Origin: Fimbriimonadaceae bacterium
GTDB lineage: Bacteria; Armatimonadota; Fimbriimonadia; Fimbriimonadales; Fimbriimonadaceae
DNA length: 64,000 nt
Assembly: GCA_023957775.1 (NCBI GenBank)
Contig: JAMLGR010000002.1
Location: 186,001-250,000 of the forward strand
Reading direction: 5' to 3'
Shown here: in pieces, positions 1 through 64,000 of the stretch
Numbering within the stretch: the stretch's first letter is position 1
Layout: each line of letters opens with the position of its first letter
The notes under the pieces: model-generated
Told to the model about the DNA's origin: nothing
Seen by the model: the letters and a program-made list of their open reading frames with translations, nothing else
Database searches by the model: none
Made by a program: the position numbers and the translations under genes

Positions 1-1
1 C

Positions 2-409
2 GGCGGTCCCGATGCGGCATTCGAACTCCAATCCGGTGATTTCGTCTACGTCCCGCGCAACGAGCGCTGGGTGTACGCGCTCGGCGAGGTGAACAGCCCC
101 GGCCAATTCATTATCCCCGACGGCCAGACCTGGACCGCCGCAGATCTACTCGGCAAAGCGCACGGCCTTGGCGGGCAAGGCACCCTCCGAAGGGTCACGC
201 TCCTGCGCGCCGGTCCCGATGGAAAGGTCGTTCCCACAAAGTTCAACTTGGACGAATTCCTCAAGGACGGCCGCGTGGAGAGCAACCCGCAGCTGCAAGT
301 GGGAGACGTGCTCTTCTTCGGCGAGCCGAAGGGGATCACGATCGGGACGCTGAGCCAGCTTGGCCAGGCGGCGTTCTACTTCGACGCGATCTTCAAAATC
401 CGCAAGTAG
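2..409 (+). CDS. Polysaccharide export protein, SLBB domain (5' truncated by window edge)
   Basis: The frame is open to the left edge, so only about the last 135 residues are seen. The stretch YALGEVNSPGQF followed by a ~45-residue spacer and a QVGDVLFFGEP segment is the pattern of an SLBB beta-grasp domain, as found at the C-terminus of Wza/BexD-type outer-membrane export proteins for capsule or exopolysaccharide. No membrane segment is visible in the part present. A GTG at 71 is in frame but internal to the domain and is not the start. The gene ends 4 bases before the convergent aldehyde dehydrogenase. The family call is fairly safe; the exact substrate cannot be told. Confidence 0.75.
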   Translation, partial: GGPDAAFELQSGDFVYVPRNERWVYALGEVNSPGQFIIPDGQTWTAADLLGKAHGLGGQGTLRRVTLLRAGPDGKVVPTKFNLDEFLKDGRVESNPQLQVGDVLFFGEPKGITIGTLSQLGQAAFYFDAIFKIRK

Positions 410-413
410 TGTC

Positions 414-2762
414 TCACTCCCCGGTCGGGACCCAGATGTTCTTGACCTGGGTCGCACGGCGCAGAGCTTCCCGCGCGTCGGCGGGGAGCACACGCCCCGT
501 CCACGTCTGCTTCAGGTTGCCCGCCGAGAGCCGCTCCGCCTCGGCGGCGGCCTCAATGTCTCCGAAGTGCCACAAGGCGTCCACCCCATCGTGCTTGGCC
601 AGGTCCTGCTCCATTTCGGCGTGAGGACCTGTCAAGAGGTTCAGCACACCGCCGGGCACGTCGGATGCTTCCAGCACGCGAACGAGATCGCAGGCTGCGA
701 GCGGGTGCGTTTGGGATGGCAACGCCACGACGGCATTGCCCATCGCGATGGCCGGCAGAACGAGTGCGAGCAAACCCAGGAGGGGCGGGTCCTCGGGGCA
801 TACGAGGCCGACGACCCCCACGGGCTCGGGCCGCGTGTAGTTGAGCCCACGGAACGGCGTGCGGTGTACCGCCCCGTCGAACTTGTCCGCCCAGGCGGCG
901 TAGTGGAACGCGCATGCGACCGCGGCGTCCACTTCGGCGGTGGCCCCGTCCCGATCGCCGGTCGTGTCCGCGATGGCTCGCGCCAAAAGCGCCCTCTCCG
1001 CTTCCATGTTCTCTGCGAGGTAGTACAAGATTTGGGCGCGCAGGTGGGTATTCGCGACCGCCCAGGACTCTTGCGCCTTCCGAGCCGCCTCCACGGCATT
1101 GCGGACATCTTTGCGATTGCCCCTCCCGACTTGGGCAGTGCCCCCGTGCTTCAGGTGCAGAGTCACGCTGTACCCACCGTCGGGTCGCACCTGCTTCCCG
1201 CCGATGTACAGCTTGTGGGTGCGGTCCATCCTTGGAGGGGCCGCTTCAACAGGGGCGGGTTGGGACTTCCCGCGGAGGCCTTCGACAACGGTGCCCCCCG
1301 CGCGGCCCTTCACGTACTCCCACAAGCCCTCGCGCCCGCCCTCCCGACCGTATCCCGATTCGCGATAGCCACCGAAGCCCGAGGCCGCGTCGAACTGGTT
1401 CGTACAGTTCACCCAGACCGTTCCGGCCTTCACGCGGTCGGCGATGTCCAGCGCCAAACCGACGTTCTCGCTCCAGACGCTGGCCGCGAGGCCGTAAGGC
1501 GTGTTGTTTGCCAATGCGACCGCTTCGTCCGGTGTCCGAAACGTCATCGCCACGAGAACGGGCCCGAAGATCTCCACTTGGGCGACCGTCGCCGCCGGGG
1601 CGACGTTCGTCAAGAGGGTCGGTGGATAGAACCAGCCGTCCTTGGGGCAGGACCAGGCGGGCTGAAACAGCTCGGCACCTTCGCGGCACCCTTGCTCGAC
1701 CAGGGACTTGATTCGTTCCAGCTGGACCGAATCGACGATCGCCCCGAGGTCGACGGCCTTGTCGAGCGGGTCGCCCACGCGGAGTTTCTCCATGCGCGCC
1801 CGAGTCTTCGCGAGCACGGTTTCGGCCACGCTCTCCTGAACCAGGAGGCGCGAGCCGGCGCAACACACTTGGCCCTGGTTGAACCAGATCGCGTCCACGA
1901 GTCCCTCCACGGCGCTGTCGAGGTCCGCATCCTCGAACACGAGGAACGGGGACTTGCCCCCCAATTCCAACGACAGCTTCTTCCCCGTGCCCGCGGTCGC
2001 TTCGCGCAGGATGCGGCCGACCTCGGTGGAGCCTGTGAACGCCAGCTTGTCGGTCCCCGGATGCGCCACGAGCAGCTTGCCGGTTTCGCCATCCCCGGTC
2101 ACGATGTTCACGACGCCGGGCGGCAGTCCGATCTCGCGGCAGATTTCGGCGAAGGCGAGGGCTGTGATCGACGTAAACTCCGCGGGTTTCAACACCACGG
2201 TGTTTCCCATGGCGAGCGCGGGCGCGATCTTCCAGGCGAGCATCATCAGCGGGAAGTTCCACGGGATGATCTGAGCGCACACGCCCACCGGCTCGCAGCC
2301 GGGGAACTCGGTCTCCATGAGCTGCGCCCAGCCCGCGTGGTGATAGAAGTGCCTCGCGACCAGCGGCACGTCGATGTCTCGCGTTTCGCGGATGGGCTTG
2401 CCGTTGTCCAGCGTTTCGAGCACGGCCAGGAGTCGGTGGTGCTTCTGAATCTGGCGGGCGATGGCGTAGAGGTACCGGGCACGTTCATGACCCCCAAGGG
2501 CGGCCCACTTCTTCTGAGCGCGCCTGGCCGCTTTGACGGCCGCATCGACATCGACCGCATCGGCTTGGGCGATGCGTGCCAAGGACTTGCCGTTGGCCGG
2601 GTTGAAGGTGTCGAACGAGGTGCCCGAGTGCGCGGCGCGCCATTTTCCCCCGATGAACAGGCGGAAGTCCCGCCCGAAGCCATCCAGCCACGCATGGGCG
2701 AGATCCGCCGACTCGGGCGCCGGCCCGTACGAAAGCGACTGATAGATCTCGCGAACGGTCAT
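414..2762 (-). CDS. ALDH16-type double-domain aldehyde dehydrogenase
   Basis: The 782-residue protein holds a complete NAD(P)-dependent aldehyde dehydrogenase (about 1-490) joined to a second, shorter ALDH-like domain (about 510-782). The first has the base motif ELGGKSP near 266 and the nucleophile in GQVCCAG near 300. The second starts with a new YIGGK segment and has VGVVGLVCPEDPP but ends before any catalytic Cys, so it is presumably structural. This is the ALDH16 architecture. The gene lies 31 bases downstream of deoC on the same strand. Deoxyribose-phosphate aldolase releases acetaldehyde, so oxidation of acetaldehyde is a reasonable inference. Starting at ATG 2762 gives the usual N-terminal length for the family. 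Confidence 0.9.
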   Translation of the reverse strand: MTVREIYQSLSYGPAPESADLAHAWLDGFGRDFRLFIGGKWRAAHSGTSFDTFNPANGKSLARIAQADAVDVDAAVKAARRAQKKWAALGGHERARYLYAIARQIQKHHRLLAVLETLDNGKPIRETRDIDVPLVARHFYHHAGWAQLMETEFPGCEPVGVCAQIIPWNFPLMMLAWKIAPALAMGNTVVLKPAEFTSITALAFAEICREIGLPPGVVNIVTGDGETGKLLVAHPGTDKLAFTGSTEVGRILREATAGTGKKLSLELGGKSPFLVFEDADLDSAVEGLVDAIWFNQGQVCCAGSRLLVQESVAETVLAKTRARMEKLRVGDPLDKAVDLGAIVDSVQLERIKSLVEQGCREGAELFQPAWSCPKDGWFYPPTLLTNVAPAATVAQVEIFGPVLVAMTFRTPDEAVALANNTPYGLAASVWSENVGLALDIADRVKAGTVWVNCTNQFDAASGFGGYRESGYGREGGREGLWEYVKGRAGGTVVEGLRGKSQPAPVEAAPPRMDRTHKLYIGGKQVRPDGGYSVTLHLKHGGTAQVGRGNRKDVRNAVEAARKAQESWAVANTHLRAQILYYLAENMEAERALLARAIADTTGDRDGATAEVDAAVACAFHYAAWADKFDGAVHRTPFRGLNYTRPEPVGVVGLVCPEDPPLLGLLALVLPAIAMGNAVVALPSQTHPLAACDLVRVLEASDVPGGVLNLLTGPHAEMEQDLAKHDGVDALWHFGDIEAAAEAERLSAGNLKQTWTGRVLPADAREALRRATQVKNIWVPTGE

Positions 2763-2793
2763 CGGTTCATTGTGACGCCATGCGGGGTGTCGA

Positions 2794-3762
2794 TCAACCC
2801 ATCGGGTGCCGGTTGAACGCCGAGTAACGGCCCGTCACGTGGTGTTCGAGCTGGCGCTCGATATCGGCGAGCAGAGTACTGGCTCCAAGTCGAAACAAGG
2901 CGGGATGGGTCCAGGGGTCCCCGAGCTCTTCCTTCATCAGGATCAGCCAGTCGAGGGCTTGTTTGGCGGCACGGATGCCGCCCGCTGGTTTGAAGCCGAC
3001 CGAAAAGCCCGTCCGTTCTCGATACTCGCGAATCATGCGCGCCATCACCAACCCGAACTGCGGCGTGGCGTTTACGCCCTCCTTCCCCGTGGAGGTCTTG
3101 ATGAAATCCGCCCCGGCCATCATGCAGACGACGCTCGCCTTCCCGACATTGCGCAACGTGCCGAGCTCCCCCGTGGCGAGGATGGTCTTGAGATGCGCAT
3201 CGCCGCAGGCCTCTCGAAACGCGCTCACCTCGTCGAACAGGCCCTGCCAATCGTGGTTCAGCACATGCGCGCGCGTGATCACGATGTCGATCTCCTCCGC
3301 GCCCGCCTGCACGCTCGCCTCAATCTCGCGAGTGCGTTCGGGAAGAGGACTCAGCCCGTGCGGGAACCCCGCGGCGACCGCCGCGACGGGGACTCCCGAT
3401 CCCTCAAGCGCCTCCGCAGCCACCTCGACGAACCGGTGGTACACGCACACGGCCCCGACGCGGACGCCCAGATCGGCAACGCCCAACGCCTCCGCCAGGT
3501 CGGGCCTCAGGGGTTGCACCGCCTTGGCGCACAGCCGCCTCACCGTCCCCGGGGTGTCGTCCCCGGACAGCGTGGTGAGGTCCATGCACGCGATGGCGCG
3601 CAACAGCCATCCGGCCTGCCACTGCTTCTTCACCGTTCGCCTCCCGGGCAACGAGGCGGCCCGGCGGTCGACCGCGCTGCGGTTGACGCGGATCGAGTCG
3701 ATCCAATCGAGGTCGAGGGCCGTGCCCGAGTTGCGGCCGAGGTTGGGTGTGAGGATAGACAT
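2794..3762 (-). CDS. deoC: Deoxyribose-phosphate aldolase
   Basis: Class I aldolase that splits 2-deoxyribose-5-phosphate into glyceraldehyde-3-phosphate and acetaldehyde (cytoplasmic, deoxynucleoside catabolism). The Schiff-base lysine is in DFIKTSTGKEG and the second active-site lysine in VGFKPAGGIR. At about 322 residues from MSILTPNL it is the longer, eukaryote-like form of DeoC with an N-terminal helical extension, rather than the 220-260 residue form. An upstream ATG at 3783 adds seven residues (MGHSALP) and is possible but less likely. It sits ahead of the ALDH16 gene in a likely two-gene operon. The partner phosphorylase deoA is 30 kb away in this window. Confidence 0.93.
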   Translation of the reverse strand: MSILTPNLGRNSGTALDLDWIDSIRVNRSAVDRRAASLPGRRTVKKQWQAGWLLRAIACMDLTTLSGDDTPGTVRRLCAKAVQPLRPDLAEALGVADLGVRVGAVCVYHRFVEVAAEALEGSGVPVAAVAAGFPHGLSPLPERTREIEASVQAGAEEIDIVITRAHVLNHDWQGLFDEVSAFREACGDAHLKTILATGELGTLRNVGKASVVCMMAGADFIKTSTGKEGVNATPQFGLVMARMIREYRERTGFSVGFKPAGGIRAAKQALDWLILMKEELGDPWTHPALFRLGASTLLADIERQLEHHVTGRYSAFNRHPMG

Positions 3763-4306
3763 GGGAAGCGCTGAGTGTCCCATTCAACCCGATTGGGAAC
3801 ACTTTGCTCATCTGGTTCGTCTAGCTTTTCCTGTGCTCGCGTCGGCTTCGGTCGGCGCGGTGCCGGTCCGGGGCATGGCCCGGGAAATGGATCAACCGTG
3901 GCAACACGGCCAAAGGATCGGGTGCCCATCCCGGTCGCCTTGACGCAAGTCGGGGACCTCCATGCAAGCTGAGGCTTCGCAGACCTCGTTCCTGGAACGG
4001 GGTTGAACCGGAAGGCCGAGGCCGAGGACCGACGGCGAGTGCTGAGGTCCGCGTCGGGGTAGCCCTCGACAACGGCTTCTGCTAAAGGCTGAGGGGTGAG
4101 AGCCGAAGAGTAGGGGACGCAGTTCGACCGGTCCGTCGGAAGAGCCGCGCTCCAGCCTCGCGGGTTGCGGGTTTGCCACAAGCAGGCACGCCGTCCGGGA
4201 AGGCCGTCTGGTACCCGCGGAACGGGGAAGGACAGAATGGCGTGGCGCATTGGGTGTCTAACAAGACACGCAACGCCGGACCGTACACGTCGTTCGGGCG
4301 AACAAA

Positions 4307-4377
4307 GGCGATTGTCCGAGGTCGGACAATGGACTGCAACTCCGTTGATGGGGGTTCAAATCCCCAGATCGCAGCCA
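4307..4377 (+). tRNA. tRNA-Cys(GCA)-like element, atypical and possibly non-functional
   Basis: The 71 bases read as a tRNA-Cys. The anticodon loop is CTGCAAC with anticodon GCA at 4336-4338 on a 5-6 bp stem, the variable loop is short, the T loop is the canonical TTCAAAT, and CCA is encoded at 4375-4377. Several features are wrong for a working tRNA-Cys. The D arm has only a 4-6 base loop. The first acceptor pair is G:A and a T-stem pair is G:A. The discriminator base is G, whereas cysteinyl-tRNA synthetase normally needs U73. It may be a pseudo-tRNA or a tRNA-like domain inside the larger RNA. Confidence 0.4.
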
Positions 4378-4678
4378 TAGCGAAAGATACGGTCCGTGCA
4401 GGATGGAAAGCAGCCTGTTTCCCCTGGCTTCGGCTAGAGGGGAGCGTGGAGGATCTCGCAAGATCCTCGACGTACTGTCGTGAACGAACGGTTGGTCCTT
4501 AGCGGGATCTTAGCGGGGTGGCAAGCCTCGACCGACTGAAGCGGCATAACACGCCTGCACGAGAAGGGAGCCGAACCTTCGAAAAAAGACGGCGGCTGAG
4601 GCGCTTGCCCAGCTACGGGGAGACCCGGGCTCGGCGGACACAGCGGCGAAACGATAATGCCGCCAAAGAGCGACCACG

Positions 4679-4712
4679 CCCCGACCCAAGTCTACGGTCG
4701 GGGTTTTCTTGT
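4679..4712 (+). terminator. Intrinsic terminator of the structured-RNA block
   Basis: A perfect 8 bp stem CCCCGACC/GGTCGGGG with a 9-base loop is followed by TTTTCTTG. It lies upstream of the SulP start at 4741, so it ends whatever is transcribed from the 3.9-4.7 kb block. It also argues against the longer SulP start at 4657. Confidence 0.85.
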
Positions 4713-4740
4713 TTGTCGGTGGTACTCTGCATCTTCCCCG

Positions 4741-6453
4741 ATGGCGAGCGCCCCGACCACCACACCGCGCTCTGAATGGACGCCCAAACTCGTTCATTGC
4801 CTGCGGGGCTACACGGCTCACTCGTTCCTTGTTGATGCCATCGCGGGGGTCACGGTGGGGCTCGTGGCCCTGCCCTTGGCGATGGCGTTTGCGATCAGCT
4901 CGGGCGTAAGCCCTCAGGCGGGAATCTACACGGCGGTCGTTGCCGGCTTTTTCGCCTCGGCGCTTGGAGGCTCCCGACTTCAAATCACAGGACCGACGGG
5001 GGCGTTCGTCGTGGTCGTGGCCGGCATTGTGGCCAAATACGGTCTGGGCGGGCTCGCCCTTTGCACGATCCTGGCAGGTCTGATCTTGCTCGTCCTGGGC
5101 CTCACCGGGCTGGGAACGGCCGTCAAGTACATTCCCCGCCCCGTCGTCGTCGGGTTCACCAACGGGATCGCGGTGCTGATCGCCAGCACGCAGATCAAGG
5201 ACTTCTTCGGCCTGACGATGACCAAGACGCCGAGCCTTTTTCTCGATCGGCTCGTCGCCATCGGCGCCCACTGGTCCACCCTGTCGCCGGCGGCCACCGC
5301 TGTGGCCGCCGGATCCCTCACGGTGCTCATCGTCTTCCGCCGCTTTCTTCCCCGAATCCCCGGAGCGATCGTTGCGCTCGTCGTCGGCACCCTTGTGGCG
5401 TGGGGCTTGCGTCTGCCCGTGGAAACCATCACGTCCCGTTTCGGCGGCATCCCCGTGGGTCTTCCCCCCCTTCAGGTGCCCGAGATACACCTTCACCAGT
5501 TCGCCAGCCTCATCTCGCCGGCGCTCACCGTGGCGATGCTCGGGGCGATCGAGTCCCTGATGTCGGCCGTGGTCGCTGATCGCATGAGCGGCGATCGCCA
5601 CAATCCCAACGTCGAATTGGCCGCCCAAGGGGTGGCAAATCTGGTCTCACCGCTGTTCGGCGGAATCCCCGCGACCGGGGCCATCGCCCGGACCGCCACG
5701 AACATCCGATCGGGCGCGAAGACCCCGGTCTCGGGCCTGATCCATGCGGCCACGCTCGGGGCGATCCTCCTGTTCGCCGCTCCTGTCGCCGGCGTGATTC
5801 CCCTCGCGATCCTCGCGGCGATCCTGATGATGGTGGCCTACAACATGGGCGAGTGGCGCGAGATCCCCAGCATTCTCAAGCTCTCGAAGGCCGACGTGGC
5901 GGTGTGGTTCGTCACGTTCATGCTCACCGTGTTCGCCGATCTGACCGTGGCCGTAGAAGCGGGCATGATCCTCGCGGCGCTCCTGTACATTGCCCGCGTG
6001 ACCAACACGACGACCGTCGTGCCCGTCACGGAGGACTACGTCGCGGAGGGTGAGGAGCACAGCCTGCAAGGAAAAGAGATTCCCGACGGGGTCGCCATCT
6101 ACCGGATCCACGGCCCGTTCCTGTTCGGCGCCACGGACAAGCTCGCAATCGTCACGGACTCCATCGAGGCGCTTCCACCCGTCGTGATCCTGCGTCTGCG
6201 CAACATGACCGCGATCGATGCGACGGGCATTCAGGCGCTCGAGGATCTCGCGGAAACGATGGAACTGCACGGGCGCCACTTGCTCCTTTGCGGCATGCGC
6301 CCACAGCCCGCCCGCCTGATCGAGCGGGCGCACTTCCAAAGGCACCTGGACCCTCGGAACCTGTGCCCGCACGTGGACGCGGCGCTGAAGCGGGCGGCGG
6401 AGATCCTCGCAGACCCGGGCGACGGAGAGCACGAGGCCCTCCAGCCCCGATGA
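4741..6453 (+). CDS. SulP-family anion transporter with C-terminal STAS domain
   Basis: A 570-residue inner-membrane protein. About residues 35-430 form the hydrophobic SulP (SLC26-type) transporter with many membrane segments, including an early GVTVGLVALPLAMAFAISSG helix and PATGAIARTATN, both typical of the family. The last ~110 residues are a STAS domain (LRLRNMTAIDATGIQALEDL). The family carries sulfate, bicarbonate or other anions; the substrate cannot be assigned here. The start at 4741 was chosen because the alternative at 4657 would place coding sequence inside an intrinsic terminator. No carbonic anhydrase or sulfur gene is adjacent. Confidence 0.9.
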   Translation: MASAPTTTPRSEWTPKLVHCLRGYTAHSFLVDAIAGVTVGLVALPLAMAFAISSGVSPQAGIYTAVVAGFFASALGGSRLQITGPTGAFVVVVAGIVAKYGLGGLALCTILAGLILLVLGLTGLGTAVKYIPRPVVVGFTNGIAVLIASTQIKDFFGLTMTKTPSLFLDRLVAIGAHWSTLSPAATAVAAGSLTVLIVFRRFLPRIPGAIVALVVGTLVAWGLRLPVETITSRFGGIPVGLPPLQVPEIHLHQFASLISPALTVAMLGAIESLMSAVVADRMSGDRHNPNVELAAQGVANLVSPLFGGIPATGAIARTATNIRSGAKTPVSGLIHAATLGAILLFAAPVAGVIPLAILAAILMMVAYNMGEWREIPSILKLSKADVAVWFVTFMLTVFADLTVAVEAGMILAALLYIARVTNTTTVVPVTEDYVAEGEEHSLQGKEIPDGVAIYRIHGPFLFGATDKLAIVTDSIEALPPVVILRLRNMTAIDATGIQALEDLAETMELHGRHLLLCGMRPQPARLIERAHFQRHLDPRNLCPHVDAALKRAAEILADPGDGEHEALQPR

Positions 6454-6472
6454 TGAACGCGCCGATGCCCCA

Positions 6473-6542
6473 GGGTGCCACGGGCGTGTCGACATGCTCG
6501 GGTCGGACTTGGGCTCACGCCCGTCGAGCGGGCGTGGCACCC
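6473..6542. repeat. REP-like palindromic element, copy 1
   Basis: A 70-base element is bounded by a 10 bp inverted repeat (GGGTGCCACG at 6473-6482 and CGTGGCACCC at 6533-6542). It contains the inner palindrome CACGCCCG-TCGA-GCGGGCGTG. The right arm is identical over more than 20 bases to copy 2 near 9 kb. It lies between convergent genes (SulP and gap) and could end transcription from both. Confidence 0.75.
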
Positions 6543-6574
6543 TCCGTTTGGACCTCTCGTGGAGCCGGCCGACG

Positions 6575-7585
6575 CTACAGCCCTTTCTCGGTGAGGAACT
6601 TGCAAAGGTCCCCCACGCGGCACGAGTAGCCCCACTCGTTGTCGTACCACGCCACGATCTTCACCATCTCGTCCAGTCCGATCGTATCGACCGCGCTGAA
6701 GATCGACGAGTGCGGATTCCCGATGAGGTCCGACGAGACCAGGGGCTCGTCGCTGTACTGGAGGATGCCCTTCATCGGCCCGTCAGCGTACTTCTTCATC
6801 GCGGCGTTGATCTCCTCGACCGAAGCGACGCGCGACAACAGCGCGGTGAAGTCCACCACGCTCACCGTGCGGGTTGGCACGCGGAACGCCATGCCGGTGA
6901 ATTTCCCTTTCAGCTCGGGAATCACCAAGCCCACGGCCTTGGCCGCACCGGTGCTCGACGGAACGATGTTCTCGGCGGCCGCGCGGGCGTCGCGTAGGTC
7001 CTTGGCCGCTGTGTCGACGGTTCGTTGCGAGTTCGTGTAGGCGTGAACGGTGGTGAGGAGGCCCTTCTCCACGCCGAAGGTCTCGTGCATCACCTTCGCG
7101 ACCGGAGCGAGACCGTTCGTGGTGCACGAGGCGTTCGAAATCACGTGGTGGTTGGCCGGGTCGTACATCCCGTCGTTCACGCCCAGCACCAGCGTCACGT
7201 CCTCGTTCTTGGCCGGCGCGGAGATCACGACCTTCTTGACCGTGTCGCCGAGATGGGCTTTGGCCAGGTTGGCATCGGTGAACCGGCCGGTGCACTCCAG
7301 AACGATCTCGCATCCGACGTCGGCCCAGTGGATCTTCCCCGGGTCCGTTTCCGAGAACACCTGCAGCCGATCGCCGTCGACCGTGATCGAATCGGCGTCG
7401 TGCTCGACGGTGCCCTTGAACGGGCCGTAGGTCGTGTCGTACTTGAACAGGTGCGCGTTCGTGCGCGTGTCGGTCAGGTCGTTGATCGCGACCACGTCGA
7501 ACGCTCCCTTGTGGCGCTCGACCATCGTGCGCAGCGTCAGTCTTCCAATCCTTCCGAAGCCGTTGATCCCAATCCTTGTAGCCAT
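6575..7585 (-). CDS. gap: Glyceraldehyde-3-phosphate dehydrogenase, type I
   Basis: A glycolytic enzyme of 336 residues that oxidises and phosphorylates glyceraldehyde-3-phosphate with NAD+. It has the Rossmann start RIGINGFGRIGRL, the catalytic cysteine in ISNASCTTNGLAP near residue 150, and the C-terminal WYDNEWGYS. It follows the MFS gene by 15 bases on the same strand, so the two may be cotranscribed; GAAAGG 20 bases before the ATG is a weak ribosome site. The length and all motifs are standard. Confidence 0.97.
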   Translation of the reverse strand: MATRIGINGFGRIGRLTLRTMVERHKGAFDVVAINDLTDTRTNAHLFKYDTTYGPFKGTVEHDADSITVDGDRLQVFSETDPGKIHWADVGCEIVLECTGRFTDANLAKAHLGDTVKKVVISAPAKNEDVTLVLGVNDGMYDPANHHVISNASCTTNGLAPVAKVMHETFGVEKGLLTTVHAYTNSQRTVDTAAKDLRDARAAAENIVPSSTGAAKAVGLVIPELKGKFTGMAFRVPTRTVSVVDFTALLSRVASVEEINAAMKKYADGPMKGILQYSDEPLVSSDLIGNPHSSIFSAVDTIGLDEMVKIVAWYDNEWGYSCRVGDLCKFLTEKGL

Positions 7586-7600
7586 GGTGTGGGCCCGATG

Positions 7601-8881
7601 TTACCTTTCAGGAGCCGTTCCAGAGGGCTCGCTGAGAATCCGCAACGAGAGCACCCATCCGCCCACAACGCACAGCGCGCAACCCACGAACGGAGAGTAG
7701 CGGCCAAAGTCCGCGCCAAACACTTGGAGCTTCTCGTAGAGCGCCGCCCCGACCGGGGCGCCGATGATCGCCCCCACGCCCTGGGCCGTCATCACCACGC
7801 CGAGATTGGCGGCTCGTCGGTTGGGATTGATCTCGCTCACGCTGGTCATCCACGCGGGAATGGCGAGCAGGAACCCGATTCCCACCGGGATCGCCCCCAC
7901 GGCCAGCGCGAGCGGGGTCCTCAGCCCTTCGAAGAACGCGCCGAGTGCGATCAGGGTCAATCCACCCGAGCAAAGCCCCAAGCCGAGGTGTACGGCGCGC
8001 ACGCGGCCCAGACGCTCGCCATAGCGGGACATCGGGACGCTGAGCACCGCCATGGCGATGGCGGCTGGAAACACGAGCGCTCCAAACGCGGATTCGCTCA
8101 TGCCGAACTCCTGTTGGGCGAACAGCTTGATGATCGCCATGGGGAACCCGATACCGGCGAAGATCACGACGGCCAGAGCCACGTAGGCGGGAATCTCGCG
8201 CGCGGTCTCGGCGAGCTTGGCCAGCTCGATGCTCGAGTGCTCCGGCGGGGGCAGCCGATGCGCTTGGCCGTCGGGACGCATGAACCGACCGACGGTGATC
8301 GCCACCCCTGCGAACAGGAGCGTGGCGAGAATGAGGCTCGACCACGTGCGTCCCGTGAGGTCGTTCACGATCCCTCCGATCGGGAGCGCCAGCGCGATGC
8401 CAAGCAAGTAGCACACGTTGAGCAGGCTCATCGCCTGCTGCTGCTCGCCTTCGTCCACGGAGTCGGCCATCGCGGCGAAGGTCGCCGGCCAGATCATCGC
8501 CGCGCCCAGCCCGTCCACGACACGCAGGGCCACGAAGAGCAGCGTCTCGTTCGCCCCCAGGTGGTGCGGGACGGCGAGCGAGAGCAGGGGCGTGACGGCG
8601 CACAGGGCAGGGCCGACGACCATCAGCATCTTGCGGCCCACCCGCTCGGCGAGATGGCCCATCGGGCTCTTGAACGCGGCCTCGCTGAGAAGGAACGCCG
8701 TCAGCACGAGGCCGATGGCCGACTCGCCGAATTGCCGGTCGTTCGCCAGATAGACCGGCATGGTCGAGATGTTGAGGACCGCGAACCCGATCTCGGCGAG
8801 CAGAGCCACCGCGAGGAGCCGCAGGACCGGGGGCCGGCGGGTAAGAGGCAACAGCTTGACCGGCGCTTCAGCGGTGGGCAT
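7601..8881 (-). CDS. MFS transporter
   Basis: A 426-residue protein with about twelve hydrophobic segments and the major facilitator loop motif between helices 2 and 3 (GHLAERVGRKMLM). A related loop, MSRYGERLGRVRAV, lies in the second half, as expected from the internal duplication. The general drug/metabolite efflux type is likely, but the substrate is unknown. It is transcribed toward gap with only 15 bases between them, which suggests an operon. The start at 8881 (MPTAEAPVKLL) gives a short cytoplasmic tail before the first helix. Confidence 0.85.
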   Translation of the reverse strand: MPTAEAPVKLLPLTRRPPVLRLLAVALLAEIGFAVLNISTMPVYLANDRQFGESAIGLVLTAFLLSEAAFKSPMGHLAERVGRKMLMVVGPALCAVTPLLSLAVPHHLGANETLLFVALRVVDGLGAAMIWPATFAAMADSVDEGEQQQAMSLLNVCYLLGIALALPIGGIVNDLTGRTWSSLILATLLFAGVAITVGRFMRPDGQAHRLPPPEHSSIELAKLAETAREIPAYVALAVVIFAGIGFPMAIIKLFAQQEFGMSESAFGALVFPAAIAMAVLSVPMSRYGERLGRVRAVHLGLGLCSGGLTLIALGAFFEGLRTPLALAVGAIPVGIGFLLAIPAWMTSVSEINPNRRAANLGVVMTAQGVGAIIGAPVGAALYEKLQVFGADFGRYSPFVGCALCVVGGWVLSLRILSEPSGTAPER

Positions 8882-8985
8882 GGCGGACCATCAGAGCATA
8901 CGCGGAAGACGCCCCACGCGTTGAGCTGGGATGCGGGAGGGGCGGGAGCCGTTGCGTGCCAAGAATGCCTGACCTGGTGCGGAGC

Positions 8986-9008
8986 CCACGCCCGTCGAGC
9001 GGGCGTGG
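8986..9008. repeat. REP-like palindromic element, copy 2
   Basis: The palindrome CCACGCCCG-TCGAG-CGGGCGTGG lies between the MFS gene and the end of rpsI. It shares its core and the following GCACC with the copy at 6.5 kb. Its relation to copies at 59.8-60.0 kb, which have CCGGA or CTGGA in the loop, makes this a dispersed family. Confidence 0.75.
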
Positions 9009-9027
9009 CACCGGGTTCCCTGGGGCC

Positions 9028-9429
9028 TTAGCGCTTGACGAACTGGAAGCCGCGTCGCGCCTTCTTGCGACCGTACTTCTTGCGCTCTTTCACACGGGGA
9101 TCGCGCGTGAGGAATCCGCCGGCGCGCAGAGGCCTGCGGAGTTCGGAATCCATTTCGAGCAGCGCCCGGGCGATGCCGAGCTTGATGGCGCCGGCCTGGC
9201 CCGTGATGCCGCCGCCCTTGGCGCGGACCTTCACGTCGTACCGGCCGTCGAGGCCGAGCTTAACGAGCGGGCTCTGCACCAGGATCTCGAGGACGGGGCG
9301 TCCCAGGTACTCCTTGAAGTCCCGGTCGTTGATGGAGATCGCGCCCTCGCCGGGCGTGACCCAAACCCGGGCGATGGCGCTCTTGCGCCGCCCGGTGCCG
9401 TAGTTCGAATCGATTTTCTTCTTCGCCAT
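9028..9429 (-). CDS. rpsI: 30S ribosomal protein S9
   Basis: At 133 residues it has normal S9 length. Recognised by [15 protein letters not shown] near the N-terminus, [19 protein letters not shown] in the middle, and the very basic tail [18 protein letters not shown] that reaches the ribosomal P site. It follows rplM by 6 bases, the usual rplM-rpsI pair, here fused to the end of the alpha operon behind truA. It is the last gene of the superoperon. A REP-like palindrome follows. Confidence 0.97.
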
Positions 9430-9435
9430 GCTGCG

Positions 9436-9873
9436 TTAGTCCTTCGTCACCTTCAGCGGCTCGGGGTTCTGCGCCGCGTGGGGGTGGTCTGCGCCCGCGT
9501 ACACCTTCAGCTTCTTGATGATCTGATGGCCGAGCTTGGTCTTGGGCGTCATGCCCCAAATTGCCTTTTCAACGAGCTTCGTCGGGTTGGTCTCGAGCAT
9601 TTTGCCTCGCGACACGCTGCGCAGGCCGCCGGGCCAGCCCGTGTGCCAATGGATCAGCTCCTCGCCCTTGTTGCCCGTCAGCACGACCTTCTCCGCATTG
9701 ATCACGACGACGAAGTCGCCGCAGTCCGCGTTGTACGCAAACGTCGGCTTGTGCTTCCCGCGAAGCACCTGCGCCACCTGACCCGCGAGCCGCCCGATGG
9801 GCACGCCGGTGGCATCGACCACAAACCACTTGTGCTCGATGCTTCCTGCCTTAACCGTAGATGTTCTATTCAT
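9436..9873 (-). CDS. rplM: 50S ribosomal protein L13
   Basis: A 145-residue early-assembly protein of the large subunit. Seen from KWFVVDATGVPIGRLAGQVA, GDFVVVINAEKVVLTG and AIWGMTPKTKLGHQIIKKLK, all L13 signatures. The start MNRTSTVKAGS at 9873 was preferred over an in-frame ATG six codons upstream because it gives standard length. It sits between truA and rpsI in one transcription unit. Confidence 0.96.
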   Translation of the reverse strand: MNRTSTVKAGSIEHKWFVVDATGVPIGRLAGQVAQVLRGKHKPTFAYNADCGDFVVVINAEKVVLTGNKGEELIHWHTGWPGGLRSVSRGKMLETNPTKLVEKAIWGMTPKTKLGHQIIKKLKVYAGADHPHAAQNPEPLKVTKD

Positions 9874-9906
9874 CGTATCAACCCAGTCCACTCGTTCAAA
9901 TCGTTT

Positions 9907-10689
9907 CTATCCAGATGCCGTCTCCCGCACGTCGCGCGGATGTCTTCCGTAGCGGATGCGCATCAGGGTCAATCCCTGAGCCGGCAAGACCTCGGGGCCA
10001 TGCCGATCGGCGCGTCCTTGATGGGTGAGCAACTCGGCGATCTCCGCCTCGCTGCGCAAGCCTCGTCCCACCTCGAGCAGTCCGCCCGAGATGCGCCGCA
10101 TCATTCCCCGCAGAAACGCCGTTCCCACGATGTCGATCCGCACTTCCCGTCCCACCCGTTTCACGCGAACGGAAAAGAGCTTGCGGACGGTGTTCAGCAC
10201 GTCCGGCCGAAGCTCCTCGGTGAACGCGCGGAAGTCGTGCTCTCCGACGAGCCGAAGCCCCGTTCGAGCCATCGCCTCGACGTCCAGCGGCTGGTCCCAG
10301 CCATAGGCTGTCCGTTCGATGAACGGGTCGCTCGGCGCGTTCCAGATCCGGTACCGGTAGTGCCGGTCTCTGGCCCAAAAACGGCTGTTGAACGCGTCGT
10401 CCACCTGGACGGAGTCCATCACCGCCACATCTCGGGGGAGGACCCGGTTGAGGACTCCCGCCCAGCGAGGCGGTTCGATCGCCACGTCGCTGTCGAAGTG
10501 GCAAACCTGGCCGCGCGCGTGCGCTCCACTGTCGGTGCGGCTTGCACCCACGATCTCGCAATCCTCGCCCGAGACCCGGCGAACAGCATCTTTCAAAGTG
10601 CCCTGGACGGTTCTCCGTCCAGCCTGTGCGGCCCAGCCGCGAAAATCGGTGCCGTCGTACGCGACGACCAGTTTGATCCGTCTAGTCAA
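9907..10689 (-). CDS. truA: tRNA pseudouridine(38-40) synthase
   Basis: Isomerises uridines at positions 38-40 of the tRNA anticodon arm. The catalytic aspartate is in GASRTDSGAHARGQ, and FLRGMMRRISG is the conserved C-terminal segment. The open frame runs further upstream into rplQ, but the family N-terminus (RRIKLVVAYDGTDFRGW) fits a TTG start at 10689 that overlaps the rplQ stop by 8 bases; this gives 260 residues, the normal size. TruA after rplQ is a common arrangement in Gram-positives and their relatives. Confidence 0.93.
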   Translation of the reverse strand: MTRRIKLVVAYDGTDFRGWAAQAGRRTVQGTLKDAVRRVSGEDCEIVGASRTDSGAHARGQVCHFDSDVAIEPPRWAGVLNRVLPRDVAVMDSVQVDDAFNSRFWARDRHYRYRIWNAPSDPFIERTAYGWDQPLDVEAMARTGLRLVGEHDFRAFTEELRPDVLNTVRKLFSVRVKRVGREVRIDIVGTAFLRGMMRRISGGLLEVGRGLRSEAEIAELLTHQGRADRHGPEVLPAQGLTLMRIRYGRHPRDVRETASG

Positions 10690-11131
10690 CCAACTCCAAG
10701 ACCGCCGAAGGCGCACCGTCTCCGCGCCGTGTGCCGATCTTGGTGAGCCGGGTGTAACCCCCGTTCCGCTCCTTGTAGCGCGGCGCGATGTCGTCGAAGA
10801 GACGCTTGACAAGGTCCTCGCCGTTGATGAGGCTGCGCTCCTGCAGGATCTGGGACTTCTCCATCGCGGTCTTCCCGGCGAGCAGCTTTTCGGGCTTGGC
10901 GCTCGAGGCCGAGTGGCCGACCAGAACCCGGCGCGCGCGCTGCCGCGCCGCGAGGGTGTCCTTCTTGCCCAGCGTGATCATCTTCTCGACGAGCCGTTGC
11001 AGCTCCTTCGCGCGCCCCTGCGTCGTGCGGACGTAGCCGTGCCGGATGAACTGGCGCGTGAGGTTCGTCAGCAGCGCTCGGCGCTGGTCGCTGGGCAGGC
11101 CCAGCTTACGTCGGTCAACAAGGTGTCTCAT
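10682..11131 (-). CDS. rplQ: 50S ribosomal protein L17
   Basis: L17 near the peptide exit tunnel, recognised by the start MRHLVDRRKLGLPSDQRRAL and by TTQGRAKELQRLVEKMITLGKK. At 149 residues it carries an insertion/extension of about 25-30 residues relative to the 120-residue forms, mostly in the region around HSASSAKPEKLLAGK. Its start overlaps the rpoA stop (ATGA-type junction), a sign of translational coupling. Confidence 0.96.
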   Translation of the reverse strand: MRHLVDRRKLGLPSDQRRALLTNLTRQFIRHGYVRTTQGRAKELQRLVEKMITLGKKDTLAARQRARRVLVGHSASSAKPEKLLAGKTAMEKSQILQERSLINGEDLVKRLFDDIAPRYKERNGGYTRLTKIGTRRGDGAPSAVLELVD

Positions 11132-12129
11132 CAGTCGAAATCCTCTTCATCTTCATCGTCCAGCACGTCGAGCGGCCGGTACCCGCCCTTGGGCGGCTTG
11201 AGCTCGAGACCGAACTCCTGCAGCTTGTCCCGCACCTCGACCAGCGACTTCTTGCCGAACCCGCGGATCCCCGTGAGGTCCGACTCGGTGGCCACGGCGA
11301 GCGCCCGAAGCGTCAGCAGACTGGCGCGCCGCAGGCAGTTGAACGTCCGCTGCGAGAAGTCCAGCTCCTCGATCCGCTTGTCGGGGATGTTCAGGATGTT
11401 CTCGGGAATCTCCTCTCCCTCGTCCGGTCCGTCGTCGTAACCGGCTTCGCCGAGATCGAAGAACATGCGGAAATACTTGTCCAGGATGTGCGCCGACTGC
11501 GACAACGCGTCGTTCGGAACCACCGCGCCGTTGGTCGTGATCTCGAGCACGAGCCGCTCGAAGTCCGTCCGCATGCCCACGCGCGTCTGCTCGACGGTGT
11601 AGCTCACCTTGCGGACCGGCGTGTACTGCGCGCCGACGGGAATCACGCCGATGATGCCTCGGTACTTCTCCTGCTTCTCAGGAAGCACGTAGCCGGTGCC
11701 CCATCCCACGTACAGCTCCATCGACAGGCTGCCCTTGGGGTCGCTCGCCGTGCAGAGATACGCCTCGGGGTTCACGATCTCGAGTCCCGGAGGGCACACG
11801 ACGTCGGCGCCGGTGACCCGGCCCGCCCCCTGCACGTCGATGCGCAGCGTCTGGTCCTCGGCCGGCAGGGCATCCTCGTAGGTCATCCGGATCGCGAGAT
11901 TCTTGAGGTTGAGCAACAGCTCGGTGGTGTCCTCTTTGACGCCGGGGATCGGTGCGAACTCGTGGAAGACCTTGTCGATCCGGACGGCGCTGACCGCCGC
12001 GCCCTGGATCGAGCTGAGCAGCACGCGCCGCAGCGCGTTGCCGATCGTCTGGCCGTACCCGCGCTCGAGGGGCTCGAGCACGAACGTGCCTTTCTCCGAG
12101 GAAATGTCAAGGGTGGAAATGTGTGGCAT
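11131..12129 (-). CDS. rpoA: DNA-directed RNA polymerase alpha subunit
   Basis: A 332-residue assembly platform of RNA polymerase. The N-terminal dimerisation domain is recognised by EPLERGYGQTIGNALRRVLLSS and VEQTRVGMRTDFERLVLEI. A linker with many acidic residues (about 233-250) leads to the C-terminal domain with the helix-hairpin-helix LTGIRGFGKKSLVEVRDKL, which binds UP elements and activators. The gene is 12 bases behind rpsK. In most bacteria rpsD sits between rpsK and rpoA; here it is absent. Confidence 0.98.
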   Translation of the reverse strand: MPHISTLDISSEKGTFVLEPLERGYGQTIGNALRRVLLSSIQGAAVSAVRIDKVFHEFAPIPGVKEDTTELLLNLKNLAIRMTYEDALPAEDQTLRIDVQGAGRVTGADVVCPPGLEIVNPEAYLCTASDPKGSLSMELYVGWGTGYVLPEKQEKYRGIIGVIPVGAQYTPVRKVSYTVEQTRVGMRTDFERLVLEITTNGAVVPNDALSQSAHILDKYFRMFFDLGEAGYDDGPDEGEEIPENILNIPDKRIEELDFSQRTFNCLRRASLLTLRALAVATESDLTGIRGFGKKSLVEVRDKLQEFGLELKPPKGGYRPLDVLDDEDEEDFD

Positions 12130-12141
12130 CTTTGAACTCGC

Positions 12142-12534
12142 TCAGACTCGGCGGCGCTTCGGCGGCCGGCATCCGTTGTGGGGCAGGGGGGTCACGTCGC
12201 AGATGGAACTGACCTCGAGGCCCGACGCCTGAAGGCTGCGCACCGCGGTCTCTCGGCCGGATCCGGGGCCGCAAACCCGCACGTCCACCTTGCGCAGGCC
12301 GTGCTCCTGGGCCTTGCGCGAGGCGTTCTCCGCGGCGACCTGCGCCGCGAACGGGGTGCCCTTGCGGCTCCCCTTGAAGTTCACCGAACCCGCGCTCGCC
12401 CAACTCAGCACGGCGCCCTGCGGGTCCGTGATCGTGACGATCGTGTTGTTGAACGACGCGTGGATGTGCGCGACGCCAGCCGGCACGTTCTTCTTCTCTT
12501 TCTGCTTGCCTTTGGAAACTTGCTTTCTTGCCAT
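12142..12534 (-). CDS. rpsK: 30S ribosomal protein S11
   Basis: S11 of the small-subunit platform, 130 residues. Diagnostic segments are [40 protein letters not shown] and the C-terminal [18 protein letters not shown]. It lies 21 bases behind rpsM and just ahead of rpoA in the alpha operon. The lysine-rich start ([14 protein letters not shown]) is normal. Confidence 0.98.
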
Positions 12535-12555
12535 GGTGTGCCCGGGTGTCCCGCG

Positions 12556-12933
12556 TTACTTCTTCGCCTTCTTCTTGCCGGCCACAGTCTTCGGCTTGCC
12601 CTTGCGGGTGCGCGCGTTGTGGCGGGTGTTCTGGCCGCGCGTCGGCAGGCCGCGCCGATGGCGCAACCCGCGGTAGGAGCCGATTTCGATCAGCCGGCGG
12701 GTGTTCGAGTTCACCTCGCGACGAAGATCGCCCTCGACCTGATAGTCGCGGTCGATGATCTCGCGCAAATGCCCGATCTCAGCCTCGGAGAGGTCCTTGA
12801 CGCGAGCGCGTGGATCCACGCCCGCCTTTTCAATCACCTCGCCCGCGGTCTTCAACCCGAGCCCGTAGATCAACGGAAGCGCGTAAAGAATCGCCTTTTC
12901 GCGCGGAAGGTCAACGCCTGCAATACGTGCCAT
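12556..12933 (-). CDS. rpsM: 30S ribosomal protein S13
   Basis: S13 at the head of the 30S subunit, contacting the P-site tRNA and L5. The start [12 protein letters not shown] and the segment [20 protein letters not shown] are diagnostic, and the basic tail [14 protein letters not shown] is typical. At 125 residues it is full length. It follows rpmJ by 18 bases. Confidence 0.98.
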
Positions 12934-12951
12934 AAATCTCTAACTACCCCG

Positions 12952-13065
12952 TCAGCCTTGTCGCTGCTTGTGCTTCGCGTTCGAGCACAGAACCCTCACC
13001 ACGCCCTTGCGCTTGATGATCTTGCACTTGTCGCACATTTTTTTAACACTGGCCCGAACTTTCAT
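12952..13065 (-). CDS. rpmJ: 50S ribosomal protein L36
   Basis: A very short gene: [19 protein letters not shown] followed by [18 protein letters not shown], 37 residues, with the zinc ligands C-x2-C, C and H of the zinc-binding L36 form. A second in-frame ATG six bases upstream (13071) would add Met-Ser and is less usual. It is the expected gene between infA and rpsM. A TATAAT box lies about 100 bases upstream. Confidence 0.95.
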
Positions 13066-13134
13066 CGACATTTCACCTTGCTGGATCGTCCTTGGACATA
13101 GGGGTGACGCACGCGTGCGCACCCATGGCCGGAA

Positions 13135-13162
13135 AATCCGACTGACGCAAGATCGGATTATA
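13135..13162 (-). promoter_or_regulatory. Possible internal promoter and hairpin before rpmJ
   Basis: Reading on the minus strand, a TATAAT box occupies 13162-13157. It overlaps the left arm of an AATCCGA/TCGGATT hairpin (13135-13159) that is followed by a short T run. The 163-base infA-rpmJ spacer is the longest inside the superoperon, so a start or attenuation point here is plausible. The -35 is weak. Confidence 0.4.
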
Positions 13163-13228
13163 CCTAAGCCCGCGGCGGTTCGCTAGGGTTTTTCTTCGAA
13201 CGTGCGTCTCGTTCGGCCGCTCGGGCGG

Positions 13229-13495
13229 CTACTTGTAGCGGTAGACGATGCGACCCCGCGTGAGATCGTAGGGCGAGAGCTCCACGCGAACCCGGTCGCC
13301 GGGAAGGATGCGGATGTAGAACATGCGCATCTTGCCGCTTACGTGCGCCAGGAGTTCGTGGTCTCCCTCGTCCAACTTCACGCGAAAGCGGGCGTTGGGC
13401 AGATTCTCGAGGACGACGCCCTCGACTTCGATGCCCTTTTCCTTCTCGATCTCGGGTTGTTGCTTCTTCTTCTTCGGTGGTTTCCTTCTTGCCAT
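13229..13495 (-). CDS. infA: Translation initiation factor IF-1 with basic N-terminal extension
   Basis: A single OB-fold factor that occupies the ribosomal A site during initiation. The core [20 protein letters not shown] to RGRIVYRYK is a normal ~70-residue IF-1. About 18 extra residues precede it, rich in lysine ([19 protein letters not shown]); standard IF-1 begins MAKE or similar. No later ATG would give a standard start, so the extension is likely real. It lies between map and rpmJ, its usual neighbours. Confidence 0.94.
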
Positions 13496-13535
13496 CCAAT
13501 CTCCTGGGCGCGCTCGGCGCCCACTGCTCCCTAGG

Positions 13536-14285
13536 CTACTCCAATGTGAGGATCTCGGGTCCGTTTCGCGTGATCGCCACCGTGTGCTCGAAGTGCGCGG
13601 AAAGGCTCCCGTCCGCCGACTTCATGGTCCACCCGTCCGGCATCGTCGTCACGCGCCACGTCCCGGCGTTGACCATGGGCTCGATGCAGATCGTGGTGCC
13701 CTCGCGCAGGACCGGGCCCTTACCCGCCCTCCCGAAATTCGGGACGCTCGGCTCCTCGTGGAGCGACCGACCGATCCCGTGCCCCACGAGATCGCGCACC
13801 ACCGCGTAACCGTTGGACTCGACGTACTTCTGAACCGCGGCCGAGATATCGCCGACGCGCGCGCCGACCCGCGCCTTCGCGATGCCCTGGAACAGCGCCT
13901 CCTGCGATACGTTGAGCAGTCGCTGCGCGTCCTGGCTGATGGCGCCCACCGCGTAGGTCCACGCACCGTCGGCGTGCCAGCCGTCGAGGATCACTCCGAA
14001 GTCGAGGCCGACGATGTCCCCCTCCTGGAGCGGCGTCGCGTCGGGGATGCCGTGCACGACCACGTCGTTGACCGAGATGCAAGCCGCGTTCGGAAAGCCG
14101 CGATACCCTTTGAAGCTCGGAATTCCGCCCGCCTCTCGGATCAAGCGCTCGGCCAGCTCGTCGAGCTGTTGCGGCGTCGAGCTGCCGGCGACGATCGCTT
14201 CGGAGACCACGCGCTGCGTGCGGGCGACCACCCGGCCGGCCGCACGCATCTTCTCGATTTCGGACTGCTTCTTCAGCAGGATCAT
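13536..14285 (-). CDS. map: Type I methionine aminopeptidase
   Basis: Removes the initiator methionine from new proteins in the cytoplasm. The metal ligands are visible as D in [18 protein letters not shown] (two aspartates), H in [14 protein letters not shown] in CIEPMVNAG and E in [10 protein letters not shown]. The start [13 protein letters not shown] at 14285 overlaps the adk stop by four bases (ATGA), which argues for it over the long upstream extension of the frame. 249 residues, normal size. Confidence 0.97.
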
Positions 14286-14929
14286 CGGGCGGAACCGTCC
14301 ACGATGCGCTCGTACACCAATTCCGGCCCCTCGTCGGCCGACACGCGATGGAGCTTTCCAAGCCGTTCGTAATGCTCGATCACCGGGGCGGTGTTCTGGT
14401 GGAACACCCGCAGCCGTTCGCGGATGGTCTCCGGCTGATCGTCGGAACGCACGAACAACGGGCCGTTGCATTTGTCGCACAGCCCCTCGCGCTTGGGAGG
14501 TTTGGTGCTCGAATGGTAGATCTCGCCGCACTTGGTGCATCCCATCCGTCCGCCGAGGCGTTGCACGACGACGTCCTCGTCCACCTCGAGGCTCACGACG
14601 CGGTCGATGTCCATGTCCATCTCGGCGAGCATCTCGTCGAGCGCCTCGGCCTGCTTCTCCGTGCGGGGAAAGCCGTCGAGCACGAAGCCCTTCTTGCGCA
14701 CCTCGTCGCTGCGGATGCGCTTGGCCATCATCTCGATGGTGACGCCGTTGGGGACAAGCTCGCCGTGGTCGATGTACCGCTTGGCGAGCCGGCCCAGATC
14801 CGTGTCCGCCTCGATCTCCGAACGGAAGATCGTGCCCGAAGAGAGCGGCTTGAGCCCAAGCCGCTCTTCAAGAAGCGCCGCTTGAGTTCCCTTTCCCACA
14901 CCCGGAGGCCCAATCAAAATCAGCCGCAT
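14282..14929 (-). CDS. adk: Adenylate kinase with zinc-binding lid
   Basis: Interconverts ATP + AMP and 2 ADP. The P-loop is LIGPPGVGKGTQAA, the AMP-binding segment is LDGFPRTEKQAEAL, and the lid holds two CxxC pairs (GCTKCGEIYH and GLCDKCNGP) that mark the zinc-bound, Gram-positive-like form. The start MRLILIGPPG at 14929 is preferred over ATG 14950, which would add seven residues before the beta strand. It follows secY and is coupled to map by a 4-base overlap. Confidence 0.97.
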   Translation of the reverse strand: MRLILIGPPGVGKGTQAALLEERLGLKPLSSGTIFRSEIEADTDLGRLAKRYIDHGELVPNGVTIEMMAKRIRSDEVRKKGFVLDGFPRTEKQAEALDEMLAEMDMDIDRVVSLEVDEDVVVQRLGGRMGCTKCGEIYHSSTKPPKREGLCDKCNGPLFVRSDDQPETIRERLRVFHQNTAPVIEHYERLGKLHRVSADEGPELVYERIVDGSAR

Positions 14930-14940
14930 CGATCTCCCAA

Positions 14941-14958
14941 CACTCAACACTCAACGCT
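14941..14958. repeat. Heptamer short tandem repeat ACACTCA
   Basis: About two and a half copies of ACACTCA lie in the 51-base spacer between secY and adk. The array is short, but it belongs with the other 7-base arrays in this window. Confidence 0.45.
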
Positions 14959-14980
14959 AGGCACTGGCGGGCAACCCCGC

Positions 14981-16321
14981 CTATTGCCCGTAGTGCTTCA
15001 TCAATAGGCTCGCCTCGATCTGGCGCATGGTCTCGAGCGCCACGCTCACCATGATGAGCAGCGACGTGCCGCCGATGATGCTGATCGCCTGGATGCCCGT
15101 GAGCGACCACGCGACGTACTGGATCAACGCGACGAAGGCCAAGAACCCCGCACCGGCGATCGTGATCCGCGAGATGACCCCGTCCAGAAAGTCTCGGGTT
15201 TGTTTGCCCGGCCGAACACCCGGGATAAACGAGCCCCCCCGCTTCAGGTTGTCGCTGATGTCGTCCACGTTGAACTGGATCGCCGTGTAGAAGTAGGTGA
15301 AGAAGAAGATGAGCGCCGTGTAGACGACCGATGCCACCAAACCTTTGGGGAACGGCGACGCGGGGTTGAGCCACGAACCGATCTCGATCAGGGTGAGGTG
15401 GATCGGACTCGTCGGAGCGAACATCGACGCGAACTGCTGCGGGATGTAGATCAACGAAACCGCAAAGATCAGAGGGATCACGCCCGCCATCACGACCGAG
15501 AGCGGCAGATAGCTGGTCTGCCCACCCATCATCTTCGTGCCCACGACGCGCCTCATGTGCTGGATGGGAATTCGGCGCTGGGAGATCGTGAAGAGCACGA
15601 TCAGCCACGTCGTTCCCAGGAACAGGAGAAGCAGCAGCCCGAGCTGCCACCACTGCGCGAAGCCCTCCTGGTAGGCGCCCCACACCTGACGCACCTGGTT
15701 GGGAAGCGAAAGGATGATGCCGGCGAAGATCATCAGCGACACGCCGTTGCCGATGCCCTTCTCGCTGATCTGCTCGCCGAGCCACAGCACGAACATCGCG
15801 CCCGAGGTCCAGAAGAGCACCACCGTGAACTTGATGAACATCGTCTGCGCCTCGGGAGGAAGCGCCTGGTTCAGCAAACCGATGAGGCCGAGGCTCTGGA
15901 ACACGCAAAGCACGATCGTGAGCATGCGGGTGCGCTTGTTCTGCTGCCGCCGCGCGTACTCGCCGCCCTCCTTGAGCTCCTGCTTCCAAGACGGATACGC
16001 CTGGGTGAGGATCTGCATGATGATCGACGCCGTGATGTACGGGTTCATGCCCAGCGCGAAGATCGACAGACGGCGAAGGCCGCCTCCGCCGAACACGTCC
16101 AGCAACTGGAAGAACGGAAGGTTGAGCTGCTTCACCCGCTCGGTGAGTTCGGCGCTGCTGATGCCCGGAATGGGAACGGGGACGTTGATTCCAAGGGCGA
16201 AGACAGCGAACATCCCCATGACGAACAGCAGCTTGCGCCGCAGCTCCTCGTCGGCCCACGCCTGACGGAGGGTCTCCATCAGGGGCATGCTCAGATTCTT
16301 ATCGCTGCCGCCCGCAAGCAT
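14981..16321 (-). CDS. secY: Preprotein translocase subunit SecY
   Basis: The channel of the Sec translocase, 446 residues with ten membrane helices. Conserved points are ALGINVPVPIPGI in the plug region, ALGMNPYITASIIMQILT and PFPKGLVASVVYTALIFFFT. The cytoplasmic loop KRGGSFIPGVRPGKQT is the SecA/ribosome contact region. It starts on the stop codon of rplO (one-base overlap), the normal spc-operon coupling, and is followed by adk. Confidence 0.97.
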   Translation of the reverse strand: MLAGGSDKNLSMPLMETLRQAWADEELRRKLLFVMGMFAVFALGINVPVPIPGISSAELTERVKQLNLPFFQLLDVFGGGGLRRLSIFALGMNPYITASIIMQILTQAYPSWKQELKEGGEYARRQQNKRTRMLTIVLCVFQSLGLIGLLNQALPPEAQTMFIKFTVVLFWTSGAMFVLWLGEQISEKGIGNGVSLMIFAGIILSLPNQVRQVWGAYQEGFAQWWQLGLLLLLFLGTTWLIVLFTISQRRIPIQHMRRVVGTKMMGGQTSYLPLSVVMAGVIPLIFAVSLIYIPQQFASMFAPTSPIHLTLIEIGSWLNPASPFPKGLVASVVYTALIFFFTYFYTAIQFNVDDISDNLKRGGSFIPGVRPGKQTRDFLDGVISRITIAGAGFLAFVALIQYVAWSLTGIQAISIIGGTSLLIMVSVALETMRQIEASLLMKHYGQ

Positions 16322-16761
16322 TAGAGTGTGACCGCCTGCCCTTTGGCACCCTCGATCGCGGCTTGCGCCGCTTTGCTGAACTTGTGCGCGTGGACCGTCA
16401 GCTTCTTCTTCAGTTCGCCGAACGCAAGGACCTTGACGCCGTCCTTGATTCCGGGAATGATGCCGATGGCCATCAGCTTCTCGGGAGTCACCTCGTCGCC
16501 CGACTCGAACAGCCGCTCGAGATCGTCGAGGTTCACGATGGCGAACTCCTTGTGGTTGACGTTCCGAAAGCCCTTCTTGACGGGCAAACGGCGCTGGATC
16601 GGCGTCTGGCCACCCTCGAAGTTGGGGTGGATCTGGCGCCGCGCCTTCTGGCCCTTCGTTCCGCGCGTGCAGGTCTTGCCGGTGCCGCTGCCGATGCCGC
16701 GGCCGACGCGACGCTTGCGGGTCGTGCTTCCGTCGGGCGGACTCACTTTGTGCAAACTCAC
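16321..16761 (-). CDS. rplO: 50S ribosomal protein L15
   Basis: At 146 residues this is a standard L15. The glycine-rich basic N-terminus [20 protein letters not shown] and the conserved [18 protein letters not shown] identify it. It overlaps the end of rpmD by 4 bases and the start of secY by 1 base, so the three are translationally coupled. Confidence 0.97.
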
Positions 16762-17132
16762 TTCTTGGTCTCCTCAGGTTTGGCCTTGGGTTTTGGGCCT
16801 TGGGCCTTGGGTTTGGCCTTGGGTGTGGCCTTGGGCTTTGGGCCTTCGGCCTTGGGTTCGGCCTTCGGCTCTGCTTGGGCCTTGGGCTTGGGTTGGGCCT
16901 TGGGTTTGGGCTCGGATTTGCGCGTGGGCGATTTGACCTTCGGCGCGGCCTCCGACGCGTCGACCTCGTCCACGGTCAGCATGTGCTTGACCTTGTGGAC
17001 CATGCCGCGGATCGTCGCATTGTCCTCTTGGTAGACGACCTGGTGCATCCGGCGCAAGCCGAGCGCGGCGACCGTCTTGCGGTTGCGCGGGGTGTTGCCG
17101 ATGAGGCTACGGACCAACTTAATTCGCAGCAT
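16758..17132 (-). CDS. rpmD: 50S ribosomal protein L30 with long PKA-rich tail
   Basis: Residues 1-58 are a complete L30 ([20 protein letters not shown] and [15 protein letters not shown]). Bacterial L30 normally stops there at about 60 residues. Here ~65 more residues follow, almost entirely Pro, Lys and Ala in repeats such as PKPKAQ and [10 protein letters not shown]. The DNA of the tail is an imperfect 6/12-base repeat. The tail is in frame and ends 4 bases inside rplO, so it is translated as part of the operon. It is basic and probably disordered; a role in rRNA binding is only a guess. Confidence 0.92.
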
Positions 17133-17691
17133 CGGCCTCCTCCTTGCGCGCCTTCTGGAGCCAGGGCACCAGCTCGTTCGCGTCGAGCCCGCGCTGCTCG
17201 GCTCGCGCTTCGGGGGCCTGCAGCTTCTGGAACGCCTCGATCGTCGCGTACGCCATGTTGATGGCGTTGCGGCTTCCCAGCGATTTGGAGAGGACGTTGT
17301 TGATGCCCGCGCACTCCAGGCAGGCGCGCACCGCGCCGCCCGCCTTGACGCCCGTACCCGCCGAGGCGGGGCGAAGCACCACGCGGGACGTGCCCGACAC
17401 CGCTTCCACGGAGTGCGGGATCGTCTCGCCGATCCGGGCCACCGTGATCATGTTCTTGCGGGCCGACTCCTCGGCCTTCCGGATCGCATCCGGAATGCCT
17501 CGGGCCTTCCCCAAGCCCACGCCGACTTGGCCCTTGTTGTCCCCCACGACGACGAGGATCGACCACGAAGCGGTCTTGCCTCCCTTGTGGGTCTTGAACA
17601 CCTTGTTGGTCCGCACGATGCGTACATCGAGCTGCGGACCTTCGGTGTTGCGGCTCTCGCGCTTGCCGCTCAGGCGATTCATCATCCTCAT
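17119..17691 (-). CDS. rpsE: 30S ribosomal protein S5
   Basis: S5 at the mRNA entry tunnel, 190 residues. The double-stranded RNA-binding half has NKVFKTHKGGKTASWSILVV and VGVGLGKARGIPDAIRKAEE; the C-terminal half has VVLRPASAGTGVKAGGAVR. The frame is open further upstream inside rplR, but ATG 17691, just past the rplR stop, gives the family length. ATGs at 17685 and 17682 are alternatives. The last 20 residues are an Ala/Glu/Arg-rich tail. Confidence 0.95.
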   Translation of the reverse strand: MRMMNRLSGKRESRNTEGPQLDVRIVRTNKVFKTHKGGKTASWSILVVVGDNKGQVGVGLGKARGIPDAIRKAEESARKNMITVARIGETIPHSVEAVSGTSRVVLRPASAGTGVKAGGAVRACLECAGINNVLSKSLGSRNAINMAYATIEAFQKLQAPEARAEQRGLDANELVPWLQKARKEEADAAN

Positions 17692-17692
17692 G

Positions 17693-18046
17693 CTAAAACT
17701 CCAGCCCCGCTTCCCGGGCGGCGTCGGCCAAACCCGCCACGCGTCCGTGATAGCGGAACCCGCCACGGTCGAAGACCACGGCTTTGATTCCCTTGTCGGC
17801 GGCGCGCTTGCCCAGCGCGGCTCCCACGGCCTTCGCACCGTCGAGATTGCCGCCCGCGGCGATCTCCTTCTCCCGGCTGCTGGCGCTCGCCAGCGTGGTG
17901 CCCGTGGTGTCGTCGATAATCTGTGCGTAGATGTGCTTGAGGCTGCGGAACACCGCAAGCCGCGGGCGCTCCGGAGTGCCGGAGATCCGCTTGCGCAGCC
18001 GCTCGTGCCGCACCTTCCTCAACGCAACGTTGGTTTTCTTTCCCAC
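17693..18046 (-). CDS. rplR: 50S ribosomal protein L18
   Basis: A 5S rRNA-binding protein of 117 residues, recognised by [32 protein letters not shown] and [20 protein letters not shown]. It lies 15 bases after rplF and is followed immediately by rpsE. Confidence 0.97.
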
Positions 18047-18061
18047 TGCTCCAGTTCTCCC

Positions 18062-18625
18062 TTACTTCTTCGCCGCCGCGCGCTTGCCGGGCTTGAGCCG
18101 GACCAGTTCGCCCTTGTAGCGAATGCCCTTGCCCTTGTACGGATCGGGTTTGCGCACCTTGCGGATATCGGCGGCCACCTGGCCGACCAGCGCCTTGTCG
18201 ATGCCGCTCACGCGCAACTGCTGCACGCGGGACTTCTCCTCGGCCGCCACTTCGAATGTGATGCCCGGAACCGCATCGACGTTGACCGGGTGGGAAAAGC
18301 CCATGTTCAGGGTCAGTCCGCCGCCCGCCTGCGCGATGCGATAGCCGACGCCGACGACCTCGAGCACCTTCGTGTGCCCGGTCGTGACGCCGACGATGCA
18401 GTTGTTGATGAGGGTTCGGGCCAACCCGTGTTGGCTGCGCGCGTGACGGTCCGCGCTCGTGCGCTCGACCTTCAACTGGTCCCCCTCTTGAACGATCTGC
18501 AGTTCCGAACCGACCTTGACCTTCAGCTCGCCCTTGGGACCGCGCACGGTCACGTGGTTGCCTTCGGCCACATCAACGGTCACGCCGCTCGGAACGGTGA
18601 TCGGTTGCATGCCAATTCTCGACAT
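18062..18625 (-). CDS. rplF: 50S ribosomal protein L6
   Basis: Two repeated RNA-binding folds in 187 residues. SRIGMQPITVPSGVTVDV opens the protein, and the C-terminal PDPYKGKGIRYKGELVRLK is the L6 signature. A short basic end (KPGKRAAAKK) follows. It lies in the normal rpsH-rplF-rplR order. Confidence 0.97.
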   Translation of the reverse strand: MSRIGMQPITVPSGVTVDVAEGNHVTVRGPKGELKVKVGSELQIVQEGDQLKVERTSADRHARSQHGLARTLINNCIVGVTTGHTKVLEVVGVGYRIAQAGGGLTLNMGFSHPVNVDAVPGITFEVAAEEKSRVQQLRVSGIDKALVGQVAADIRKVRKPDPYKGKGIRYKGELVRLKPGKRAAAKK

Positions 18626-18634
18626 TTCTTCCTC

Positions 18635-19030
18635 CTACCAAACCTCGCAGAGGACCTCGCCACCGATCTTGCGCTTACGCGCGTCTCGGTCGGTCATCAC
18701 TCCGCTGCTCGTTGAGATGATCTGCGTCGCCAAACCGCTGCGGACGGGCTTGAGGTCCGCCGCCGGCTTGTAGATGCGCAGGCCCGGCTTGCTGACGCGC
18801 CGGATCTTCTGGATGATGGGTTTGCGCTTCGCGTCGTAGCGAAGGTGCACACGAATCGTGGGGAACTTGGTCTCGGTCGTGACCTCCCAACCCTTGATGT
18901 AACCCTCGGCCTCGAGGATCTTCAAAACTTCGACTTTGATTTTGCTGTGAGGGACCTCGACGGTTGCGAGCCGCGACTGGGCGCCGTTGCGCACGCGCGT
19001 CAGAAGGTCCGCGATGGGATCGCTGTGCAT
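18635..19030 (-). CDS. rpsH: 30S ribosomal protein S8
   Basis: A central-domain assembly protein of 131 residues, start MHSDPIADLLTRVRNG and the signature LATQIISTSSGVMTDRDAR near the end. In E. coli S8 is the translational repressor of the spc operon; whether that applies here is unknown. It follows rpsN by 16 bases. Confidence 0.97.
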   Translation of the reverse strand: MHSDPIADLLTRVRNGAQSRLATVEVPHSKIKVEVLKILEAEGYIKGWEVTTETKFPTIRVHLRYDAKRKPIIQKIRRVSKPGLRIYKPAADLKPVRSGLATQIISTSSGVMTDRDARKRKIGGEVLCEVW

Positions 19031-19046
19031 AAGAACCTCCGCGCCG

Positions 19047-19232
19047 CTACCAGCTGGACTTGGTCACTCCGGGAAGCTGGCCGAGATGGGCCTTCTCCCG
19101 CATGCAGATTCGGCACACGCCGAAGAACCGGAAATAGCCGCGCGCGCGGCCGCAGAGAGAACACCGGTTATAGGATCGAACCTTGAACTTCGGTTTCTGC
19201 TTCTGCTTGATGATCAAACACTGTTTCGCCAT
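19047..19232 (-). CDS. rpsN: 30S ribosomal protein S14, zinc-binding type
   Basis: A 61-residue protein with two CxxC pairs ([21 protein letters not shown]) holding zinc and the ending LPGVTKSSW, the short type-Z S14. Start [10 protein letters not shown] at 19232; the longer open frame reaches back into a spacer and is not used. It is the first gene of the run: the genes that normally precede it (rplE, rplX, rplN, rpsQ, rpmC and the S10 genes) are not upstream. Confidence 0.95.
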
Positions 19233-19397
19233 AGAGTCTCCCGCCGTGATCGGACTGGTTTGCGGACGTGTTTCAGCCGCACCTGGTCCGTGGCATAGTT
19301 GTAGGTCGGACGCAAGCGCCCGAGTTGCAGAGAATACCACACCCGTGGTTTGTGGTTTGTGGTTTGTGGTTTGTGGTTTCGGGCATCATGGACCTTG
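19233..19397. promoter_or_regulatory. Divergent spacer, probable promoter region of the ribosomal superoperon
   Basis: The 165 bases separate rpsN (minus) from a membrane protein gene (plus). Since rpsN begins the run, its promoter should lie here. On the minus strand GTGGTATTCT (19331-19322) looks like an extended -10 box. The repeat array GTGGTTT covers the right end of the spacer. No clear -35 was found. Confidence 0.45.
19345..19379. repeat. Heptamer short tandem repeat GTGGTTT x5
   Basis: Five exact tandem copies of a 7-base unit. The same heptamer in the other orientation (CAAACCA) forms an array at 42721-42748, so the unit is dispersed. It lies just before the start of the 19398 gene. 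Confidence 0.9.
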
Positions 19398-19862
19398 ATG
19401 CCGTTCGAACCCTTGGAAACCGACGAGAAGTTGGACGCGCCTCCTCCCAAGAAGCGGGACATGGACACCCAGATGATGTTCGGCTGCTCGACGTTCGGCA
19501 TCGTGGCGGGCCTCATCCTCCTCCTCGTCGCCCTTCCCCACTTCCTCATCGCGGACACCCAGAGGCTCGTCGAGTTGGGGCGGGCGTCCCTGTTGGGCCT
19601 GGCCCCGGCGGCGGTGGTGGGAATGGTCGCGTCGCGCCGCTTCGGCTTGCCGGGCGCCTGCGGATTCGTCGGGGGAGCGCTGGTTTCGGCGGTCTTCCTC
19701 TACCTGCGCCTCGCCCAGGTGCTGCTGACACGGTACGGGGACCCCTCCGAGCAGCCCGACTACCCGGTGTCGTGGGGAACGCTCCTGCCGATCGCTTGGG
19801 TCGCCGCGTGCGCCGGACTCGCGCTGCTTTCGATGCGCCGGTCCGATCTGCCGATCGAGTAG
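19398..19862 (+). CDS. Small membrane protein of unknown function
   Basis: A 154-residue protein with no recognised family. A polar N-terminus with a PPPKKR patch is followed by about four hydrophobic segments: FGIVAGLILLLVALPHFLIA, the LLGLAPAAVVGMVA region, GACGFVGGALVSAVFLYL and TLLPIAWVAACAGLALLSM. It therefore looks like an inner-membrane protein. The frame is open upstream through the heptamer array, but ATG 19398 avoids translating that repeat. It is 65 bases ahead of fliS on the same strand. Confidence 0.65.
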   Translation: MPFEPLETDEKLDAPPPKKRDMDTQMMFGCSTFGIVAGLILLLVALPHFLIADTQRLVELGRASLLGLAPAAVVGMVASRRFGLPGACGFVGGALVSAVFLYLRLAQVLLTRYGDPSEQPDYPVSWGTLLPIAWVAACAGLALLSMRRSDLPIE

Positions 19863-19926
19863 CGGGCGGACGCGCGGCCTTCGTGAAAGGCCTCTGAGAA
19901 TCTCCGTTCACCCTCCGATAATTGCG

Positions 19927-20361
19927 ATGTCGGTCCCCGGTGGGTCGAGAGGGAGAACCTTGGCTAGCGGTCGTTTTGCTCACGAATATCGGAAACACGC
20001 GGTGAACGGGGCCTCGCCCCTTGAACTCGTGGTCATGCTGTACGATGGCGCGCTGCGCTTCATGGAGGCGGGCAAGCACGCGATGGCGCACCGCGACATC
20101 CCCAAGCAGAACGAAAGCCTGCAACGGGCTCAGAAGATCGTCTTCGAGCTGATGGCTTGCCTCGACATGGAGTCCGGCGGCGAGATCGCCCGGAATCTGA
20201 TGTCGCTCTACACCTACGTGGTCAACGAGCTGATCGATGCCAACGTCACGGACAAGCCCGAGGGCATCGACCGCTCGATGCGCGTCCTCAGCGATCTGCG
20301 CGAGAGCTGGGTCCAGATCGCCAAGGCCACCTCCAAAGAGGAGATTTCCCATGCCGCCTAG
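19927..20361 (+). CDS. fliS: Flagellar secretion chaperone FliS
   Basis: A helical cytoplasmic chaperone that keeps flagellin unpolymerised before export. The family signature is SPLELVVMLYDGALRFMEAG, preceded by a Tyr-rich helix (FAHEYRKHAVNGAS) and followed by ELMACLDMESGGEIARNLMSLYTYVVNELIDA. At 144 residues it is slightly longer than usual because of about 18 N-terminal residues; a TTG at the LASGRF position is an alternative start. GATAAT lies 4 bases before the ATG. It overlaps the next gene by 11 bases. No other flagellar gene is in the window. Confidence 0.88.
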   Translation: MSVPGGSRGRTLASGRFAHEYRKHAVNGASPLELVVMLYDGALRFMEAGKHAMAHRDIPKQNESLQRAQKIVFELMACLDMESGGEIARNLMSLYTYVVNELIDANVTDKPEGIDRSMRVLSDLRESWVQIAKATSKEEISHAA

Positions 20362-20668
20362 CCTCGAACGCGTGCTCGTCCTGACCCTGTCGGCCGTCGA
20401 GGCCGTGGGGGAGAATCGTTGGAGCGAGGTCAGCGACCTGATGCGGGAGCGCGACCGGGCGATCGCACAACTTGAGAGCGATGCCAAGGCACCGCTCGAT
20501 CCCAACCTTCGCAAGAAGCTCCGCAGCGCCGATTTGCGGCTTGGACAAGCCTTTGCCGACGCGCGCGCCGCAACGCTCGACGCCATCGCGCGGCAGTACA
20601 ACGCCCGCCGCATCCCCGCAACCTACGCCAAGCCTCAAGCCGCCGTGAACTTCGACCGCATCGGCTAA
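20351..20668 (+). CDS. FliT-sized helical protein downstream of fliS
   Basis: A 105-residue, highly charged and almost wholly helical protein (RWSEVSDLMRERDRAIAQL, LGQAFADARAATLDAIARQY). ATG 20351 overlaps the end of fliS, so the two are coupled. FliT-type chaperones are of this size, helical and encoded right after fliS, but the sequence alone does not prove the family. Its stop is followed by a heptamer array and a terminator. Confidence 0.6.
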   Translation: MPPSLERVLVLTLSAVEAVGENRWSEVSDLMRERDRAIAQLESDAKAPLDPNLRKKLRSADLRLGQAFADARAATLDAIARQYNARRIPATYAKPQAAVNFDRIG

Positions 20669-20676
20669 GGGGCCCG

Positions 20677-20704
20677 AAGGTCGAAGGACCAAGGACCAAG
20701 GACC
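20677..20704. repeat. Heptamer short tandem repeat AAGGACC
   Basis: Three exact copies of AAGGACC plus one degenerate copy (AAGGTCG) begin 9 bases after the stop of the preceding gene. Confidence 0.75.
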
Positions 20705-20744
20705 AAAAAGAGAGGGCCGCGACGAGATCGCCGCGGCCCTCTCT
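20705..20744 (-). terminator. Strong intrinsic terminator for the secreted-protein gene
   Basis: A perfect 13 bp inverted repeat, AGAGAGGGCCGCG (20709-20721) and CGCGGCCCTCTCT (20732-20744). Read on the minus strand it is followed by TTTTT, so it ends the 20768-22768 gene. It may also stop transcription from the fliS side. Confidence 0.85.
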
Positions 20745-20767
20745 GGCTGTCGTGCTTGCTTCGGCCG

Positions 20768-22768
20768 CTAGTTCAGGATCAGCTGAACCTGGTCGAGCCG
20801 AAGGGTGAAGCTCGGAGGCATCGAACCCCGTCGCTCCGGAACCAAGCCGCGCACCGCCATGCGCACCTCGCGAGAGGACGACATGTACTGCGACTTGAGA
20901 TCCAGCGGAATCGACGCCGCGGAGTTGCCCGATCCCTTCACCGGGAACGACTTGATGTGGTCGAACTGCCCCGTGTTGAAGTTGTAGAGCCACACCATGC
21001 CGGTCGAGCCCGTCACACCAACCGCCTCGATCTTCGCGCGCAGCGTGTTGACCGTGCCGGAGGGGATCGTGAAGCTGAGCTGGGCCGCGCCGATCTGGCC
21101 AAGGCCAGCCTGCGACGCCGACGTGACGTTGAAGTACACATCGTCCGAGAGCTTCACCGAGGTGACGTCTCCCGACGAGCCCGTGCCCTGAATCATGACG
21201 ATCGAAGTGGGGTCGATGGCCGTGCCGCCGCCGCCGCCGCCCGAACCGGGCTGACTGATCAGCCACGTGTGGATCGTCGAGAGCCAGACGCCGCCCTGGG
21301 CGATCATCGCCGTACCCCAGAACCGCGTGTCGTCAAGCGGGTCGACGGACACGTCGAAGTAGTCGCCCCATCGGTACTGCGCGTAGTTGCCCGTGCTGGA
21401 GGCCAGCAGCTGCGGCTGCCCCATCGCGCCGGGCGGATCCGAGGCCTTGCGGCCCGCGTACATCACGTCCGCCGTGATCGACGAGCTCGAACGCGTGAAG
21501 ATGAGCGAGATGTCCCCGAGCACGTTCGTGTTGACGGCGGGCATGAAGTAGTTCTGCCCGCTGGGCGGCTGAACGTTGCCCGACTGGACCAGCGAGGGGT
21601 TCCCCGACGTCGGCCAGCCGTTCATCGAGATCTCGTACCAGCGCACCATCGTGTCCGGGCTGCCGGCGCTCTTGGCGATCGAGTGCGTGCAGACGAACTT
21701 GCCGGCCCGGTAGTACGCGTTCATGATGCGGAACGCCAGCGTGTCGAGCACGTTGCCGCCCGTGCTGGGCGCAGGACCGGTCGGAGGCGAGTAGGTCGGC
21801 ACCGTCAGCGAACGGGTCGTGATGACCGGGCTCGACGTCAGGTTCGTGATCGCGTAGAGCTTGAGGCTGTTGTTGTTCAGCTCGCACGCTCCGTAGATCC
21901 GGTCGGCGGCCGGGTCCCACGTCCGGCCCGGCTGGATCGTGAATCCGTTGTCGATGAAGTAGGAGATGGTCGGGGCGCCGCCCGAAAGCATCGGGGCCTT
22001 CGTCATGACGGTCACCGACGCGCCGCGGAACTGATTCGTCCCGAACGTGAACTGGTTGCCCGTGCACACGATCGCGTCTTTGTTGCCGGCCCAGCCCGGA
22101 TAGTCGAGCCATGTGTCTGCGCCGCCGATGTTCTGCTTCGCCTCGATGCGGTACTTGTACCAGTTGCCGGACGGGTTGCTGTCGTCCGAAACCGCGATCA
22201 GGAGTTTGCTCGTCGCGGAGCCGTCATCCTGCTCGAGCGCGACGACGAAGTACCGCTGAGAGACCGCATCGTAAAACGCCTTCGGGTCGAACACGAACGC
22301 GCCCGCGCCGAGGGAGCCGAAGAAGCCCGAGCCGCCCGCCATGCCCTGTTCGAACAACTTGGTGCCCGTCTTCGTGAAGAAGGCGATCGAGGTGTTGACC
22401 ACCTGCACGATGTGGCCGGGGCCGACGGCCTCGTTGGGATCGGGCGGAACCCAACCCGTGAACCCGATGCCGGGAAAGTGCGCCGTCTCGTTTCCGCGCG
22501 TCTCGTTGAGGAGACCGCCGACCGGCAACGTGTTGCGCCCCTCGTCGGGCTTTCTCCACCAGTCGGGAGTCGGGTTTTCGGGGCGCGCGGGCGCCAACCG
22601 AATCCGCTCGTCGATCTGAGGAAACACCGAGTAGGTCGATTCCTTGATCGCGCGCGGGCCGATGGTCCGTTTGAACGGCCGGATGGTGGTCTGCTGGGCG
22701 CCGGCAAATCCGACCACGCCCACCACGCCGACGATCGCCAGCGTCCTGAGATATCTAGATAAAAGCAC
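20768..22768 (-). CDS. Secreted protein of unknown function with shared C-terminal beta domain
   Basis: A 666-residue exported protein. A GTG start behind GGAGG gives a signal peptide (RYLRTLAIVGVVGVVGFAGA, cut near AQQ). The middle (about 90-490) is rich in Trp, Gly, Asn and beta-strand-like segments such as GWVPPDPNEAVGPGHIVQVV and YRWGDYFDVSVDPLDDTRFW, which suggests a propeller-like fold. A run of six glycines (GSGGGGGG) separates it from a ~150-residue C-terminal domain (GTGSSGDVTSVKLSDD to the end). That domain is clearly related to the C-terminus of the neighbouring subtilase. No catalytic motif was seen. Confidence 0.7.
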   Translation of the reverse strand: MLLSRYLRTLAIVGVVGVVGFAGAQQTTIRPFKRTIGPRAIKESTYSVFPQIDERIRLAPARPENPTPDWWRKPDEGRNTLPVGGLLNETRGNETAHFPGIGFTGWVPPDPNEAVGPGHIVQVVNTSIAFFTKTGTKLFEQGMAGGSGFFGSLGAGAFVFDPKAFYDAVSQRYFVVALEQDDGSATSKLLIAVSDDSNPSGNWYKYRIEAKQNIGGADTWLDYPGWAGNKDAIVCTGNQFTFGTNQFRGASVTVMTKAPMLSGGAPTISYFIDNGFTIQPGRTWDPAADRIYGACELNNNSLKLYAITNLTSSPVITTRSLTVPTYSPPTGPAPSTGGNVLDTLAFRIMNAYYRAGKFVCTHSIAKSAGSPDTMVRWYEISMNGWPTSGNPSLVQSGNVQPPSGQNYFMPAVNTNVLGDISLIFTRSSSSITADVMYAGRKASDPPGAMGQPQLLASSTGNYAQYRWGDYFDVSVDPLDDTRFWGTAMIAQGGVWLSTIHTWLISQPGSGGGGGGTAIDPTSIVMIQGTGSSGDVTSVKLSDDVYFNVTSASQAGLGQIGAAQLSFTIPSGTVNTLRAKIEAVGVTGSTGMVWLYNFNTGQFDHIKSFPVKGSGNSAASIPLDLKSQYMSSSREVRMAVRGLVPERRGSMPPSFTLRLDQVQLILN

Positions 22769-22966
22769 GTACAGCCTCCTTCACACCCGGCAAAGCTGCG
22801 GGCGTGAAATCGAATCGATCATTCACTTTACACCAGATGAGAGGCCTCTGGAAGCCGTAGAGTTCTCTTCGGCAAGAGAAATGCACAAGCACAGGGACGA
22901 CTTGTGGCCCCTGGAAGACGCGGGGGAGCCGCCGGAACTTGCCCGGCGACTCCGCAACACCCCCGC

Positions 22967-24571
22967 CTATCGGTTCCGAACCAGAGCCGAGAGCTTCACC
23001 TCGTTGATCGCGTACGTGAACGGCGACCACGACATGCGCCGAAGCGGCACGTGGGCTCGGGTGATCCCCCGCACCTCCCCCGTCGAGGACACGTAGGTCG
23101 CCGGCGTGTAGATCCTCAGCTTCTGAGTCTGGTCGGTCGTGTACAGCGGGAACGCCTTGAAGAAGTCGTACTGGTTCGTGTTCCAGTTGAACAACCAAAC
23201 CATCCCGGTGCCGCCTGCGGGACCGTTCGCTTCGATTTCGAGCGAGAGACTCGACACGTTCTCCAGCGGCGCTCCCATCGTCATGCTGAAGCCGGCGCCG
23301 GCCACTTGGCCGAGGCTGGACCAGGTGGACCGCACGGAGAATCGGAGCGAATCGCTGTGCAGGACATCCGGTACGTCGCCCGACGACGACGTGCCGAGAT
23401 ACATCTCGATCTCTTCCGGCGGGAACTCGGTCTCGACGGGAGGAACGACGTCCGCCAACCCACGCGCCACGTTGATGCGTCCGAACTTGAGCCACGTGCC
23501 GACGTCGTCGCAGTTGTTTTCGATCGCCGCCCGGACCTCGGCGGCGGTGGCGTCCGCGCCGATATGGGAGTAGAGCAGCCCGGCATAGCCCGCAACGCAG
23601 GGCGTCGCCATCGACGTGCCGTCCTGGAACACGTAGGTCGAGTTGAGATAGGTGCTGTAGATGTGGCTCCCGGGCGCCGCCACGTCGACCCAGTCGCCCC
23701 AGTTGCTGAATCCGGACTTCTGGTCGTTCTGATCGGTCGATCCAACCGCGAGCACGCTGTCGTACCCCGCGGGATAGAGCTTCGTCGTGACGTTGTCGTT
23801 GCCCGCGGCCGCCACCGGCAGCACGTCGTGCTCGACGGCGTACTTCATCGCGTCGTCTTCGGCCTGCGACGCGAAGTAGCTGCCGATGCTCATCGAGATC
23901 ACCTTCGCCCCGTGATCGGTCGCGTGGAGGACCGCAAGAATCACGTTGGCCGAGGTGGAGTTGGGGAAGATCTTCAGCGGCATGATCATGCAGTTGAATC
24001 CCATCCCGGCGATGCCCATGCCGTTGTTGGTGTCCGCGGCCGCGATCCCCGAGCAGTGCGTCCCGTGGCCGATCGAATCGCTCGGATCCGAGTCGTTGTC
24101 CGAAAAGTCGTAGCCGGGAACGATCTTGTTCCGAAGGTCGGGATGGTCGAGCTGAATGCCCGTGTCGATCACGGCGATGATCGTCGAGGGATCCCCGCGC
24201 GTGATGTCCCAGCCCTGCTCCGCGAACGTGCGGATGGGCGCGTACTGCTGGCTGTAGAGACTGTCGTTGGGGCGGAACAGCGGGTAGCGCCGATAGTTCG
24301 GCTCAGCATAGACCACCGCCGGCGAACGGCGGTACCGCTCCAAAGCCCGCTCCACGGGAATGCGGGGGGACACCTGCACGAGTTCCACGCCGATCTGCGG
24401 CATCTTCTGAACCACGCGTGCGCCCACCGATCGGTGCACGGCGTAGTTCGCCCACGACGTGGGCGTCCGGAACTTCACGAGAATCTGCCCTGGAATCGCA
24501 TCCTGGCCGAATGTCAGAGCCGCCAAGGCGCCTAGGAGAAGGAGCAATACGAAGAATTTCTTCAATTTCAT
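22967..24571 (-). CDS. Secreted subtilisin-like serine protease (S8 family)
   Basis: A 534-residue exported protease. MKLKKFFVLLLLLGALAALTF is a signal peptide. A short propeptide-like region (IPGQILVKFRTP) precedes the catalytic domain, with the triad Asp in AVIDTGIQLDH, His in GHGTHCSGIAA and Ser in GTSMATPCVAG, plus the oxyanion Asn in AAAGNDN. The last ~150 residues (GTSSSGDVPDVLHSDSL onward) match the C-terminal domain of the adjacent secreted protein. The start at 24571 places Met directly before the charged signal-peptide start; ATG 24595 would add eight polar residues. The 200-base spacers on both sides show no gene. Confidence 0.92.
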   Translation of the reverse strand: MKLKKFFVLLLLLGALAALTFGQDAIPGQILVKFRTPTSWANYAVHRSVGARVVQKMPQIGVELVQVSPRIPVERALERYRRSPAVVYAEPNYRRYPLFRPNDSLYSQQYAPIRTFAEQGWDITRGDPSTIIAVIDTGIQLDHPDLRNKIVPGYDFSDNDSDPSDSIGHGTHCSGIAAADTNNGMGIAGMGFNCMIMPLKIFPNSTSANVILAVLHATDHGAKVISMSIGSYFASQAEDDAMKYAVEHDVLPVAAAGNDNVTTKLYPAGYDSVLAVGSTDQNDQKSGFSNWGDWVDVAAPGSHIYSTYLNSTYVFQDGTSMATPCVAGYAGLLYSHIGADATAAEVRAAIENNCDDVGTWLKFGRINVARGLADVVPPVETEFPPEEIEMYLGTSSSGDVPDVLHSDSLRFSVRSTWSSLGQVAGAGFSMTMGAPLENVSSLSLEIEANGPAGGTGMVWLFNWNTNQYDFFKAFPLYTTDQTQKLRIYTPATYVSSTGEVRGITRAHVPLRRMSWSPFTYAINEVKLSALVRNR

Positions 24572-24769
24572 CACCGTCCAGCGCGGAGTCTCCACGCGGT
24601 TTTTGGAGCACGCGATCTTTTGGCTTGGGTGCGTCGCGCAAACGTCACCATGATCTTAACACACCAATCACCGCGATCCAAACCGAAGGCCACGCCGTGA
24701 TCGATCGCCAGAACGCTCCACTTGTTCCTACGATTCCCTTCGCCGCAAGTTCCGATCGCCGACGGGTCC

Positions 24770-25886
24770 CTACTCGACGAACGCGTCGGGATCGGGTGGC
24801 TTGCGGAGGTAGGCCTCGACGAACAGATCGATATCGCCGTCGAGCACCCCGGTCGTGTTGCCCGTTTCCGCACCGGTCCGGTGGTCCTTGACCATCGTGT
24901 ACGGCTGGAGCACGTAGCTGCGGATCTGCCTTCCCCAATCGGCGGACCCGCCGTCGCCGCGCAGCCTGCGCATCTCCTGGTCGCTCTGTTCCCTGCCCAG
25001 CGCAGCCAGGCGCGCGGCAAGGACCGTCATCGCGCTCGCGCGGTTCTTGTGCTGGCTGCGCTCGTTCTGGCACTGGACCGTGATGCCCGTCGGCAGGTGG
25101 GTGATCCGAACCGCGCTCTCGGTCTTGTTGACGTGTTGGCCCCCCGCGCCTCCCGCACGCAACGTCTCGACTTTGAGGTCGTCCGGCTGGATGTCCACCT
25201 CCGTTTCCTCGATTTCCGGCAGCACTTCGACCTTGGCGAACGACGTATGGCGGCGGGCGGCGGCATCGAAGGGGGAGATGCGGACCAAACGGTGCACCCC
25301 GTGCTCGGACATCAGGTAACCGTAGGCGTTCTCCCCCTTCACCAACAGGTTGATCGTCCGGTAACCCGTGACCTCGCCCGGCGTCTCGTTGAGGATCTCG
25401 TACTCGAACCCGCGGCGTTGGAACCACCTCGTGTACATGCGGAACAACATCGCCGCCCAATCGCAGGCCTCGTCGCCACCCGCCCCCGCGTTGATCTCGA
25501 GGAGGGCGTTGTTGGCGTCGTACTCGCCGCTCATCAACGTCTTGAACTCGAGGATCTCAAGCTCCGCTAGAAACTCCAGCGCCATCGCATCCGCGTCTTT
25601 GCGCGTGTCCTCGCTCGGATCCCCCTCGAGGAGTTCGTAGAGTTCGCGAAGGTCCGACTCGGTCTTGACGAGCCGGTCGAAAGGCTCGACGACGCCACGG
25701 GCGCGCGAGAGCTGTTTGAGTTCGCGGTTGGCTTGGGCGGGATCGTTCCAGAAGTCGGGCTGGGCGGCCTTCTCCTGAAGCTCGGCTATCGTACGACGAA
25801 GTCTCGGTAGGTCAAAGATGACCTCCGATAGCGTCCAATCTCCCGCGAGCACTGGACAGCGCTTCATGCGTCGACATGTCGAGCAT
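24770..25886 (-). CDS. prfB: Peptide chain release factor 2, made by programmed +1 frameshift
   Basis: Recognises UGA and UAA stop codons. Motif SPF in [15 protein letters not shown] marks RF2, and GGQ is in [15 protein letters not shown]. The true N-terminus lies in another frame: ATG 25886 codes [20 protein letters not shown], then GGHL, and reaches an in-frame TGA at 25814-25812. A +1 slip at CTT-TGA-C continues with [13 protein letters not shown] to the stop at 24770, giving about 371 residues, the normal RF2 length. A TAGACT box 6 bases before ATG 25886 supports this start. The alternative unshifted frame, opening at 26002, would have a non-RF2 N-terminus. Confidence 0.93.
25811..25826 (-). 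promoter_or_regulatory. RF2 recoding site
   Basis: On the minus strand GGAGGT (25826-25821), three bases, CTT (25817-25815), stop TGA and then C. The Shine-Dalgarno-like block and its 3-base spacing to the slippery CTT are the same as in E. coli prfB. Low RF2 slows termination at TGA and favours the slip, so RF2 regulates itself. Confidence 0.93.
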
Positions 25887-25892
25887 AGGGGA

Positions 25893-25898
25893 AGTCTA
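25893..25898 (-). promoter_or_regulatory. -10 box of prfB, leaderless type
   Basis: TAGACT on the minus strand with exactly 6 bases to ATG 25886. An in-frame stop overlaps it, which excludes a start further upstream in that frame. Confidence 0.65.
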
Positions 25899-25964
25899 CC
25901 TGCGCGCCAGGCGGGGCGAACCGCGCGCGCGATTTGCGCGTCAGGTAGCTTCAGCAGGTTCTCC

Positions 25965-27566
25965 ATGACGCAACTCCTGTTCCTCATCGCCGCGACCCTC
26001 ACCCAAGTGCCCGTGGTCCAGCCCGGCGCCAGTACCGAATTTCACCGGGCCTGCCTCGCCGTCGAGGAGGCGCTCGCCGCGGGCGACGTCCCGGCGGCCC
26101 GCGCCGCGGCGGCTTCCCTGCCCCGACGCGTGATCAAGCTCGAGTTCGACGCGAGCACGATCCCCGAGGCGCGCCGCAAGGAGTTCGAGGAGGTCCGGGA
26201 CCGCGTGATGTCGGTCTGGCAACGCGGCATCACCGGAGTCTCGATCACCGCCGGCGCCCCCGCCGACATCCGCGTGCGGTTCGTGAAGTCGCTCCCGCCG
26301 GCCGCGGGCTCGCCCCTGCCCGCCGGGGCCGCCCACCTCTTTTCCGCCGCTCCCGACCAGCCCCGGCTCGAGGCCGTGATCGCCCTGGAGCGAGGCAACC
26401 CCGCGAGGGCGACCGAGGCCGCCGACGTGCACAACGAGCTTGGGTATGCGATCGGGGCGTACTTCGGCCTGGCCGCGGATCCGCTCCAGTTCGGGGCGTT
26501 CATGGGCCGGAGCGACCTGCCCACGTTCCGCCTCAATGCGCCCTCCATCGTCGAGTACCGAAAGGCCCGCGCCAACTTGGAGCTGTGCGAGACCCTTCGG
26601 AAGCTGGTGTTGAAGGGAGAGAAGATCCAAGCGGCCCATCCGCAGATCTGGATCGACGCTCCCGTGCTGCCCCAGGAGCCCGCGATTCAAGGGGAACCCA
26701 TCCGATTCAACGTCCAGATCACCAATCGCGGCGACGCCCCTCTGTCGATCGAGCTGAGGCCCGACTGCGGCTGCCTCAGCGCGACGCCCGCCGCGGTGCT
26801 CGAAGCCGGAGACACGCGGCTGATGCAGGCGATGATCGACACCACCGAATTTGTCGGCCCGCTCCACAAGCGGCTGATCGTGTACTCCAACGATCCCGAC
26901 TTCCCCGTCAAGGAGATTCCCATCAACGTGCGGGTCACCCCGCGCTACCGCCTTCTCGCTCCGGGCGGCCCCGTCGTGATCGCTTCCCAGGACGGCGCCG
27001 AATTCCAAGTGTTTCTGGCGCTGGACGAGAAGGCGAACTTCAAGCCCACCGGCGTACGGCTCAACGGCATGCCGGGCGAGGTCGCGCAAACGCCGTGGTC
27101 GGGAAAACTCGCCGATCCGGAACTCGGGGAGCCGGCCACGCAACGGTCCGGCTACCGCTACGACGTCAAGCTCGAAGGCACGCTGGCTCCGGGGCGTTCC
27201 AACGGGACGCTGATCATCGACACGGACAGCGACCGCTTCCCGACCCTCTACTACTCGTTCAGCGCGCAGAAGGGCATCGTGGCGCTTCCCGACGAGCTTT
27301 ATTTCGGGGAGATCCCCAAGGCCCCGCGCCGCGGTTCGTTCCTCGTGAGCCGCCCAGGGCAGGGGTTCAAAGTCCTGAAGATCACGTCGCCCAGTTCCAA
27401 CCTCTTCTTCGAGCACACGGCCGTGCGGGACGATTGGGAGTATCTGGTCACCGTCCAGTTCGATGGAAAGGTCCCCTTCGGCAACTACACGACGACGTTG
27501 ATCGTGGAGACCAACGACCCCAAGCAGCCCAAGTTGATCGTTCCCGTGCGCGCGGTGGTTCGGTGA
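25965..27566 (+). CDS. DUF1573 domain protein with degenerate metzincin-like N-terminal region
   Basis: A 533-residue exported protein: [20 protein letters not shown] is a signal peptide. Residues ~200-225 read [19 protein letters not shown], which looks like the zinc helix of matrixin-type proteases (HExxHxxGxxH) with its histidines lost, so a pseudo-protease domain is possible. From ~260 there are two or three Ig-like modules of the DUF1573 type, with [20 protein letters not shown] and a repeat of N(D)DPxFPVK / NDPKQPKLI endings. Such proteins are typical of Bacteroidetes, Planctomycetes and relatives; function unknown. The stop overlaps the start of the next gene, so they are coupled. Confidence 0.75.
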
Positions 27567-28810
27567 GAGCCCTGCTGCTGGCCGGCGCCGCGGCGCTGGC
27601 CTGCGCGATGGTCCCCCAGGCGCCCCCCGAGTGGACGGTGGTGCTCGGCGGCGACACCGACGGCATGCTCTCCCCCTGCGGCTGCACGCAACCGATGACG
27701 GGGGGACTTCGGCGTCGCGCCGCGGCCATCAAGATGCTCACCGCGGGGCGACCGTCGGTGATTCTCGAAAACTCGGGGCTGGTCGGCGGAGCCGGGAGGC
27801 AAGAGGAGCTCAAAGCCCAAGCGCTCGCGGAAACGATGAACCTCTTGGGGGCCGACGCCATCCATCTGGGCGCCGACGAAGCGGTCGGTGGCAAGGGTTT
27901 GGTGAGGGCCCTCGAGACCCTGGCCCCCGATCGCCTCCTCTGCAGCAGCATCGCGCCGTCCCCGACGAACACGCTCGCCTCCACCCGCGAGGCGGGGCCG
28001 TTCCTCGTCGGCGGGGTTTCCATGCACCCCGAGGCGCTGGCGTCGGCCCTCGGCGAGCGCCCGCTCGCCGCCGACGCCGCGGTGCGCGGGGTCGTGGCGG
28101 CCGCGCTCGCCTCCGACAAGGTCCCCGTCCTCCTGCTCCAGGGCTCGCTGGACGATGCGCGGGCGATCGCCCGGCGGCACCCCGAACTCCGTTTGATCGA
28201 ATACCGCGCGTCCGGATCGCCTCCCCCCACCGTCGAGCGCGTCGGGGAAACGGTGCTCGCCACACCCGGCGAACAGGGCAAGCACGTGGTTCGACTCGTC
28301 TGGGGCGAGGGTTCGTTTCACGATTACTCGCCCCTGACCCTCGGACCCACGTTCGAAAACGACCCCGACGCGGCGCGCATCTATGCGCGCTACCTCCAAC
28401 GGGTCGACGACGAGAAGCTCATCGAGCGGGTCGACCGGCGACCGAGCCCCAAGTTCGCGGGCAACGCGCGATGCGGCTCGTGCCATGCCGAGGCCGCCGC
28501 CAAGTGGAAGAAGACGGGGCACGCCGGAGCGCTCAAGACCCTCGAGGACGACGGACACGGGCGCGATCCGGAGTGTGTCGGCTGCCACGTGTCCGGACTC
28601 GACCGGGAAGGCGGCTTCCGATCGCGCCTCGACACCCCGCAACTCGCCGATGTCGGGTGTGAAAGCTGCCACGGACCCGGGTTGGACCACGCCCTGGATC
28701 CTTCCCGTTCGCTGGGCAAGGCCGGACCGGCGTCGTGCGCGCCTTGCCACAACGCTTCCCACAGCCCCAATTTCTCGTTTGCGGAGTTTTGGAAACGTAT
28801 TGCACATTAG
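27563..28810 (+). CDS. Exported tetraheme protein with nucleotidase-like N-terminal domain
   Basis: GTG 27563 overlaps the preceding stop and gives a signal peptide ([16 protein letters not shown]) on a 415-residue protein. Residues ~25-300 begin GGDTDGMLSPCGCTQPMTGG and keep the alpha/beta pattern of UshA/5'-nucleotidase-like metallophosphoesterases, though most metal ligands are not obvious. The last ~120 residues carry four CxxCH heme sites (CGSCH, CVGCH, CESCH, CAPCH) in a cytochrome c554-like arrangement. Proteins with this two-part layout occur in planctomycetes and related groups without a proven role. It is likely periplasmic and coexpressed with the DUF1573 gene. Confidence 0.75.
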   Translation: MRALLLAGAAALACAMVPQAPPEWTVVLGGDTDGMLSPCGCTQPMTGGLRRRAAAIKMLTAGRPSVILENSGLVGGAGRQEELKAQALAETMNLLGADAIHLGADEAVGGKGLVRALETLAPDRLLCSSIAPSPTNTLASTREAGPFLVGGVSMHPEALASALGERPLAADAAVRGVVAAALASDKVPVLLLQGSLDDARAIARRHPELRLIEYRASGSPPPTVERVGETVLATPGEQGKHVVRLVWGEGSFHDYSPLTLGPTFENDPDAARIYARYLQRVDDEKLIERVDRRPSPKFAGNARCGSCHAEAAAKWKKTGHAGALKTLEDDGHGRDPECVGCHVSGLDREGGFRSRLDTPQLADVGCESCHGPGLDHALDPSRSLGKAGPASCAPCHNASHSPNFSFAEFWKRIAH

Positions 28811-28825
28811 GTCAAAAACTCGGGG

Positions 28826-28855
28826 TTGACGGGCGATGCGGCGATCCACAACAAT
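28826..28855 (+). promoter_or_regulatory. Promoter of the DnaA-like gene
   Basis: TTGACG at 28826-28831 and AACAAT at 28850-28855, 18 bases apart. The expected start of transcription falls within a few bases of ATG 28865, so the mRNA would be leaderless. Confidence 0.6.
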
Positions 28856-28864
28856 AGCTGCGGG

Positions 28865-29905
28865 ATGGGGGTCCTCGACAACCGCGTTACCAAACCGCCG
28901 GAGCGCCGATCGCCGCTGGCCGGCGCCAACCGCTTCCGCGTAGCGTCCCCCGGCCTGTCCGACGTGCTGTTCGCCAACGAACCGCAGACCTTCGACACCT
29001 ATGCGACGGTCGCCTCGAACATCCAGGCCGTGGAGGCGGCGCTGCTCTTCTCCGCCGGCCTGCAGACCTTCGTGACCCTGGTGGGCCCGAGCGGCTGGGG
29101 CAAGTCGCACCTGCTGGAGGCCTCCGCGACCCGGATCCGCAAGGAGCTCGGACGCGGCGCGTGCCGGGTGCTCAACGCGAGCGAATGGGTCTCCTCGACC
29201 TCGCCCGTCGATCCCACCGCCCCGCTGCTTCTGGACAACGTGCACGAGGCCATGGAGCGGGCCCGGCTGAGGATTCCGTTCAAGCTGGCGCTGGAGCGGC
29301 GCGTGCGCGCCGGCCGCCCCACGATGCTCGTGTTCTCCGAAAACCGCGCCGGGCGCCTGTTGCGGGCGTTCTTGCCAAGCGGCCGTGAGTGGGAGATCGC
29401 CCACCTCGGCGCCCCCGAGGTGGGCGAGCGGCGAACGATCATCCACCGGATCGCGCGTTCGATCGACCTCTCGATCGGGCCGTGCCTCGAAGCGATGCTC
29501 GCCAAGGGTCTCCGGGGCAACGGGCGGACGCTCCGCGGCGCGCTGATGCGCCTCAAACTCCACGGCAACGAGTGGAACACGGACCGGTGCGTGCTCGAAG
29601 CGTGCGGCATCGTCAATCCGTTCTTCGCGGACAACAGCGGATGGGACCTCGTGGGCGCCGTGCTCGGCGCGGCGGCCGAGTGGGCGCCGACCGAGTCGTG
29701 CTCGCGCGAGCGGCTCGCGATCTACACGCTGCTCCGAGAGGCGCAGCTCCCCGAGGCCGAGGTCGCGCGCGCGGTGGGAGCAGAGCCCGCGGCCGTGTAC
29801 CTGCGCGCCGAGAAGTTCGGCGAGGAGATGAGGCGAAATCCGGAGCTCCAGAAGGAGCAGGACGCCTTCGTGCACGCCGTCGTCGGGCGGCTTCAATCAC
29901 TATAG
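28865..29905 (+). CDS. DnaA-like AAA+ ATPase (paralogue, not the canonical initiator)
   Basis: A 346-residue protein with the layout of DnaA domains III-IV. The segment TFDTYATVASNIQAVEAALL leads to a Walker A GPSGWGKSHLLEA near 95; APLLLDNVHEA is the Walker B/arginine region. After the ATPase the end reads SRERLAIYTLLREAQLPEAE followed by a helix, in the position of DnaA domain IV, but the DnaA-box-reading motif DHSTV is missing. It may be an Hda- or DnaA-type regulator or have another DNA-linked role. There is no dnaN nearby and no cluster of DnaA boxes seen. ATG 28865 fits the adjacent promoter. Confidence 0.7.
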   Translation: MGVLDNRVTKPPERRSPLAGANRFRVASPGLSDVLFANEPQTFDTYATVASNIQAVEAALLFSAGLQTFVTLVGPSGWGKSHLLEASATRIRKELGRGACRVLNASEWVSSTSPVDPTAPLLLDNVHEAMERARLRIPFKLALERRVRAGRPTMLVFSENRAGRLLRAFLPSGREWEIAHLGAPEVGERRTIIHRIARSIDLSIGPCLEAMLAKGLRGNGRTLRGALMRLKLHGNEWNTDRCVLEACGIVNPFFADNSGWDLVGAVLGAAAEWAPTESCSRERLAIYTLLREAQLPEAEVARAVGAEPAAVYLRAEKFGEEMRRNPELQKEQDAFVHAVVGRLQSL

Positions 29906-29916
29906 CGAACGCTATA
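29901..29916. promoter_or_regulatory. Palindrome TATAGCG-AA-CGCTATA
   Basis: A perfect 7 bp inverted repeat with a 2-base centre covers the stop codon of the DnaA-like gene and precedes the CBS-GGDEF gene. It is too short and without a T run for a terminator, so an operator is more likely. Confidence 0.4.
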
Positions 29917-30030
29917 ACCCTTCCCGGTGGATTTGCCTGATCGAACGGCCCACCCGGGGTTTTGTGGCATGAACCTTGATACACTCTGGACGGATTGGGC
30001 CGTTCTCTCGAACGTCCGAACATTGCGCGG

Positions 30031-31290
30031 ATGCTCAACATCGAAGACCTCCAACTGCTCCCCGTATGGGTTGCCCCCACGCACCTCGCCGCAACCGCGA
30101 GGCTGCTGATGGCGGGTCACCACATGCGTGTGCTGGCCGTGGTCGAGGACGGGGCCCTCATTGGAACCGTGAGCAGCGAGCGCCTCGCCGCCGCTCCCGA
30201 TTTCGATCCGATCCGCGCCTCGATCGAGCCGTTGGGATTGGTTGTCCAGGCGGGAACTCCCGTGCGCAAGGTCGCGGATCTGTTCGTCAAGGAGCACATC
30301 GAGTACGCGCCGGTCGTCGACGGAGACCGCTTTCTCGGCATGGCCACCGCAAACCTCCTCCTCCAAGAACTGGGACGGTCGTGGGACCCGCTGACCCACC
30401 TCCCTTGGAGCGACCGCTTGCGCGAATGGGGCGTGGACATGCTCCGCCAAGGCAAGGAGATCTGCATCCTCTTCATCGACCTCAACGAATTCGGCCGCTA
30501 TAACAAACGCTACGGGCATATCGTGGGGGACCGCGTGCTCTCGCGGGTCGCCCGGTTGTTGAAGGAGTGCACCGATCCGCGCACCGACGTCCTCGTGCGC
30601 TACGGCGGAGACGAGTTCGCCGTCGGAACGGTCCGCCCGCGCGAGGAGGCGGAGGCCCTTCGCCAGAAACTGCTCGACCGCACGGAAGAGGCGTCCGTGC
30701 CCGAGGCGTCCGAGCCCGTCACCTACGCCGTGGGCCTCAAGGGGGGCAAGCGGACCAAGGAGCGGGAGAGCGTCCATTTCGCCGCGACCCTCGACAACTT
30801 GATCAACCTGGCAAGCCAAGAGTGCCTTTCCCTCAAACCCCAACCCTCTGCGGCCGCGCCAGAAACCCTCGTACCCGCGGACGCATTCGCATCCGAAGCG
30901 GAGCACGGGCCGAAGCCCGAGGTCGTGGGGGTCTACACCGACGAGCGTTCCCCGAACGCTCTGACGACGGTCTTCCTCAAAGTGGGTACGAGCGTGGTCA
31001 GCGGCATGCACCACCGCGCGGGGCGCACTCCAGTGGAATCGATCGCACTCGCGACGAGCAAAGCCCTCGAGCGCGTGGTCGAAGGCGTGACGATCACGAT
31101 CGACTCCGCGGAACTCGCCGGCGACGGAGAGTCGGCGGCGGTCGCCGTGTCGTGCCAACTCGCCAAAGAGGGTTGCCAGGCGGCCGGCGAGGGATCGCGC
31201 CCGGCCGGATCCGATCCCCACGCCGCGACGGCGCAGGCCACCATCGACGCCGTGTTCGCCGGGCTCGCTCTCCTCGCCCAAGATGGCTAG
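30031..31290 (+). CDS. CBS-pair GGDEF protein, probable diguanylate cyclase
   Basis: A 419-residue cytoplasmic signalling protein. Residues ~1-110 are two CBS motifs (MRVLAVVEDGALIGTVSSER and IEYAPVVDGDRFLGMATANL), which often sense adenine nucleotides. They lead into a GGDEF domain (~125-260) with LFIDLNEFGRYNKRYGHIVG and an intact active-site loop RYGGDEFAVG, so synthesis of cyclic di-GMP is likely. A low-complexity linker and a ~120-residue C-terminal alpha/beta part with no assigned family follow. A TACACT box lies at 29980-29985; a TTG at 29995 is an alternative start. Confidence 0.85.
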   Translation: MLNIEDLQLLPVWVAPTHLAATARLLMAGHHMRVLAVVEDGALIGTVSSERLAAAPDFDPIRASIEPLGLVVQAGTPVRKVADLFVKEHIEYAPVVDGDRFLGMATANLLLQELGRSWDPLTHLPWSDRLREWGVDMLRQGKEICILFIDLNEFGRYNKRYGHIVGDRVLSRVARLLKECTDPRTDVLVRYGGDEFAVGTVRPREEAEALRQKLLDRTEEASVPEASEPVTYAVGLKGGKRTKERESVHFAATLDNLINLASQECLSLKPQPSAAAPETLVPADAFASEAEHGPKPEVVGVYTDERSPNALTTVFLKVGTSVVSGMHHRAGRTPVESIALATSKALERVVEGVTITIDSAELAGDGESAAVAVSCQLAKEGCQAAGEGSRPAGSDPHAATAQATIDAVFAGLALLAQDG

Positions 31291-31313
31291 CGACCTCGGC
31301 GAAGGCGACGGCG

Positions 31314-31319
31314 TACTAT
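31314..31319 (+). promoter_or_regulatory. -10 box, leaderless type, of the ARC/Mpa-like gene
   Basis: TACTAT lies 5 bases before ATG 31325, so transcription should begin at or next to the start codon. Confidence 0.55.
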
Positions 31320-31324
31320 GAGAT

Positions 31325-32983
31325 ATGCCCGACGCCTCTCCCTCTCCCAGCCGTGAAATCCTCGACCGGATTCTCGAGCAGCCTCCTTCGGATCCGAAGA
31401 CCGCCAACCTTCTCGCGGCTCTCCGAGAAGCCGTCGATCGAGACGAGCGGGACCGGGAGGAGACGCAACGGCTGATCCAAGAGTACGAGGAGGCCTACAA
31501 CAAGCTCACGTCCCCGGCCAACCGCGTCGGCGTCTTCCTTCGGTGGCTCGAAGATGGCCGGGCCCAGGTAGCGCTTGGGGACACCGAGTTTGTCGCGGAG
31601 GTCGATCCCGCCCTCGATGCCGAAACGCTCGTCTCGGGAACCCGCGTTCGGCTCAACGACGCCTACGCCGTCGTCGGCTCGGTGGAGACGGGATCGGACG
31701 GCGCGCTGGCCCGGGTGGGAGAGGTTCTCGAAGACGGGCGCCTGCGGCTTCAATCCGCCGCGCCCGGGACCGACGGGGGACGGCTGGTCCTGCGCAGCGC
31801 GGCGCTGCAGGACACGGTGATTGCCTCGGGCGACGAGGTCCGCTTGGACGCCACCGGCAGGATCGCGCTGGAGCATTTCGCCAAGCGCGAGACCCGCGAT
31901 TACTTCTTCGAAGACGTGCCCGAAATCCCCTGGGAGAAGGTCGGCGGCCAGGAGGAGGCCATCCACCTCATCCGCGAGACCATCGAACAGCCCCTTCTCC
32001 ATCCCGAGCTTTACGCCAAGTTCGACAAGAAGCCGGTCAAGGGCATCCTCTTGTACGGACCTCCGGGCTGCGGCAAAACCCTGATCGGGAAGGCCACGGC
32101 CCACAACCTCACCAAGGAGTACGCCAAGCGCGTGGGCCACGACGTGAAGGAGTACTTCATGGTGATCAGCGGCCCCAAGATCCTCAACATGTGGCTCGGG
32201 GAGACCGAGCGGATCGTGCGGGAGATCTTCCAGACGGCGCGCGAGAAGGCTGCCGAGGGCCGTCTCGTGTTCATCTTCATGGACGAGGCCGAATCCGTAC
32301 TCCGCACCCGATCGAGCGGACGCTGGCTGAACATCAGCAACACCGTGGTCCCCCAGTTCTGCGCCGAGCTGGACGGACTGGTCGCCCTCGAGAACGTCGT
32401 GCTCATGCTGACCTCGAACCGGCCCGACTACATCGACCCGGCTGTGCTGAGACCCGAGAGAATCGATCGAAAGGTCAAGGTCTCCCGTCCGGACAAAGCC
32501 GCTTCGACCCAGATTCTCGCCATCTACCTCCACGACCGGATCCCGATCGACCCGCTCGTCGTCAAGCGCAACAAGGGCGAGATCGACTGCGCCCGGAAGG
32601 AGCTGGTCGAGGGCACGGTGGAGTTCCTGTGGCGCCGATCGACGGAGACCGAGTTCCTCAAGGTGTTCATGCGCAACGGCAGCTCGGAGACGCTCTACTG
32701 GAAGGACCTCGTGAGCGGCGCACTGCTCAAATCGGTGGTGGATCGATCGAAGGACCTGGCGATCCGACGCGCGATCGCCAACCCTTCGGGAGAAGAGGGG
32801 GTGACCCTCGACGACCTGAAGCGCGCCGTCGAGGCCGAGTACCGGGAAAACGAGATCTTCCCCAAGAGCGACGTGCAAGAGGATTGGCTGCGGCTCTTGG
32901 ACTTCGAACGGGAGGCCGTGGCGTCGATCAAGCCCATCCGGCCCGACCGCGGGGATGAGTTCGTGCGCAACAGCGTGATCTGA
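31325..32983 (+). CDS. ARC/Mpa-like proteasomal AAA+ ATPase
   Basis: A 552-residue hexameric unfoldase candidate. A charged helical N-terminus (~25-65, RDERDREETQRLIQEYEEAY) fits the coiled coil of ARC/Mpa. It is followed by about 130 residues of OB-like beta sequence and one AAA module with Walker A GILLYGPPGCGKTLIGKA, Walker B RLVFIFMDEAESVL and second-region SNRPDYIDPAVLRPERID. These match the bacterial proteasome ATPase family rather than FtsH or ClpX. The C-terminus ends SVI and lacks the QYL/HbYX-type tail that docks on the 20S proteasome. No prcA, prcB, pafA, dop or Pup/UBact gene is in the window. Confidence 0.85.
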   Translation: MPDASPSPSREILDRILEQPPSDPKTANLLAALREAVDRDERDREETQRLIQEYEEAYNKLTSPANRVGVFLRWLEDGRAQVALGDTEFVAEVDPALDAETLVSGTRVRLNDAYAVVGSVETGSDGALARVGEVLEDGRLRLQSAAPGTDGGRLVLRSAALQDTVIASGDEVRLDATGRIALEHFAKRETRDYFFEDVPEIPWEKVGGQEEAIHLIRETIEQPLLHPELYAKFDKKPVKGILLYGPPGCGKTLIGKATAHNLTKEYAKRVGHDVKEYFMVISGPKILNMWLGETERIVREIFQTAREKAAEGRLVFIFMDEAESVLRTRSSGRWLNISNTVVPQFCAELDGLVALENVVLMLTSNRPDYIDPAVLRPERIDRKVKVSRPDKAASTQILAIYLHDRIPIDPLVVKRNKGEIDCARKELVEGTVEFLWRRSTETEFLKVFMRNGSSETLYWKDLVSGALLKSVVDRSKDLAIRRAIANPSGEEGVTLDDLKRAVEAEYRENEIFPKSDVQEDWLRLLDFEREAVASIKPIRPDRGDEFVRNSVI

Positions 32984-33001
32984 CGCCGCTCGCGCGATCC
33001 C

Positions 33002-34303
33002 TCAGGGCCGCGGGAGGATGACTGGGCGGTGCGCGACCTCTTCCGCCGAGACGAGCCAACGGGCGAGGACGCGTTCCCGCGCCGACTCCGCAGCAGAGCG
33101 GTCCCGCGCATGGACGCGGAACAGGAGTTGCCCTGGCTCAGCGCGGTCTCCCACCTCGCACGCCAATTCGATTCCAACCGCGGGATCGATCGCGTCCTCC
33201 TTCTTGGCGCGGCCCCCTCCCAAGAGGACGACCGCCTCGCCGACCGCCTGGGCGTCGATGCGGGCGACCCAACCAGGCGCCCCATCGTGGGATACGTCCA
33301 ACACGTGACCGGCGGTCGGGAGGTCCGCACCTCCCGACGCGTCGATCGTCGCTCCCTGGGCGGCAAACCACTCGATCGCCTTCTCGAGGGCCGCTCCGGA
33401 ATCGAGGGCGAGCGCCGCGCGCGACTTCCCTTTTTCGAAATCCGCAGCCCGGCCCGAGGCGTGGAGCGCCACCCCGGCAAAGTGCTCGCACAGGGTTCGG
33501 AACCGGCCCTGCGCGCGGCACGCGAGCGTGTCCAGCGCCTCCCGTATCTCCAATGCGTTCCCCGCCATGCGTCCAAGAGGCTGGTCCATGTCCGTCAGGG
33601 TGGCCACAACCTTGAGGTCCAGCGCCTGGGCCGTCGCCTCGAGCGCACCGGCGAGCTCACGGGCTTCCTCGACGGTCTTCATGAACGCGCCCGAACCCGC
33701 CTTCACATCGAGGACCACGATCTGTGCTCCACCCGCCAGTTTCTTCGATAGGATGCTCGAAACGATGAGCGGGACCGACCGCACGGTGTCGGTGGCATCT
33801 CGCAGGGCGTACAGCGCCTTGTCGGCCGGCGCCAGGCGAGGCGTCTGCCCGGTCAGAGCGACGCCGATGCGCGCGGCTTGCGCCTTCATCGCGTCGGGCG
33901 TAAGGTTCGTGTTGAAGCCTGGAACCGAGTCGAGTTTGTCGATCGTGCCCCCCGTGATGCCCAGGCCCCTCCCGCTCATCTTCACGACCGTCAGTCCGCA
34001 CGCCGCCAGCAGCGGCAACAGCACGATCGACGTCTTGTCTCCCACGCCCCCCGTCGAATGTTTGTCCACCCACGGCTTGGGAAGCCCGGAAAGGTCCATC
34101 CTCTCTCCGCTGGCCGCCATCGCGGCGGTCATCCAGGCGGTCTCTCGGGGGCCCAGCGGATTCAGGTAGGCGGCCATCAGCCAGGCGGCCAACTGGTAGT
34201 CGGGGATCGAACCATCGGCGGCGCCTTTGGCGAGGAACTCCAGCTCCGCTAGCGAGTGTTCGCGGGCGTCGCGGCGGGCCACGATGAGGTCGTGGATCGT
34301 CAC
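33002..34303 (-). CDS. deoA: Thymidine / pyrimidine-nucleoside phosphorylase
   Basis: Cleaves thymidine, deoxyuridine or uridine with phosphate to the base and (deoxy)ribose-1-phosphate. The family signature SGRGLGITGGTIDKLDSVPGF is present, as are the phosphate-binding DKHSTGGVGDKTS and the VDVKAGSGAFMKT-like VLDVKAGSGAFMKT segment. At 433 residues it is the bacterial PyNP/DeoA size. It overlaps mtnA by 4 bases, an unusual pairing, so nucleoside and methylthioribose salvage seem linked here. Its product feeds deoC after mutase action. Confidence 0.93.
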   Translation of the reverse strand: MTIHDLIVARRDAREHSLAELEFLAKGAADGSIPDYQLAAWLMAAYLNPLGPRETAWMTAAMAASGERMDLSGLPKPWVDKHSTGGVGDKTSIVLLPLLAACGLTVVKMSGRGLGITGGTIDKLDSVPGFNTNLTPDAMKAQAARIGVALTGQTPRLAPADKALYALRDATDTVRSVPLIVSSILSKKLAGGAQIVVLDVKAGSGAFMKTVEEARELAGALEATAQALDLKVVATLTDMDQPLGRMAGNALEIREALDTLACRAQGRFRTLCEHFAGVALHASGRAADFEKGKSRAALALDSGAALEKAIEWFAAQGATIDASGGADLPTAGHVLDVSHDGAPGWVARIDAQAVGEAVVLLGGGRAKKEDAIDPAVGIELACEVGDRAEPGQLLFRVHARDRSAAESARERVLARWLVSAEEVAHRPVILPRP

Positions 34304-35295
34304 CGAGGGGCCACCTGGTGCGCTTCTCGCGTGAAGCGGTAGGGTGCCCGGTGGACGCCCTGCTCGGTCACGATCGCTTCGATCAAGGCGGCAGGGGTCA
34401 CGTCGAACGCGGGGTTGAAGACGGGGCAGCCTGTGGGTGCGACGCGCACCCCTTCAATTTCGCAAAGCTCTTCGGCCCCGCGCTCCTCGATCGGAATCGA
34501 CTCCCCGTCGGCAAGCGAGGGGTCCAGCGTCGAGCTTGGAGCGGCGACCACAAAGGGGATGCCGTGGTGCGCCGCAAGCACGGCGAGCGCATACGTGCCA
34601 ATCTTGTTGGCGGTGTCTCCGTTCGCCGCGATCCGATCGGCGCCGGCCACGACCCAGTCGATCTTCCCCGCGCGCATGAGCGATGCCGCGGCACCGTCTG
34701 CGATCGCCGCGAACGGAATCCCCTCCTTTAGAAGCTCCCACGTCGTAAGCCGAAGGCCCTGCTGGCGCGGCCGAGTCTCGCACGCGTAGACGAACACGCC
34801 GGGGTCCCGGGCAAAGGCCGTCCGAATGATTCCGAGCGCGGTTCCATGGCCCGCCGTGGCGAGGCCGCCGGTGTTGCACACGGTCAGGATGCGGGCGCCG
34901 GGAGGCACGAGCGCGGCCCCGTGGCGGCCGATGGCCTCATTGCAGGAGAGGTCCTCGACCTCGATCCTCCGCGCTTCGGCCAGGGCGTCCTCGATCGTCC
35001 AGGGATCGACCCGGTCCATTCGGTCGAGCGCCCAGAAGAGATTCACTGCCGTCGGCCTCGACGCGGCCAGCCCGTTCCGCGCTCGCGCGCGATCTTCCCC
35101 ATGGAGGCACGCGAGGACCATTCCGTACGCGGCCGCCACACCGATGGCCGGAGCTCCACGCACCGCCATGTCGCGAATCGCCGATGCGACCTCCTGCCAC
35201 GTCTCGAGCGCCAACCAGCACTCCTCGAGCGGCAGCCGCCGCTGGTCGAGCATGCGCAGCACCCCGTCGTTCCACTCCATCGGCCGGATCGCCAT
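34300..35295 (-). CDS. mtnA: S-methyl-5-thioribose-1-phosphate isomerase
   Basis: Methionine salvage enzyme that converts methylthioribose-1-phosphate to the ribulose form. Recognised by IRDMAVRGAPAIGVAAAYGM, CNTGGLATAGHGTALGIIR with the catalytic cysteine, and GADRIAANGDTANKIGTYAL with the catalytic aspartate. 331 residues, standard. An eIF2B-like fold is expected. It is transcribed from a leaderless-type promoter (TACCCT, 7 bases before the ATG) and is coupled to deoA. Confidence 0.95.
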   Translation of the reverse strand: MAIRPMEWNDGVLRMLDQRRLPLEECWLALETWQEVASAIRDMAVRGAPAIGVAAAYGMVLACLHGEDRARARNGLAASRPTAVNLFWALDRMDRVDPWTIEDALAEARRIEVEDLSCNEAIGRHGAALVPPGARILTVCNTGGLATAGHGTALGIIRTAFARDPGVFVYACETRPRQQGLRLTTWELLKEGIPFAAIADGAAASLMRAGKIDWVVAGADRIAANGDTANKIGTYALAVLAAHHGIPFVVAAPSSTLDPSLADGESIPIEERGAEELCEIEGVRVAPTGCPVFNPAFDVTPAALIEAIVTEQGVHRAPYRFTREAHQVAPR

Positions 35296-35302
35296 CGGGC
35301 GA

Positions 35303-35308
35303 AGGGTA
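35303..35308 (-). promoter_or_regulatory. -10 box of mtnA-deoA, leaderless type
   Basis: TACCCT on the minus strand, 7 bases before ATG 35295. It lies back to back with the box of the next gene. Confidence 0.5.
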
Positions 35309-35320
35309 CCCCTGCCCTGC

Positions 35321-35326
35321 TACGCT
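35321..35326 (+). promoter_or_regulatory. -10 box of the pseudo-receiver gene, leaderless type
   Basis: TACGCT lies 7 bases before ATG 35334, divergent from the mtnA box 12 bases away. Confidence 0.5.
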
Positions 35327-35333
35327 ATCAGCG

Positions 35334-35687
35334 ATGCATGTGCTGGTGTTCGAGGACAACCTGCTTTGGAGCACCCGGCTCCAGAACTCGCTCCGCTCTC
35401 TGGGCCACGTGCCGGAGGTGCTCACCTCGGTCCCCGCGTCGACCGACGCGCCGCTGGCGATCGTGAATCTGGGGGCGAGCCGTTTCGATCCCGCCGCGGT
35501 GGTCCCGACCTTGCGGGCGCTCGGGGTGTTCGTCATCGGCCACGCCGGGCATCAGGAGAAGGCGGTCCTCGGCGCGGGCAAGGAGGCGGGCTGCGATCGG
35601 CTGGCCACCAACAGCCAGATCACTTTCGATTTGAAGAAGGTGATTGAGCTGGCAAATTTGCCAGGTTTCGAAGCGCCTCCAGGCTGA
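35334..35687 (+). CDS. Receiver-like protein lacking the phospho-acceptor (pseudo-receiver)
   Basis: A stand-alone 117-residue domain. HVLVFEDNLLWSTRLQNSLR followed by SLGHVPEVL matches the first strand and helix of response-regulator receivers, including the acidic pair. Where the phosphorylated aspartate should be, at the end of the third strand, the text reads LAIVNLGASRF, with Asn in place of Asp. The later Lys region (LATNSQITFDLKKVIELA) keeps some receiver character. It probably acts without phosphorylation, as a binding domain. No kinase is next to it. Confidence 0.65.
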   Translation: MHVLVFEDNLLWSTRLQNSLRSLGHVPEVLTSVPASTDAPLAIVNLGASRFDPAAVVPTLRALGVFVIGHAGHQEKAVLGAGKEAGCDRLATNSQITFDLKKVIELANLPGFEAPPG

Positions 35688-35699
35688 AAGGCGGCCTGC

Positions 35700-35818
35700 A
35701 CCGAACAATGCCCGCGCTCGGGAAGTCTGTGCTACATAAGGCTTCGATCTGTGAAAGGAGAAAGCCTTAGTCATTTGGCATCAGATCTAATTCGGAGGGG
35801 GCTTGCCCCCTCTTTTTT
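35700..35818 (+). ncRNA. Possible small RNA in the spacer before the CoA-transferase gene
   Basis: The 193-base spacer contains a perfect 8 bp inverted repeat TAAGGCTT/AAGCCTTA (35737-35744, 35762-35769) and ends in a textbook terminator. The preceding gene stops at 35687, so this could be its 3' leader-out or an independent small RNA. A 20-codon frame (ATG 35708 to TAG 35770) is also present but has no support. Confidence 0.3.
35795..35818 (+). terminator. Intrinsic terminator before scoA
   Basis: GAGGGGGC-TT-GCCCCCTC followed by six T. It isolates the CoA-transferase gene from the upstream pseudo-receiver. Confidence 0.88.
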
Positions 35819-35867
35819 CGCCTCCGGAGGGCCTATCCGCCGCTTCCGTGGAGCGCCGCCCACCCTG

Positions 35868-35873
35868 TAGACT
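35868..35873 (+). promoter_or_regulatory. -10 box of scoA, leaderless type
   Basis: TAGACT lies 7 bases before ATG 35881 with no Shine-Dalgarno sequence between them. Confidence 0.55.
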
Positions 35874-35880
35874 GGTTGTC

Positions 35881-36582
35881 ATGAACAAGGTCTATCCCGA
35901 CGCGGCGGCCGCCCTTGACGGCTTGCTTTTCGACGGCATGACGATCATGGCCGGAGGCTTCGGACTCTGCGGCATCCCGGAGAACCTGATCTCCGCCCTC
36001 CGCGATTCGGGGGTCAAGGAGATCACGGTCATCTCCAACAACTGCGGCGTGGACGACTTCGGGATGGGACTCCTCCTCCAGACCAAACAGATCAAGAAGA
36101 TGGTCTCGAGCTACGTCGGTGAGAACGCCGAGTTCGAACGGCAGTTCCTCTCGGGCGAACTGGAGCTCGAGTTCAACCCCCAGGGCACTCTGGCGGAGCG
36201 CATCCGCGCGGGCGGTGCGGGCATTCCCGCGTTCTACACGAAGACCGGCTACGGCACGATGATCGCCGAGGGAAAGGAGACGCGCCAGTTCGACGGCGAG
36301 TGGTACGTGATGGAGACGGCCCTCCACGCCGACCTCTCGATCGTCAAGGCGCATCGGGGCGACCGTTCCGGCAACCTCGTGTTCAACAAGACCGCGCGGA
36401 ACTTCAACCCGATGATGGCGGCGGCCGGCAAGGTGTGCGTGGCGGAGGTCGAGGAGCTGGTGGAGGTCGGAGCGCTCGAGGCCAACCACATCCACGTCCC
36501 CGCGATCTACGTGAACCGCATTCTGCAGGGTGCGACCTACGAGAAGCGGATCGAGCGGCGAACGACGCGCGCACGCGCCTAG
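35881..36582 (+). CDS. scoA: 3-oxoacid CoA-transferase, subunit A
   Basis: One half of a heteromeric succinyl-CoA:3-ketoacid (or acetoacetate) CoA-transferase. [20 protein letters not shown] with the following [17 protein letters not shown], and [16 protein letters not shown], are typical of subunit A. 233 residues, normal. Subunit B normally follows directly, often overlapping. Here it lies 690 bases on, beyond an antisense cassette, and has its own leaderless-type promoter. The two subunits would still assemble if both are made. The role is interconversion of acetoacetate and acetoacetyl-CoA; the exact CoA donor is not certain. Confidence 0.92.
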
Positions 36583-36824
36583 GCTCGCAGCCTGCGCGCA
36601 AAGGTGGCGAATCGGTCCGGGTGTCCCTCGCGTTCGGCCAAGACCGCGACGCCTTGCGCGCCACGCCATTCGGTCACCCAATCGATGTCCCGCGACTGGT
36701 ACTCCTCGGGCGCGCAGAGCGTGGCGGCGCTCCCCCCGGTAAGCACAGCGGTGATGCCGTTCCCCTCGAGAGCGGAGCACACGGCGAAGGCCACTTCTCG
36801 GAGGGTCATCGCGGCGTCGATCAC
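36579..36824 (-). CDS. Truncated nucleotidyltransferase-fold protein
   Basis: An 81-residue frame. [20 protein letters not shown] followed by RDIDWV keeps the GGSxA...SxDID start of MNT/AbiEii-like nucleotidyltransferases, in which GGS binds the nucleotide and the acidic residues bind metal. Family members run on to 150 residues or more; this one ends after an Arg-rich tail and overlaps the scoA end by 4 bases. It looks cut off by the junction and may be inactive. It is 3 bases downstream of the wHTH gene, so the two were a pair. Confidence 0.55.
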
Positions 36825-36827
36825 GCG

Positions 36828-37166
36828 TTAGATCTCCTTTCCCTTGCGATGGGGACGCCGACGCACGGAGCGGACGGCGGCGAGAACCTCCTCGTCTTGC
36901 TCCGCCAGACGTTCGAGCAGTGCTGCGAGCTCCTTCTTGGCGAAGAAGCGGGGGTTGAAGGACACCCGGCGCTCGCGCCCGATGACCCGGGAGACGAGAA
37001 TCCCGTCGTCCTCGAAATCCTCCAGGTGCTTCTGCACGGCGTAAAGCCGCGCTCCCGCGAGCCGCGCCAATTCGGTCGCGTAACTCTCGTCGAGCAGGGA
37101 GAGCACGAGCAACAGCCGAGTCCTCAGCCGAGTGCCAAAGAGTCCGAGCTTTCGGTCGATCTTCAT
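36828..37166 (-). CDS. Winged-helix transcription regulator of the inserted cassette
   Basis: A 112-residue protein with an ArsR-like wHTH: RTRLLLVLSLLDESYATELA then RLAGARLYAVQKHLEDFEDD and a wing GILVSRVIGRERRVSFNPR. Conserved cysteines of metal sensors are absent. ATG 37166 (MKIDRKLGLFG) was chosen over ATG 37280 because two palindromes and a -10 box lie between them. It probably represses its own operon. Together with the nucleotidyltransferase fragment it resembles a toxin-antitoxin-like pair. Confidence 0.7.
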   Translation of the reverse strand: MKIDRKLGLFGTRLRTRLLLVLSLLDESYATELARLAGARLYAVQKHLEDFEDDGILVSRVIGRERRVSFNPRFFAKKELAALLERLAEQDEEVLAAVRSVRRRPHRKGKEI

Positions 37167-37172
37167 CGTTTC

Positions 37173-37209
37173 ACCACTTACAGTGGTTATACTACCACCA
37201 TTACTGGTG
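37173..37209 (-). promoter_or_regulatory. Two operator palindromes flanking a -10 box, wHTH cassette
   Basis: CCACT-TAC-AGTGG (37174-37186) and CACCA-TTAC-TGGTG (37196-37209) share a GTAA/TTAC centre. Between them, on the minus strand, is TAGTATAAC, a good -10. The first palindrome ends 7 bases before ATG 37166. This layout fits autorepression by the wHTH protein. Confidence 0.65.
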
Positions 37210-37257
37210 ATATGACCACCCCTTGCGTCGCCGCTCCCCCAAACCAACCGCATCTCC

Positions 37258-37263
37258 CATAAT
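37258..37263 (+). promoter_or_regulatory. -10 box of scoB
   Basis: CATAAT lies 6 bases before ATG 37270. A GGAGG at 37264-37268 is also present, but too close to the ATG to be a normal ribosome site. Confidence 0.45.
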
Positions 37264-37269
37264 GGAGGC

Positions 37270-37929
37270 ATGCCACTCACCCGCGACCAACTCGCCCAGC
37301 GCGCGGCGCAAGAGCTGCGCGACGGCTACTACGTGAACCTCGGCATCGGCATCCCCACGCTCGTCGCGAATTTCATTCCCGAAGGGATGGACGTCGTGCT
37401 GCAGAGCGAGAACGGCATGCTCGGCATGGGCCCCTTCCCCTACGAAGGCGAGGAGGACCCCGACCTGATCAACGCCGGCAAGCAGACGATCACCGAGATC
37501 CCCGGAACGTCGTTCTTTAGCAGCGCCGACTCGTTCGCGATGATCCGTGGAGGGCATATCGACCTGTCGATTCTGGGCGCCATGGAGGTCTCGGAGCAGG
37601 GCGACCTCGCGAACTGGATGATTCCCGGCAAGATGGTCAAAGGCATGGGCGGCGCCATGGACTTGGTCGCGGGCGTCAAACGCGTCGTCGTCGTGATGGA
37701 GCACACGAACAAGCACGGCGAACCCAAGATCCTCAAGGAGTGCACACTTCCCCTGACCGGCAAGGGCGTCGTGGACCTCATCATCACCGACCTCTGCGTG
37801 TTCGAGATCGGGGATCAGGGCATGGTGCTGAAGGAGTTGGCGCCCGGTGTGACAGAAGACGAGGTGAGAGAGAAGACCGAGGCGGCGTTCACGGCGGCGG
37901 CGGCGGTAGGGACGGTTTTGGAGGCGTGA
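37270..37929 (+). CDS. scoB: 3-oxoacid CoA-transferase, subunit B
   Basis: The catalytic half of the CoA-transferase. The glutamate that forms the CoA thioester is in [16 protein letters not shown] near residue 47. [19 protein letters not shown] and [19 protein letters not shown] confirm subunit B. 219 residues, full length. It is separated from scoA by the antisense wHTH/nucleotidyltransferase cassette and has its own -10 box, so expression may be uncoupled from subunit A. Its TGA stop lies inside the first heptamers of a GAGGCGT array. Confidence 0.93.
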
Positions 37930-37948
37930 GGCGTGAGGCGTGAGGGTG
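37921..37948. repeat. Heptamer short tandem repeat GAGGCGT
   Basis: Three exact copies and one variant (GAGGGTG). The scoB stop TGA is read from the first and second units. The reverse complement of the same unit forms the array at 38255-38306. Confidence 0.8.
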
Positions 37949-38184
37949 CTTCCTTCCAGGCGTACCAAGCGGCGCGCGATGGAGCGTTATCCCTCCTCGG
38001 TCCCGGTGTGCCGTTGCTCCTGTTCAGCGTGGGCTACCTGTTCTGGTGTGGCGGAAGCGAATACGGTTGGCAGGGCTGGTTTGGATACGGCCTCGGACCC
38101 GTGTCTCTTGGGTTTGGGCTCATCATGGTCCCCTTGGGATTGTCATGTGCCCTTAATGCAAAACGGATTCGACCAGACGACTGA
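37933..38184 (+). CDS. Small two-helix membrane protein, unknown
   Basis: An 83-residue frame with two hydrophobic stretches, LLGPGVPLLLFSVGYLFWCG and GLGPVSLGFGLIMVPLGLS, joined by a Trp/Tyr/Gly-rich loop. The frame opens inside the heptamer array, so the start is uncertain and could be later. It matches no family I know. It is flanked by heptamer arrays in opposite orientation. Confidence 0.4.
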   Translation: MRREGASFQAYQAARDGALSLLGPGVPLLLFSVGYLFWCGGSEYGWQGWFGYGLGPVSLGFGLIMVPLGLSCALNAKRIRPDD

Positions 38185-38227
38185 TTTGCACTGGCAGTTC
38201 GCTTCGCCCACAGCCCTCACCCCCTGC

Positions 38228-38246
38228 CCCTCTCCCCCAGAGGGGC
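38228..38246. terminator. CCCCTCT/AGAGGGG hairpin
   Basis: A 7 bp perfect stem with a 5-base C loop lies in the CT-rich spacer between the small membrane gene and the recombinase (convergent genes). No T run follows, so its role as terminator is uncertain. Confidence 0.35.
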
Positions 38247-38254
38247 GAGGGGTG

Positions 38255-38306
38255 CCTCACGCCTCACGCTCTCACGCCCCACGCCTCACGCCCCCCACGC
38301 CTCACG
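38255..38306. repeat. Heptamer repeat CCTCACG, imperfect
   Basis: Four exact CCTCACG units are interleaved with variants of 7-9 bases. It is the reverse complement of the GAGGCGT/CGTGAGG unit 300 bases away. The recombinase stop codon TGA is read from it. Confidence 0.75.
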
Positions 38307-39150
38307 ACCTCGGATGCGCCTCGTCCACGGCCTTGCGCAGTCGTTCGACACTGACGTGGGTGTAGATCTGGGTGGTTGCCAGGCTCTCGTGGCCCAGCAA
38401 CTGCTGCACGCTCTTCAGGTCGGCCCCTCCATCCAGCAGGTGGGTGGCGAACGAGTGGCGCAGCGTGTGGGGGCTTACTCCGGGAGGCAAGCCCGCACGC
38501 TGCGCCCAACGCCGCACCACGTTCTGGACCGTACGCGTGGTGAGTCGCCGGCCCTTGTCATTCGTGAACAAGGGGTCCCCCTCGCCCGCGTCTACCCGCT
38601 CGTGATCCACATACGCCCGCAAGGCTTGCGCGCACAGATCGCCGAATAGCGCGACGCGCTCCTTGTTGCCCTTCCCGCGGACGTGGACGGTCGCCTCGCG
38701 AAAGTCGATGTCCGACACGTTGACGCCCACGGTCTCGGCCGCCCGGATGCCCGCGGCGTACATCAGCTCGAGCAACGCGCGGTCGCGAAGCGGGGTGCGG
38801 CCGCCGTCGCTCTGGTCGAGCAGCTCCTCGGCCTGCGCGCGCGATAGGGCCTTTGGCAGCCGCTTCCTGCGGATCGGCGCCTCCAACGACTCGGTCGGGT
38901 CCGTCTCCAAGAGCCCCCCCTCTCGAAGGAACCGCACGAACGTGCGAAGGGTGGAGAGCTTGCGCGCGCGCGTCGTCGGATGGGGGGCGTACGCGCGCAG
39001 ATAGCCTCGAAGCCGATCGGGCGTTAGGTCGAACTCCCCCTCCAAGAACAGGGCCAACTGCGCCAGGTCCGAACCGTAGGAGCGCACGGTGTGCGGCGAA
39101 CGGCGTGCCGAAAGGTGGTCGAGAAACGCTTGGATGCGGGCATCCAGCAC
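38302..39150 (-). CDS. Tyrosine recombinase of the XerC/XerD type
   Basis: A 282-residue site-specific recombinase. The N-terminal SAM-like domain has FLDHLSARRSPHTVRSYGSD. The catalytic residues are Arg in YAAGIRAAETVGV, Lys in VRGKGNKERVA, His-x-x-Arg in SPHTLRHSFATHLL, His in LLGHESLATTQIY and the nucleophile Tyr in IYTHVSVERL. Size and motifs fit the chromosome-dimer resolvases rather than phage integrases. It is 4 bases downstream of fabF, at the end of the fab operon. Whether it is XerC or XerD is not decided. Confidence 0.88.
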   Translation of the reverse strand: MLDARIQAFLDHLSARRSPHTVRSYGSDLAQLALFLEGEFDLTPDRLRGYLRAYAPHPTTRARKLSTLRTFVRFLREGGLLETDPTESLEAPIRRKRLPKALSRAQAEELLDQSDGGRTPLRDRALLELMYAAGIRAAETVGVNVSDIDFREATVHVRGKGNKERVALFGDLCAQALRAYVDHERVDAGEGDPLFTNDKGRRLTTRTVQNVVRRWAQRAGLPPGVSPHTLRHSFATHLLDGGADLKSVQQLLGHESLATTQIYTHVSVERLRKAVDEAHPRS

Positions 39151-39154
39151 GGGG

Positions 39155-40405
39155 CTACTCCCCCTTGCCGAAAATCAACGAGACGTTGTGGCCGCCGAAC
39201 CCGAACGAGTTCGAGAGCGACACGTCCACGGCCTGGCGGCGCGCCTGGTTCGGAATGTAGTCCAGGTCGCACTCCGGGTCGGGCGTCTCGTAGTTGATCG
39301 TCGGCGGCAGGATGCCGTCGCGCATCGCCAACAGGCACACGAGTCCTTCGATGGCGCCCGCCGCACCCAACGTGTGGCCGATCATGGACTTGGTGCTGCT
39401 GATCGGTGGCGTGGTGTCTTCGCCGAAGACGCGCTTGATCGCGAGGGTCTCCAACTTGTCGTTGAGGCTGGTGGACGTCCCATGCGCGTTGATGTAGCCC
39501 ACGGCCGAGGGTTCCAAACCCGCGCTGCGCAACGCGGCCCTCATCGCGCGCTGGGCGCCGTCGCCCTGCGGATCGGGCGCCGTCATGTGGTACGCGTCGC
39601 CCGACATGCCGTAGCCGAGGATCTCGCCGTAGTTCTTGGCGCCGCGCGCCTTGGCGTGATCGTAATCCTCGAGCACGAGCACCGCCGAGCCCTCGGCGAT
39701 CAAGAACCCGTCGCGGTTGAGATCGAACGGCCGGGACGCGTGCTGGGGATCGTCGTTGCGCGACGTCATGGCGCGCGCGGCGCAGAACCCGGAGAGCCCG
39801 ATCTCGTTCACCGGCGCCTCGGTCCCTCCGGCAAGCATCGCGACGGCTTCGCCGCGCTTGATGATGTGGTAAGCGTCCCCCAGCGAGTTCGCGCCCGTGG
39901 CGCACGCCGTGACCACGCACGTGTTCGGACCCTTAAGCCCGTGCACGATGGAAACATAGCCCGAGGCCATGTCCGGAATCATGTAGGGGACGAGGAAGGG
40001 CGAGACTTTGCCCGGGCCAAACTCGACCAAGCGCCGCATCTGCTCGGCCATGTAAGTCAGCCCGCCAATCCCTGAGCCGACAAGCACTCCCACCTGCTCG
40101 GCCATCTCGCCCGAGGTGTCGAGTCCGGAGTCCTTCAGGGCCATGGTCGACGAGGCCACCGCGTAGGCGATGAACAGGTCGATGCGCCTGGCCTCCTTTC
40201 GGTCGAGCCAGTCCTCGGGGTTGAAATCCTTGACTTCGGCCGCAATGCGCGTGGAGAACTCGGTTGGATCCAGGTGCGTGACCGGACCCGCCGCAGAGTC
40301 GCCTGCGAGCATGCGCGGCCAAAAAACGTCGACCCCGGTTCCCAGCGGGGTAACCGCGCCGACGCCCGTGACCACGACCCGTCCCGACGGACGGGGCATG
40401 CTCAT
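39155..40405 (-). CDS. fabF: 3-oxoacyl-ACP synthase II
   Basis: Elongating condensing enzyme of fatty acid synthesis. The acyl-carrying cysteine is in [17 protein letters not shown], and the two histidines are in [16 protein letters not shown] and [16 protein letters not shown]. 416 residues, the usual size. It overlaps acpP by 4 bases. FabF takes the malonyl-ACP made with FabD and the growing acyl chain on the carrier protein encoded just before it. Confidence 0.96.
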
Positions 40406-40641
40406 CCCTGCTTCTTGCCGATGTAGCTGACGGCGTCGCCCACCGTCTTGATCTCACCGACCTCCTCGTCGGGAATGTCGATCCCGAACTCGTCCTCGAG
40501 CGCCATCACGAGTTCGACGACGTCCAACGAATCGGCCCCGAGATCCTCGGTGAAGGACGCGGTGTCCACCACCTCTTCTTCCTTCACGCCGAGTTCCTCG
40601 ACAACGACTTTCTTCACCCTGTCAATAACGGCCTGAGACAT
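40402..40641 (-). CDS. acpP: Acyl carrier protein
   Basis: A 79-residue acidic carrier. The phosphopantetheine serine is in [21 protein letters not shown] 40641 ([12 protein letters not shown]) is the normal start and has a TATCGT box 6 bases upstream; the in-frame ATG at 40677 would add 12 odd residues. A separate promoter for acpP inside the fab operon is common because ACP is needed in large amounts. Confidence 0.97.
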
Positions 40642-40647
40642 GCGCAC

Positions 40648-40653
40648 ACGATA
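40648..40653 (-). promoter_or_regulatory. -10 box of acpP, leaderless type
   Basis: TATCGT on the minus strand, 6 bases before ATG 40641, in the 57-base spacer behind fabG. Confidence 0.55.
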
Positions 40654-40698
40654 CCTCTGGGGGTGGGGGTGGGGCAAGAGGAGAATCGAGATTGGAGA

Positions 40699-41439
40699 TT
40701 ACAGCGTGAGCCCCCCGTCCACCACCAACGTCTGGCCCGTGATGTACGCAGCCTCCCTGGAGGCCAGGAACAGGACGGCAGGCGCGAGGTCTTCAGGCGT
40801 GCCCAACCGTCCCGCCGGAGCGTTCTGAACCACCCGATCCCGCATCTCCTGCGGCAACTCCGAGGTCATGTCGGTCTCGATGAACCCCGGTGCGACCGCA
40901 TTGCACGTGATGCCGCGTCCCCCCAGCTCTTTGGCAATCGATTTGGTGAGGCCGATCAGGCCGGCTTTGCTGGCCGCGTAGTTCGCCTGCCCGGCCCCGC
41001 CGCCCAATCCGATGATGCTCGACACGTTGACGATCCGCCCGTAACGCGCCTTCATCATCGGCCGGGCGGCCGCCTTGGCGCACAGGTAGGCCCCTTTGAG
41101 GTTGACGGCGAGGACCCGGTCCCAATCGTCGTCCAACATCCGAATGAGGAGCGTGTCCCGAGCGATACCCGCGTTGTTCACCAGCACCGACGGGGTGCCA
41201 AGCTTCTCCCCAACGGCCCCAAAAAGCGCTTCGACCGCCCCCGAGTCGCTCACGTCGCAAGCGAATCCTCGGGCGGCGGCTCCCCCCTCGCGCAGCACCT
41301 GGGCCGTCGACTCTGCGCCCTGCTCTGTCGTCGCGACGCACGCCACCTGGGCGCCCGCACGGGCGAACGCCTCGGCGATCGCCCGTCCGATGCCGCGGCT
41401 CGCCCCGGTCACCATCACCACCTGTCCCTCGAAATTCAC
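40699..41439 (-). CDS. fabG: 3-oxoacyl-ACP reductase
   Basis: NADPH-dependent short-chain reductase. The cofactor motif is VMVTGASRGIGRAIAEAFA; NNAG is in VLVNNAGIARD; the catalytic Ser and YxxxK are in NVSSIIGLGGGAGQANYAAS and the following K. GTG 41439 behind GGGAGG gives 246 residues, the normal FabG size, and overlaps fabD by 4 bases. The longer open frame reaching into fabD is not used. Confidence 0.96.
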   Translation of the reverse strand: MNFEGQVVMVTGASRGIGRAIAEAFARAGAQVACVATTEQGAESTAQVLREGGAAARGFACDVSDSGAVEALFGAVGEKLGTPSVLVNNAGIARDTLLIRMLDDDWDRVLAVNLKGAYLCAKAAARPMMKARYGRIVNVSSIIGLGGGAGQANYAASKAGLIGLTKSIAKELGGRGITCNAVAPGFIETDMTSELPQEMRDRVVQNAPAGRLGTPEDLAPAVLFLASREAAYITGQTLVVDGGLTL

Positions 41440-42371
41440 GCGTTTCCTCCCACTTCCGCCACCGTTCGCGCCAGCGACTCGTCGTCGTAGACGGCCCAAC
41501 ACGGCAGCTCGCGATCGATCCTCTTGGCGAGGCCGCAGAGCACCTCGCCGACACCGCACTCCACCATCCGCGACACCCCTGCCTCCCGCAGGGTGCCCAC
41601 CGTCTCGGTCCAACGCACCGGACGTTTCAACTGCTCTTCCAGCAGGCTCGGCCACGTCGCAGGATCCGTCTCCGGCGCCGCCGAGACGTTGGCCACCACC
41701 GTCCTTCCCGCATGGAAGGCGACGTTCCGCAGGGCCACGCCCATCTCTGCCGCCGACTCCTCCATCAAGGGGCTGTGGAAGGCTCCGCTGACATTGAGCG
41801 GAAGCACGCGCTTGGCGCCGGCCTCGGAAGCGGCGATCGACGCCCGTTGGACCGCGCCGACGTCGCCGCTGATCACAAGCTGGCCCGGACAGTTGTCGTT
41901 GGCGACGACGACGACGCCCTCCCCCAACGAGGTCTCGGCGCAAACGCGCTCGAGGGCGTCCCGGTCGAGCCCCAGCACCGCCGCCATCGTCCCCGGCCGC
42001 TGCGTTCCGCTTTGCGCCATCAGCTCTCCGCGACGCTGGACGAGCCGCGCCCCGTCCTCCAACGCAAGGGTCCCCGAAGCCACCAAGGCTGCGTATTCGC
42101 CCACGCTGTGGCCCGCGAAGACCGCATCGACGGGAAGCTTCTCGTGGAACGCCCGCCACGCCGCGACGCCGCACGTGAAGAGCGCGATCTGAGCGTTCTG
42201 CGTGCGGCGAAGAGTCTCCTCGTCGCTCTCGAAGCAGAGACCGCGCACGTCCATCCCGATCGCCTCGCCAACGGCGTCGAACACCGCGCGCGCCGCCGGT
42301 TGGGACGCCTCCAGCTCCCGGCCCATCCCCGGTTTCTGCGACCCTTGGCCAGGAAACACCACTGCAACCAT
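41436..42371 (-). CDS. fabD: Malonyl-CoA:ACP transacylase
   Basis: Loads malonate from CoA onto ACP. FPGQGSQKPGMGRELEAS opens the protein, the nucleophilic serine is in FAGHSVGEYAALVASG near 90, and the catalytic histidine is in NVSGAFHSPLM near 200. 311 residues. ATG 42371 has TAAAGT 7 bases upstream and is the first gene of the fab operon. plsX and fabH, often found ahead of fabD, are not here. Confidence 0.96.
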   Translation of the reverse strand: MVAVVFPGQGSQKPGMGRELEASQPAARAVFDAVGEAIGMDVRGLCFESDEETLRRTQNAQIALFTCGVAAWRAFHEKLPVDAVFAGHSVGEYAALVASGTLALEDGARLVQRRGELMAQSGTQRPGTMAAVLGLDRDALERVCAETSLGEGVVVVANDNCPGQLVISGDVGAVQRASIAASEAGAKRVLPLNVSGAFHSPLMEESAAEMGVALRNVAFHAGRTVVANVSAAPETDPATWPSLLEEQLKRPVRWTETVGTLREAGVSRMVECGVGEVLCGLAKRIDRELPCWAVYDDESLARTVAEVGGNA

Positions 42372-42378
42372 GGGCAAC

Positions 42379-42384
42379 ACTTTA
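42379..42384 (-). promoter_or_regulatory. -10 box of the fab operon, leaderless type
   Basis: TAAAGT on the minus strand, 7 bases before the fabD ATG. Confidence 0.55.
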
Positions 42385-42458
42385 CTGGGTCCGGCACGCC
42401 CAAGGCGATTCTTCGGGAACCGGTTGACGGGATCGCCCCTTGCACGAGATAGGGAACG

Positions 42459-42701
42459 ATGGACGCGAACGCTTGGACGTGCAAGGAGGCCTTTGCCCGG
42501 CTGGAGGGCTACCTCGACCGGGAACTGTCGCCGGACGAGCTGGCCCAAGTGCGCAAGCACCTTGAGCTCTGCGAAGTGTGCGCGAAGGTGTTCGCGTTCG
42601 AGGCCGCGCTGCTCGCGACGATCAAAACCCGCATTCGCGGACTGAACGCACCCCCCGGACTACGCGATCGGGTGCGGAACGCCCTCCGCCAAACCAACTA
42701 G
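42459..42701 (+). CDS. Anti-sigma-factor-like zinc-finger protein
   Basis: An 80-residue soluble protein built around the zinc-anti-sigma pattern: Cys in TCKEAFARLEGYLDRELSPD, then His and CxxC in VRKHLELCEVCAKVF. This ZAS/zf-HC2 fold often binds an ECF sigma factor. No membrane segment follows and no sigma factor gene is next to it, so it is an orphan here. It is divergent from fabD and has a 12-base C run after the stop. Confidence 0.75.
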   Translation: MDANAWTCKEAFARLEGYLDRELSPDELAQVRKHLELCEVCAKVFAFEAALLATIKTRIRGLNAPPGLRDRVRNALRQTN

Positions 42702-42707
42702 AGCCCT

Positions 42708-42748
42708 CCCCCCCCCCCCACAAACCACAAACCACCAACCACAAACCA
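42708..42748. repeat. C12 tract and heptamer repeat CAAACCA
   Basis: Twelve C (42708-42719) are followed by CAAACCA, CAAACCA, CCAACCA and CAAACCA. It is the reverse complement of the GTGGTTT array at 19.3 kb. It lies between convergent genes and abuts the stop codon of the MFS gene. Confidence 0.85.
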
Positions 42749-43990
42749 CTATGCCGTCCGTGGAATCAACGAGGAGCGGAACGGCTGGTGGAGCAGGCCG
42801 ACGAGCGCCACGACCCCCATGCCGAAGCCCATCGCCAGGAAGGCGTTCACAATGCCCGCCGACTCGACGAGCAACCCGCCCGCGGCCATCCCGATCGGCA
42901 TCACCCCCACGCTCAGCGTCGAGAGGACGCTGTTCACACGACCGAGAAACCCGCTTGGCACCGTCGCCTGCAGATAGACCGCCACGGGAATCTGGGCGAA
43001 CGGTATGGCCAGTCCGGCGGCGAGGTTCATCGCCACAAACCCGGGCACCGTCCGGACGAACGCCATCCCGGCCACGGCGAGACCGACGAACAGCGTTCCG
43101 AACACGTATCCCAAGCCCGGCCTGCGAACGTCCAACCGCCCTACGGCCATGCTCCCGAGGATCATGCCGAGGAAGAACGAGAACTCGAACCACGCGAGCG
43201 TCTGGGGCAACCCGCCGAACCACTCCTGGTTGGAGTGCACGTACACCACGAAGAACGGCGACACCATGAGGCTCATCGCGACGCTGAGACCCAGCAACGC
43301 AAGCAGGACGCTCCGCGAGCGAAGGAACCTCAGGCCCTCCAAGAAGTCGGCCCAAGGGTGCGTGGCGGCCCCTTCCGTCGCATCGGGCCTCAGGGCGGGC
43401 AACCGCCGCACGTAGGCGGCCGAGATCAGAAACGAGCACGCGTTGAGTAGCACGGCGGTCGCGAAGAAGTAGCGCTCGAAGAGCGCAAAGAACACCCCCA
43501 AAAGCGATCCCGAGATCGCAAGCCCGATCAGCGGCATCATGTTCTGTGTGGTGGCGCTGAGCGCGTTGGCCTCCATCAGCCGGTCCTTCGGGACCAGCGA
43601 CGGAATCGCGGCGTTCTTGGAGGGAAGGAAGATCGCCCGCAGGCACGAGAGCAGAAACGGCACGGCCAGCAGCGTCCACGTAGGCGGACTCGGCCACAAA
43701 CATACGACGCCGGCGAACAGCAGCAGCACCGCGCCGCTCGAGACGTCGGAAAGGACCATGAGGCGCTTGCGGTCGATGCGATCGGCGAGCACGCCGGCGA
43801 TCGGGCCGAGCAGGAGAAACGGCAGCGCGGCGGCGGCATCCACGTAGCCCACCATCGGCGTCGAGCCGGTGAGGCGCTTCACCATGAACATGAAGATCAC
43901 GAAGTAAAGCGAGTCACCGACCTGCGAGATCGCCTGGCCGAGCCAAAGGTCGCGGAACGCACGGATACGGAGGATGTCGAGACGTGGCAT
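42749..43990 (-). CDS. MFS transporter, EntS-like
   Basis: A 413-residue, twelve-helix transporter. The start RIRAFRDLWLGQAISQVGDS and the loop LLGPIAGVLADRIDRKRLMV are typical of the MFS_3/EntS group of exporters. The charged loop between halves includes LRPDATEGAATHPWADFLEG. The substrate is unknown. It is transcribed away from the saccharopine-dehydrogenase-like gene and toward the anti-sigma-like gene. Confidence 0.85.
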   Translation of the reverse strand: MPRLDILRIRAFRDLWLGQAISQVGDSLYFVIFMFMVKRLTGSTPMVGYVDAAAALPFLLLGPIAGVLADRIDRKRLMVLSDVSSGAVLLLFAGVVCLWPSPPTWTLLAVPFLLSCLRAIFLPSKNAAIPSLVPKDRLMEANALSATTQNMMPLIGLAISGSLLGVFFALFERYFFATAVLLNACSFLISAAYVRRLPALRPDATEGAATHPWADFLEGLRFLRSRSVLLALLGLSVAMSLMVSPFFVVYVHSNQEWFGGLPQTLAWFEFSFFLGMILGSMAVGRLDVRRPGLGYVFGTLFVGLAVAGMAFVRTVPGFVAMNLAAGLAIPFAQIPVAVYLQATVPSGFLGRVNSVLSTLSVGVMPIGMAAGGLLVESAGIVNAFLAMGFGMGVVALVGLLHQPFRSSLIPRTA

Positions 43991-44125
43991 GGGGATCTTC
44001 CAAGGGTCGCGGCTCCGACAGGTCGGAGCGGACTTCGAGTCGCGGTGAGTTCGGATCCCGGGGGATGCGAAACCCGCGGGAAGAATCAGTCTCGGCGCAT
44101 GATTCGCGAATTATACCAAGGGGAC

Positions 44126-44160
44126 GGGAATCGGGAATCGGGAATCGGGAATCGGGAATC
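44126..44160. repeat. Heptamer short tandem repeat GGGAATC x5
   Basis: Five exact copies lie in the 243-base spacer between the divergent MFS and dehydrogenase genes, between the MFS start and the TATCCT box. Confidence 0.9.
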
Positions 44161-44221
44161 GAGGGGGGGTGTCCTCACTTCCAACGGCGCACCCAAGCCT
44201 TTCCGGACCTCCTCCAAAAGG

Positions 44222-44227
44222 TATCCT
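44222..44227 (+). promoter_or_regulatory. -10 box of the dehydrogenase gene, leaderless type
   Basis: TATCCT lies 6 bases before ATG 44234, which is in frame with the enzyme. If the rule seen elsewhere holds, this sets the start. Confidence 0.5.
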
Positions 44228-44233
44228 GTGGAC

Positions 44234-45436
44234 ATGCGCCCCTCCCTTTTGGAAGGGCCGTTTGTGTGTTGCGCCATGAAAAAGACCTATGCCGTTTTGG
44301 GTGCCGGAATGCAGGGCACCGCCGCCGCCTACGACCTCGCCAAGTTCGCCGATGCCGAACGCATCCTGCTCGGAGACGCCTGCCTGGAGATCGCCCAACG
44401 CAGCGCCCACCGCGTGAATGGGCTGTCGGGCCCCGACCTGTGCGTCCCGGCGCAGGTGGACGCGCTCGATCCGGAGGCGCTCGGCGAGTTTCTGCGCGGC
44501 GTCGACGTGGTGCTGAGCTGCGTGCCGTACTGGATGCACCCGCGCATCGCCAAGGTCGCCATCCATCACGAGGTCTCGATGGTGGACCTGGGCGGCAACA
44601 CCGACATCACCTTGGAGACCCTGGAGATGGACGGCGCGGCCCAGTCGGCAGGCGTCACCGTGGTGCCCGACACGGGGCTCGCGCCCGGGCTCGTGAACAG
44701 CCTCGGGCTCTACTGCATCGAGCACCTGGACGAGGTCGAAAGCGTGAAGATGTACTGCGGCGTGCTTCCGCAGCACCCCAAGCCGCCGTTCAACTACAAA
44801 CTCACCTTCAACGTCGAGGGGCTCGTCACGGAGTACGACTACGAGGCCGTGGTGGTGAGAGACCACCAGATCGCCAAAGTCGACACTCTCTCGGAACTGG
44901 AGACCCTGGAGATCGAGCAGCTCGGCACCATGGAGGCGTTCACGACGTCCGGAGGGACGAGCACCGCGCCCTACACCTTGAAGGACAAGGTCAAGAACTA
45001 CGAGTACAAGACCATCCGCTTCCCCGGCCACTGCGAGAAGATGCGCCTCTACAAGGATTTCGGCCTCTGGCGCGAGGAGAAGATCGAGGTCAAAGGCTGC
45101 AAGGTCGCGCCGAAGGACGTGTTCTGCGCCGTGTTCGGCCCCGAACTCGACAAGTTCGTGGACGACGACCAGTGCGCGGTGCGCGCCGTCGGTGTCGGGA
45201 AGAAGGACGGCCAGGAACGTCGCCTCCAGATCGACATCTTCGACAAGCAGGACCACGCGACCGGCTTCACCAGCATGGAGCGGCTCACGGGTTTCTCGAT
45301 GTCGATCTATGCGATCGACATCGCGCACGGCAAGATGCCCTCAGGCTGCCTTCGGTACGAGAACGCGATGACCGGCGCCCGCTTCGTGAAGGAGATCCAG
45401 CGCCGCGGGGTGGAATTGAAGTTCAAGGGGTTCTAG
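44234..45436 (+). CDS. Saccharopine dehydrogenase-family oxidoreductase (possibly lysine 6-dehydrogenase)
   Basis: The Rossmann motif KKTYAVLGAGMQGTAAAYDL is followed by VDVVLSCVPYWMHPRIAKVA and VVPDTGLAPGLVNSLGLYC, the saccharopine-dehydrogenase pattern. From ATG 44276 the protein has 386 residues, close to the NAD-dependent lysine 6-dehydrogenase of Geobacillus; from ATG 44234, preferred because of the TATCCT box, it has 14 more. Lysine 6-dehydrogenase makes aminoadipate semialdehyde, but other substrates cannot be excluded. It lies 18 bases ahead of lepA. Confidence 0.8.
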   Translation: MRPSLLEGPFVCCAMKKTYAVLGAGMQGTAAAYDLAKFADAERILLGDACLEIAQRSAHRVNGLSGPDLCVPAQVDALDPEALGEFLRGVDVVLSCVPYWMHPRIAKVAIHHEVSMVDLGGNTDITLETLEMDGAAQSAGVTVVPDTGLAPGLVNSLGLYCIEHLDEVESVKMYCGVLPQHPKPPFNYKLTFNVEGLVTEYDYEAVVVRDHQIAKVDTLSELETLEIEQLGTMEAFTTSGGTSTAPYTLKDKVKNYEYKTIRFPGHCEKMRLYKDFGLWREEKIEVKGCKVAPKDVFCAVFGPELDKFVDDDQCAVRAVGVGKKDGQERRLQIDIFDKQDHATGFTSMERLTGFSMSIYAIDIAHGKMPSGCLRYENAMTGARFVKEIQRRGVELKFKGF

Positions 45437-45454
45437 CGCGGCGCAGTGTCTCCC

Positions 45455-47251
45455 ATGGACCAGGCGCACATCCGCAATTTCTGCATCATCGCGCACATCG
45501 ACCACGGTAAGTCCACACTTGCCGACCGGTTGATCGAGCGCTGCGGAGCCGTGCGCGGGACCGCCCGCGAGCAGATGCTCGACACGATGGACATCGAGCG
45601 CGAGCGCGGCATCACGATCAAGATGACCGCGGTGCGCCTCAACTACAAGGCGCGAGACGGGCAGGAGTATCAGCTCAACCTGATCGACACGCCGGGCCAC
45701 GTGGATTTCACCTACGAGGTGTCGCGCAGCCTCTTCGCGTGCGAAGGCGCGCTGCTCGTGGTGGATGCGAGCCAGGGCGTCGAAGCCCAGACCATCGCCA
45801 ACGCCTCGATGGCCATGAACCAGAACCTCGAGATCGTGCCGGTGATCAACAAAATCGACCTGCCGCACGCGGACGTCGAGCGAGCGCGCGAGGAGATCGA
45901 GCACGCCGTTGCGATCGATGCGAGCGACGCGGTGCTCGCCTCCGCCAAGACCGGGGTCGGCATCGACGAGATTCTCGAAGCGGTGGTGCACCGCATTCCC
46001 CATCCCCGTGGCGACGCCTCGAAACCCCTGCGGGCGCTGATCTTCGATTCGCATTTCGACTCCTACCAGGGGGCCGTTGCGTACGTGCGGGTGGTGGACG
46101 GTTCGATTAAGCCCAACGACAAGATCAAGATGATGGCGACCGGCAACCGGTTCGAGGTCGACTACGTCGGGGTGTTTCGGCCCGCGCTCGATCGGACCCA
46201 GTCGCTCGAAGCCGGCGAGGTCGGCTTCGTCACGGCCGCGATGAAGACCATCGGCGACGCGGCCGTGGGCGACACGATCACCAGCGCAGCGCACCCCGCC
46301 GACGCGCCGCTGCCCGGATACCGGAAGGCCAAGCCGATGGTGTTCTGCGGCCTCTACCCCTCCGACTCCGACCAGTACGCCGACCTGCGCGACGCGATCG
46401 AGAAGCTGAAGCTGAACGACGCGTCGCTCGACTTCGAGCCTGAGACGTCGGCAGCCCTGGGTTTCGGGTTCCGATGCGGATTCCTCGGCCTGCTGCACAT
46501 GGAGATCGCGCGCGAGCGACTGGAGCGGGAATTCGACCTCGACCTCATCCTCACCGCGCCCAGCGTGGACTACATCGTGCACCGCTCGAACGGCGCGGTC
46601 GAGCACATCTCGAACCCCAGCGCCATGCCGCAGCCCCACGAGACTCAGTTCATCGAAGAACCCGCAGTGGACGCCACGGTCATGGTCCCCCAGGAGTTTG
46701 TGGGCGCGGTGATGACGCTCTGCCAGGAGCGGCGCGGCGTGTACGTGAAGAGCGAGTACCCCAGCCCGAGCCGCGTGATCCTCTACTACAAGCTCCCTCT
46801 CGCCGAGATCCTGCTGGACTTCTTCGACAAGCTCAAGTCCAGCACCAAGGGCTACGCGTCGTTCGACTACGAACTCGCCGAGTACATGCGCGCCGATCTC
46901 GTGAAGGTCGACATCCTGCTCAACGGGGACATCGTAGACGCCCTGTCCTTCGTCGTGAACAAGCAATTCGCGTACACGCGCGGAAAGGCGATCGTCGAGC
47001 AGCTCCGCAAGGTCGTTCCGCGCCAACAGTACGAGGTGCGCATCCAAGCCGCGCTCGGGGCCAAGGTCATCGCCGCGGATACGGTGAAGCCCTACCGCAA
47101 GAACGTGATCGCCAAGTGCTACGGCGGGGACATCACGCGCAAGCGGAAGCTCCTCGAAAAGCAAAAGGAAGGCAAGAAGCGGATGAAGAACATCGGAAGC
47201 ATCGAGTTGCCCCAAGAAGCGTTCCTAAGCGTGCTCAAGGTCGCCGAGTAG
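45455..47251 (+). CDS. lepA: Elongation factor 4 (ribosomal back-translocase)
   Basis: A 598-residue translational GTPase. G motifs: [40 protein letters not shown] and the SAKTG-type [12 protein letters not shown]. The C-terminal region [20 protein letters not shown] and the tail [20 protein letters not shown] are specific to LepA. ATG 45455 gives [20 protein letters not shown]; ahead of it only a weak ribosome site is visible. Confidence 0.97.
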
Positions 47252-47335
47252 CCCGCTCGCCCCTGTATAATGGGATCGGAATCCCGGTAAATCACACGAT
47301 CCGGCAACAATGCCGGGGCGAGAGAGGGCTCCGTA

Positions 47336-47344
47336 GCGTACACT
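47336..47344 (+). promoter_or_regulatory. GCGTACACT box, first PEP-CTERM gene
   Basis: This 9-base string lies 57 bases before the start of the first PEP-CTERM gene. The identical string lies 59 bases before the start of the second. TACACT could be the -10. A separate TATAAT at 47266-47271 may also be used. Confidence 0.5.
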
Positions 47345-47401
47345 AGGGATTCAGGTACCTCGTGGGGCTTGATGTTTGAAAAGGAAGAGGACAGAACACC
47401 A

Positions 47402-48250
47402 ATGAAGCGACTTACAACTCTGGCAATAGCGGCAACCATGGCATCGTTCGCCGGCGCCCAAATCAACTCGTTCACGCTGACCCATGGAACTTCGACGTAC
47501 AGCGAGGCGAACCTGATCGGCGCAGGCACGCGGGCCGATGGCGGCTCGGTCGATTATCGAACGAAGAGCGGCGGACCGAACAACATGTTCCAGAACTGGT
47601 GGTGGTTCAACACCCAGTACACCGGTCGCGAGTTCGCCCTTGGCAACCAAGTCGCTGGTTCGTCTTCGGGCAACCAGGCGCGCGTGGTGTATGTGGAGAA
47701 CGGCGGGCCCAACCAGCCGGGCGCGTTGCTCTTCGACATCAACTACACGCTTACTCAACTCACCAGCAGCAAGGCCATGGTGCAGATCGGGTGGAAGATC
47801 CACAACCTCTCCCAAGAGAGCCTTCGGGTCAGCTTCTTCAGCTACTCCGATTTCGATTTGAACGGCACTTCTGGCGACGATTCGGGCACGTTCATTGCAC
47901 CCAACCAGTTCGGCGTCGTCGACGGCAACCCGCTTGCGAGCGCGACGCTTCTCGCCAGCACCACCTCGCTCTTGGCATGGGAGCAGGGAGCCTATCCCGG
48001 GACGCTTGCGAAGCTCACCGACGGCGTGCAGGACAACCTGTCCAACACCGCGGGCAACTTCGGCCCCGGAGACTGGTCCGGCGGATTCGAGTGGCAGTTC
48101 ACGTTGGGAGCCAACGGTACGGAGAACGGGGGCGACCAGATGGTCGGATCGCTTCTCAAGATCGTGGACAATCCCGTTCCGGAGCCCATGACGCTGCTGG
48201 CGTTGGCCGCCGGTCTGGGTGGTCTCGCCGCACGACGTCGACGGCGCTGA
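47402..48250 (+). CDS. PEP-CTERM sorting-domain protein 1
   Basis: A 282-residue exported protein. Signal peptide KRLTTLAIAATMASFAGAQ. The body contains GGPNNMFQNWWWFNTQYTGR and VQIGWKIHNLSQESLRVSFF, a beta-rich domain with no family I recognise. It ends VPEPMTLLALAAGLGGLAAR and a run of Arg: the PEP motif, a hydrophobic helix and a basic tail, the signal for exosortase processing and delivery to the cell surface or matrix. It is about 45-50% identical by eye to the next gene. No exosortase gene is in the window. Confidence 0.88.
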   Translation: MKRLTTLAIAATMASFAGAQINSFTLTHGTSTYSEANLIGAGTRADGGSVDYRTKSGGPNNMFQNWWWFNTQYTGREFALGNQVAGSSSGNQARVVYVENGGPNQPGALLFDINYTLTQLTSSKAMVQIGWKIHNLSQESLRVSFFSYSDFDLNGTSGDDSGTFIAPNQFGVVDGNPLASATLLASTTSLLAWEQGAYPGTLAKLTDGVQDNLSNTAGNFGPGDWSGGFEWQFTLGANGTENGGDQMVGSLLKIVDNPVPEPMTLLALAAGLGGLAARRRRR

Positions 48251-48350
48251 TCTTTTGTCGAGGCGAACCGGGCAAACAGGCAAAGTTACGGGGATTGTTC
48301 GGAACCCCGTACCTTTGCCACCGCTCGATTCGAGCAAGCGCGCGGAAATT

Positions 48351-48359
48351 GCGTACACT
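48351..48359 (+). promoter_or_regulatory. GCGTACACT box, second PEP-CTERM gene
   Basis: Identical to the box before the first paralogue and at nearly the same distance. A GGAAGGAAGAGA ribosome site precedes ATG 48419. Confidence 0.5.
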
Positions 48360-48418
48360 GTGAGTGCATCGTCCTGCTGGGACGCGGCGTTATTTGGGAG
48401 ACTAGGAAGGAAGAGAAC

Positions 48419-49267
48419 ATGCGACATTCATCGATTGGCATTGGCATTGGCCTGATGGCCCTCGTCGGCATCGCGTCGGCGCAGACGATCAGCGACTTCA
48501 CCCTCACGAGCGGGACCGCGAGCTATTCCGAAAGGAACCTGCAGGGCCCGAACAACGGCACCGATCTCGGCCTCGCCGACTTCTCGATCGGTGGCGCCCC
48601 GGACAACATGTTCCAGAACTGGTGGTGGTATCACACGGCCACCACGGCGCGCGAAGCGGGCCTGGGCGAGCAGACGTTCGGCGTGTCCAACGGCAACTCG
48701 GCGCGACTCGTCTACGTGCAGAACGGCGGCCCGAACCTTCCGGACACCCTTCAGTTCGACCTGGAGTACACGCTCACCCAACTCACCAGCCAGAGCGCTG
48801 CCGTCCAAATCGTCTGGAAAGTGCACAATCTGGCCAACGTCGCTCAGGAGATGAGCTTCTTCTCCTACGCGGACTTCGACGTTGCGGGATCGGCGAGCGG
48901 CGATACGGGCACGTTTACGGCCCCGAACCAGTTCACGATCGACGACAGCGGCTACAGCGCCTCCTACATCGCCAGCAGCACGGGTCTCGTCGGCGCGGAG
49001 CAGGGTGCCTACGCGAGTATTCTCGGCCGCCTCACCGACTCGGACCAGGACACCTTGATCAACGGTCCCGGCAGCTTCGGCCCCGGCGACTGGACCGGCG
49101 GCTTCCAGTGGGACTTCACGCTCGCTGCGAACGGAACGCCCAACGGCGCCGACCAGTTTGTCGGCACCGTGGTCAAGGTCATCAACACGCCGGTTCCAGA
49201 GCCCGCGTCGATGATCGCCCTGGCGCTTGGTGCTTCCGGCATCCTCGCCCGACGACGCAAGCGCTAA
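48419..49267 (+). CDS. PEP-CTERM sorting-domain protein 2
   Basis: A tandem paralogue, also 282 residues. Signal peptide ending GIASAQ. It shares PDNMFQNWWWYHTATTAREA, AVQIVWKVHNLANVAQEMSF and GPGDWTGGFQWDFTL with the first copy. It ends VPEPASMIALALGASGILAR and basic residues, the PEP-CTERM signal. Both genes are monocistronic by the look of their promoters, and a strong terminator follows this one. Confidence 0.88.
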   Translation: MRHSSIGIGIGLMALVGIASAQTISDFTLTSGTASYSERNLQGPNNGTDLGLADFSIGGAPDNMFQNWWWYHTATTAREAGLGEQTFGVSNGNSARLVYVQNGGPNLPDTLQFDLEYTLTQLTSQSAAVQIVWKVHNLANVAQEMSFFSYADFDVAGSASGDTGTFTAPNQFTIDDSGYSASYIASSTGLVGAEQGAYASILGRLTDSDQDTLINGPGSFGPGDWTGGFQWDFTLAANGTPNGADQFVGTVVKVINTPVPEPASMIALALGASGILARRRKR

Positions 49268-49291
49268 GACCCCTCGCAGGGTTCTCTCAGG

Positions 49292-49321
49292 CCCCTTCAA
49301 GTTCGCTTGAAGGGGTCTTTT
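49292..49321 (+). terminator. Intrinsic terminator after the PEP-CTERM pair
   Basis: A perfect 10 bp stem CCCCTTCAAG-TTCG-CTTGAAGGGG followed by TCTTTT. Confidence 0.95.
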
Positions 49322-49363
49322 GGCGTTGGCACGACGCGGTTTTGGGAAATCTCTCGTAGGATA

Positions 49364-49391
49364 GGAGTGACCCTCCTGGTCCGGTCACTCC
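49364..49391 (+). promoter_or_regulatory. Long hairpin upstream of the phosphodiester glycosidase gene
   Basis: GGAGTGACC and GGTCACTCC form a perfect 9 bp stem with a 10-base loop. TAGGAT lies directly before it and could be a -10, so the hairpin would be at the very 5' end of a ~200-base leader. The rest of 49322-49565 shows no gene. I do not recognise a riboswitch class. Confidence 0.4.
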
Positions 49392-49565
49392 ACCCAGGCA
49401 TCCTTGCCGATGCGGCCCGGCGGCTTTTGTTCCGATCATTGGAACAGCGTCGAGGGGCCAAACGGCACGCCTCTTGCCGCCAGCGCAGGATGCGGGCGTT
49501 CGCGCGCGCCGTTGGCGCACGCGATTGCTCGGAGACGTGACTTCCAAGGGGTCCGGAAACCAATC

Positions 49566-50297
49566 ATGAGCCTCGCCGCCGCCGCCATCGTCCTCTCCGT
49601 GGGAACTGTCACCCAGTTCGCACCGATTGGCTACGAGGCGTTCAAGTACGGGCCCAACACCTTTCATGTCGTGACCGCAGACCTGCGCGCAACCACTCTC
49701 AGCGCTGCGACGGTCCACTCGCCTTCCCTCACCTCGCCGTGGAACCTGCTCAACCTGCTGCATGTTCCCGAGGCCAAACCCATCGCGGCCATCACGGGGA
49801 CGTTCTTTGCGCCCTCTTCCCAGAAGCCGGTCGCCGACGTGCTCATCGACGGCAACCTCGTCGCGCAGGGGTCTCGCGGCACGGCGGTCGGAGTAGACTG
49901 GTTTGGCGGGGTCAAGATCTTCGACAAGCCTTATCTCGAGCCGGTCGACTGGGCCCTGTACCAGTACGGGTTGCGCGGAGCGGTGCGCGTGCTGACCGCG
50001 GGAGCGGTCCAGCCCAATCCCAAGGCGCAACGCTTCCACGACAGCCGTTTATGGGGACGAGCGGCCCGGGCGGGGCTGGCGACCACCAAGAATGGCAAGG
50101 TCCTCCTTTTCGCCACCAAGGCGAAGGTCACGCTGAGCGAGTTGGGCAAGGCCATGAAGGCGCGTGGCGCGATCGACGGCGTGAGCTTGGATGGCGGCAG
50201 TTCCACGTGCCTTTACTACAAGGGCTCGATGATCGTGCCGCCTGGACGCAAACTCTCGAACCTCTTCGTCATCACCCAGGCGACCACCCCGCCCTAA
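49566..50297 (+). CDS. Phosphodiester glycosidase (NAGPA/DUF2233) family protein
   Basis: A 243-residue protein. MSLAAAAIVLSVGTVTQF may be a short signal sequence. VHSPSLTSPWNLLNLLHVPE and AITGTFFAPSSQKPVADVLI, then DGVSLDGGSSTCLYYKG near the end, are the conserved core of the family related to the lysosomal uncovering enzyme. In bacteria it probably acts on cell-envelope polysaccharide. ATG 49566 lies about 200 bases after a possible promoter and hairpin. It is followed by a glycosyltransferase gene with its own box. Confidence 0.8.
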   Translation: MSLAAAAIVLSVGTVTQFAPIGYEAFKYGPNTFHVVTADLRATTLSAATVHSPSLTSPWNLLNLLHVPEAKPIAAITGTFFAPSSQKPVADVLIDGNLVAQGSRGTAVGVDWFGGVKIFDKPYLEPVDWALYQYGLRGAVRVLTAGAVQPNPKAQRFHDSRLWGRAARAGLATTKNGKVLLFATKAKVTLSELGKAMKARGAIDGVSLDGGSSTCLYYKGSMIVPPGRKLSNLFVITQATTPP

Positions 50298-50310
50298 GGG
50301 GCGCCCCGAG

Positions 50311-50316
50311 TACACT
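50311..50316 (+). promoter_or_regulatory. -10 box, leaderless type, of the glycosyltransferase gene
   Basis: TACACT lies 7 bases before the TTG at 50324. Confidence 0.45.
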
Positions 50317-50323
50317 GGCTCGG

Positions 50324-51064
50324 TTGGACGTGCCGACCCTTGCTGTGCTGATCCCCGCCTACAACGAGGAGCAGCGGATCCTGCCGACGCTCGAACGTGT
50401 GCGCGACTACTACACGCAGCAGCCCTACACCTACTCGGTCACGGTCGTGAGCGACGGAAGCACGGACCGGACCGACCCCATCGTCGCCTCGTTTGCCGAA
50501 GCCCATCCCGAATTCCACCTCCTTGCCTACCAGCCCAACCGCGGCAAGGGCTACGCGGTGCGCAAGGGAATGCTGGAGATCGAGGGCGAGATCCTCCTGT
50601 TCATGGACGCCGACCTTGCCACCCCGATCGAGGAGACGGAAAAGCTGCTGCCGTTCATGCGCGATGGAGCCGACGTGGCGATCGGGAGCCGGCCACTCAA
50701 GGAGAGCAGCCTCGAGGTGAGGCAGCCGTGGTACCGCGAACTCCTGGGGCGTGCGTTCAACACGGCCGTGCAACTCCTGGCCGTGCGGGGGATTCAAGAC
50801 ACTCAGTGCGGATTCAAGATGTTCACCCGCGAGTCGGCGCGCACGATCTTCTCGCGGTGCAAGCTGGACGGGTTCAGTTTCGACTTCGAGGCGCTGATGA
50901 TCGCGCGCGACCTCGGGTACCGCATCGAGGAAGTTCCGATTCGGTGGATGCACCAGGAAGGCTCCAAGGTCGTGCTGCTGCGCGATGGACCGCGGATGCT
51001 TCGCGACTTGGTCAAGCTCCGCCTCACCGGGAAGAGGGCCCGGTTGGCCGTCCGTGAACCCTAG
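50324..51064 (+). CDS. Family 2 glycosyltransferase (dolichol-phosphate-mannose synthase-like)
   Basis: A 246-residue cytoplasmic GT-A enzyme. LAVLIPAYNEEQRILPTLER, VVSDGSTDRT and the metal-binding DAD in LLFMDADLATPIEE define it; DTQCGFKMFTRESARTIF and the end PIRWMHQEGSKV are typical of polyprenyl-phosphate sugar transferases. There are no C-terminal membrane helices. No ATG is available at the family N-terminus: TTG 50324 or GTG 50330 must be used, and the TACACT box favours one of them. It overlaps the methyltransferase gene by 11 bases. Confidence 0.87.
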   Translation: MDVPTLAVLIPAYNEEQRILPTLERVRDYYTQQPYTYSVTVVSDGSTDRTDPIVASFAEAHPEFHLLAYQPNRGKGYAVRKGMLEIEGEILLFMDADLATPIEETEKLLPFMRDGADVAIGSRPLKESSLEVRQPWYRELLGRAFNTAVQLLAVRGIQDTQCGFKMFTRESARTIFSRCKLDGFSFDFEALMIARDLGYRIEEVPIRWMHQEGSKVVLLRDGPRMLRDLVKLRLTGKRARLAVREP

Positions 51065-51785
51065 CGAGTACGACCGCATGCGCCGGCTCGAGGACCGCTA
51101 CTGGTGGTTCGTGGGCCGGCGGACGCTCGCGCTGGGTCTGTTGGACTCGGCCCGCCTGCAGGGGCACCCGCGCGTGCTCGATCTCGGTTGCGGAACCGGC
51201 GCCGTTCTTGGCGAACTCGCCAAGAAGGCGGACACCGTCGGGGTGGACATGTCCGACCAAGCCCTCGAGTACAGCGCCGAGCGGGGTCTCCGTCATCTTG
51301 TCCGCGGCAGGGGAGAAGCCCTTCCCTTCGAGTCGGCATCGTTTGATGCGGTCGTCGCGTTGGACGTGTTCGAGCACATCGAGGATCACGGTTCGGCCTT
51401 CCGGGAGACCTTCCGGGTCTTGAAGCCCGGCGGGGTCCTCGTTCTGAGCGTGCCGGCCTTCATGAGCCTCTGGGGGCCGCACGACGTGGCGTTGCGCCAC
51501 TTCCGCCGCTACCGGTCGCCGCTACTTCGCCAGGCGCTCGCAGCGGCTGGGTTCGGCTCCCTCCGGGTGAGCTACTCGGTGTTCTTCCTGTTTCCGATCG
51601 TCTGGCTGATCCGGCAGTTCGAAAAAAGGAAACGCGGTGACGCCGAGGCCTCGCTACCCGAAGTGCCCGCCTGGTTGAACCGCGCGCTGATCGGGTTGCA
51701 GGGGCTTGAGGCGAGGCTCATCCGTGCCGTGCGGCTCCCGTGGGGATCGAGCCTCGTCGCCGTGGCGCGCAAGCCCGCTCCGTAG
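51054..51785 (+). CDS. SAM-dependent methyltransferase
   Basis: A 243-residue class I methyltransferase. The SAM-binding motif is RVLDLGCGTGAVLGELAK; the next strand acid is in DTVGVDMSDQALEY; VVALDVFEHIEDHGSAFRET is motif post-I/II. A hydrophobic segment near 175-190 (VSYSVFFLFPIVWLI) suggests membrane contact, as in lipid- or polyprenol-linked substrates. GTG 51054 overlaps the glycosyltransferase end, so the two probably work on the same molecule. Confidence 0.85.
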   Translation: MNPSEYDRMRRLEDRYWWFVGRRTLALGLLDSARLQGHPRVLDLGCGTGAVLGELAKKADTVGVDMSDQALEYSAERGLRHLVRGRGEALPFESASFDAVVALDVFEHIEDHGSAFRETFRVLKPGGVLVLSVPAFMSLWGPHDVALRHFRRYRSPLLRQALAAAGFGSLRVSYSVFFLFPIVWLIRQFEKRKRGDAEASLPEVPAWLNRALIGLQGLEARLIRAVRLPWGSSLVAVARKPAP

Positions 51786-52592
51786 TCACTCGGCACGCGT
51801 CGCCTGGATGGCAGCGACGATTTCGGGAGTCTGGGCGCGGTCGATCAGCCCGTGCGCCTCGAGCATGTGGCCGAACAGCACGAGGGCCCGAACGTGCTCC
51901 TCCTCGAACCCGTACCGCATGTTCTGCGTGAGGTAGATCTCTGCGACCTCACGCTTCCAACCCGCCTCCTGTGCGGCGCGTGCGGCGATCGATACGACCC
52001 GCTCCTCTCCCCAATGGCGCGCCGCCTCGAGTTCGCCCGCGAGCGCGGGCGTCAACGATTCCTGGCCGATCCAGAGGGCCCAGACGAAGGGAAGCTCCGT
52101 CAGCTCCGTCCAGCCCTGCCCGAGGTCCAAAACGTGGAGGCCTTCGGAGGAGGCTGAAAGCCCGCGATCCCCGATGAGAACGGCCGCATCGAATTCGCCG
52201 AGCATGGCGGTCAGGTCCGGTGGACGCACCTCGGTCCGCGGACACACCCCGTGCAGCTCGTGCAAGAGGATCTGGGCGAGCGCGTTGCTGGTGAGCGAAC
52301 TCGCGTCGAGAGCCAACGATTGGGCTCGGTCGAAAGGCACCTTGGAAAAGACGCGCACGCTCTCCGCAGGGCCGTAGCTGCTGATCGACACCCCGGCGGC
52401 CACGCGCCGCCCGGGAGTCCGCAAGGCGTCGAAGCTCGACGCCAGCACCGCCGCCGCTTCGCCGCGGTCCAGCATGGCCGGCAATTGCGAAGGAGGAGCC
52501 AGGGCGACGTCGATTCCCCGGTCTTCGTCGAGGAAACGAGCGATCAGCGGTTTGGCGTTGACGAACGGCACGCATCCGATGCGGCATCGCAT
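51786..52592 (-). CDS. mqnA: Chorismate dehydratase of the futalosine menaquinone pathway
   Basis: Converts chorismate to 3-[(1-carboxyvinyl)oxy]benzoate, the first step of the futalosine route. It has the periplasmic-binding-protein-like fold of MqnA: IGCVPFVNAKPLIARFLDED, then VAAGVSISSYGPAESVRVFS and LPFVWALWIGQESLTP. 268 residues, the family norm. TACGCT lies 6 bases before the ATG. It implies menaquinone as the respiratory quinone, matching the NapC-like proteins at 56-63 kb. Confidence 0.9.
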   Translation of the reverse strand: MRCRIGCVPFVNAKPLIARFLDEDRGIDVALAPPSQLPAMLDRGEAAAVLASSFDALRTPGRRVAAGVSISSYGPAESVRVFSKVPFDRAQSLALDASSLTSNALAQILLHELHGVCPRTEVRPPDLTAMLGEFDAAVLIGDRGLSASSEGLHVLDLGQGWTELTELPFVWALWIGQESLTPALAGELEAARHWGEERVVSIAARAAQEAGWKREVAEIYLTQNMRYGFEEEHVRALVLFGHMLEAHGLIDRAQTPEIVAAIQATRAE

Positions 52593-52596
52593 GGGT

Positions 52597-53286
52597 TCAG
52601 CGTACCTCCGAGGGCGGGTCCGGCTCCTCCTTCCCCACCATCCACTCGAGGAACCGGGAGAGGGGCACGATCCGGCCGGTCCCCTGCACGTAAGGTCGCC
52701 TCCTCACCGACTTGATTTGGAACACGTCGTTCGACTCGTGCGAAGGTCGGAAGCGAGGCTCCACCTTTCCGGTCACGCGGTTGGGCCCCTTGAGCAGATC
52801 GCCCATCGAAAACCCATGGATGAACACGGGGCGGCGCGCGTAACTCCATCCCAGTCGCGGCCATGCCCACTGGAACCTCGTGCCCACTCCCGTCCGTTGG
52901 ACTCGGAAGTTCCCCCGGAACGCGTTGCCGTTCAGGAGCCAAACCATGCGCGGACCATAGAACGCCTCCCGCTCGCGAAGCTCTTGGACGGACAGCGGGG
53001 AGTTCTGGAGTTCGACGACCGCCCCATCCGAAGCGATCAGGTCGGCGCGGTGCTCTCCCAGAACCACCTCGGAGCGTTCCGACGGCACCAGGCGCTTCCA
53101 GGAACGGTGCCATTCGGTCTCGGGCTCCCACCAAGGGTCGCACTCGGCGCCTGCCGCGTGCGCCCAGTGCCAAACCCTGAGCTCGCCGCAGCGCGGTGCG
53201 ACGGTTTCGCGGCAACACGGACAGGTTGCGGACAATCCAGGCTCTGCTGCGATCCTGAGACCTCCCTGGTCCAGCGCGTAGATCAC
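52597..53286 (-). CDS. CoiA-like nuclease-domain protein
   Basis: A 229-residue protein. The N-terminus has a zinc-binding CPCC..C pattern and ELRVWHWAHA, as at the start of competence protein CoiA. Then WHRSWKRLVP and HRADLIASDGAVVELQNSPL keep the D..ExQ core of the CoiA/restriction-endonuclease fold. The middle has MVWLLNGNAFRGNF. CoiA proteins help process incoming DNA during transformation, but distant members may have other roles. GTG 53286 has TAAACT 6 bases upstream. No other competence gene is in the window. Confidence 0.7.
   Translation of the reverse strand: MIYALDQGGLRIAAEPGLSATCPCCRETVAPRCGELRVWHWAHAAGAECDPWWEPETEWHRSWKRLVPSERSEVVLGEHRADLIASDGAVVELQNSPLSVQELREREAFYGPRMVWLLNGNAFRGNFRVQRTGVGTRFQWAWPRLGWSYARRPVFIHGFSMGDLLKGPNRVTGKVEPRFRPSHESNDVFQIKSVRRRPYVQGTGRIVPLSRFLEWMVGKEEPDPPSEVR
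52599..52604 (-). promoter_or_regulatory. -10 box of mqnA, leaderless type
   Basis: TACGCT on the minus strand, 6 bases before ATG 52592. It lies at the end of the upstream CoiA-like gene. Confidence 0.5.
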
Positions 53287-53292
53287 GCCTTG

Positions 53293-53298
53293 AGTTTA
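53293..53298 (-). promoter_or_regulatory. -10 box of the CoiA-like gene, leaderless type
   Basis: TAAACT on the minus strand, 6 bases before GTG 53286. Confidence 0.5.
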
Positions 53299-53321
53299 CG
53301 CCGGACGGGCTCCAGCGTGAG

Positions 53322-53327
53322 TAAGCT
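53322..53327 (+). promoter_or_regulatory. -10 box of the SDR gene, leaderless type
   Basis: TAAGCT lies 6 bases before ATG 53334, back to back with the CoiA-like promoter. Confidence 0.5.
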
Positions 53328-53333
53328 GGCCCC

Positions 53334-54167
53334 ATGGCAAAGGTCTGGTACATCACGGGCTGTTCGACCGGCTTCGGGCGCGAGCTGTGCGCACAACTGC
53401 TCGATCGGGGCGATCAGGTCGTCGCAACGGCCCGCGATCGACACACAGTCGTGGAGTTCGAGCGGTCGCACCCAAACCAGGCGCTCGCCTGCGCGGTCGA
53501 TGTCACGAAGCCCGATCAGATCCAGTCGTCCGTTCAGGCGGGCCTGGCGCGCTTTGGGCACATCGACGTCCTGGTGAACAACGCCGGCTACGGGGTCATC
53601 GGGGCGGTTGAAGAGGTATCGGACGCCGAGCTGCGGGCGATGTTCGAAGTCAACGTGTTCGGCGTCGTGAACGTCCTCAAGGCCGTTCTGCCATCGATGC
53701 GCAAACAGCGCAGCGGCCGCATCTTGAACGTCTCCAGCACCGCGGGACACATCGCCTTCCCCGGATCCGCCACCTACTCCTGCACCAAGCACGCCCTCGA
53801 GGGCTTGAGCGACGGCCTTGCCCAAGAGTTGGCCCCTCTTGGCATCCGCGTGACCCTGATCGAGCCAGGTCCCTTCCGCACGGACTTCGCCGGGCGCTCC
53901 ATCGTCATCGCGAAGGAGGAGATCGCCGACTACGCGGAGACCGCCGGCAAGCGCCGCACGGGCATCAAGGAGTTCGACGGCCACCAACAGGGCGACCCGG
54001 TGCTCGGGGTCCAAGCGATGATCGCGATCGCCGACGAGGCCGATCCGCCGCTGAGGCTTGCCCTCGGGGGACCGGCGTACACGATGATCCGCGAAAAGCT
54101 GGCCCGGGTGTCGGCCGAGTTGGACCGCTGGGAGTCGCTCGGCAAGCCGACGGACTATCCCGAGTAA
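53334..54167 (+). CDS. Short-chain dehydrogenase/reductase
   Basis: A 277-residue NAD(P)-dependent oxidoreductase. Cofactor motif VWYITGCSTGFGRELCAQLL, NNAG in DVLVNNAGYGVIGA, catalytic Ser in NVSSTAGHIAFPGS, and YxxxK in TYSCTKHALEG. The TGCSTGFG variant and the long C-terminus place it near the classical SDRs annotated as oxidoreductases of unknown substrate. Convergent with the GH127 gene, 6 bases apart. Confidence 0.88.
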   Translation: MAKVWYITGCSTGFGRELCAQLLDRGDQVVATARDRHTVVEFERSHPNQALACAVDVTKPDQIQSSVQAGLARFGHIDVLVNNAGYGVIGAVEEVSDAELRAMFEVNVFGVVNVLKAVLPSMRKQRSGRILNVSSTAGHIAFPGSATYSCTKHALEGLSDGLAQELAPLGIRVTLIEPGPFRTDFAGRSIVIAKEEIADYAETAGKRRTGIKEFDGHQQGDPVLGVQAMIAIADEADPPLRLALGGPAYTMIREKLARVSAELDRWESLGKPTDYPE

Positions 54168-54173
54168 GGTCCG

Positions 54174-56501
54174 CTACTCGAGGATCCGCCACTCGTGGAT
54201 GCCGGCGGCCCACCCCTTTTGCATCTGGACCACCAGCCTCAGGGCGGTGGTCGTCAGTGCGGGGAACTTCACCTCGGTCCACTGGTCGATTTGCACCGGG
54301 TACGTGGCGGGGACATCCACCCACTTCCCGTCCTGAAGGCGTTGGAGCTTCCACGATTGCGGCAGGCGGCACTCTCCGCGACCCGTGTCGTCGAACCAGT
54401 ACACCCGAACACCCTTGGCCGTGACCGGCTTCTTCCACGTGTACTGCACCCACTCCTCGCCTCCTTTGTGCGGCCAGAAGTGGCAGAGTGACTCCGGCTG
54501 CTCGCCGCTCGCCTTGGGCTCGAGACCGTCGTTCACCCCCCAAGGTTGGGCGTTCCCGCTCGTGAACGAAAGGCTCACTTCGGCATGAACCTCGGGGCCG
54601 CCGACTCGCGCGGGAGGCGCGACCGAGGGCATCCACACCTCCATCGGGCCCGCCTTGCGGTTGTCCCAAACGGCGTAGGGCACCGCCGTCACGGTCGTCG
54701 GGGTCACGCGGACAGGTTGGTACAGGGTCGCCGTCCAGTCGGGCTCGGAGGTTCGCTCCGCCTCTCCCGTGATGGCGACGACGCCCCCGAGCAGATCGGG
54801 CTTCCAAGACGCCTCGAGCTTCGTCCCCCTCGGGATCACGAGCTCGCGGAGCGGGACCGAGTTGTCCACCTGCTCCAGGCAGTACACGATGGGACCGCGC
54901 TGGATCGCCGTTCGATACTGGTCCTGCTTCACGGCGGGGTTCGCTTCGATCTGTTCGACCGGCATCGGGAGGTTCAACGTGACGAGATCGCCCGCCCTCC
55001 ACTCGCGTTGCAGCCGGACGTATCCCCGCTCGGGCGTCGCCGCCACCGGCTTGCCGTTCACGCCCAGTTCGAACGAACGGGCCCAGCCCGGAATCCGGAG
55101 GTTCAAGGCAAAGGTGGCCGTCTTGGCGGGTTCCACTTTGAATTTGAGGTGGCCGTCCCAGGGGTAATCGCCCTCGACCGCCATGTGGACGGGCCCCACA
55201 GGAAGTTTGAGATCGACCGTGCCGGGCGCATAGAGGTTCACGAACACCTCGTCGGCCGAAGTCGCGTAGGCGTAGCCACCGATGGAGGCGACGGTCCGCA
55301 ACACGTTGGGCGGGCAACACGCGCAGGCAAACCACTCGCTCCTGTGGTGCGTGCCCATGCTCGCGAGCGGGTTGACGTAGAAGAAGCTTTTCCCGTCCAG
55401 GGCGACCCCGGCGGGCACGCCGTTGTAAAGGGCCCGCTCGACCCAGTCCATGTAGCGTGCGTCGGCGTGAAGGAGGGCCATCCGGTGCCCCCAAAGCGCG
55501 AGCGCTACCGACGCGCACGTCTCCTGGTAGGCGGTGCGGTTGGGCAGGTCGTAGTCCACCGTGAAGCCTTCGTTCGAGCCCGAGGGTCCGATCCCGCCCG
55601 TCACAAACGTCCGCCGCTCGGTGGTGTTCCGCCACAGGCGGTCGAGCATGGCGATCATCTGCGGGTTCTGCGTTTCGCGCGCGACGTCGGCCGCGCCGGA
55701 CATCAAGTACGCGGCTCGCACGGCGTGCCCTTTGATCTCCTCATGGTCGCAAATGGGGGTGTCGTCCAGCCAGTACGTCCCGTCGTAGCGGTCCTTGGGC
55801 GTGTTGTGCTCCTCGGCGAAGAACCCCGTTCCCCGCGTCTCCACGAACTTCTGCGAAAGGGCGAACCAGCGTTGTTCGCCCGTGAGCCTCCAGAGCTTCA
55901 CGAGGGCGAGTTCCAATTCGGGGTGTCCCGGGTATCCCGCGCTCTTTCCGGGGCCATAGCGCGAATCGATGAGCGTCGCGAGTTTCACCGCGACGTCGAG
56001 GAGGTTGCGCTTTCCCGTGGCTTGGTTGTGCGCAACGGCCGCCTCGATCAGGTGCCCGGCGCAGTAGAGTTCGTGATGGTCGCGAAGGTTCGTCCACTTC
56101 TGGTCGGGTCGGGTGACCTGGAACCAGGTGTCCAGATAGCCGTCGGCCTGCTGGGCTGCCGCGATCTTGGCGATGATCGCGTCGAGGCGGGCGCTCAACG
56201 CCGGATTGGGATGCGTCGCCAAGGTGTAGGAGATCCCCTCGAGCACCTTGTAGAGGTCGGAGTCCGTGAAGAGCAAGCCCTGAAAGCCCTCGCGGGCGCC
56301 CTTGGCCGCGAGATCCATATCCACGAGGTTCCCCGCCTTCTCGAGCATGGCGAGGCTGTGATCCACGGTCGCGGTGCGGTTCGTCTCCTGGCGCGGAGTC
56401 CAGAAGCGATCGTGGATGGCGACCGAAGTGAAGGGAACGGGCTCGAGGGGTTTCATCCCTTGAGCTCCAAGCGTGGCGAGGGCGACAAGAAAGAGGGGCA
56501 T
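54174..56501 (-). CDS. Exported GH127-like glycoside hydrolase (beta-L-arabinofuranosidase family)
   Basis: A 775-residue protein. PLFLVALATLGAQG is a short signal peptide. GH127 landmarks are the acid in RTAYQETCASVALALWGHR and the cysteine cluster in RSEWFACACCPPNVLRTVAS, which binds zinc and includes the nucleophilic cysteine. KSAGYPGHPELELALVKLWR and the beta domains after ~500 also fit. The last ~140 residues resemble a galactose-binding (F5/8 type C) module. The likely role is removal of L-arabinofuranose from plant or glycoprotein glycans, but other sugars are known in the clan. ATG 56501 follows a CGGAG site and TATTCT. Confidence 0.88.
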   Translation of the reverse strand: MPLFLVALATLGAQGMKPLEPVPFTSVAIHDRFWTPRQETNRTATVDHSLAMLEKAGNLVDMDLAAKGAREGFQGLLFTDSDLYKVLEGISYTLATHPNPALSARLDAIIAKIAAAQQADGYLDTWFQVTRPDQKWTNLRDHHELYCAGHLIEAAVAHNQATGKRNLLDVAVKLATLIDSRYGPGKSAGYPGHPELELALVKLWRLTGEQRWFALSQKFVETRGTGFFAEEHNTPKDRYDGTYWLDDTPICDHEEIKGHAVRAAYLMSGAADVARETQNPQMIAMLDRLWRNTTERRTFVTGGIGPSGSNEGFTVDYDLPNRTAYQETCASVALALWGHRMALLHADARYMDWVERALYNGVPAGVALDGKSFFYVNPLASMGTHHRSEWFACACCPPNVLRTVASIGGYAYATSADEVFVNLYAPGTVDLKLPVGPVHMAVEGDYPWDGHLKFKVEPAKTATFALNLRIPGWARSFELGVNGKPVAATPERGYVRLQREWRAGDLVTLNLPMPVEQIEANPAVKQDQYRTAIQRGPIVYCLEQVDNSVPLRELVIPRGTKLEASWKPDLLGGVVAITGEAERTSEPDWTATLYQPVRVTPTTVTAVPYAVWDNRKAGPMEVWMPSVAPPARVGGPEVHAEVSLSFTSGNAQPWGVNDGLEPKASGEQPESLCHFWPHKGGEEWVQYTWKKPVTAKGVRVYWFDDTGRGECRLPQSWKLQRLQDGKWVDVPATYPVQIDQWTEVKFPALTTTALRLVVQMQKGWAAGIHEWRILE

Positions 56502-56541
56502 GGGAACACTCCGATGTGAGAATATCCGATCCCGCCGATCT

Positions 56542-58047
56542 CTATTCGCCCGCGTGGCAGTCCTTACACAACGTCTCCTTCCAGGCATCGCCGATGTCGA
56601 CGGGATGCTTGAACTCCAACCCTTCCAGGGACACTTCGCGCTTCTCTCCGGGAGTCCGCTGGGCCACGATGATGTGGCAACTGTTGCAGTCCTTCGTGAT
56701 GACTTTCCCTTGCGGGCTGACGTGCTTGTCGTCGTGGCACCGGAAACAACCCAGACCGTTCAGATGGTCCCGGTGGTCGGGGTACATCTTCCAGCTCGCG
56801 TTCATCTCCGGGAAGTAGTTGTGGCTGTAGATCGTTTGGATCTGGCTGATCGCGTTGTCCAACTCCTTCGCCTTGGAAGCGAGCACCGTGGGATAGGACT
56901 CCTTGAAGAACGCCAAAAGCGACGCTTTGAGCTTCGTGAGCGCCTCGGACTCCGTCTTGTAGGGCTTCTCCAGCTCTTCAACCGCCACCCGCTTGATTTC
57001 GGGAAGCGAGGGGTCGATCTCTCCGCGCGCCATCGCCTGGTTGACGCTGGTGGAGGGGTTGTGGAAGACGTGCGACGGACGGTTGTGGCACTCGATGCAA
57101 TCCACCGTGCGTTTGACCCCTTTCTTGATCTGCTCGTCGGTGATCGGGACCTCGGTGCTTCGATAGACCGTCACGTTGCCGTTCTTGTCGCGCATCTCCA
57201 CGTAGGGGATGATTTCTCGCTTGGGATCCGTCGCAATGTACGACATCTCGGCATCGAGGTACATGTGCGCGTGGATGCCCGTGGGTTGGCCCTCCCGGAC
57301 CGCGCCCGTCTTCATAATCAGCGTCATGTCCGATCGCGTGTTCTCCTCGTCGCTGAGGAAGAAGGACTTGTCGATGAGTTTCTGGCTGAAGAACTTGCTG
57401 GGCCAGTGGCACTGTTCGCACGTGTCTTTCGCCGGCCTGAGGTTCGCGACCGGGGTGGGAATCGGTCGGGGGTACTTGTCGAACAGGTAGGCGTACACCT
57501 GGTAGCTGCCCGAGATCTTCGACTTCACGAACCAACCCGCGCCCGAACCGATGTGGCACTCTGCGCACTTCACCCGCGCGTGCGGCGAGTCTTTATACGC
57601 CGTGTACTCGGGCTTCATCGCCGTGTGGCACACGAGACCGCAGAACTCGACGGACTCCGTGTACTCGTAGGCCTGGTAGGTGCCGAAGGTCGACGCAGCC
57701 AAGAACCCGAAGCCCAGCACGGCGACCATCGTGACCCCGAAGCGATGGCGGGGAATCGCCAGGTCGATCTTGGGCCACTTGGCGATCGGCTCTCCGCGTC
57801 TGCGCCGCCGGTTGGCGCGCAAGACGCCGACCGTCGCCAGAGCCAGACCGCCGACGATGAAGACGGGCAGGATCAGGAACGTGATCATGCCCATGTACGG
57901 GTGCTTGATGGCGGAGTAGTACTCGACGACGAACAGGAAGACGATCAGGCCAAACGCCACAAGGGCCATGGAGAGGCCGATCATCGAAGTCAAGTTGTAG
58001 AAGACGCTGGGGAGTCTTCTCTTCGGCTGTTTCTGCTCTTCGTCCAC
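56542..58047 (-). CDS. NapC/NirT-like membrane-anchored heptaheme cytochrome
   Basis: A 501-residue protein. Two N-terminal membrane helices (SMIGLSMALVAFGLIVFLFV and MITFLILPVFIVGGLALATV) and a third near 115-135 (FGVTMVAVLGFGFLAAST) lead to a periplasmic part with seven heme sites: CGLVCH, which is CX3CH rather than CX2CH, then CAECH, CEQCH, CIECH, CFRCH, CNSCH and CKDCH. The first two in EFCGLVCHTAMKPEYTAYKD and SPHARVKCAECHIGSG match the NapC/NrfH core that takes electrons from menaquinol. GTG 58047 is preferred to 58098 because AGGAGG stands 11 bases before it. The terminal reductase partner is not obvious. Confidence 0.88.
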   Translation of the reverse strand: MDEEQKQPKRRLPSVFYNLTSMIGLSMALVAFGLIVFLFVVEYYSAIKHPYMGMITFLILPVFIVGGLALATVGVLRANRRRRRGEPIAKWPKIDLAIPRHRFGVTMVAVLGFGFLAASTFGTYQAYEYTESVEFCGLVCHTAMKPEYTAYKDSPHARVKCAECHIGSGAGWFVKSKISGSYQVYAYLFDKYPRPIPTPVANLRPAKDTCEQCHWPSKFFSQKLIDKSFFLSDEENTRSDMTLIMKTGAVREGQPTGIHAHMYLDAEMSYIATDPKREIIPYVEMRDKNGNVTVYRSTEVPITDEQIKKGVKRTVDCIECHNRPSHVFHNPSTSVNQAMARGEIDPSLPEIKRVAVEELEKPYKTESEALTKLKASLLAFFKESYPTVLASKAKELDNAISQIQTIYSHNYFPEMNASWKMYPDHRDHLNGLGCFRCHDDKHVSPQGKVITKDCNSCHIIVAQRTPGEKREVSLEGLEFKHPVDIGDAWKETLCKDCHAGE

Positions 58048-58231
58048 GATGGCGCGTTCCTCCTGGCGTTCGTTGGGGAGCGGCGCCCCCCGACGCATCC
58101 CCTATTATGCGCCCCCTGCCGAATCGGTGCCGTCATTGGAAGTTTGTACATACAAGCCGGGTAGCATCGACTATTCGTCACGTTCGCGGGGGGTCGAGCA
58201 TGAGGTGCGACTGGGTTTCCAGTGGAGGCAC

Positions 58232-59860
58232 ATGGATCTCGACAGGGATGAGCGTTTGGCCGAGCTCGAGGCGCGGGTGGCGCGTCTTGAGCGTAAGATT
58301 GAGCGAGCGATAGAGGGTTCTGCGTCCTTCGAACCGGAGGACGTCGCGGAGTCCTCCCACACGTCCACGCCGTCCAAGGGGGCGGAGTACTGGATCGGCG
58401 CGAAGTTCGTGCCGCGTTTCGGTGCGATCCTCATCGTTCTCGCGATCGCCTTCGTGGCCATCTCGGAGTCCTCCAAGAATCCGATGGTGGATCGCACGAT
58501 CCTCCTCGTCGGCGAGGCTGTGTTCTGTCTGGCGTTCATCGCGTTCGGGGAGTGGCGGCGTAACGAGATGGAGGGCTTCGGCCCCACTCTATCCGCGATC
58601 GGCGCGTGCGGCCTTTACCTCACCGCCGCAGGGGGTCACTTCGCCTACGGAGAGCTCAGCGGCGCCGGCATGGCGATCGGATTCGCCCTCCTCACCCTCC
58701 TCAACCACGCCTTTGCGGTTTGGAGGAACACGCGGCTGTTCTTCTTCATCGGGGCGACGGGCGGACTGGCGGCCATGCTCTTCCCCCTGTCCGACAAGGA
58801 TTACTCGACCGCCTTGGCGGTCTACGTGGCGGTCACGGTCGCCGGTGCCGTCGTCTGCGCCAAGCGGCGGTGGGCCCAGCTTGCCCTCGTCGGCTGGTTC
58901 CTCAGTCTCCTGATCATCGTGCCCATCATCGACTCGGAGCAGTCCCGGGCAACCGTCGTGCTCTCGATGTACGCGGGCGCGCTCGCGTGTGTCGCAGCCT
59001 ATGCGAGGGCATGCACGAGCAGGGACCCCTGGGCCGTGGGTGCCCCGATCGCCTTGTTCTTCACCGGCCTTGTCGGGTTCTGGGTGGTCTCGAGTCCGGC
59101 AGGAGTGGCGCATCTCCTCTTGCTTTCCGCCGTCGGGTGCGCCATCGCGCTCACCCTTTCGGGTTCGACGGCGTGCCGCAACGCACTCCTCGTCGGCTCG
59201 ATCGCCACGGTGGGCGTCCTCGGGCCGCTCTGCTTCTCGCCGTCCGTGGCCACCGTGGCGTACTCGGCCTTTGCCTTGGTCGCCTATGCGATCGGCCGTT
59301 CCACCCTTCGCCGGGTTTCCGCGATCTTCGCGGTCGCCGCCATCGTCGCGGCGGGGTGCGCCTACCTGGGGGCGTTGGCCATGGGCCCCCAACTCTCGGA
59401 TGGGATGTTGCTGGTGGGCCTGTCCGGCGGCTTGGCGGCTTCCGTCTTCGCGCTGCGGAACGCCGGGTGGGGAAACCTCGGCCTCGCGGTCGCGGGCTCC
59501 TGGCTCCTCCTGACGCGCGCCGCGGTCTTGATTTCACCCGCGGTCGGGCACGGGCTGGCCTCCTACTCCACGCCCACGCTTGTCACCCTTGGATACGCAC
59601 TGCTCCTCTTTGCCCTGGGCTTCCGCTTGGAATCGACCACCCTCCGTATGTGGAGCTTTGCCGCGATGCTGGGCGGAGTGTTCCAAATCCTCGTGTTCGA
59701 CAAGGGGACGGCCGTCGGCTTCCGCATCGCGACGCTCGTCGTCGCTGGCGTGATGATGCTGGTCAGCGGCTACCGATACGTGCATGACCAGCGTGCGGCC
59801 TCCGAGGAGGAGGCGCCCCCCCAGACCACACCGGATGCCACGCCCGCCGGACGGGCGTGA
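58232..59860 (+). CDS. DUF2339-type polytopic membrane protein
   Basis: A 542-residue protein. A charged coiled-coil start (RDERLAELEARVARLERKIE) is followed by about 13-14 membrane helices, beginning FVPRFGAILIVLAIAFVAIS. This is the pattern of the DUF2339 family; function unknown. ATG 58232 is preceded by GGAGG. The C-terminal residues DATPAGRA and the TGA stop are read from the first unit of the 67-base tandem repeat, so the repeat has altered the gene end. Confidence 0.8.
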   Translation: MDLDRDERLAELEARVARLERKIERAIEGSASFEPEDVAESSHTSTPSKGAEYWIGAKFVPRFGAILIVLAIAFVAISESSKNPMVDRTILLVGEAVFCLAFIAFGEWRRNEMEGFGPTLSAIGACGLYLTAAGGHFAYGELSGAGMAIGFALLTLLNHAFAVWRNTRLFFFIGATGGLAAMLFPLSDKDYSTALAVYVAVTVAGAVVCAKRRWAQLALVGWFLSLLIIVPIIDSEQSRATVVLSMYAGALACVAAYARACTSRDPWAVGAPIALFFTGLVGFWVVSSPAGVAHLLLLSAVGCAIALTLSGSTACRNALLVGSIATVGVLGPLCFSPSVATVAYSAFALVAYAIGRSTLRRVSAIFAVAAIVAAGCAYLGALAMGPQLSDGMLLVGLSGGLAASVFALRNAGWGNLGLAVAGSWLLLTRAAVLISPAVGHGLASYSTPTLVTLGYALLLFALGFRLESTTLRMWSFAAMLGGVFQILVFDKGTAVGFRIATLVVAGVMMLVSGYRYVHDQRAASEEEAPPQTTPDATPAGRA

Positions 59861-60010
59861 TCGGCGAGGCCCCACCCTCATGTACCCATGAACCCCACCG
59901 GGTGCCACGCCCGCCGGACGGGCGTGATCGGCGAGGCCCCACCCTCATGTACCCATGAACCCCACCGGGTGCCACGCCCGCTGGACGGGCGTGACCAACG
60001 CCCCCTCACC
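59836..60010. repeat. 67-base tandem repeat built on the CCACGCCCG palindrome, 2.6 copies
   Basis: Units begin at 59836, 59903 and 59970, each with TGCCACGCCCG-C(C/T)GGA-CGGGCGTGA. Units 1 and 2 are nearly identical over 67 bases; unit 3 is partial. The palindrome is the same family as the copies at 6.5 and 9.0 kb. The first unit supplies the stop of the DUF2339 gene. The array lies between convergent genes and could stop transcription from both sides. Confidence 0.9.
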
Positions 60011-60088
60011 AATGAACCCGGGGTCTCGCTCACGCTCGACCCCGGGCAACCGTCTGCGACCTCTTCGAGGTCGTTCTTCAGCATCCGG

Positions 60089-61783
60089 CTAGCTTATGTC
60101 GTGGCGGCCGTGTTCGAACTCGGCCTCCTCATGGGTCACCGTCCCGAAGAACATCTTCCGGCCCAGCGGCAGGTACAGCGGGCTGAAGATCGTCGTGTAG
60201 AGGTGCCAGATGAAGATGGCGCCGATCGCGAGAATCGCCTCGTCGGCATGGGCGAGGTAGGCCATCGACACGCCCTGCGCGGGAAGGATGTTCGACGCCT
60301 GCACCGGGAACCACAGGCACAATCCCGAGAGCATCATGATCGGAACGCCCCAGAAGACCGCGAAGTAGCCGAACTTCGCCCGGAAGGAGAACCGGCCGTA
60401 GGTCGGGACTGTCTCGCGCTTGCCGAAGTAGAACCGGAAGGTCTCGATCATGTCGTGCCAGTCCTGCTTGTTGGGCAGCATGCTGATGCGTCGGACCGAG
60501 AAGCCAATCTTCTTCCAGCTCCAGAGCAGGTAGCCGAGGTGCATCAGGCCGGCGGCGATCATGACGATCGCGCCCACGCGATGCAGATTCCTGGCCACGT
60601 GCAATCCGCCGAGGGCGTTGTACAGGGACTCCATCCGCGGATCGTCGTAGAAGCGAAGAGGTAGGCCAGTCAGCGCGAGCAGGATAAACGAACTCGCGAA
60701 GATCCAGTGTTGGATTCGCTGGAATGGCGTGAACCAGAGATAGACCTTCTCCTCTTTGGCCTCCTGCTGAGTGTCTCCGCGCAAGAACTCCTCCTTGAGG
60801 TTGGCCTTGAAGCGTCGGAACTGGTGCCGCACGCCCGCGCGGACGTCGAGCACGATCGAAACGCAGAGCAGTCCCAGAATGCCCCAGGTCAGGATGTTGA
60901 AGAACGAGATCTCGGCCCGAAGCGCGGGACTCTCCTTCACCTTCAGCGCAAGGTGCGTCACGCCCGACTGCGAGAATTTCGCGAGGGCGCCCTTGTGGCA
61001 CTTGCCGCACGTTGCCGGCGACTTGGCGGGGTGGACCGACGATCCCACGTCCGATTTGGGAAGCACGTGGTGCGCGCTGTGGCAGTCCGTGCAAATGGCG
61101 GCGTCGGTCGATCCGAAGCGGACGGCCTTGCCGTGGAAACTGTCTTCGTAAGACTTCACCGCGTCGGGATCGACGCCATGCTTCTTCATGAGCGCCGCGT
61201 TGCTATGGCACCCCGTGCAGATCGCCAACTCCGACTTGCGCGTGTACGTCGAGATCGGGGCGATCGTGTGCGAGTTGCCGCCGTGGCAGTAGAGACAGCT
61301 CGGGCGGTCGAGATCGACCGCGGATTCCGGCTGGTGCGCGCTCGTCGCGTAGAGTTCCGCCTCCTCGGCGTGGCACGAGGCGCACGAGGGCGGCTCGACC
61401 TGCGTGAGATCGTGAGGCACTTGATCGATGCCCCAGTGGCAGTCCTGGCACGTAAGGTCCTTGTGGACGCTGTGCGCCAGAGCTTGGCCATCGACGTAGA
61501 GCGACTGGACCCGGCCGGACGACCTGCGAACCACGAATCCAAGGCCGCCGTGGCATTGAAGGCAGACCGCAACGTCCTCGCTCTCGACCTTGTAGGCGCC
61601 CGCTCGGGGGTCGGTGCCCTCTTGTGAGAGGGCCGGGGATCCGAGCAACATCGCGATCCCGGCAATCAGGACTCCCGTAAGCACGGCTGTCCGGGACCTC
61701 CCCACCACACGGCCGTGCTTCGGTCCGCGTGGTCCCGAACCGCGATGGAAAGCGGTTCTCATCGATCGCAATAGATTTCGCAT
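60089..61783 (-). CDS. Heptaheme c-type / b-type cytochrome fusion, copy 2
   Basis: A 564-residue protein. A basic N-terminus and a signal/anchor helix (TAVLTGVLIAGIAMLLG) lead to a periplasmic region with seven CxxCH sites (CLQCH, CQDCH, CASCH, CLYCH, CTGCH, CTDCH, CGKCH). From ~290 a membrane part follows, with four or five helices and histidines typical of a diheme b561/FdhI-like cytochrome (QHWIFASSFILLALTGLPLR, LHVARNLHRVGAIVM). It would move electrons between quinone and the periplasmic hemes. ATG 61783 has GGAGAAA just upstream and avoids overlap with the preceding gene. It is paralogous to the gene before it. Confidence 0.87.
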   Translation of the reverse strand: MRNLLRSMRTAFHRGSGPRGPKHGRVVGRSRTAVLTGVLIAGIAMLLGSPALSQEGTDPRAGAYKVESEDVAVCLQCHGGLGFVVRRSSGRVQSLYVDGQALAHSVHKDLTCQDCHWGIDQVPHDLTQVEPPSCASCHAEEAELYATSAHQPESAVDLDRPSCLYCHGGNSHTIAPISTYTRKSELAICTGCHSNAALMKKHGVDPDAVKSYEDSFHGKAVRFGSTDAAICTDCHSAHHVLPKSDVGSSVHPAKSPATCGKCHKGALAKFSQSGVTHLALKVKESPALRAEISFFNILTWGILGLLCVSIVLDVRAGVRHQFRRFKANLKEEFLRGDTQQEAKEEKVYLWFTPFQRIQHWIFASSFILLALTGLPLRFYDDPRMESLYNALGGLHVARNLHRVGAIVMIAAGLMHLGYLLWSWKKIGFSVRRISMLPNKQDWHDMIETFRFYFGKRETVPTYGRFSFRAKFGYFAVFWGVPIMMLSGLCLWFPVQASNILPAQGVSMAYLAHADEAILAIGAIFIWHLYTTIFSPLYLPLGRKMFFGTVTHEEAEFEHGRHDIS

Positions 61784-61805
61784 TGATTTCTCCAGGAATC
61801 GAGGC

Positions 61806-63560
61806 TCACTCCCCGTTCCCCCCATCGCCCATGTCCGCGGCGTCGAGGCGCTCGAGTTCCAGCGGATGTTCGCGCGACATCTCTTCGCGGGTGAGCTTTC
61901 CGGTGATCCAGAGGGTGTTGAACGGGAAGTTGTTGGGGTTGAACAGCACGTTGTAAAGGTGCCAGCACACCACGGCGAGGAACGCGAGGGTCGCCTCGTA
62001 ACCGTGTGCGATGAACGAAATCGGCCAAGCGGCCTCGGGCATCCAGGTGCTGAAGTACATGGGGAACCAAAGAACCAGGCCGGACAGCACCATCACCGGA
62101 ACGCCCCAATACTCGGCCAGGTAGTCGATCTTGGAGCGGAAGGTGAAGTGGTCGAACTTCGGCTTCTCCTTCGTCATGCCGAGGTAGCCCTTCGTGACGA
62201 GGTTGAAGTCCTCGAGGTCCTTCTTGTTGGGAAGCATCCTCCACGATCGGATGGACCCGCCGAACTTGCGCCAACGAGCCAGCAGATACAGAACGTGCCA
62301 GATCGCGACGACGATCAATCCGACCGCTGCAATGCGGTGGATGAGTCGCGAGTTGTCCAGTCCGCCGATCATGTTGAGCTCCTGGACCGAGATCTGAGCG
62401 GCAGCGAATCGGAGCGGGAGTCCGGTCGCAACCAGGGCCGTCACGCTTGACAGCAGGAGGAAGTGCTGAAGGCGCAGGTTCAGGTTCATGCGGGGATAGA
62501 GCCGCTGCGTCGCCACTGGGACGTGACGATTGCGCCGGAAGAAGTAGGCGATCCAGGCGAGAACCAGGAAAGCCAGCGTCGCCCACGCCGCGATGCCAGC
62601 CCCGTTTGCCCGGACGGTCACGATGATGATCGTGGCGATGAGCGAGAAGTAGCTCAGGCTGATGAAGATCCCCGCCGGACGCCCGCAACGGGGCGGTTCC
62701 TGGCTTCGGAACACGACCTGGACCAAGTCCAGAATGATGCTCACGGCCATGAAGGCGATGGTGCCGAAGATCAGCAGCCTGAAGAACCAGAGCACGCCCG
62801 CAAGCAACGAGTCGTGCTTGATCTTGAGTCGAAGGTGGTTCGCCCCCGACAGAGCGAAGTTCGCCTGCGAACCCGGATGACACCCCTCTTGCCCGCACGT
62901 CTTCGCGACGTTCGTGGGATAGGTCGGCGCTGCGGGATTCATGGGAGCGAGGACGTCGTGGTGGCTGTGGCAGTCGGTGCAGATGGCCGTGTCGTAGTTG
63001 CCAAAGCGCAGCAGCGCCTTGCCGTGGAAGCTCTCAAGATAGGAGGTCACCGCCTCGGGGTCGACGTGGTACCGCTCCATCCGCTCCGTTTGCGAGTGGC
63101 ACTGCGTGCAAACCTGCACCTTCTGTTCGCGGGTCCACTTCGAACCCGCCGTGATCGCGTGGGGCGCGCCGCCCCCGTGGCAGAACACGCACGAAGGGTG
63201 ATCCCCCTTGACGTAGTCCTCGCGGGAGTGCGTGCTCTTGCGGAACGCCTCGACCTCGTCCGCGTGGCACGTCGCGCACTGCGGCTTTTTGGCCGTCATC
63301 TGCGGCGTATGGGGAAGCTCGGTGATGGCGTCATGGCACGTCTGGCAGTCGAACGAGGCGTGCGGCGATTGTCGCAGCTTCTCGAGATCCACCGCAGGGC
63401 CGGCCCCGGCTTCCTTCGAGTGGCAGCCCATGCACGCCTCGATGCGGTCCGCCGTCTCCTGGTCGACCTGCGAAGGTTCTTGCGCGTTGATTCGGGTTCC
63501 CACCACGAGAAGCGTCAACCCGAGAAGAAACGGAAGGAAGCGAAGGTCCAACCGTTTCAC
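61806..63560 (-). CDS. Heptaheme c-type / b-type cytochrome fusion, copy 1
   Basis: A 584-residue paralogue of the next gene. GTG 63560 begins a signal peptide (FLPFLLGLTLLVVGTRINAQ). Heme sites: CMGCH, CQTCH, CATCH, CVFCH, CTQCH, CTDCH and a CX4CH variant in KTCGQEGCHPGS in the position of the last site of the paralogue. Three extra membrane segments (about 285-390) precede the b561-like core (LQHFLLLSSVTALVATGLPL and DNSRLIHRIAAVGLIVVAIW). The two fusion genes are 22 bases apart and cotranscribed. A role in menaquinol-linked electron transfer is inferred from the fold. Confidence 0.87.
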   Translation of the reverse strand: MKRLDLRFLPFLLGLTLLVVGTRINAQEPSQVDQETADRIEACMGCHSKEAGAGPAVDLEKLRQSPHASFDCQTCHDAITELPHTPQMTAKKPQCATCHADEVEAFRKSTHSREDYVKGDHPSCVFCHGGGAPHAITAGSKWTREQKVQVCTQCHSQTERMERYHVDPEAVTSYLESFHGKALLRFGNYDTAICTDCHSHHDVLAPMNPAAPTYPTNVAKTCGQEGCHPGSQANFALSGANHLRLKIKHDSLLAGVLWFFRLLIFGTIAFMAVSIILDLVQVVFRSQEPPRCGRPAGIFISLSYFSLIATIIIVTVRANGAGIAAWATLAFLVLAWIAYFFRRNRHVPVATQRLYPRMNLNLRLQHFLLLSSVTALVATGLPLRFAAAQISVQELNMIGGLDNSRLIHRIAAVGLIVVAIWHVLYLLARWRKFGGSIRSWRMLPNKKDLEDFNLVTKGYLGMTKEKPKFDHFTFRSKIDYLAEYWGVPVMVLSGLVLWFPMYFSTWMPEAAWPISFIAHGYEATLAFLAVVCWHLYNVLFNPNNFPFNTLWITGKLTREEMSREHPLELERLDAADMGDGGNGE

Positions 63561-63728
63561 GCGGACACCTCGCTTCCCTCGTCGAGGAACGCCGACCGTC
63601 CCTCGCTGTGGGCGCGCCAGCGCCCCCACTCTCCCCTGTTGGCGGCGGTTTCGGCCGCCGCCCCGGATCCATTCCTGGACATTGTCCTCTCCTGAGCCGG
63701 CGCGCCTCCCTGGACCCGCCGACCGGGG

Positions 63729-64000
63729 CTACTTCACGCCCGGAAGCTCGCCCTTCTTGATCTCGTCGATGTTCTTGACCCCATCCTTGTCGGAGTCGAG
63801 GGCTTCGACTTTGGCGAGGATTGCGGGGGTCAGCTTCTTCGTGCCTTCCTTCTTGAGCTGCTCGGCAAGGTCTTTGCCGTAGGGATTCAGCTTGAGGTCG
63901 GTCTTCGACATATGGCAGGCCGCGCAGCCGGCCTTGCCGAGTGCGGAGCTTGCATCCACCTTGTATTGGGTCACAAACACCTTCGTGTAAGTTCCCAGTG
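63729..64000 (-). CDS. Small c-type cytochrome with Asp-rich calcium-like loop (5' end beyond window)
   Basis: The frame runs open to the right edge, so the N-terminus, where a signal peptide would be expected, is missing. About 90 residues are visible: one heme site KAGCAACHMSKTDLKLNPYG, then helices and LDSDKDGVKNIDEIKKG, which resembles an EF-hand or thrombospondin-3 calcium loop. GTG 63980 is in frame but leaves no export signal. It heads the c-b fusion operon, 168 bases before the next start, and may be a soluble electron carrier for it. Confidence 0.7.
   Translation of the reverse strand, partial: LGTYTKVFVTQYKVDASSALGKAGCAACHMSKTDLKLNPYGKDLAEQLKKEGTKKLTPAILAKVEALDSDKDGVKNIDEIKKGELPGVK

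What the first reader, a model, noticed from the sequence alone, without database searches (positions are those of the whole stretch)
3890..4712. Unassigned ~0.8 kb block of dense RNA structure with its own terminator
The largest gene-free stretch of the window is full of exact hairpins with stable tetraloops (GCAA, TTCG, AACA, CGCA) and ends in a strong intrinsic terminator. I looked for the conserved cores of RNase P RNA, tmRNA, SRP RNA and rRNA on both strands and found none. Size, hairpin density and an embedded tRNA-like element recall in general terms the large ornate RNAs such as GOLLD and ROOL, but I cannot show homology. This is my best candidate for something undescribed.
Basis: partly seen in the sequence, partly recalled or inferred. 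Interest (0 to 1): 0.8.

Follow-up and report, generated by a model that had tools for sequence, protein, structure and literature searches.

The report
Stress-promoter GOLLD RNA with tRNA-like insert
The 'undescribed' RNA is a divergent member of GOLLD, a known class of giant bacterial RNAs that build hollow RNA cages, but here it sits as a stand-alone gene in an ordinary chromosome, has a likely stress-type promoter of its own and carries a degenerate tRNA-shaped arm predicted to lie inside the cage.

Summary
In detail: window ~3829-4712 encodes a ~0.88 kb, strongly structured RNA. It is not undescribed. A permissive Rfam search gives a full-length match to GOLLD (RF02032) at 4235-4693, E 4.5e-25, 94 bits. 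Rfam's automatic cut-off is 150 bits, so a routine scan misses it. Eight genomes, all in one Armatimonadota family (Fimbriimonadaceae), carry one copy each. Seven align over the whole RNA, and 112 of 242 consensus pairs show compensatory changes. The 5' half is GOLLD's 5' (cap) domain. The 'terminator' hairpin is also a conserved structural hairpin. The tRNA-Cys call is a degenerate tRNA-like arm in GOLLD's linker, which published cryo-EM places inside the 14-mer cage. Homologues have such an arm with unrelated anticodons. What may be new: these GOLLDs lie among ordinary chromosomal genes with no clear phage genes found nearby; five of eight share GAACA-N16-CGTC, an ECF-sigma-type promoter, upstream (best in 400 shuffles was 3); and one relative has the same deoC/SulP junction without the RNA. 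Likely role: a stress-induced RNA nanocage enclosing tRNA mimics. Membership is near certain, assembly probable, purpose inferred.

The parts
3796..3821 (+). ECF-sigma-type promoter GGAACA-N16-CGTC; transcript start expected near 3828-3830 (inferred)
   Evidence: Blind word search: GAACA-N16-CGTC shared by 5 of 8 upstream regions, shuffles reach 3 at most in 400; exact GGAAC-N17-CGTC in own, G075, G129, G121, RX3
3868..4234 (+). 5' domain of the GOLLD RNA (by position the cap domain of the cage)
   Evidence: Aligned in 7 of 8 loci; 108 consensus pairs, 95% of cells paired, 51 pairs with two-sided changes; RNAalifold z -14.8
4235..4693 (+). 3' domain of GOLLD, full-length match to RF02032 (contains the linker)
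   Evidence: cmscan 94.3 bits, E 4.5e-25, model 1-416/416
4307..4377 (+). tRNA-like arm (anticodon-like GCA) in the GOLLD linker; acceptor-like pairs 4308-4313 with 4367-4372; D-loop shrunk to 4 nt
   Evidence: ARAGORN and Rfam tRNA 33.6 bits, lowest of the genome's tRNA hits above the cut-off, next lowest 50.1; a normal tRNA-Cys lies on contig 3; counterparts in homologues
4396..4560 (+). Long-range helix closing the middle of the 3' domain (GTGCAGG 4396-4402 with CCTGCAC 4554-4560)
   Evidence: Covarying in 7 sequences (columns 550-560 with 712-721)
4499..4504 (+). Loop TTAGCG at the position of L21a; self-complementary GC at 4502-4503, candidate self-kissing contact between half-shells
   Evidence: GC in 5, AU in 2 homologues, same register; matches the published B8 pattern
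4678..4704 (+). 3' end hairpin with conserved AAGTCTA loop; followed here by a T-rich run (4705-4714), so also the likely terminator
   Evidence: 8 consensus pairs, 7 with two-sided changes; fold -17.5 kcal/mol
2794..3783 (-). flanking gene, DeoC/LacD-family aldolase (divergent; start may be at 3761)
   Evidence: Pfam DeoC E 4e-22
4742..6453 (+). flanking gene, SulP sulfate permease with STAS domain
   Evidence: Pfam Sulfate_transp E 1.6e-89 and STAS

Best explanation
The block is a stand-alone GOLLD RNA gene. Shown here: a ~840-nt conserved RNA with a 5' domain, a variable linker carrying a tRNA-like fold, and the Rfam-modelled 3' domain, under covariation selection in one family of Armatimonadota. 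Strongly suggested by conservation: transcription from an ECF-sigma-type promoter at 3796-3821. Inferred from the solved GOLLD structure (PMC12286853): the transcript self-assembles into a closed RNA-only nanocage (14-mer there), with 5' domains forming the caps, 3' domains the wall, self-complementary loops joining the two half-shells, and the linker, hence the tRNA-like arm of every subunit, facing the lumen. Most likely role (inferred, perhaps 1 in 4): a stress-induced compartment that presents many copies of a tRNA mimic to tRNA-binding proteins, sequestering them, and not a source of decoding tRNA. Confidence by step: GOLLD identity about 0.97, cage assembly about 0.75, tRNA-like arm in the lumen about 0.7, ECF-type control about 0.75, decoy/sequestration role about 0.25.
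For: Full-length RF02032 match, E 4.5e-25, single copy in the genome; 8 of 291 genomes of the phylum, all in the same family, E 9e-21 to 3e-32. Whole-RNA alignment at 75% mean column identity; consensus fold z -26 against column shuffles; 95.2% of cells paired and 112 two-sided pairs versus 50 +/- 5 in shuffles and 18-25 when partners are slid. Linker tRNA-like fold in homologues with different anticodon loops. Self-complementary L21a dinucleotide in all seven, GC or AU, the kind of pattern published as evidence for the intermolecular bridge B8. Promoter word in 5 of 8 loci against at most 3 in 400 shuffles. Published: GOLLD is a 14-mer cage, its linker is inside, and tRNAs are sometimes in it.
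Against: The score is below Rfam's gathering cut-off (94 against 150) in all eight genomes. No transcript data. The promoter word is not clearly enriched genome-wide (73 sites against 54 in the reversed control) and is absent or imperfect in G145, G125 and G106. Cage assembly is carried over from one distant GOLLD; the L20 x J13/15 kissing contact (B7) could not be identified. No experiment links the tRNA-like arm to any protein. The 5' domain could not be compared with that of the solved GOLLD.
Confidence: 0.85

Rival explanations
1. A prophage or phage-remnant GOLLD: the RNA is a leftover of a phage (as in L. brevis and mycobacteria) that has lost its other genes and is now decaying.
For: GOLLD is typically phage-, prophage- or tRNA-array-linked (PMC12286853, PMC6582537). 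Patchy distribution, 8 genomes in 8 genera, and different neighbours at each locus suggest lateral arrival.
Against: No phage structural or replication genes found in the flanks tested, except a collagen-repeat protein with tail-fibre-like matches near the G106 copy. Covariation is strong and the fold intact in all aligned copies. GOLLD is 95% identical between G129 and RX3 while aligned flanking DNA is 81-91%. A promoter word is shared between non-syntenic loci.
Confidence: 0.2
2. A real tRNA-Cys gene in a structured intergenic region: the tRNA is the functional product and the rest is leader and trailer.
For: ARAGORN and Rfam call a tRNA here, ARAGORN as tRNA-Cys.
Against: The genome has a normal tRNA-Cys elsewhere. 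This one is the lowest-scoring tRNA above the cut-off (33.6 against 50.1 or more) and has a 4-nt D-loop. Homologues at the same position read CAT, AAT, GAT, TGG or have 8-nt anticodon loops; G129 and RX3 orthologues keep paired stems but differ in the anticodon loop. The flanking 840 nt covary as one RNA.
Confidence: 0.03
3. A wholly new RNA class unrelated to GOLLD.
For: No Rfam hit to a large ornate RNA at the gathering cut-off; the 5' half has no Rfam match.
Against: Full-length GOLLD alignment with E 4.5e-25 and the same result in seven further genomes; GOLLD's 5' half is outside the Rfam model and is known to vary.
Confidence: 0.01
4. Compatible with the best explanation: a mobile RNA cassette in which promoter, RNA and terminator move between chromosomal sites, by an unknown route, as a selfish or domesticated element without proteins of its own.
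For: The deoC/SulP divergent pair exists without the RNA in G076, with roughly 60 bp between the genes instead of ~980 bp; neighbours differ at every locus except G129/RX3; each copy brings the whole RNA and, in most, the same promoter word.
Against: Loss in G076 would look the same; insertion edges and target duplications could not be mapped because the short intergenic DNA does not align; no second empty site was found in the sister species tried.
Confidence: 0.35

Closest known systems
GOLLD RNA, Rfam RF02032 (env-38 cryo-EM 14-mer; L. brevis prophage; mycobacterial tRNA arrays)
   Same: Full 3' domain, ~0.85 kb size, separate more variable 5' domain, variable linker that can hold a tRNA, self-complementary L21a dinucleotide.
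   Different: Subfamily scores 79-118 bits, all under the 150-bit cut-off; lies among ordinary chromosomal genes, with no clear phage genes or tRNA array at the loci examined; ECF-sigma-type promoter; a tRNA-like arm in all nine copies compared, often degenerate.
ROOL RNA
   Same: Large ornate RNA, cage-forming, disordered linker inside, often near tRNAs.
   Different: No Rfam ROOL match here; published as unrelated to GOLLD in sequence and secondary structure.
tmRNA and other tRNA-like RNAs
   Same: Carry a partial tRNA fold in a larger RNA.
   Different: No Rfam tmRNA match in this block; here the tRNA-like arm is internal, has an anticodon-like loop and varies without regard to decoding.

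Membership tests
GOLLD | Conserved 3' domain (all 416 positions of RF02032) at the E < 1e-5 criterion used in PMC12286853 | tested here: met
   E 4.5e-25, positions 1-416, 94.3 bits. Below Rfam's 150-bit automatic cut-off, as are all seven homologues
GOLLD | Overall architecture: ~800 nt, separate 5' domain, linker, 3' domain | tested here: met
   3868-4704 with domains in that order, covarying
GOLLD | Variable linker between the first 3'-domain hairpin and the rest, sometimes holding a tRNA | tested here: met
   tRNA-like arm at 4307-4377 in the model's unpaired linker; counterparts in homologues
GOLLD | Self-complementary central dinucleotide in L21a (intermolecular bridge B8) | tested here: met
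   GC in five, AU in two sequences; loop assigned to L21a by position, not by a solved structure
GOLLD | Kissing contact L20 x J13/15 (B7) | tested here: inconclusive
   L20-like CGCAA loop is invariant, so it cannot covary; partner not identified
GOLLD | Assembly into a closed 14-mer RNA cage | not testable with these tools
   Needs mass photometry or cryo-EM
GOLLD | Usual, not defining, setting: phage, prophage or tRNA array | tested here: not met
   Metabolic and transport neighbours, no clear phage structural genes in the flanks scanned, no other tRNA nearby except one 2 kb away in G121
ROOL | Match to the Rfam model | tested here: not met
   No hit at E <= 5 on 3700-4900
functional tRNA-Cys | Normal D-arm with the G18-G19 region and a score like other tRNAs of the genome | tested here: not met
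   4-nt D-loop; 33.6 bits against 50.1 or more for the genome's other tRNAs above the cut-off

The most novel reading that the evidence does not exclude
A domesticated GOLLD: in Fimbriimonadaceae a chromosomal, ECF-sigma-controlled RNA nanocage encloses many copies of a tRNA mimic and serves the cell (for example by trapping tRNA-targeting enzymes under stress), with the RNA spreading between chromosomal sites as a protein-free cassette.
Probability: 0.25. Interest if true: 0.85.

Novelty: new variant of a known kind. Interest (0 to 1): 0.5.

Why it matters
GOLLD cages have atomic structures but no known function. A group of GOLLDs apparently separate from phages, with a recognisable promoter type, a tRNA-like insert in every copy compared and an empty-site relative, gives three direct handles on function: which stress turns it on, what binds the tRNA-like arm, and what changes in cells that lack it. 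It also shows that automatic Rfam cut-offs and tRNA finders mis-annotate this group (missed GOLLD, false tRNA-Cys).

Tried and rejected
Rfam at the gathering cut-off showed only the tRNA; the GOLLD match appeared only in evalue mode. Relatives in phages (blastn), plasmids and viral contigs (patterns): none; the two viral contigs hit were chance. A regulon of the promoter word in the own genome: no clear enrichment; no paper was read to fix the promoter consensus (search only). Second empty sites in sister species: the accessory neighbours have no usable orthologues. Greedy longest-ORF gene calling failed in this high-GC DNA and was replaced by codon-usage scoring. The first alignment used unoriented loci and was redone. 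The 2009 GOLLD paper and the 2020 mycobacterial GOLLD paper are not held; no held paper mentions both GOLLD and Armatimonadota.

Full report
What is there. The window position 3868-4704 (+) encodes a conserved structured RNA. The + strand folds far better than shuffled sequence (z -4.4) and the - strand does not (z -1.4). An ordinary Rfam scan at curated cut-offs reports only a tRNA at 4308-4373, which is why the block looks unassigned. With the cut-off relaxed, GOLLD (RF02032) matches 4235-4693 over all 416 model positions, 94.3 bits, E 4.5e-25.

Homologues. The genome has one copy. Of 291 genomes of the phylum, eight (including this one) have a match, all in the same family and in eight genera, with E-values from 9e-21 to 3e-32 and all below the 150-bit cut-off; the family has 85 genomes in the set. 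Record titles for several name Fimbriimonadaceae or Fimbriimonadia. A ninth, RX3, is cut by a contig end. No relatives were found in phage, plasmid or viral-contig collections with the searches used.

One RNA, two domains. Seven sequences align from CTGGGGCATGGCCCAG to the AAGTCTA hairpin with 75% mean column identity. The consensus has 242 pairs, 112 of them with compensatory changes; 95.2% of cells pair, against 83% when 3' letters are shuffled and 38-46% when partners are slid; two-sided pairs are 112 against 50 +/- 5 and 18-25. Consensus energy is 26 standard deviations below column shuffles, and the 5' and 3' domains each pass on their own (z about -15). G106 keeps the 3' domain but has a different 5' domain, in line with the published modularity of GOLLD.

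The 'terminator'. The last hairpin (4678-4704) has 8 consensus pairs, 7 with two-sided changes, and a conserved AAGTCTA loop. In several homologues no T-run follows it and a separate terminator-like hairpin lies further on (sequences). It is therefore a structural hairpin of the RNA (by position probably P27 of the solved structure) that is followed by a T-run here.

The 'tRNA-Cys'. The tRNA-like arm lies in the part of the GOLLD model that is an unpaired linker. The cryo-EM paper places this linker inside the cage and notes that phage-encoded tRNAs are sometimes in it; a pseudo-tRNA inside a mycobacterial GOLLD is also on record, with no expression of that tRNA detected. In this group every copy compared has such an arm, but it does not behave like a decoding tRNA. 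Anticodon positions read GCA, CAT, AAT, GAT, TGG, TTG and others, two copies (G145, RX3) have 8-nt anticodon loops, one copy (G125) has a GCAA hairpin in place of the T-arm, and the own copy has a 4-nt D-loop. tRNA scores run from 62.6 bits down to 33.6 (own), with two copies (G106, G125) not detected. The orthologues G129 and RX3 keep paired anticodon stems through compensatory changes while the loop differs. The genome's normal tRNA-Cys is elsewhere. The fold, not the anticodon, is what is kept.

Cage contacts. The hairpin at 4490-4509 corresponds by position to P21a. Its loop carries a self-complementary dinucleotide in all seven sequences, GC in five and AU in two, in the same register. 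A palindromic switch (GC to CG) at L21a is the published covariation evidence for the symmetric intermolecular contact B8. The neighbouring hairpin has GC in six and CG in one by my reading of the alignment. This supports, but does not show, that these RNAs also assemble.

Promoter. A search that was not told what to look for, for any 5-mer/4-mer word pair 14-20 nt apart in the eight upstream regions, returned GAACA-N16-CGTC in five of eight; 400 dinucleotide shuffles gave 2 (398 times) or 3 (twice). With its preceding G this resembles an ECF-sigma promoter (-35 GGAAC, -10 CGTC; consensus from general knowledge, not from a paper read here). The sequence between the two boxes differs from locus to locus, so this is not simply shared ancestry of the flank. 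The word is not clearly enriched genome-wide, and G145, G125 and G106 lack an exact copy.

Genomic setting. Flanking genes at the loci are metabolic, transport or hydrolase genes: DeoC and SulP here; Na/H exchanger, S9 peptidase, family-4 glycosidase, AI-2E-type transporter and others elsewhere. PHROGs gave no phage structural genes in the proteins scanned except a collagen-repeat protein at the G106 locus. Gene order is shared only between G129 and RX3. In G076 deoC and SulP are divergent neighbours as here, but with roughly 60 bp between them instead of ~980 bp: an empty site. Whether the RNA was gained here or lost there cannot be decided, and the edges do not align.

Conclusion. It is a GOLLD RNA, of a divergent subgroup apparently free of phage context. 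Steps shown: family, domains, covariation, tRNA-like insert, conserved upstream word, empty-site relative. Steps inferred: transcription, ECF control, cage assembly, arm in the lumen, and the proposed role as a stress-induced cage of tRNA mimics. Whether any of these sequences are already among the ~800 GOLLDs collected in PMC12286853 was not checked.

Noticed in passing
G129 contig 13 (L043, L052): The record carrying this locus is titled 'Methanoregulaceae archaeon' (JADZEW010000013), yet the genome groups with this Armatimonadota family and its locus matches RX3: probably a mislabelled or mixed bin.
   Followed up: no
L051 (RX3), L041 (G075): Contigs end inside (RX3) or just after (G075) the GOLLD RNA; might reflect assembly trouble at the structured RNA or extra copies.
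   Followed up: no
L044:8674-8748 and 10784-10860: In G121 the embedded tRNA-like arm and a normal tRNA-Ile gene 2 kb away both read GAT, but their sequences are not close (aligned).
   Followed up: partly
L039:8420-9330 (G106): G106 keeps the GOLLD 3' domain (best score, 118 bits) but has an unrelated-looking 5' domain: a natural swap of the cap domain within one bacterial family.
   Followed up: partly
window 4307-4377: Standard tRNA annotation will list a second tRNA-Cys here; it should be treated as a tRNA-like arm of GOLLD.
   Followed up: yes
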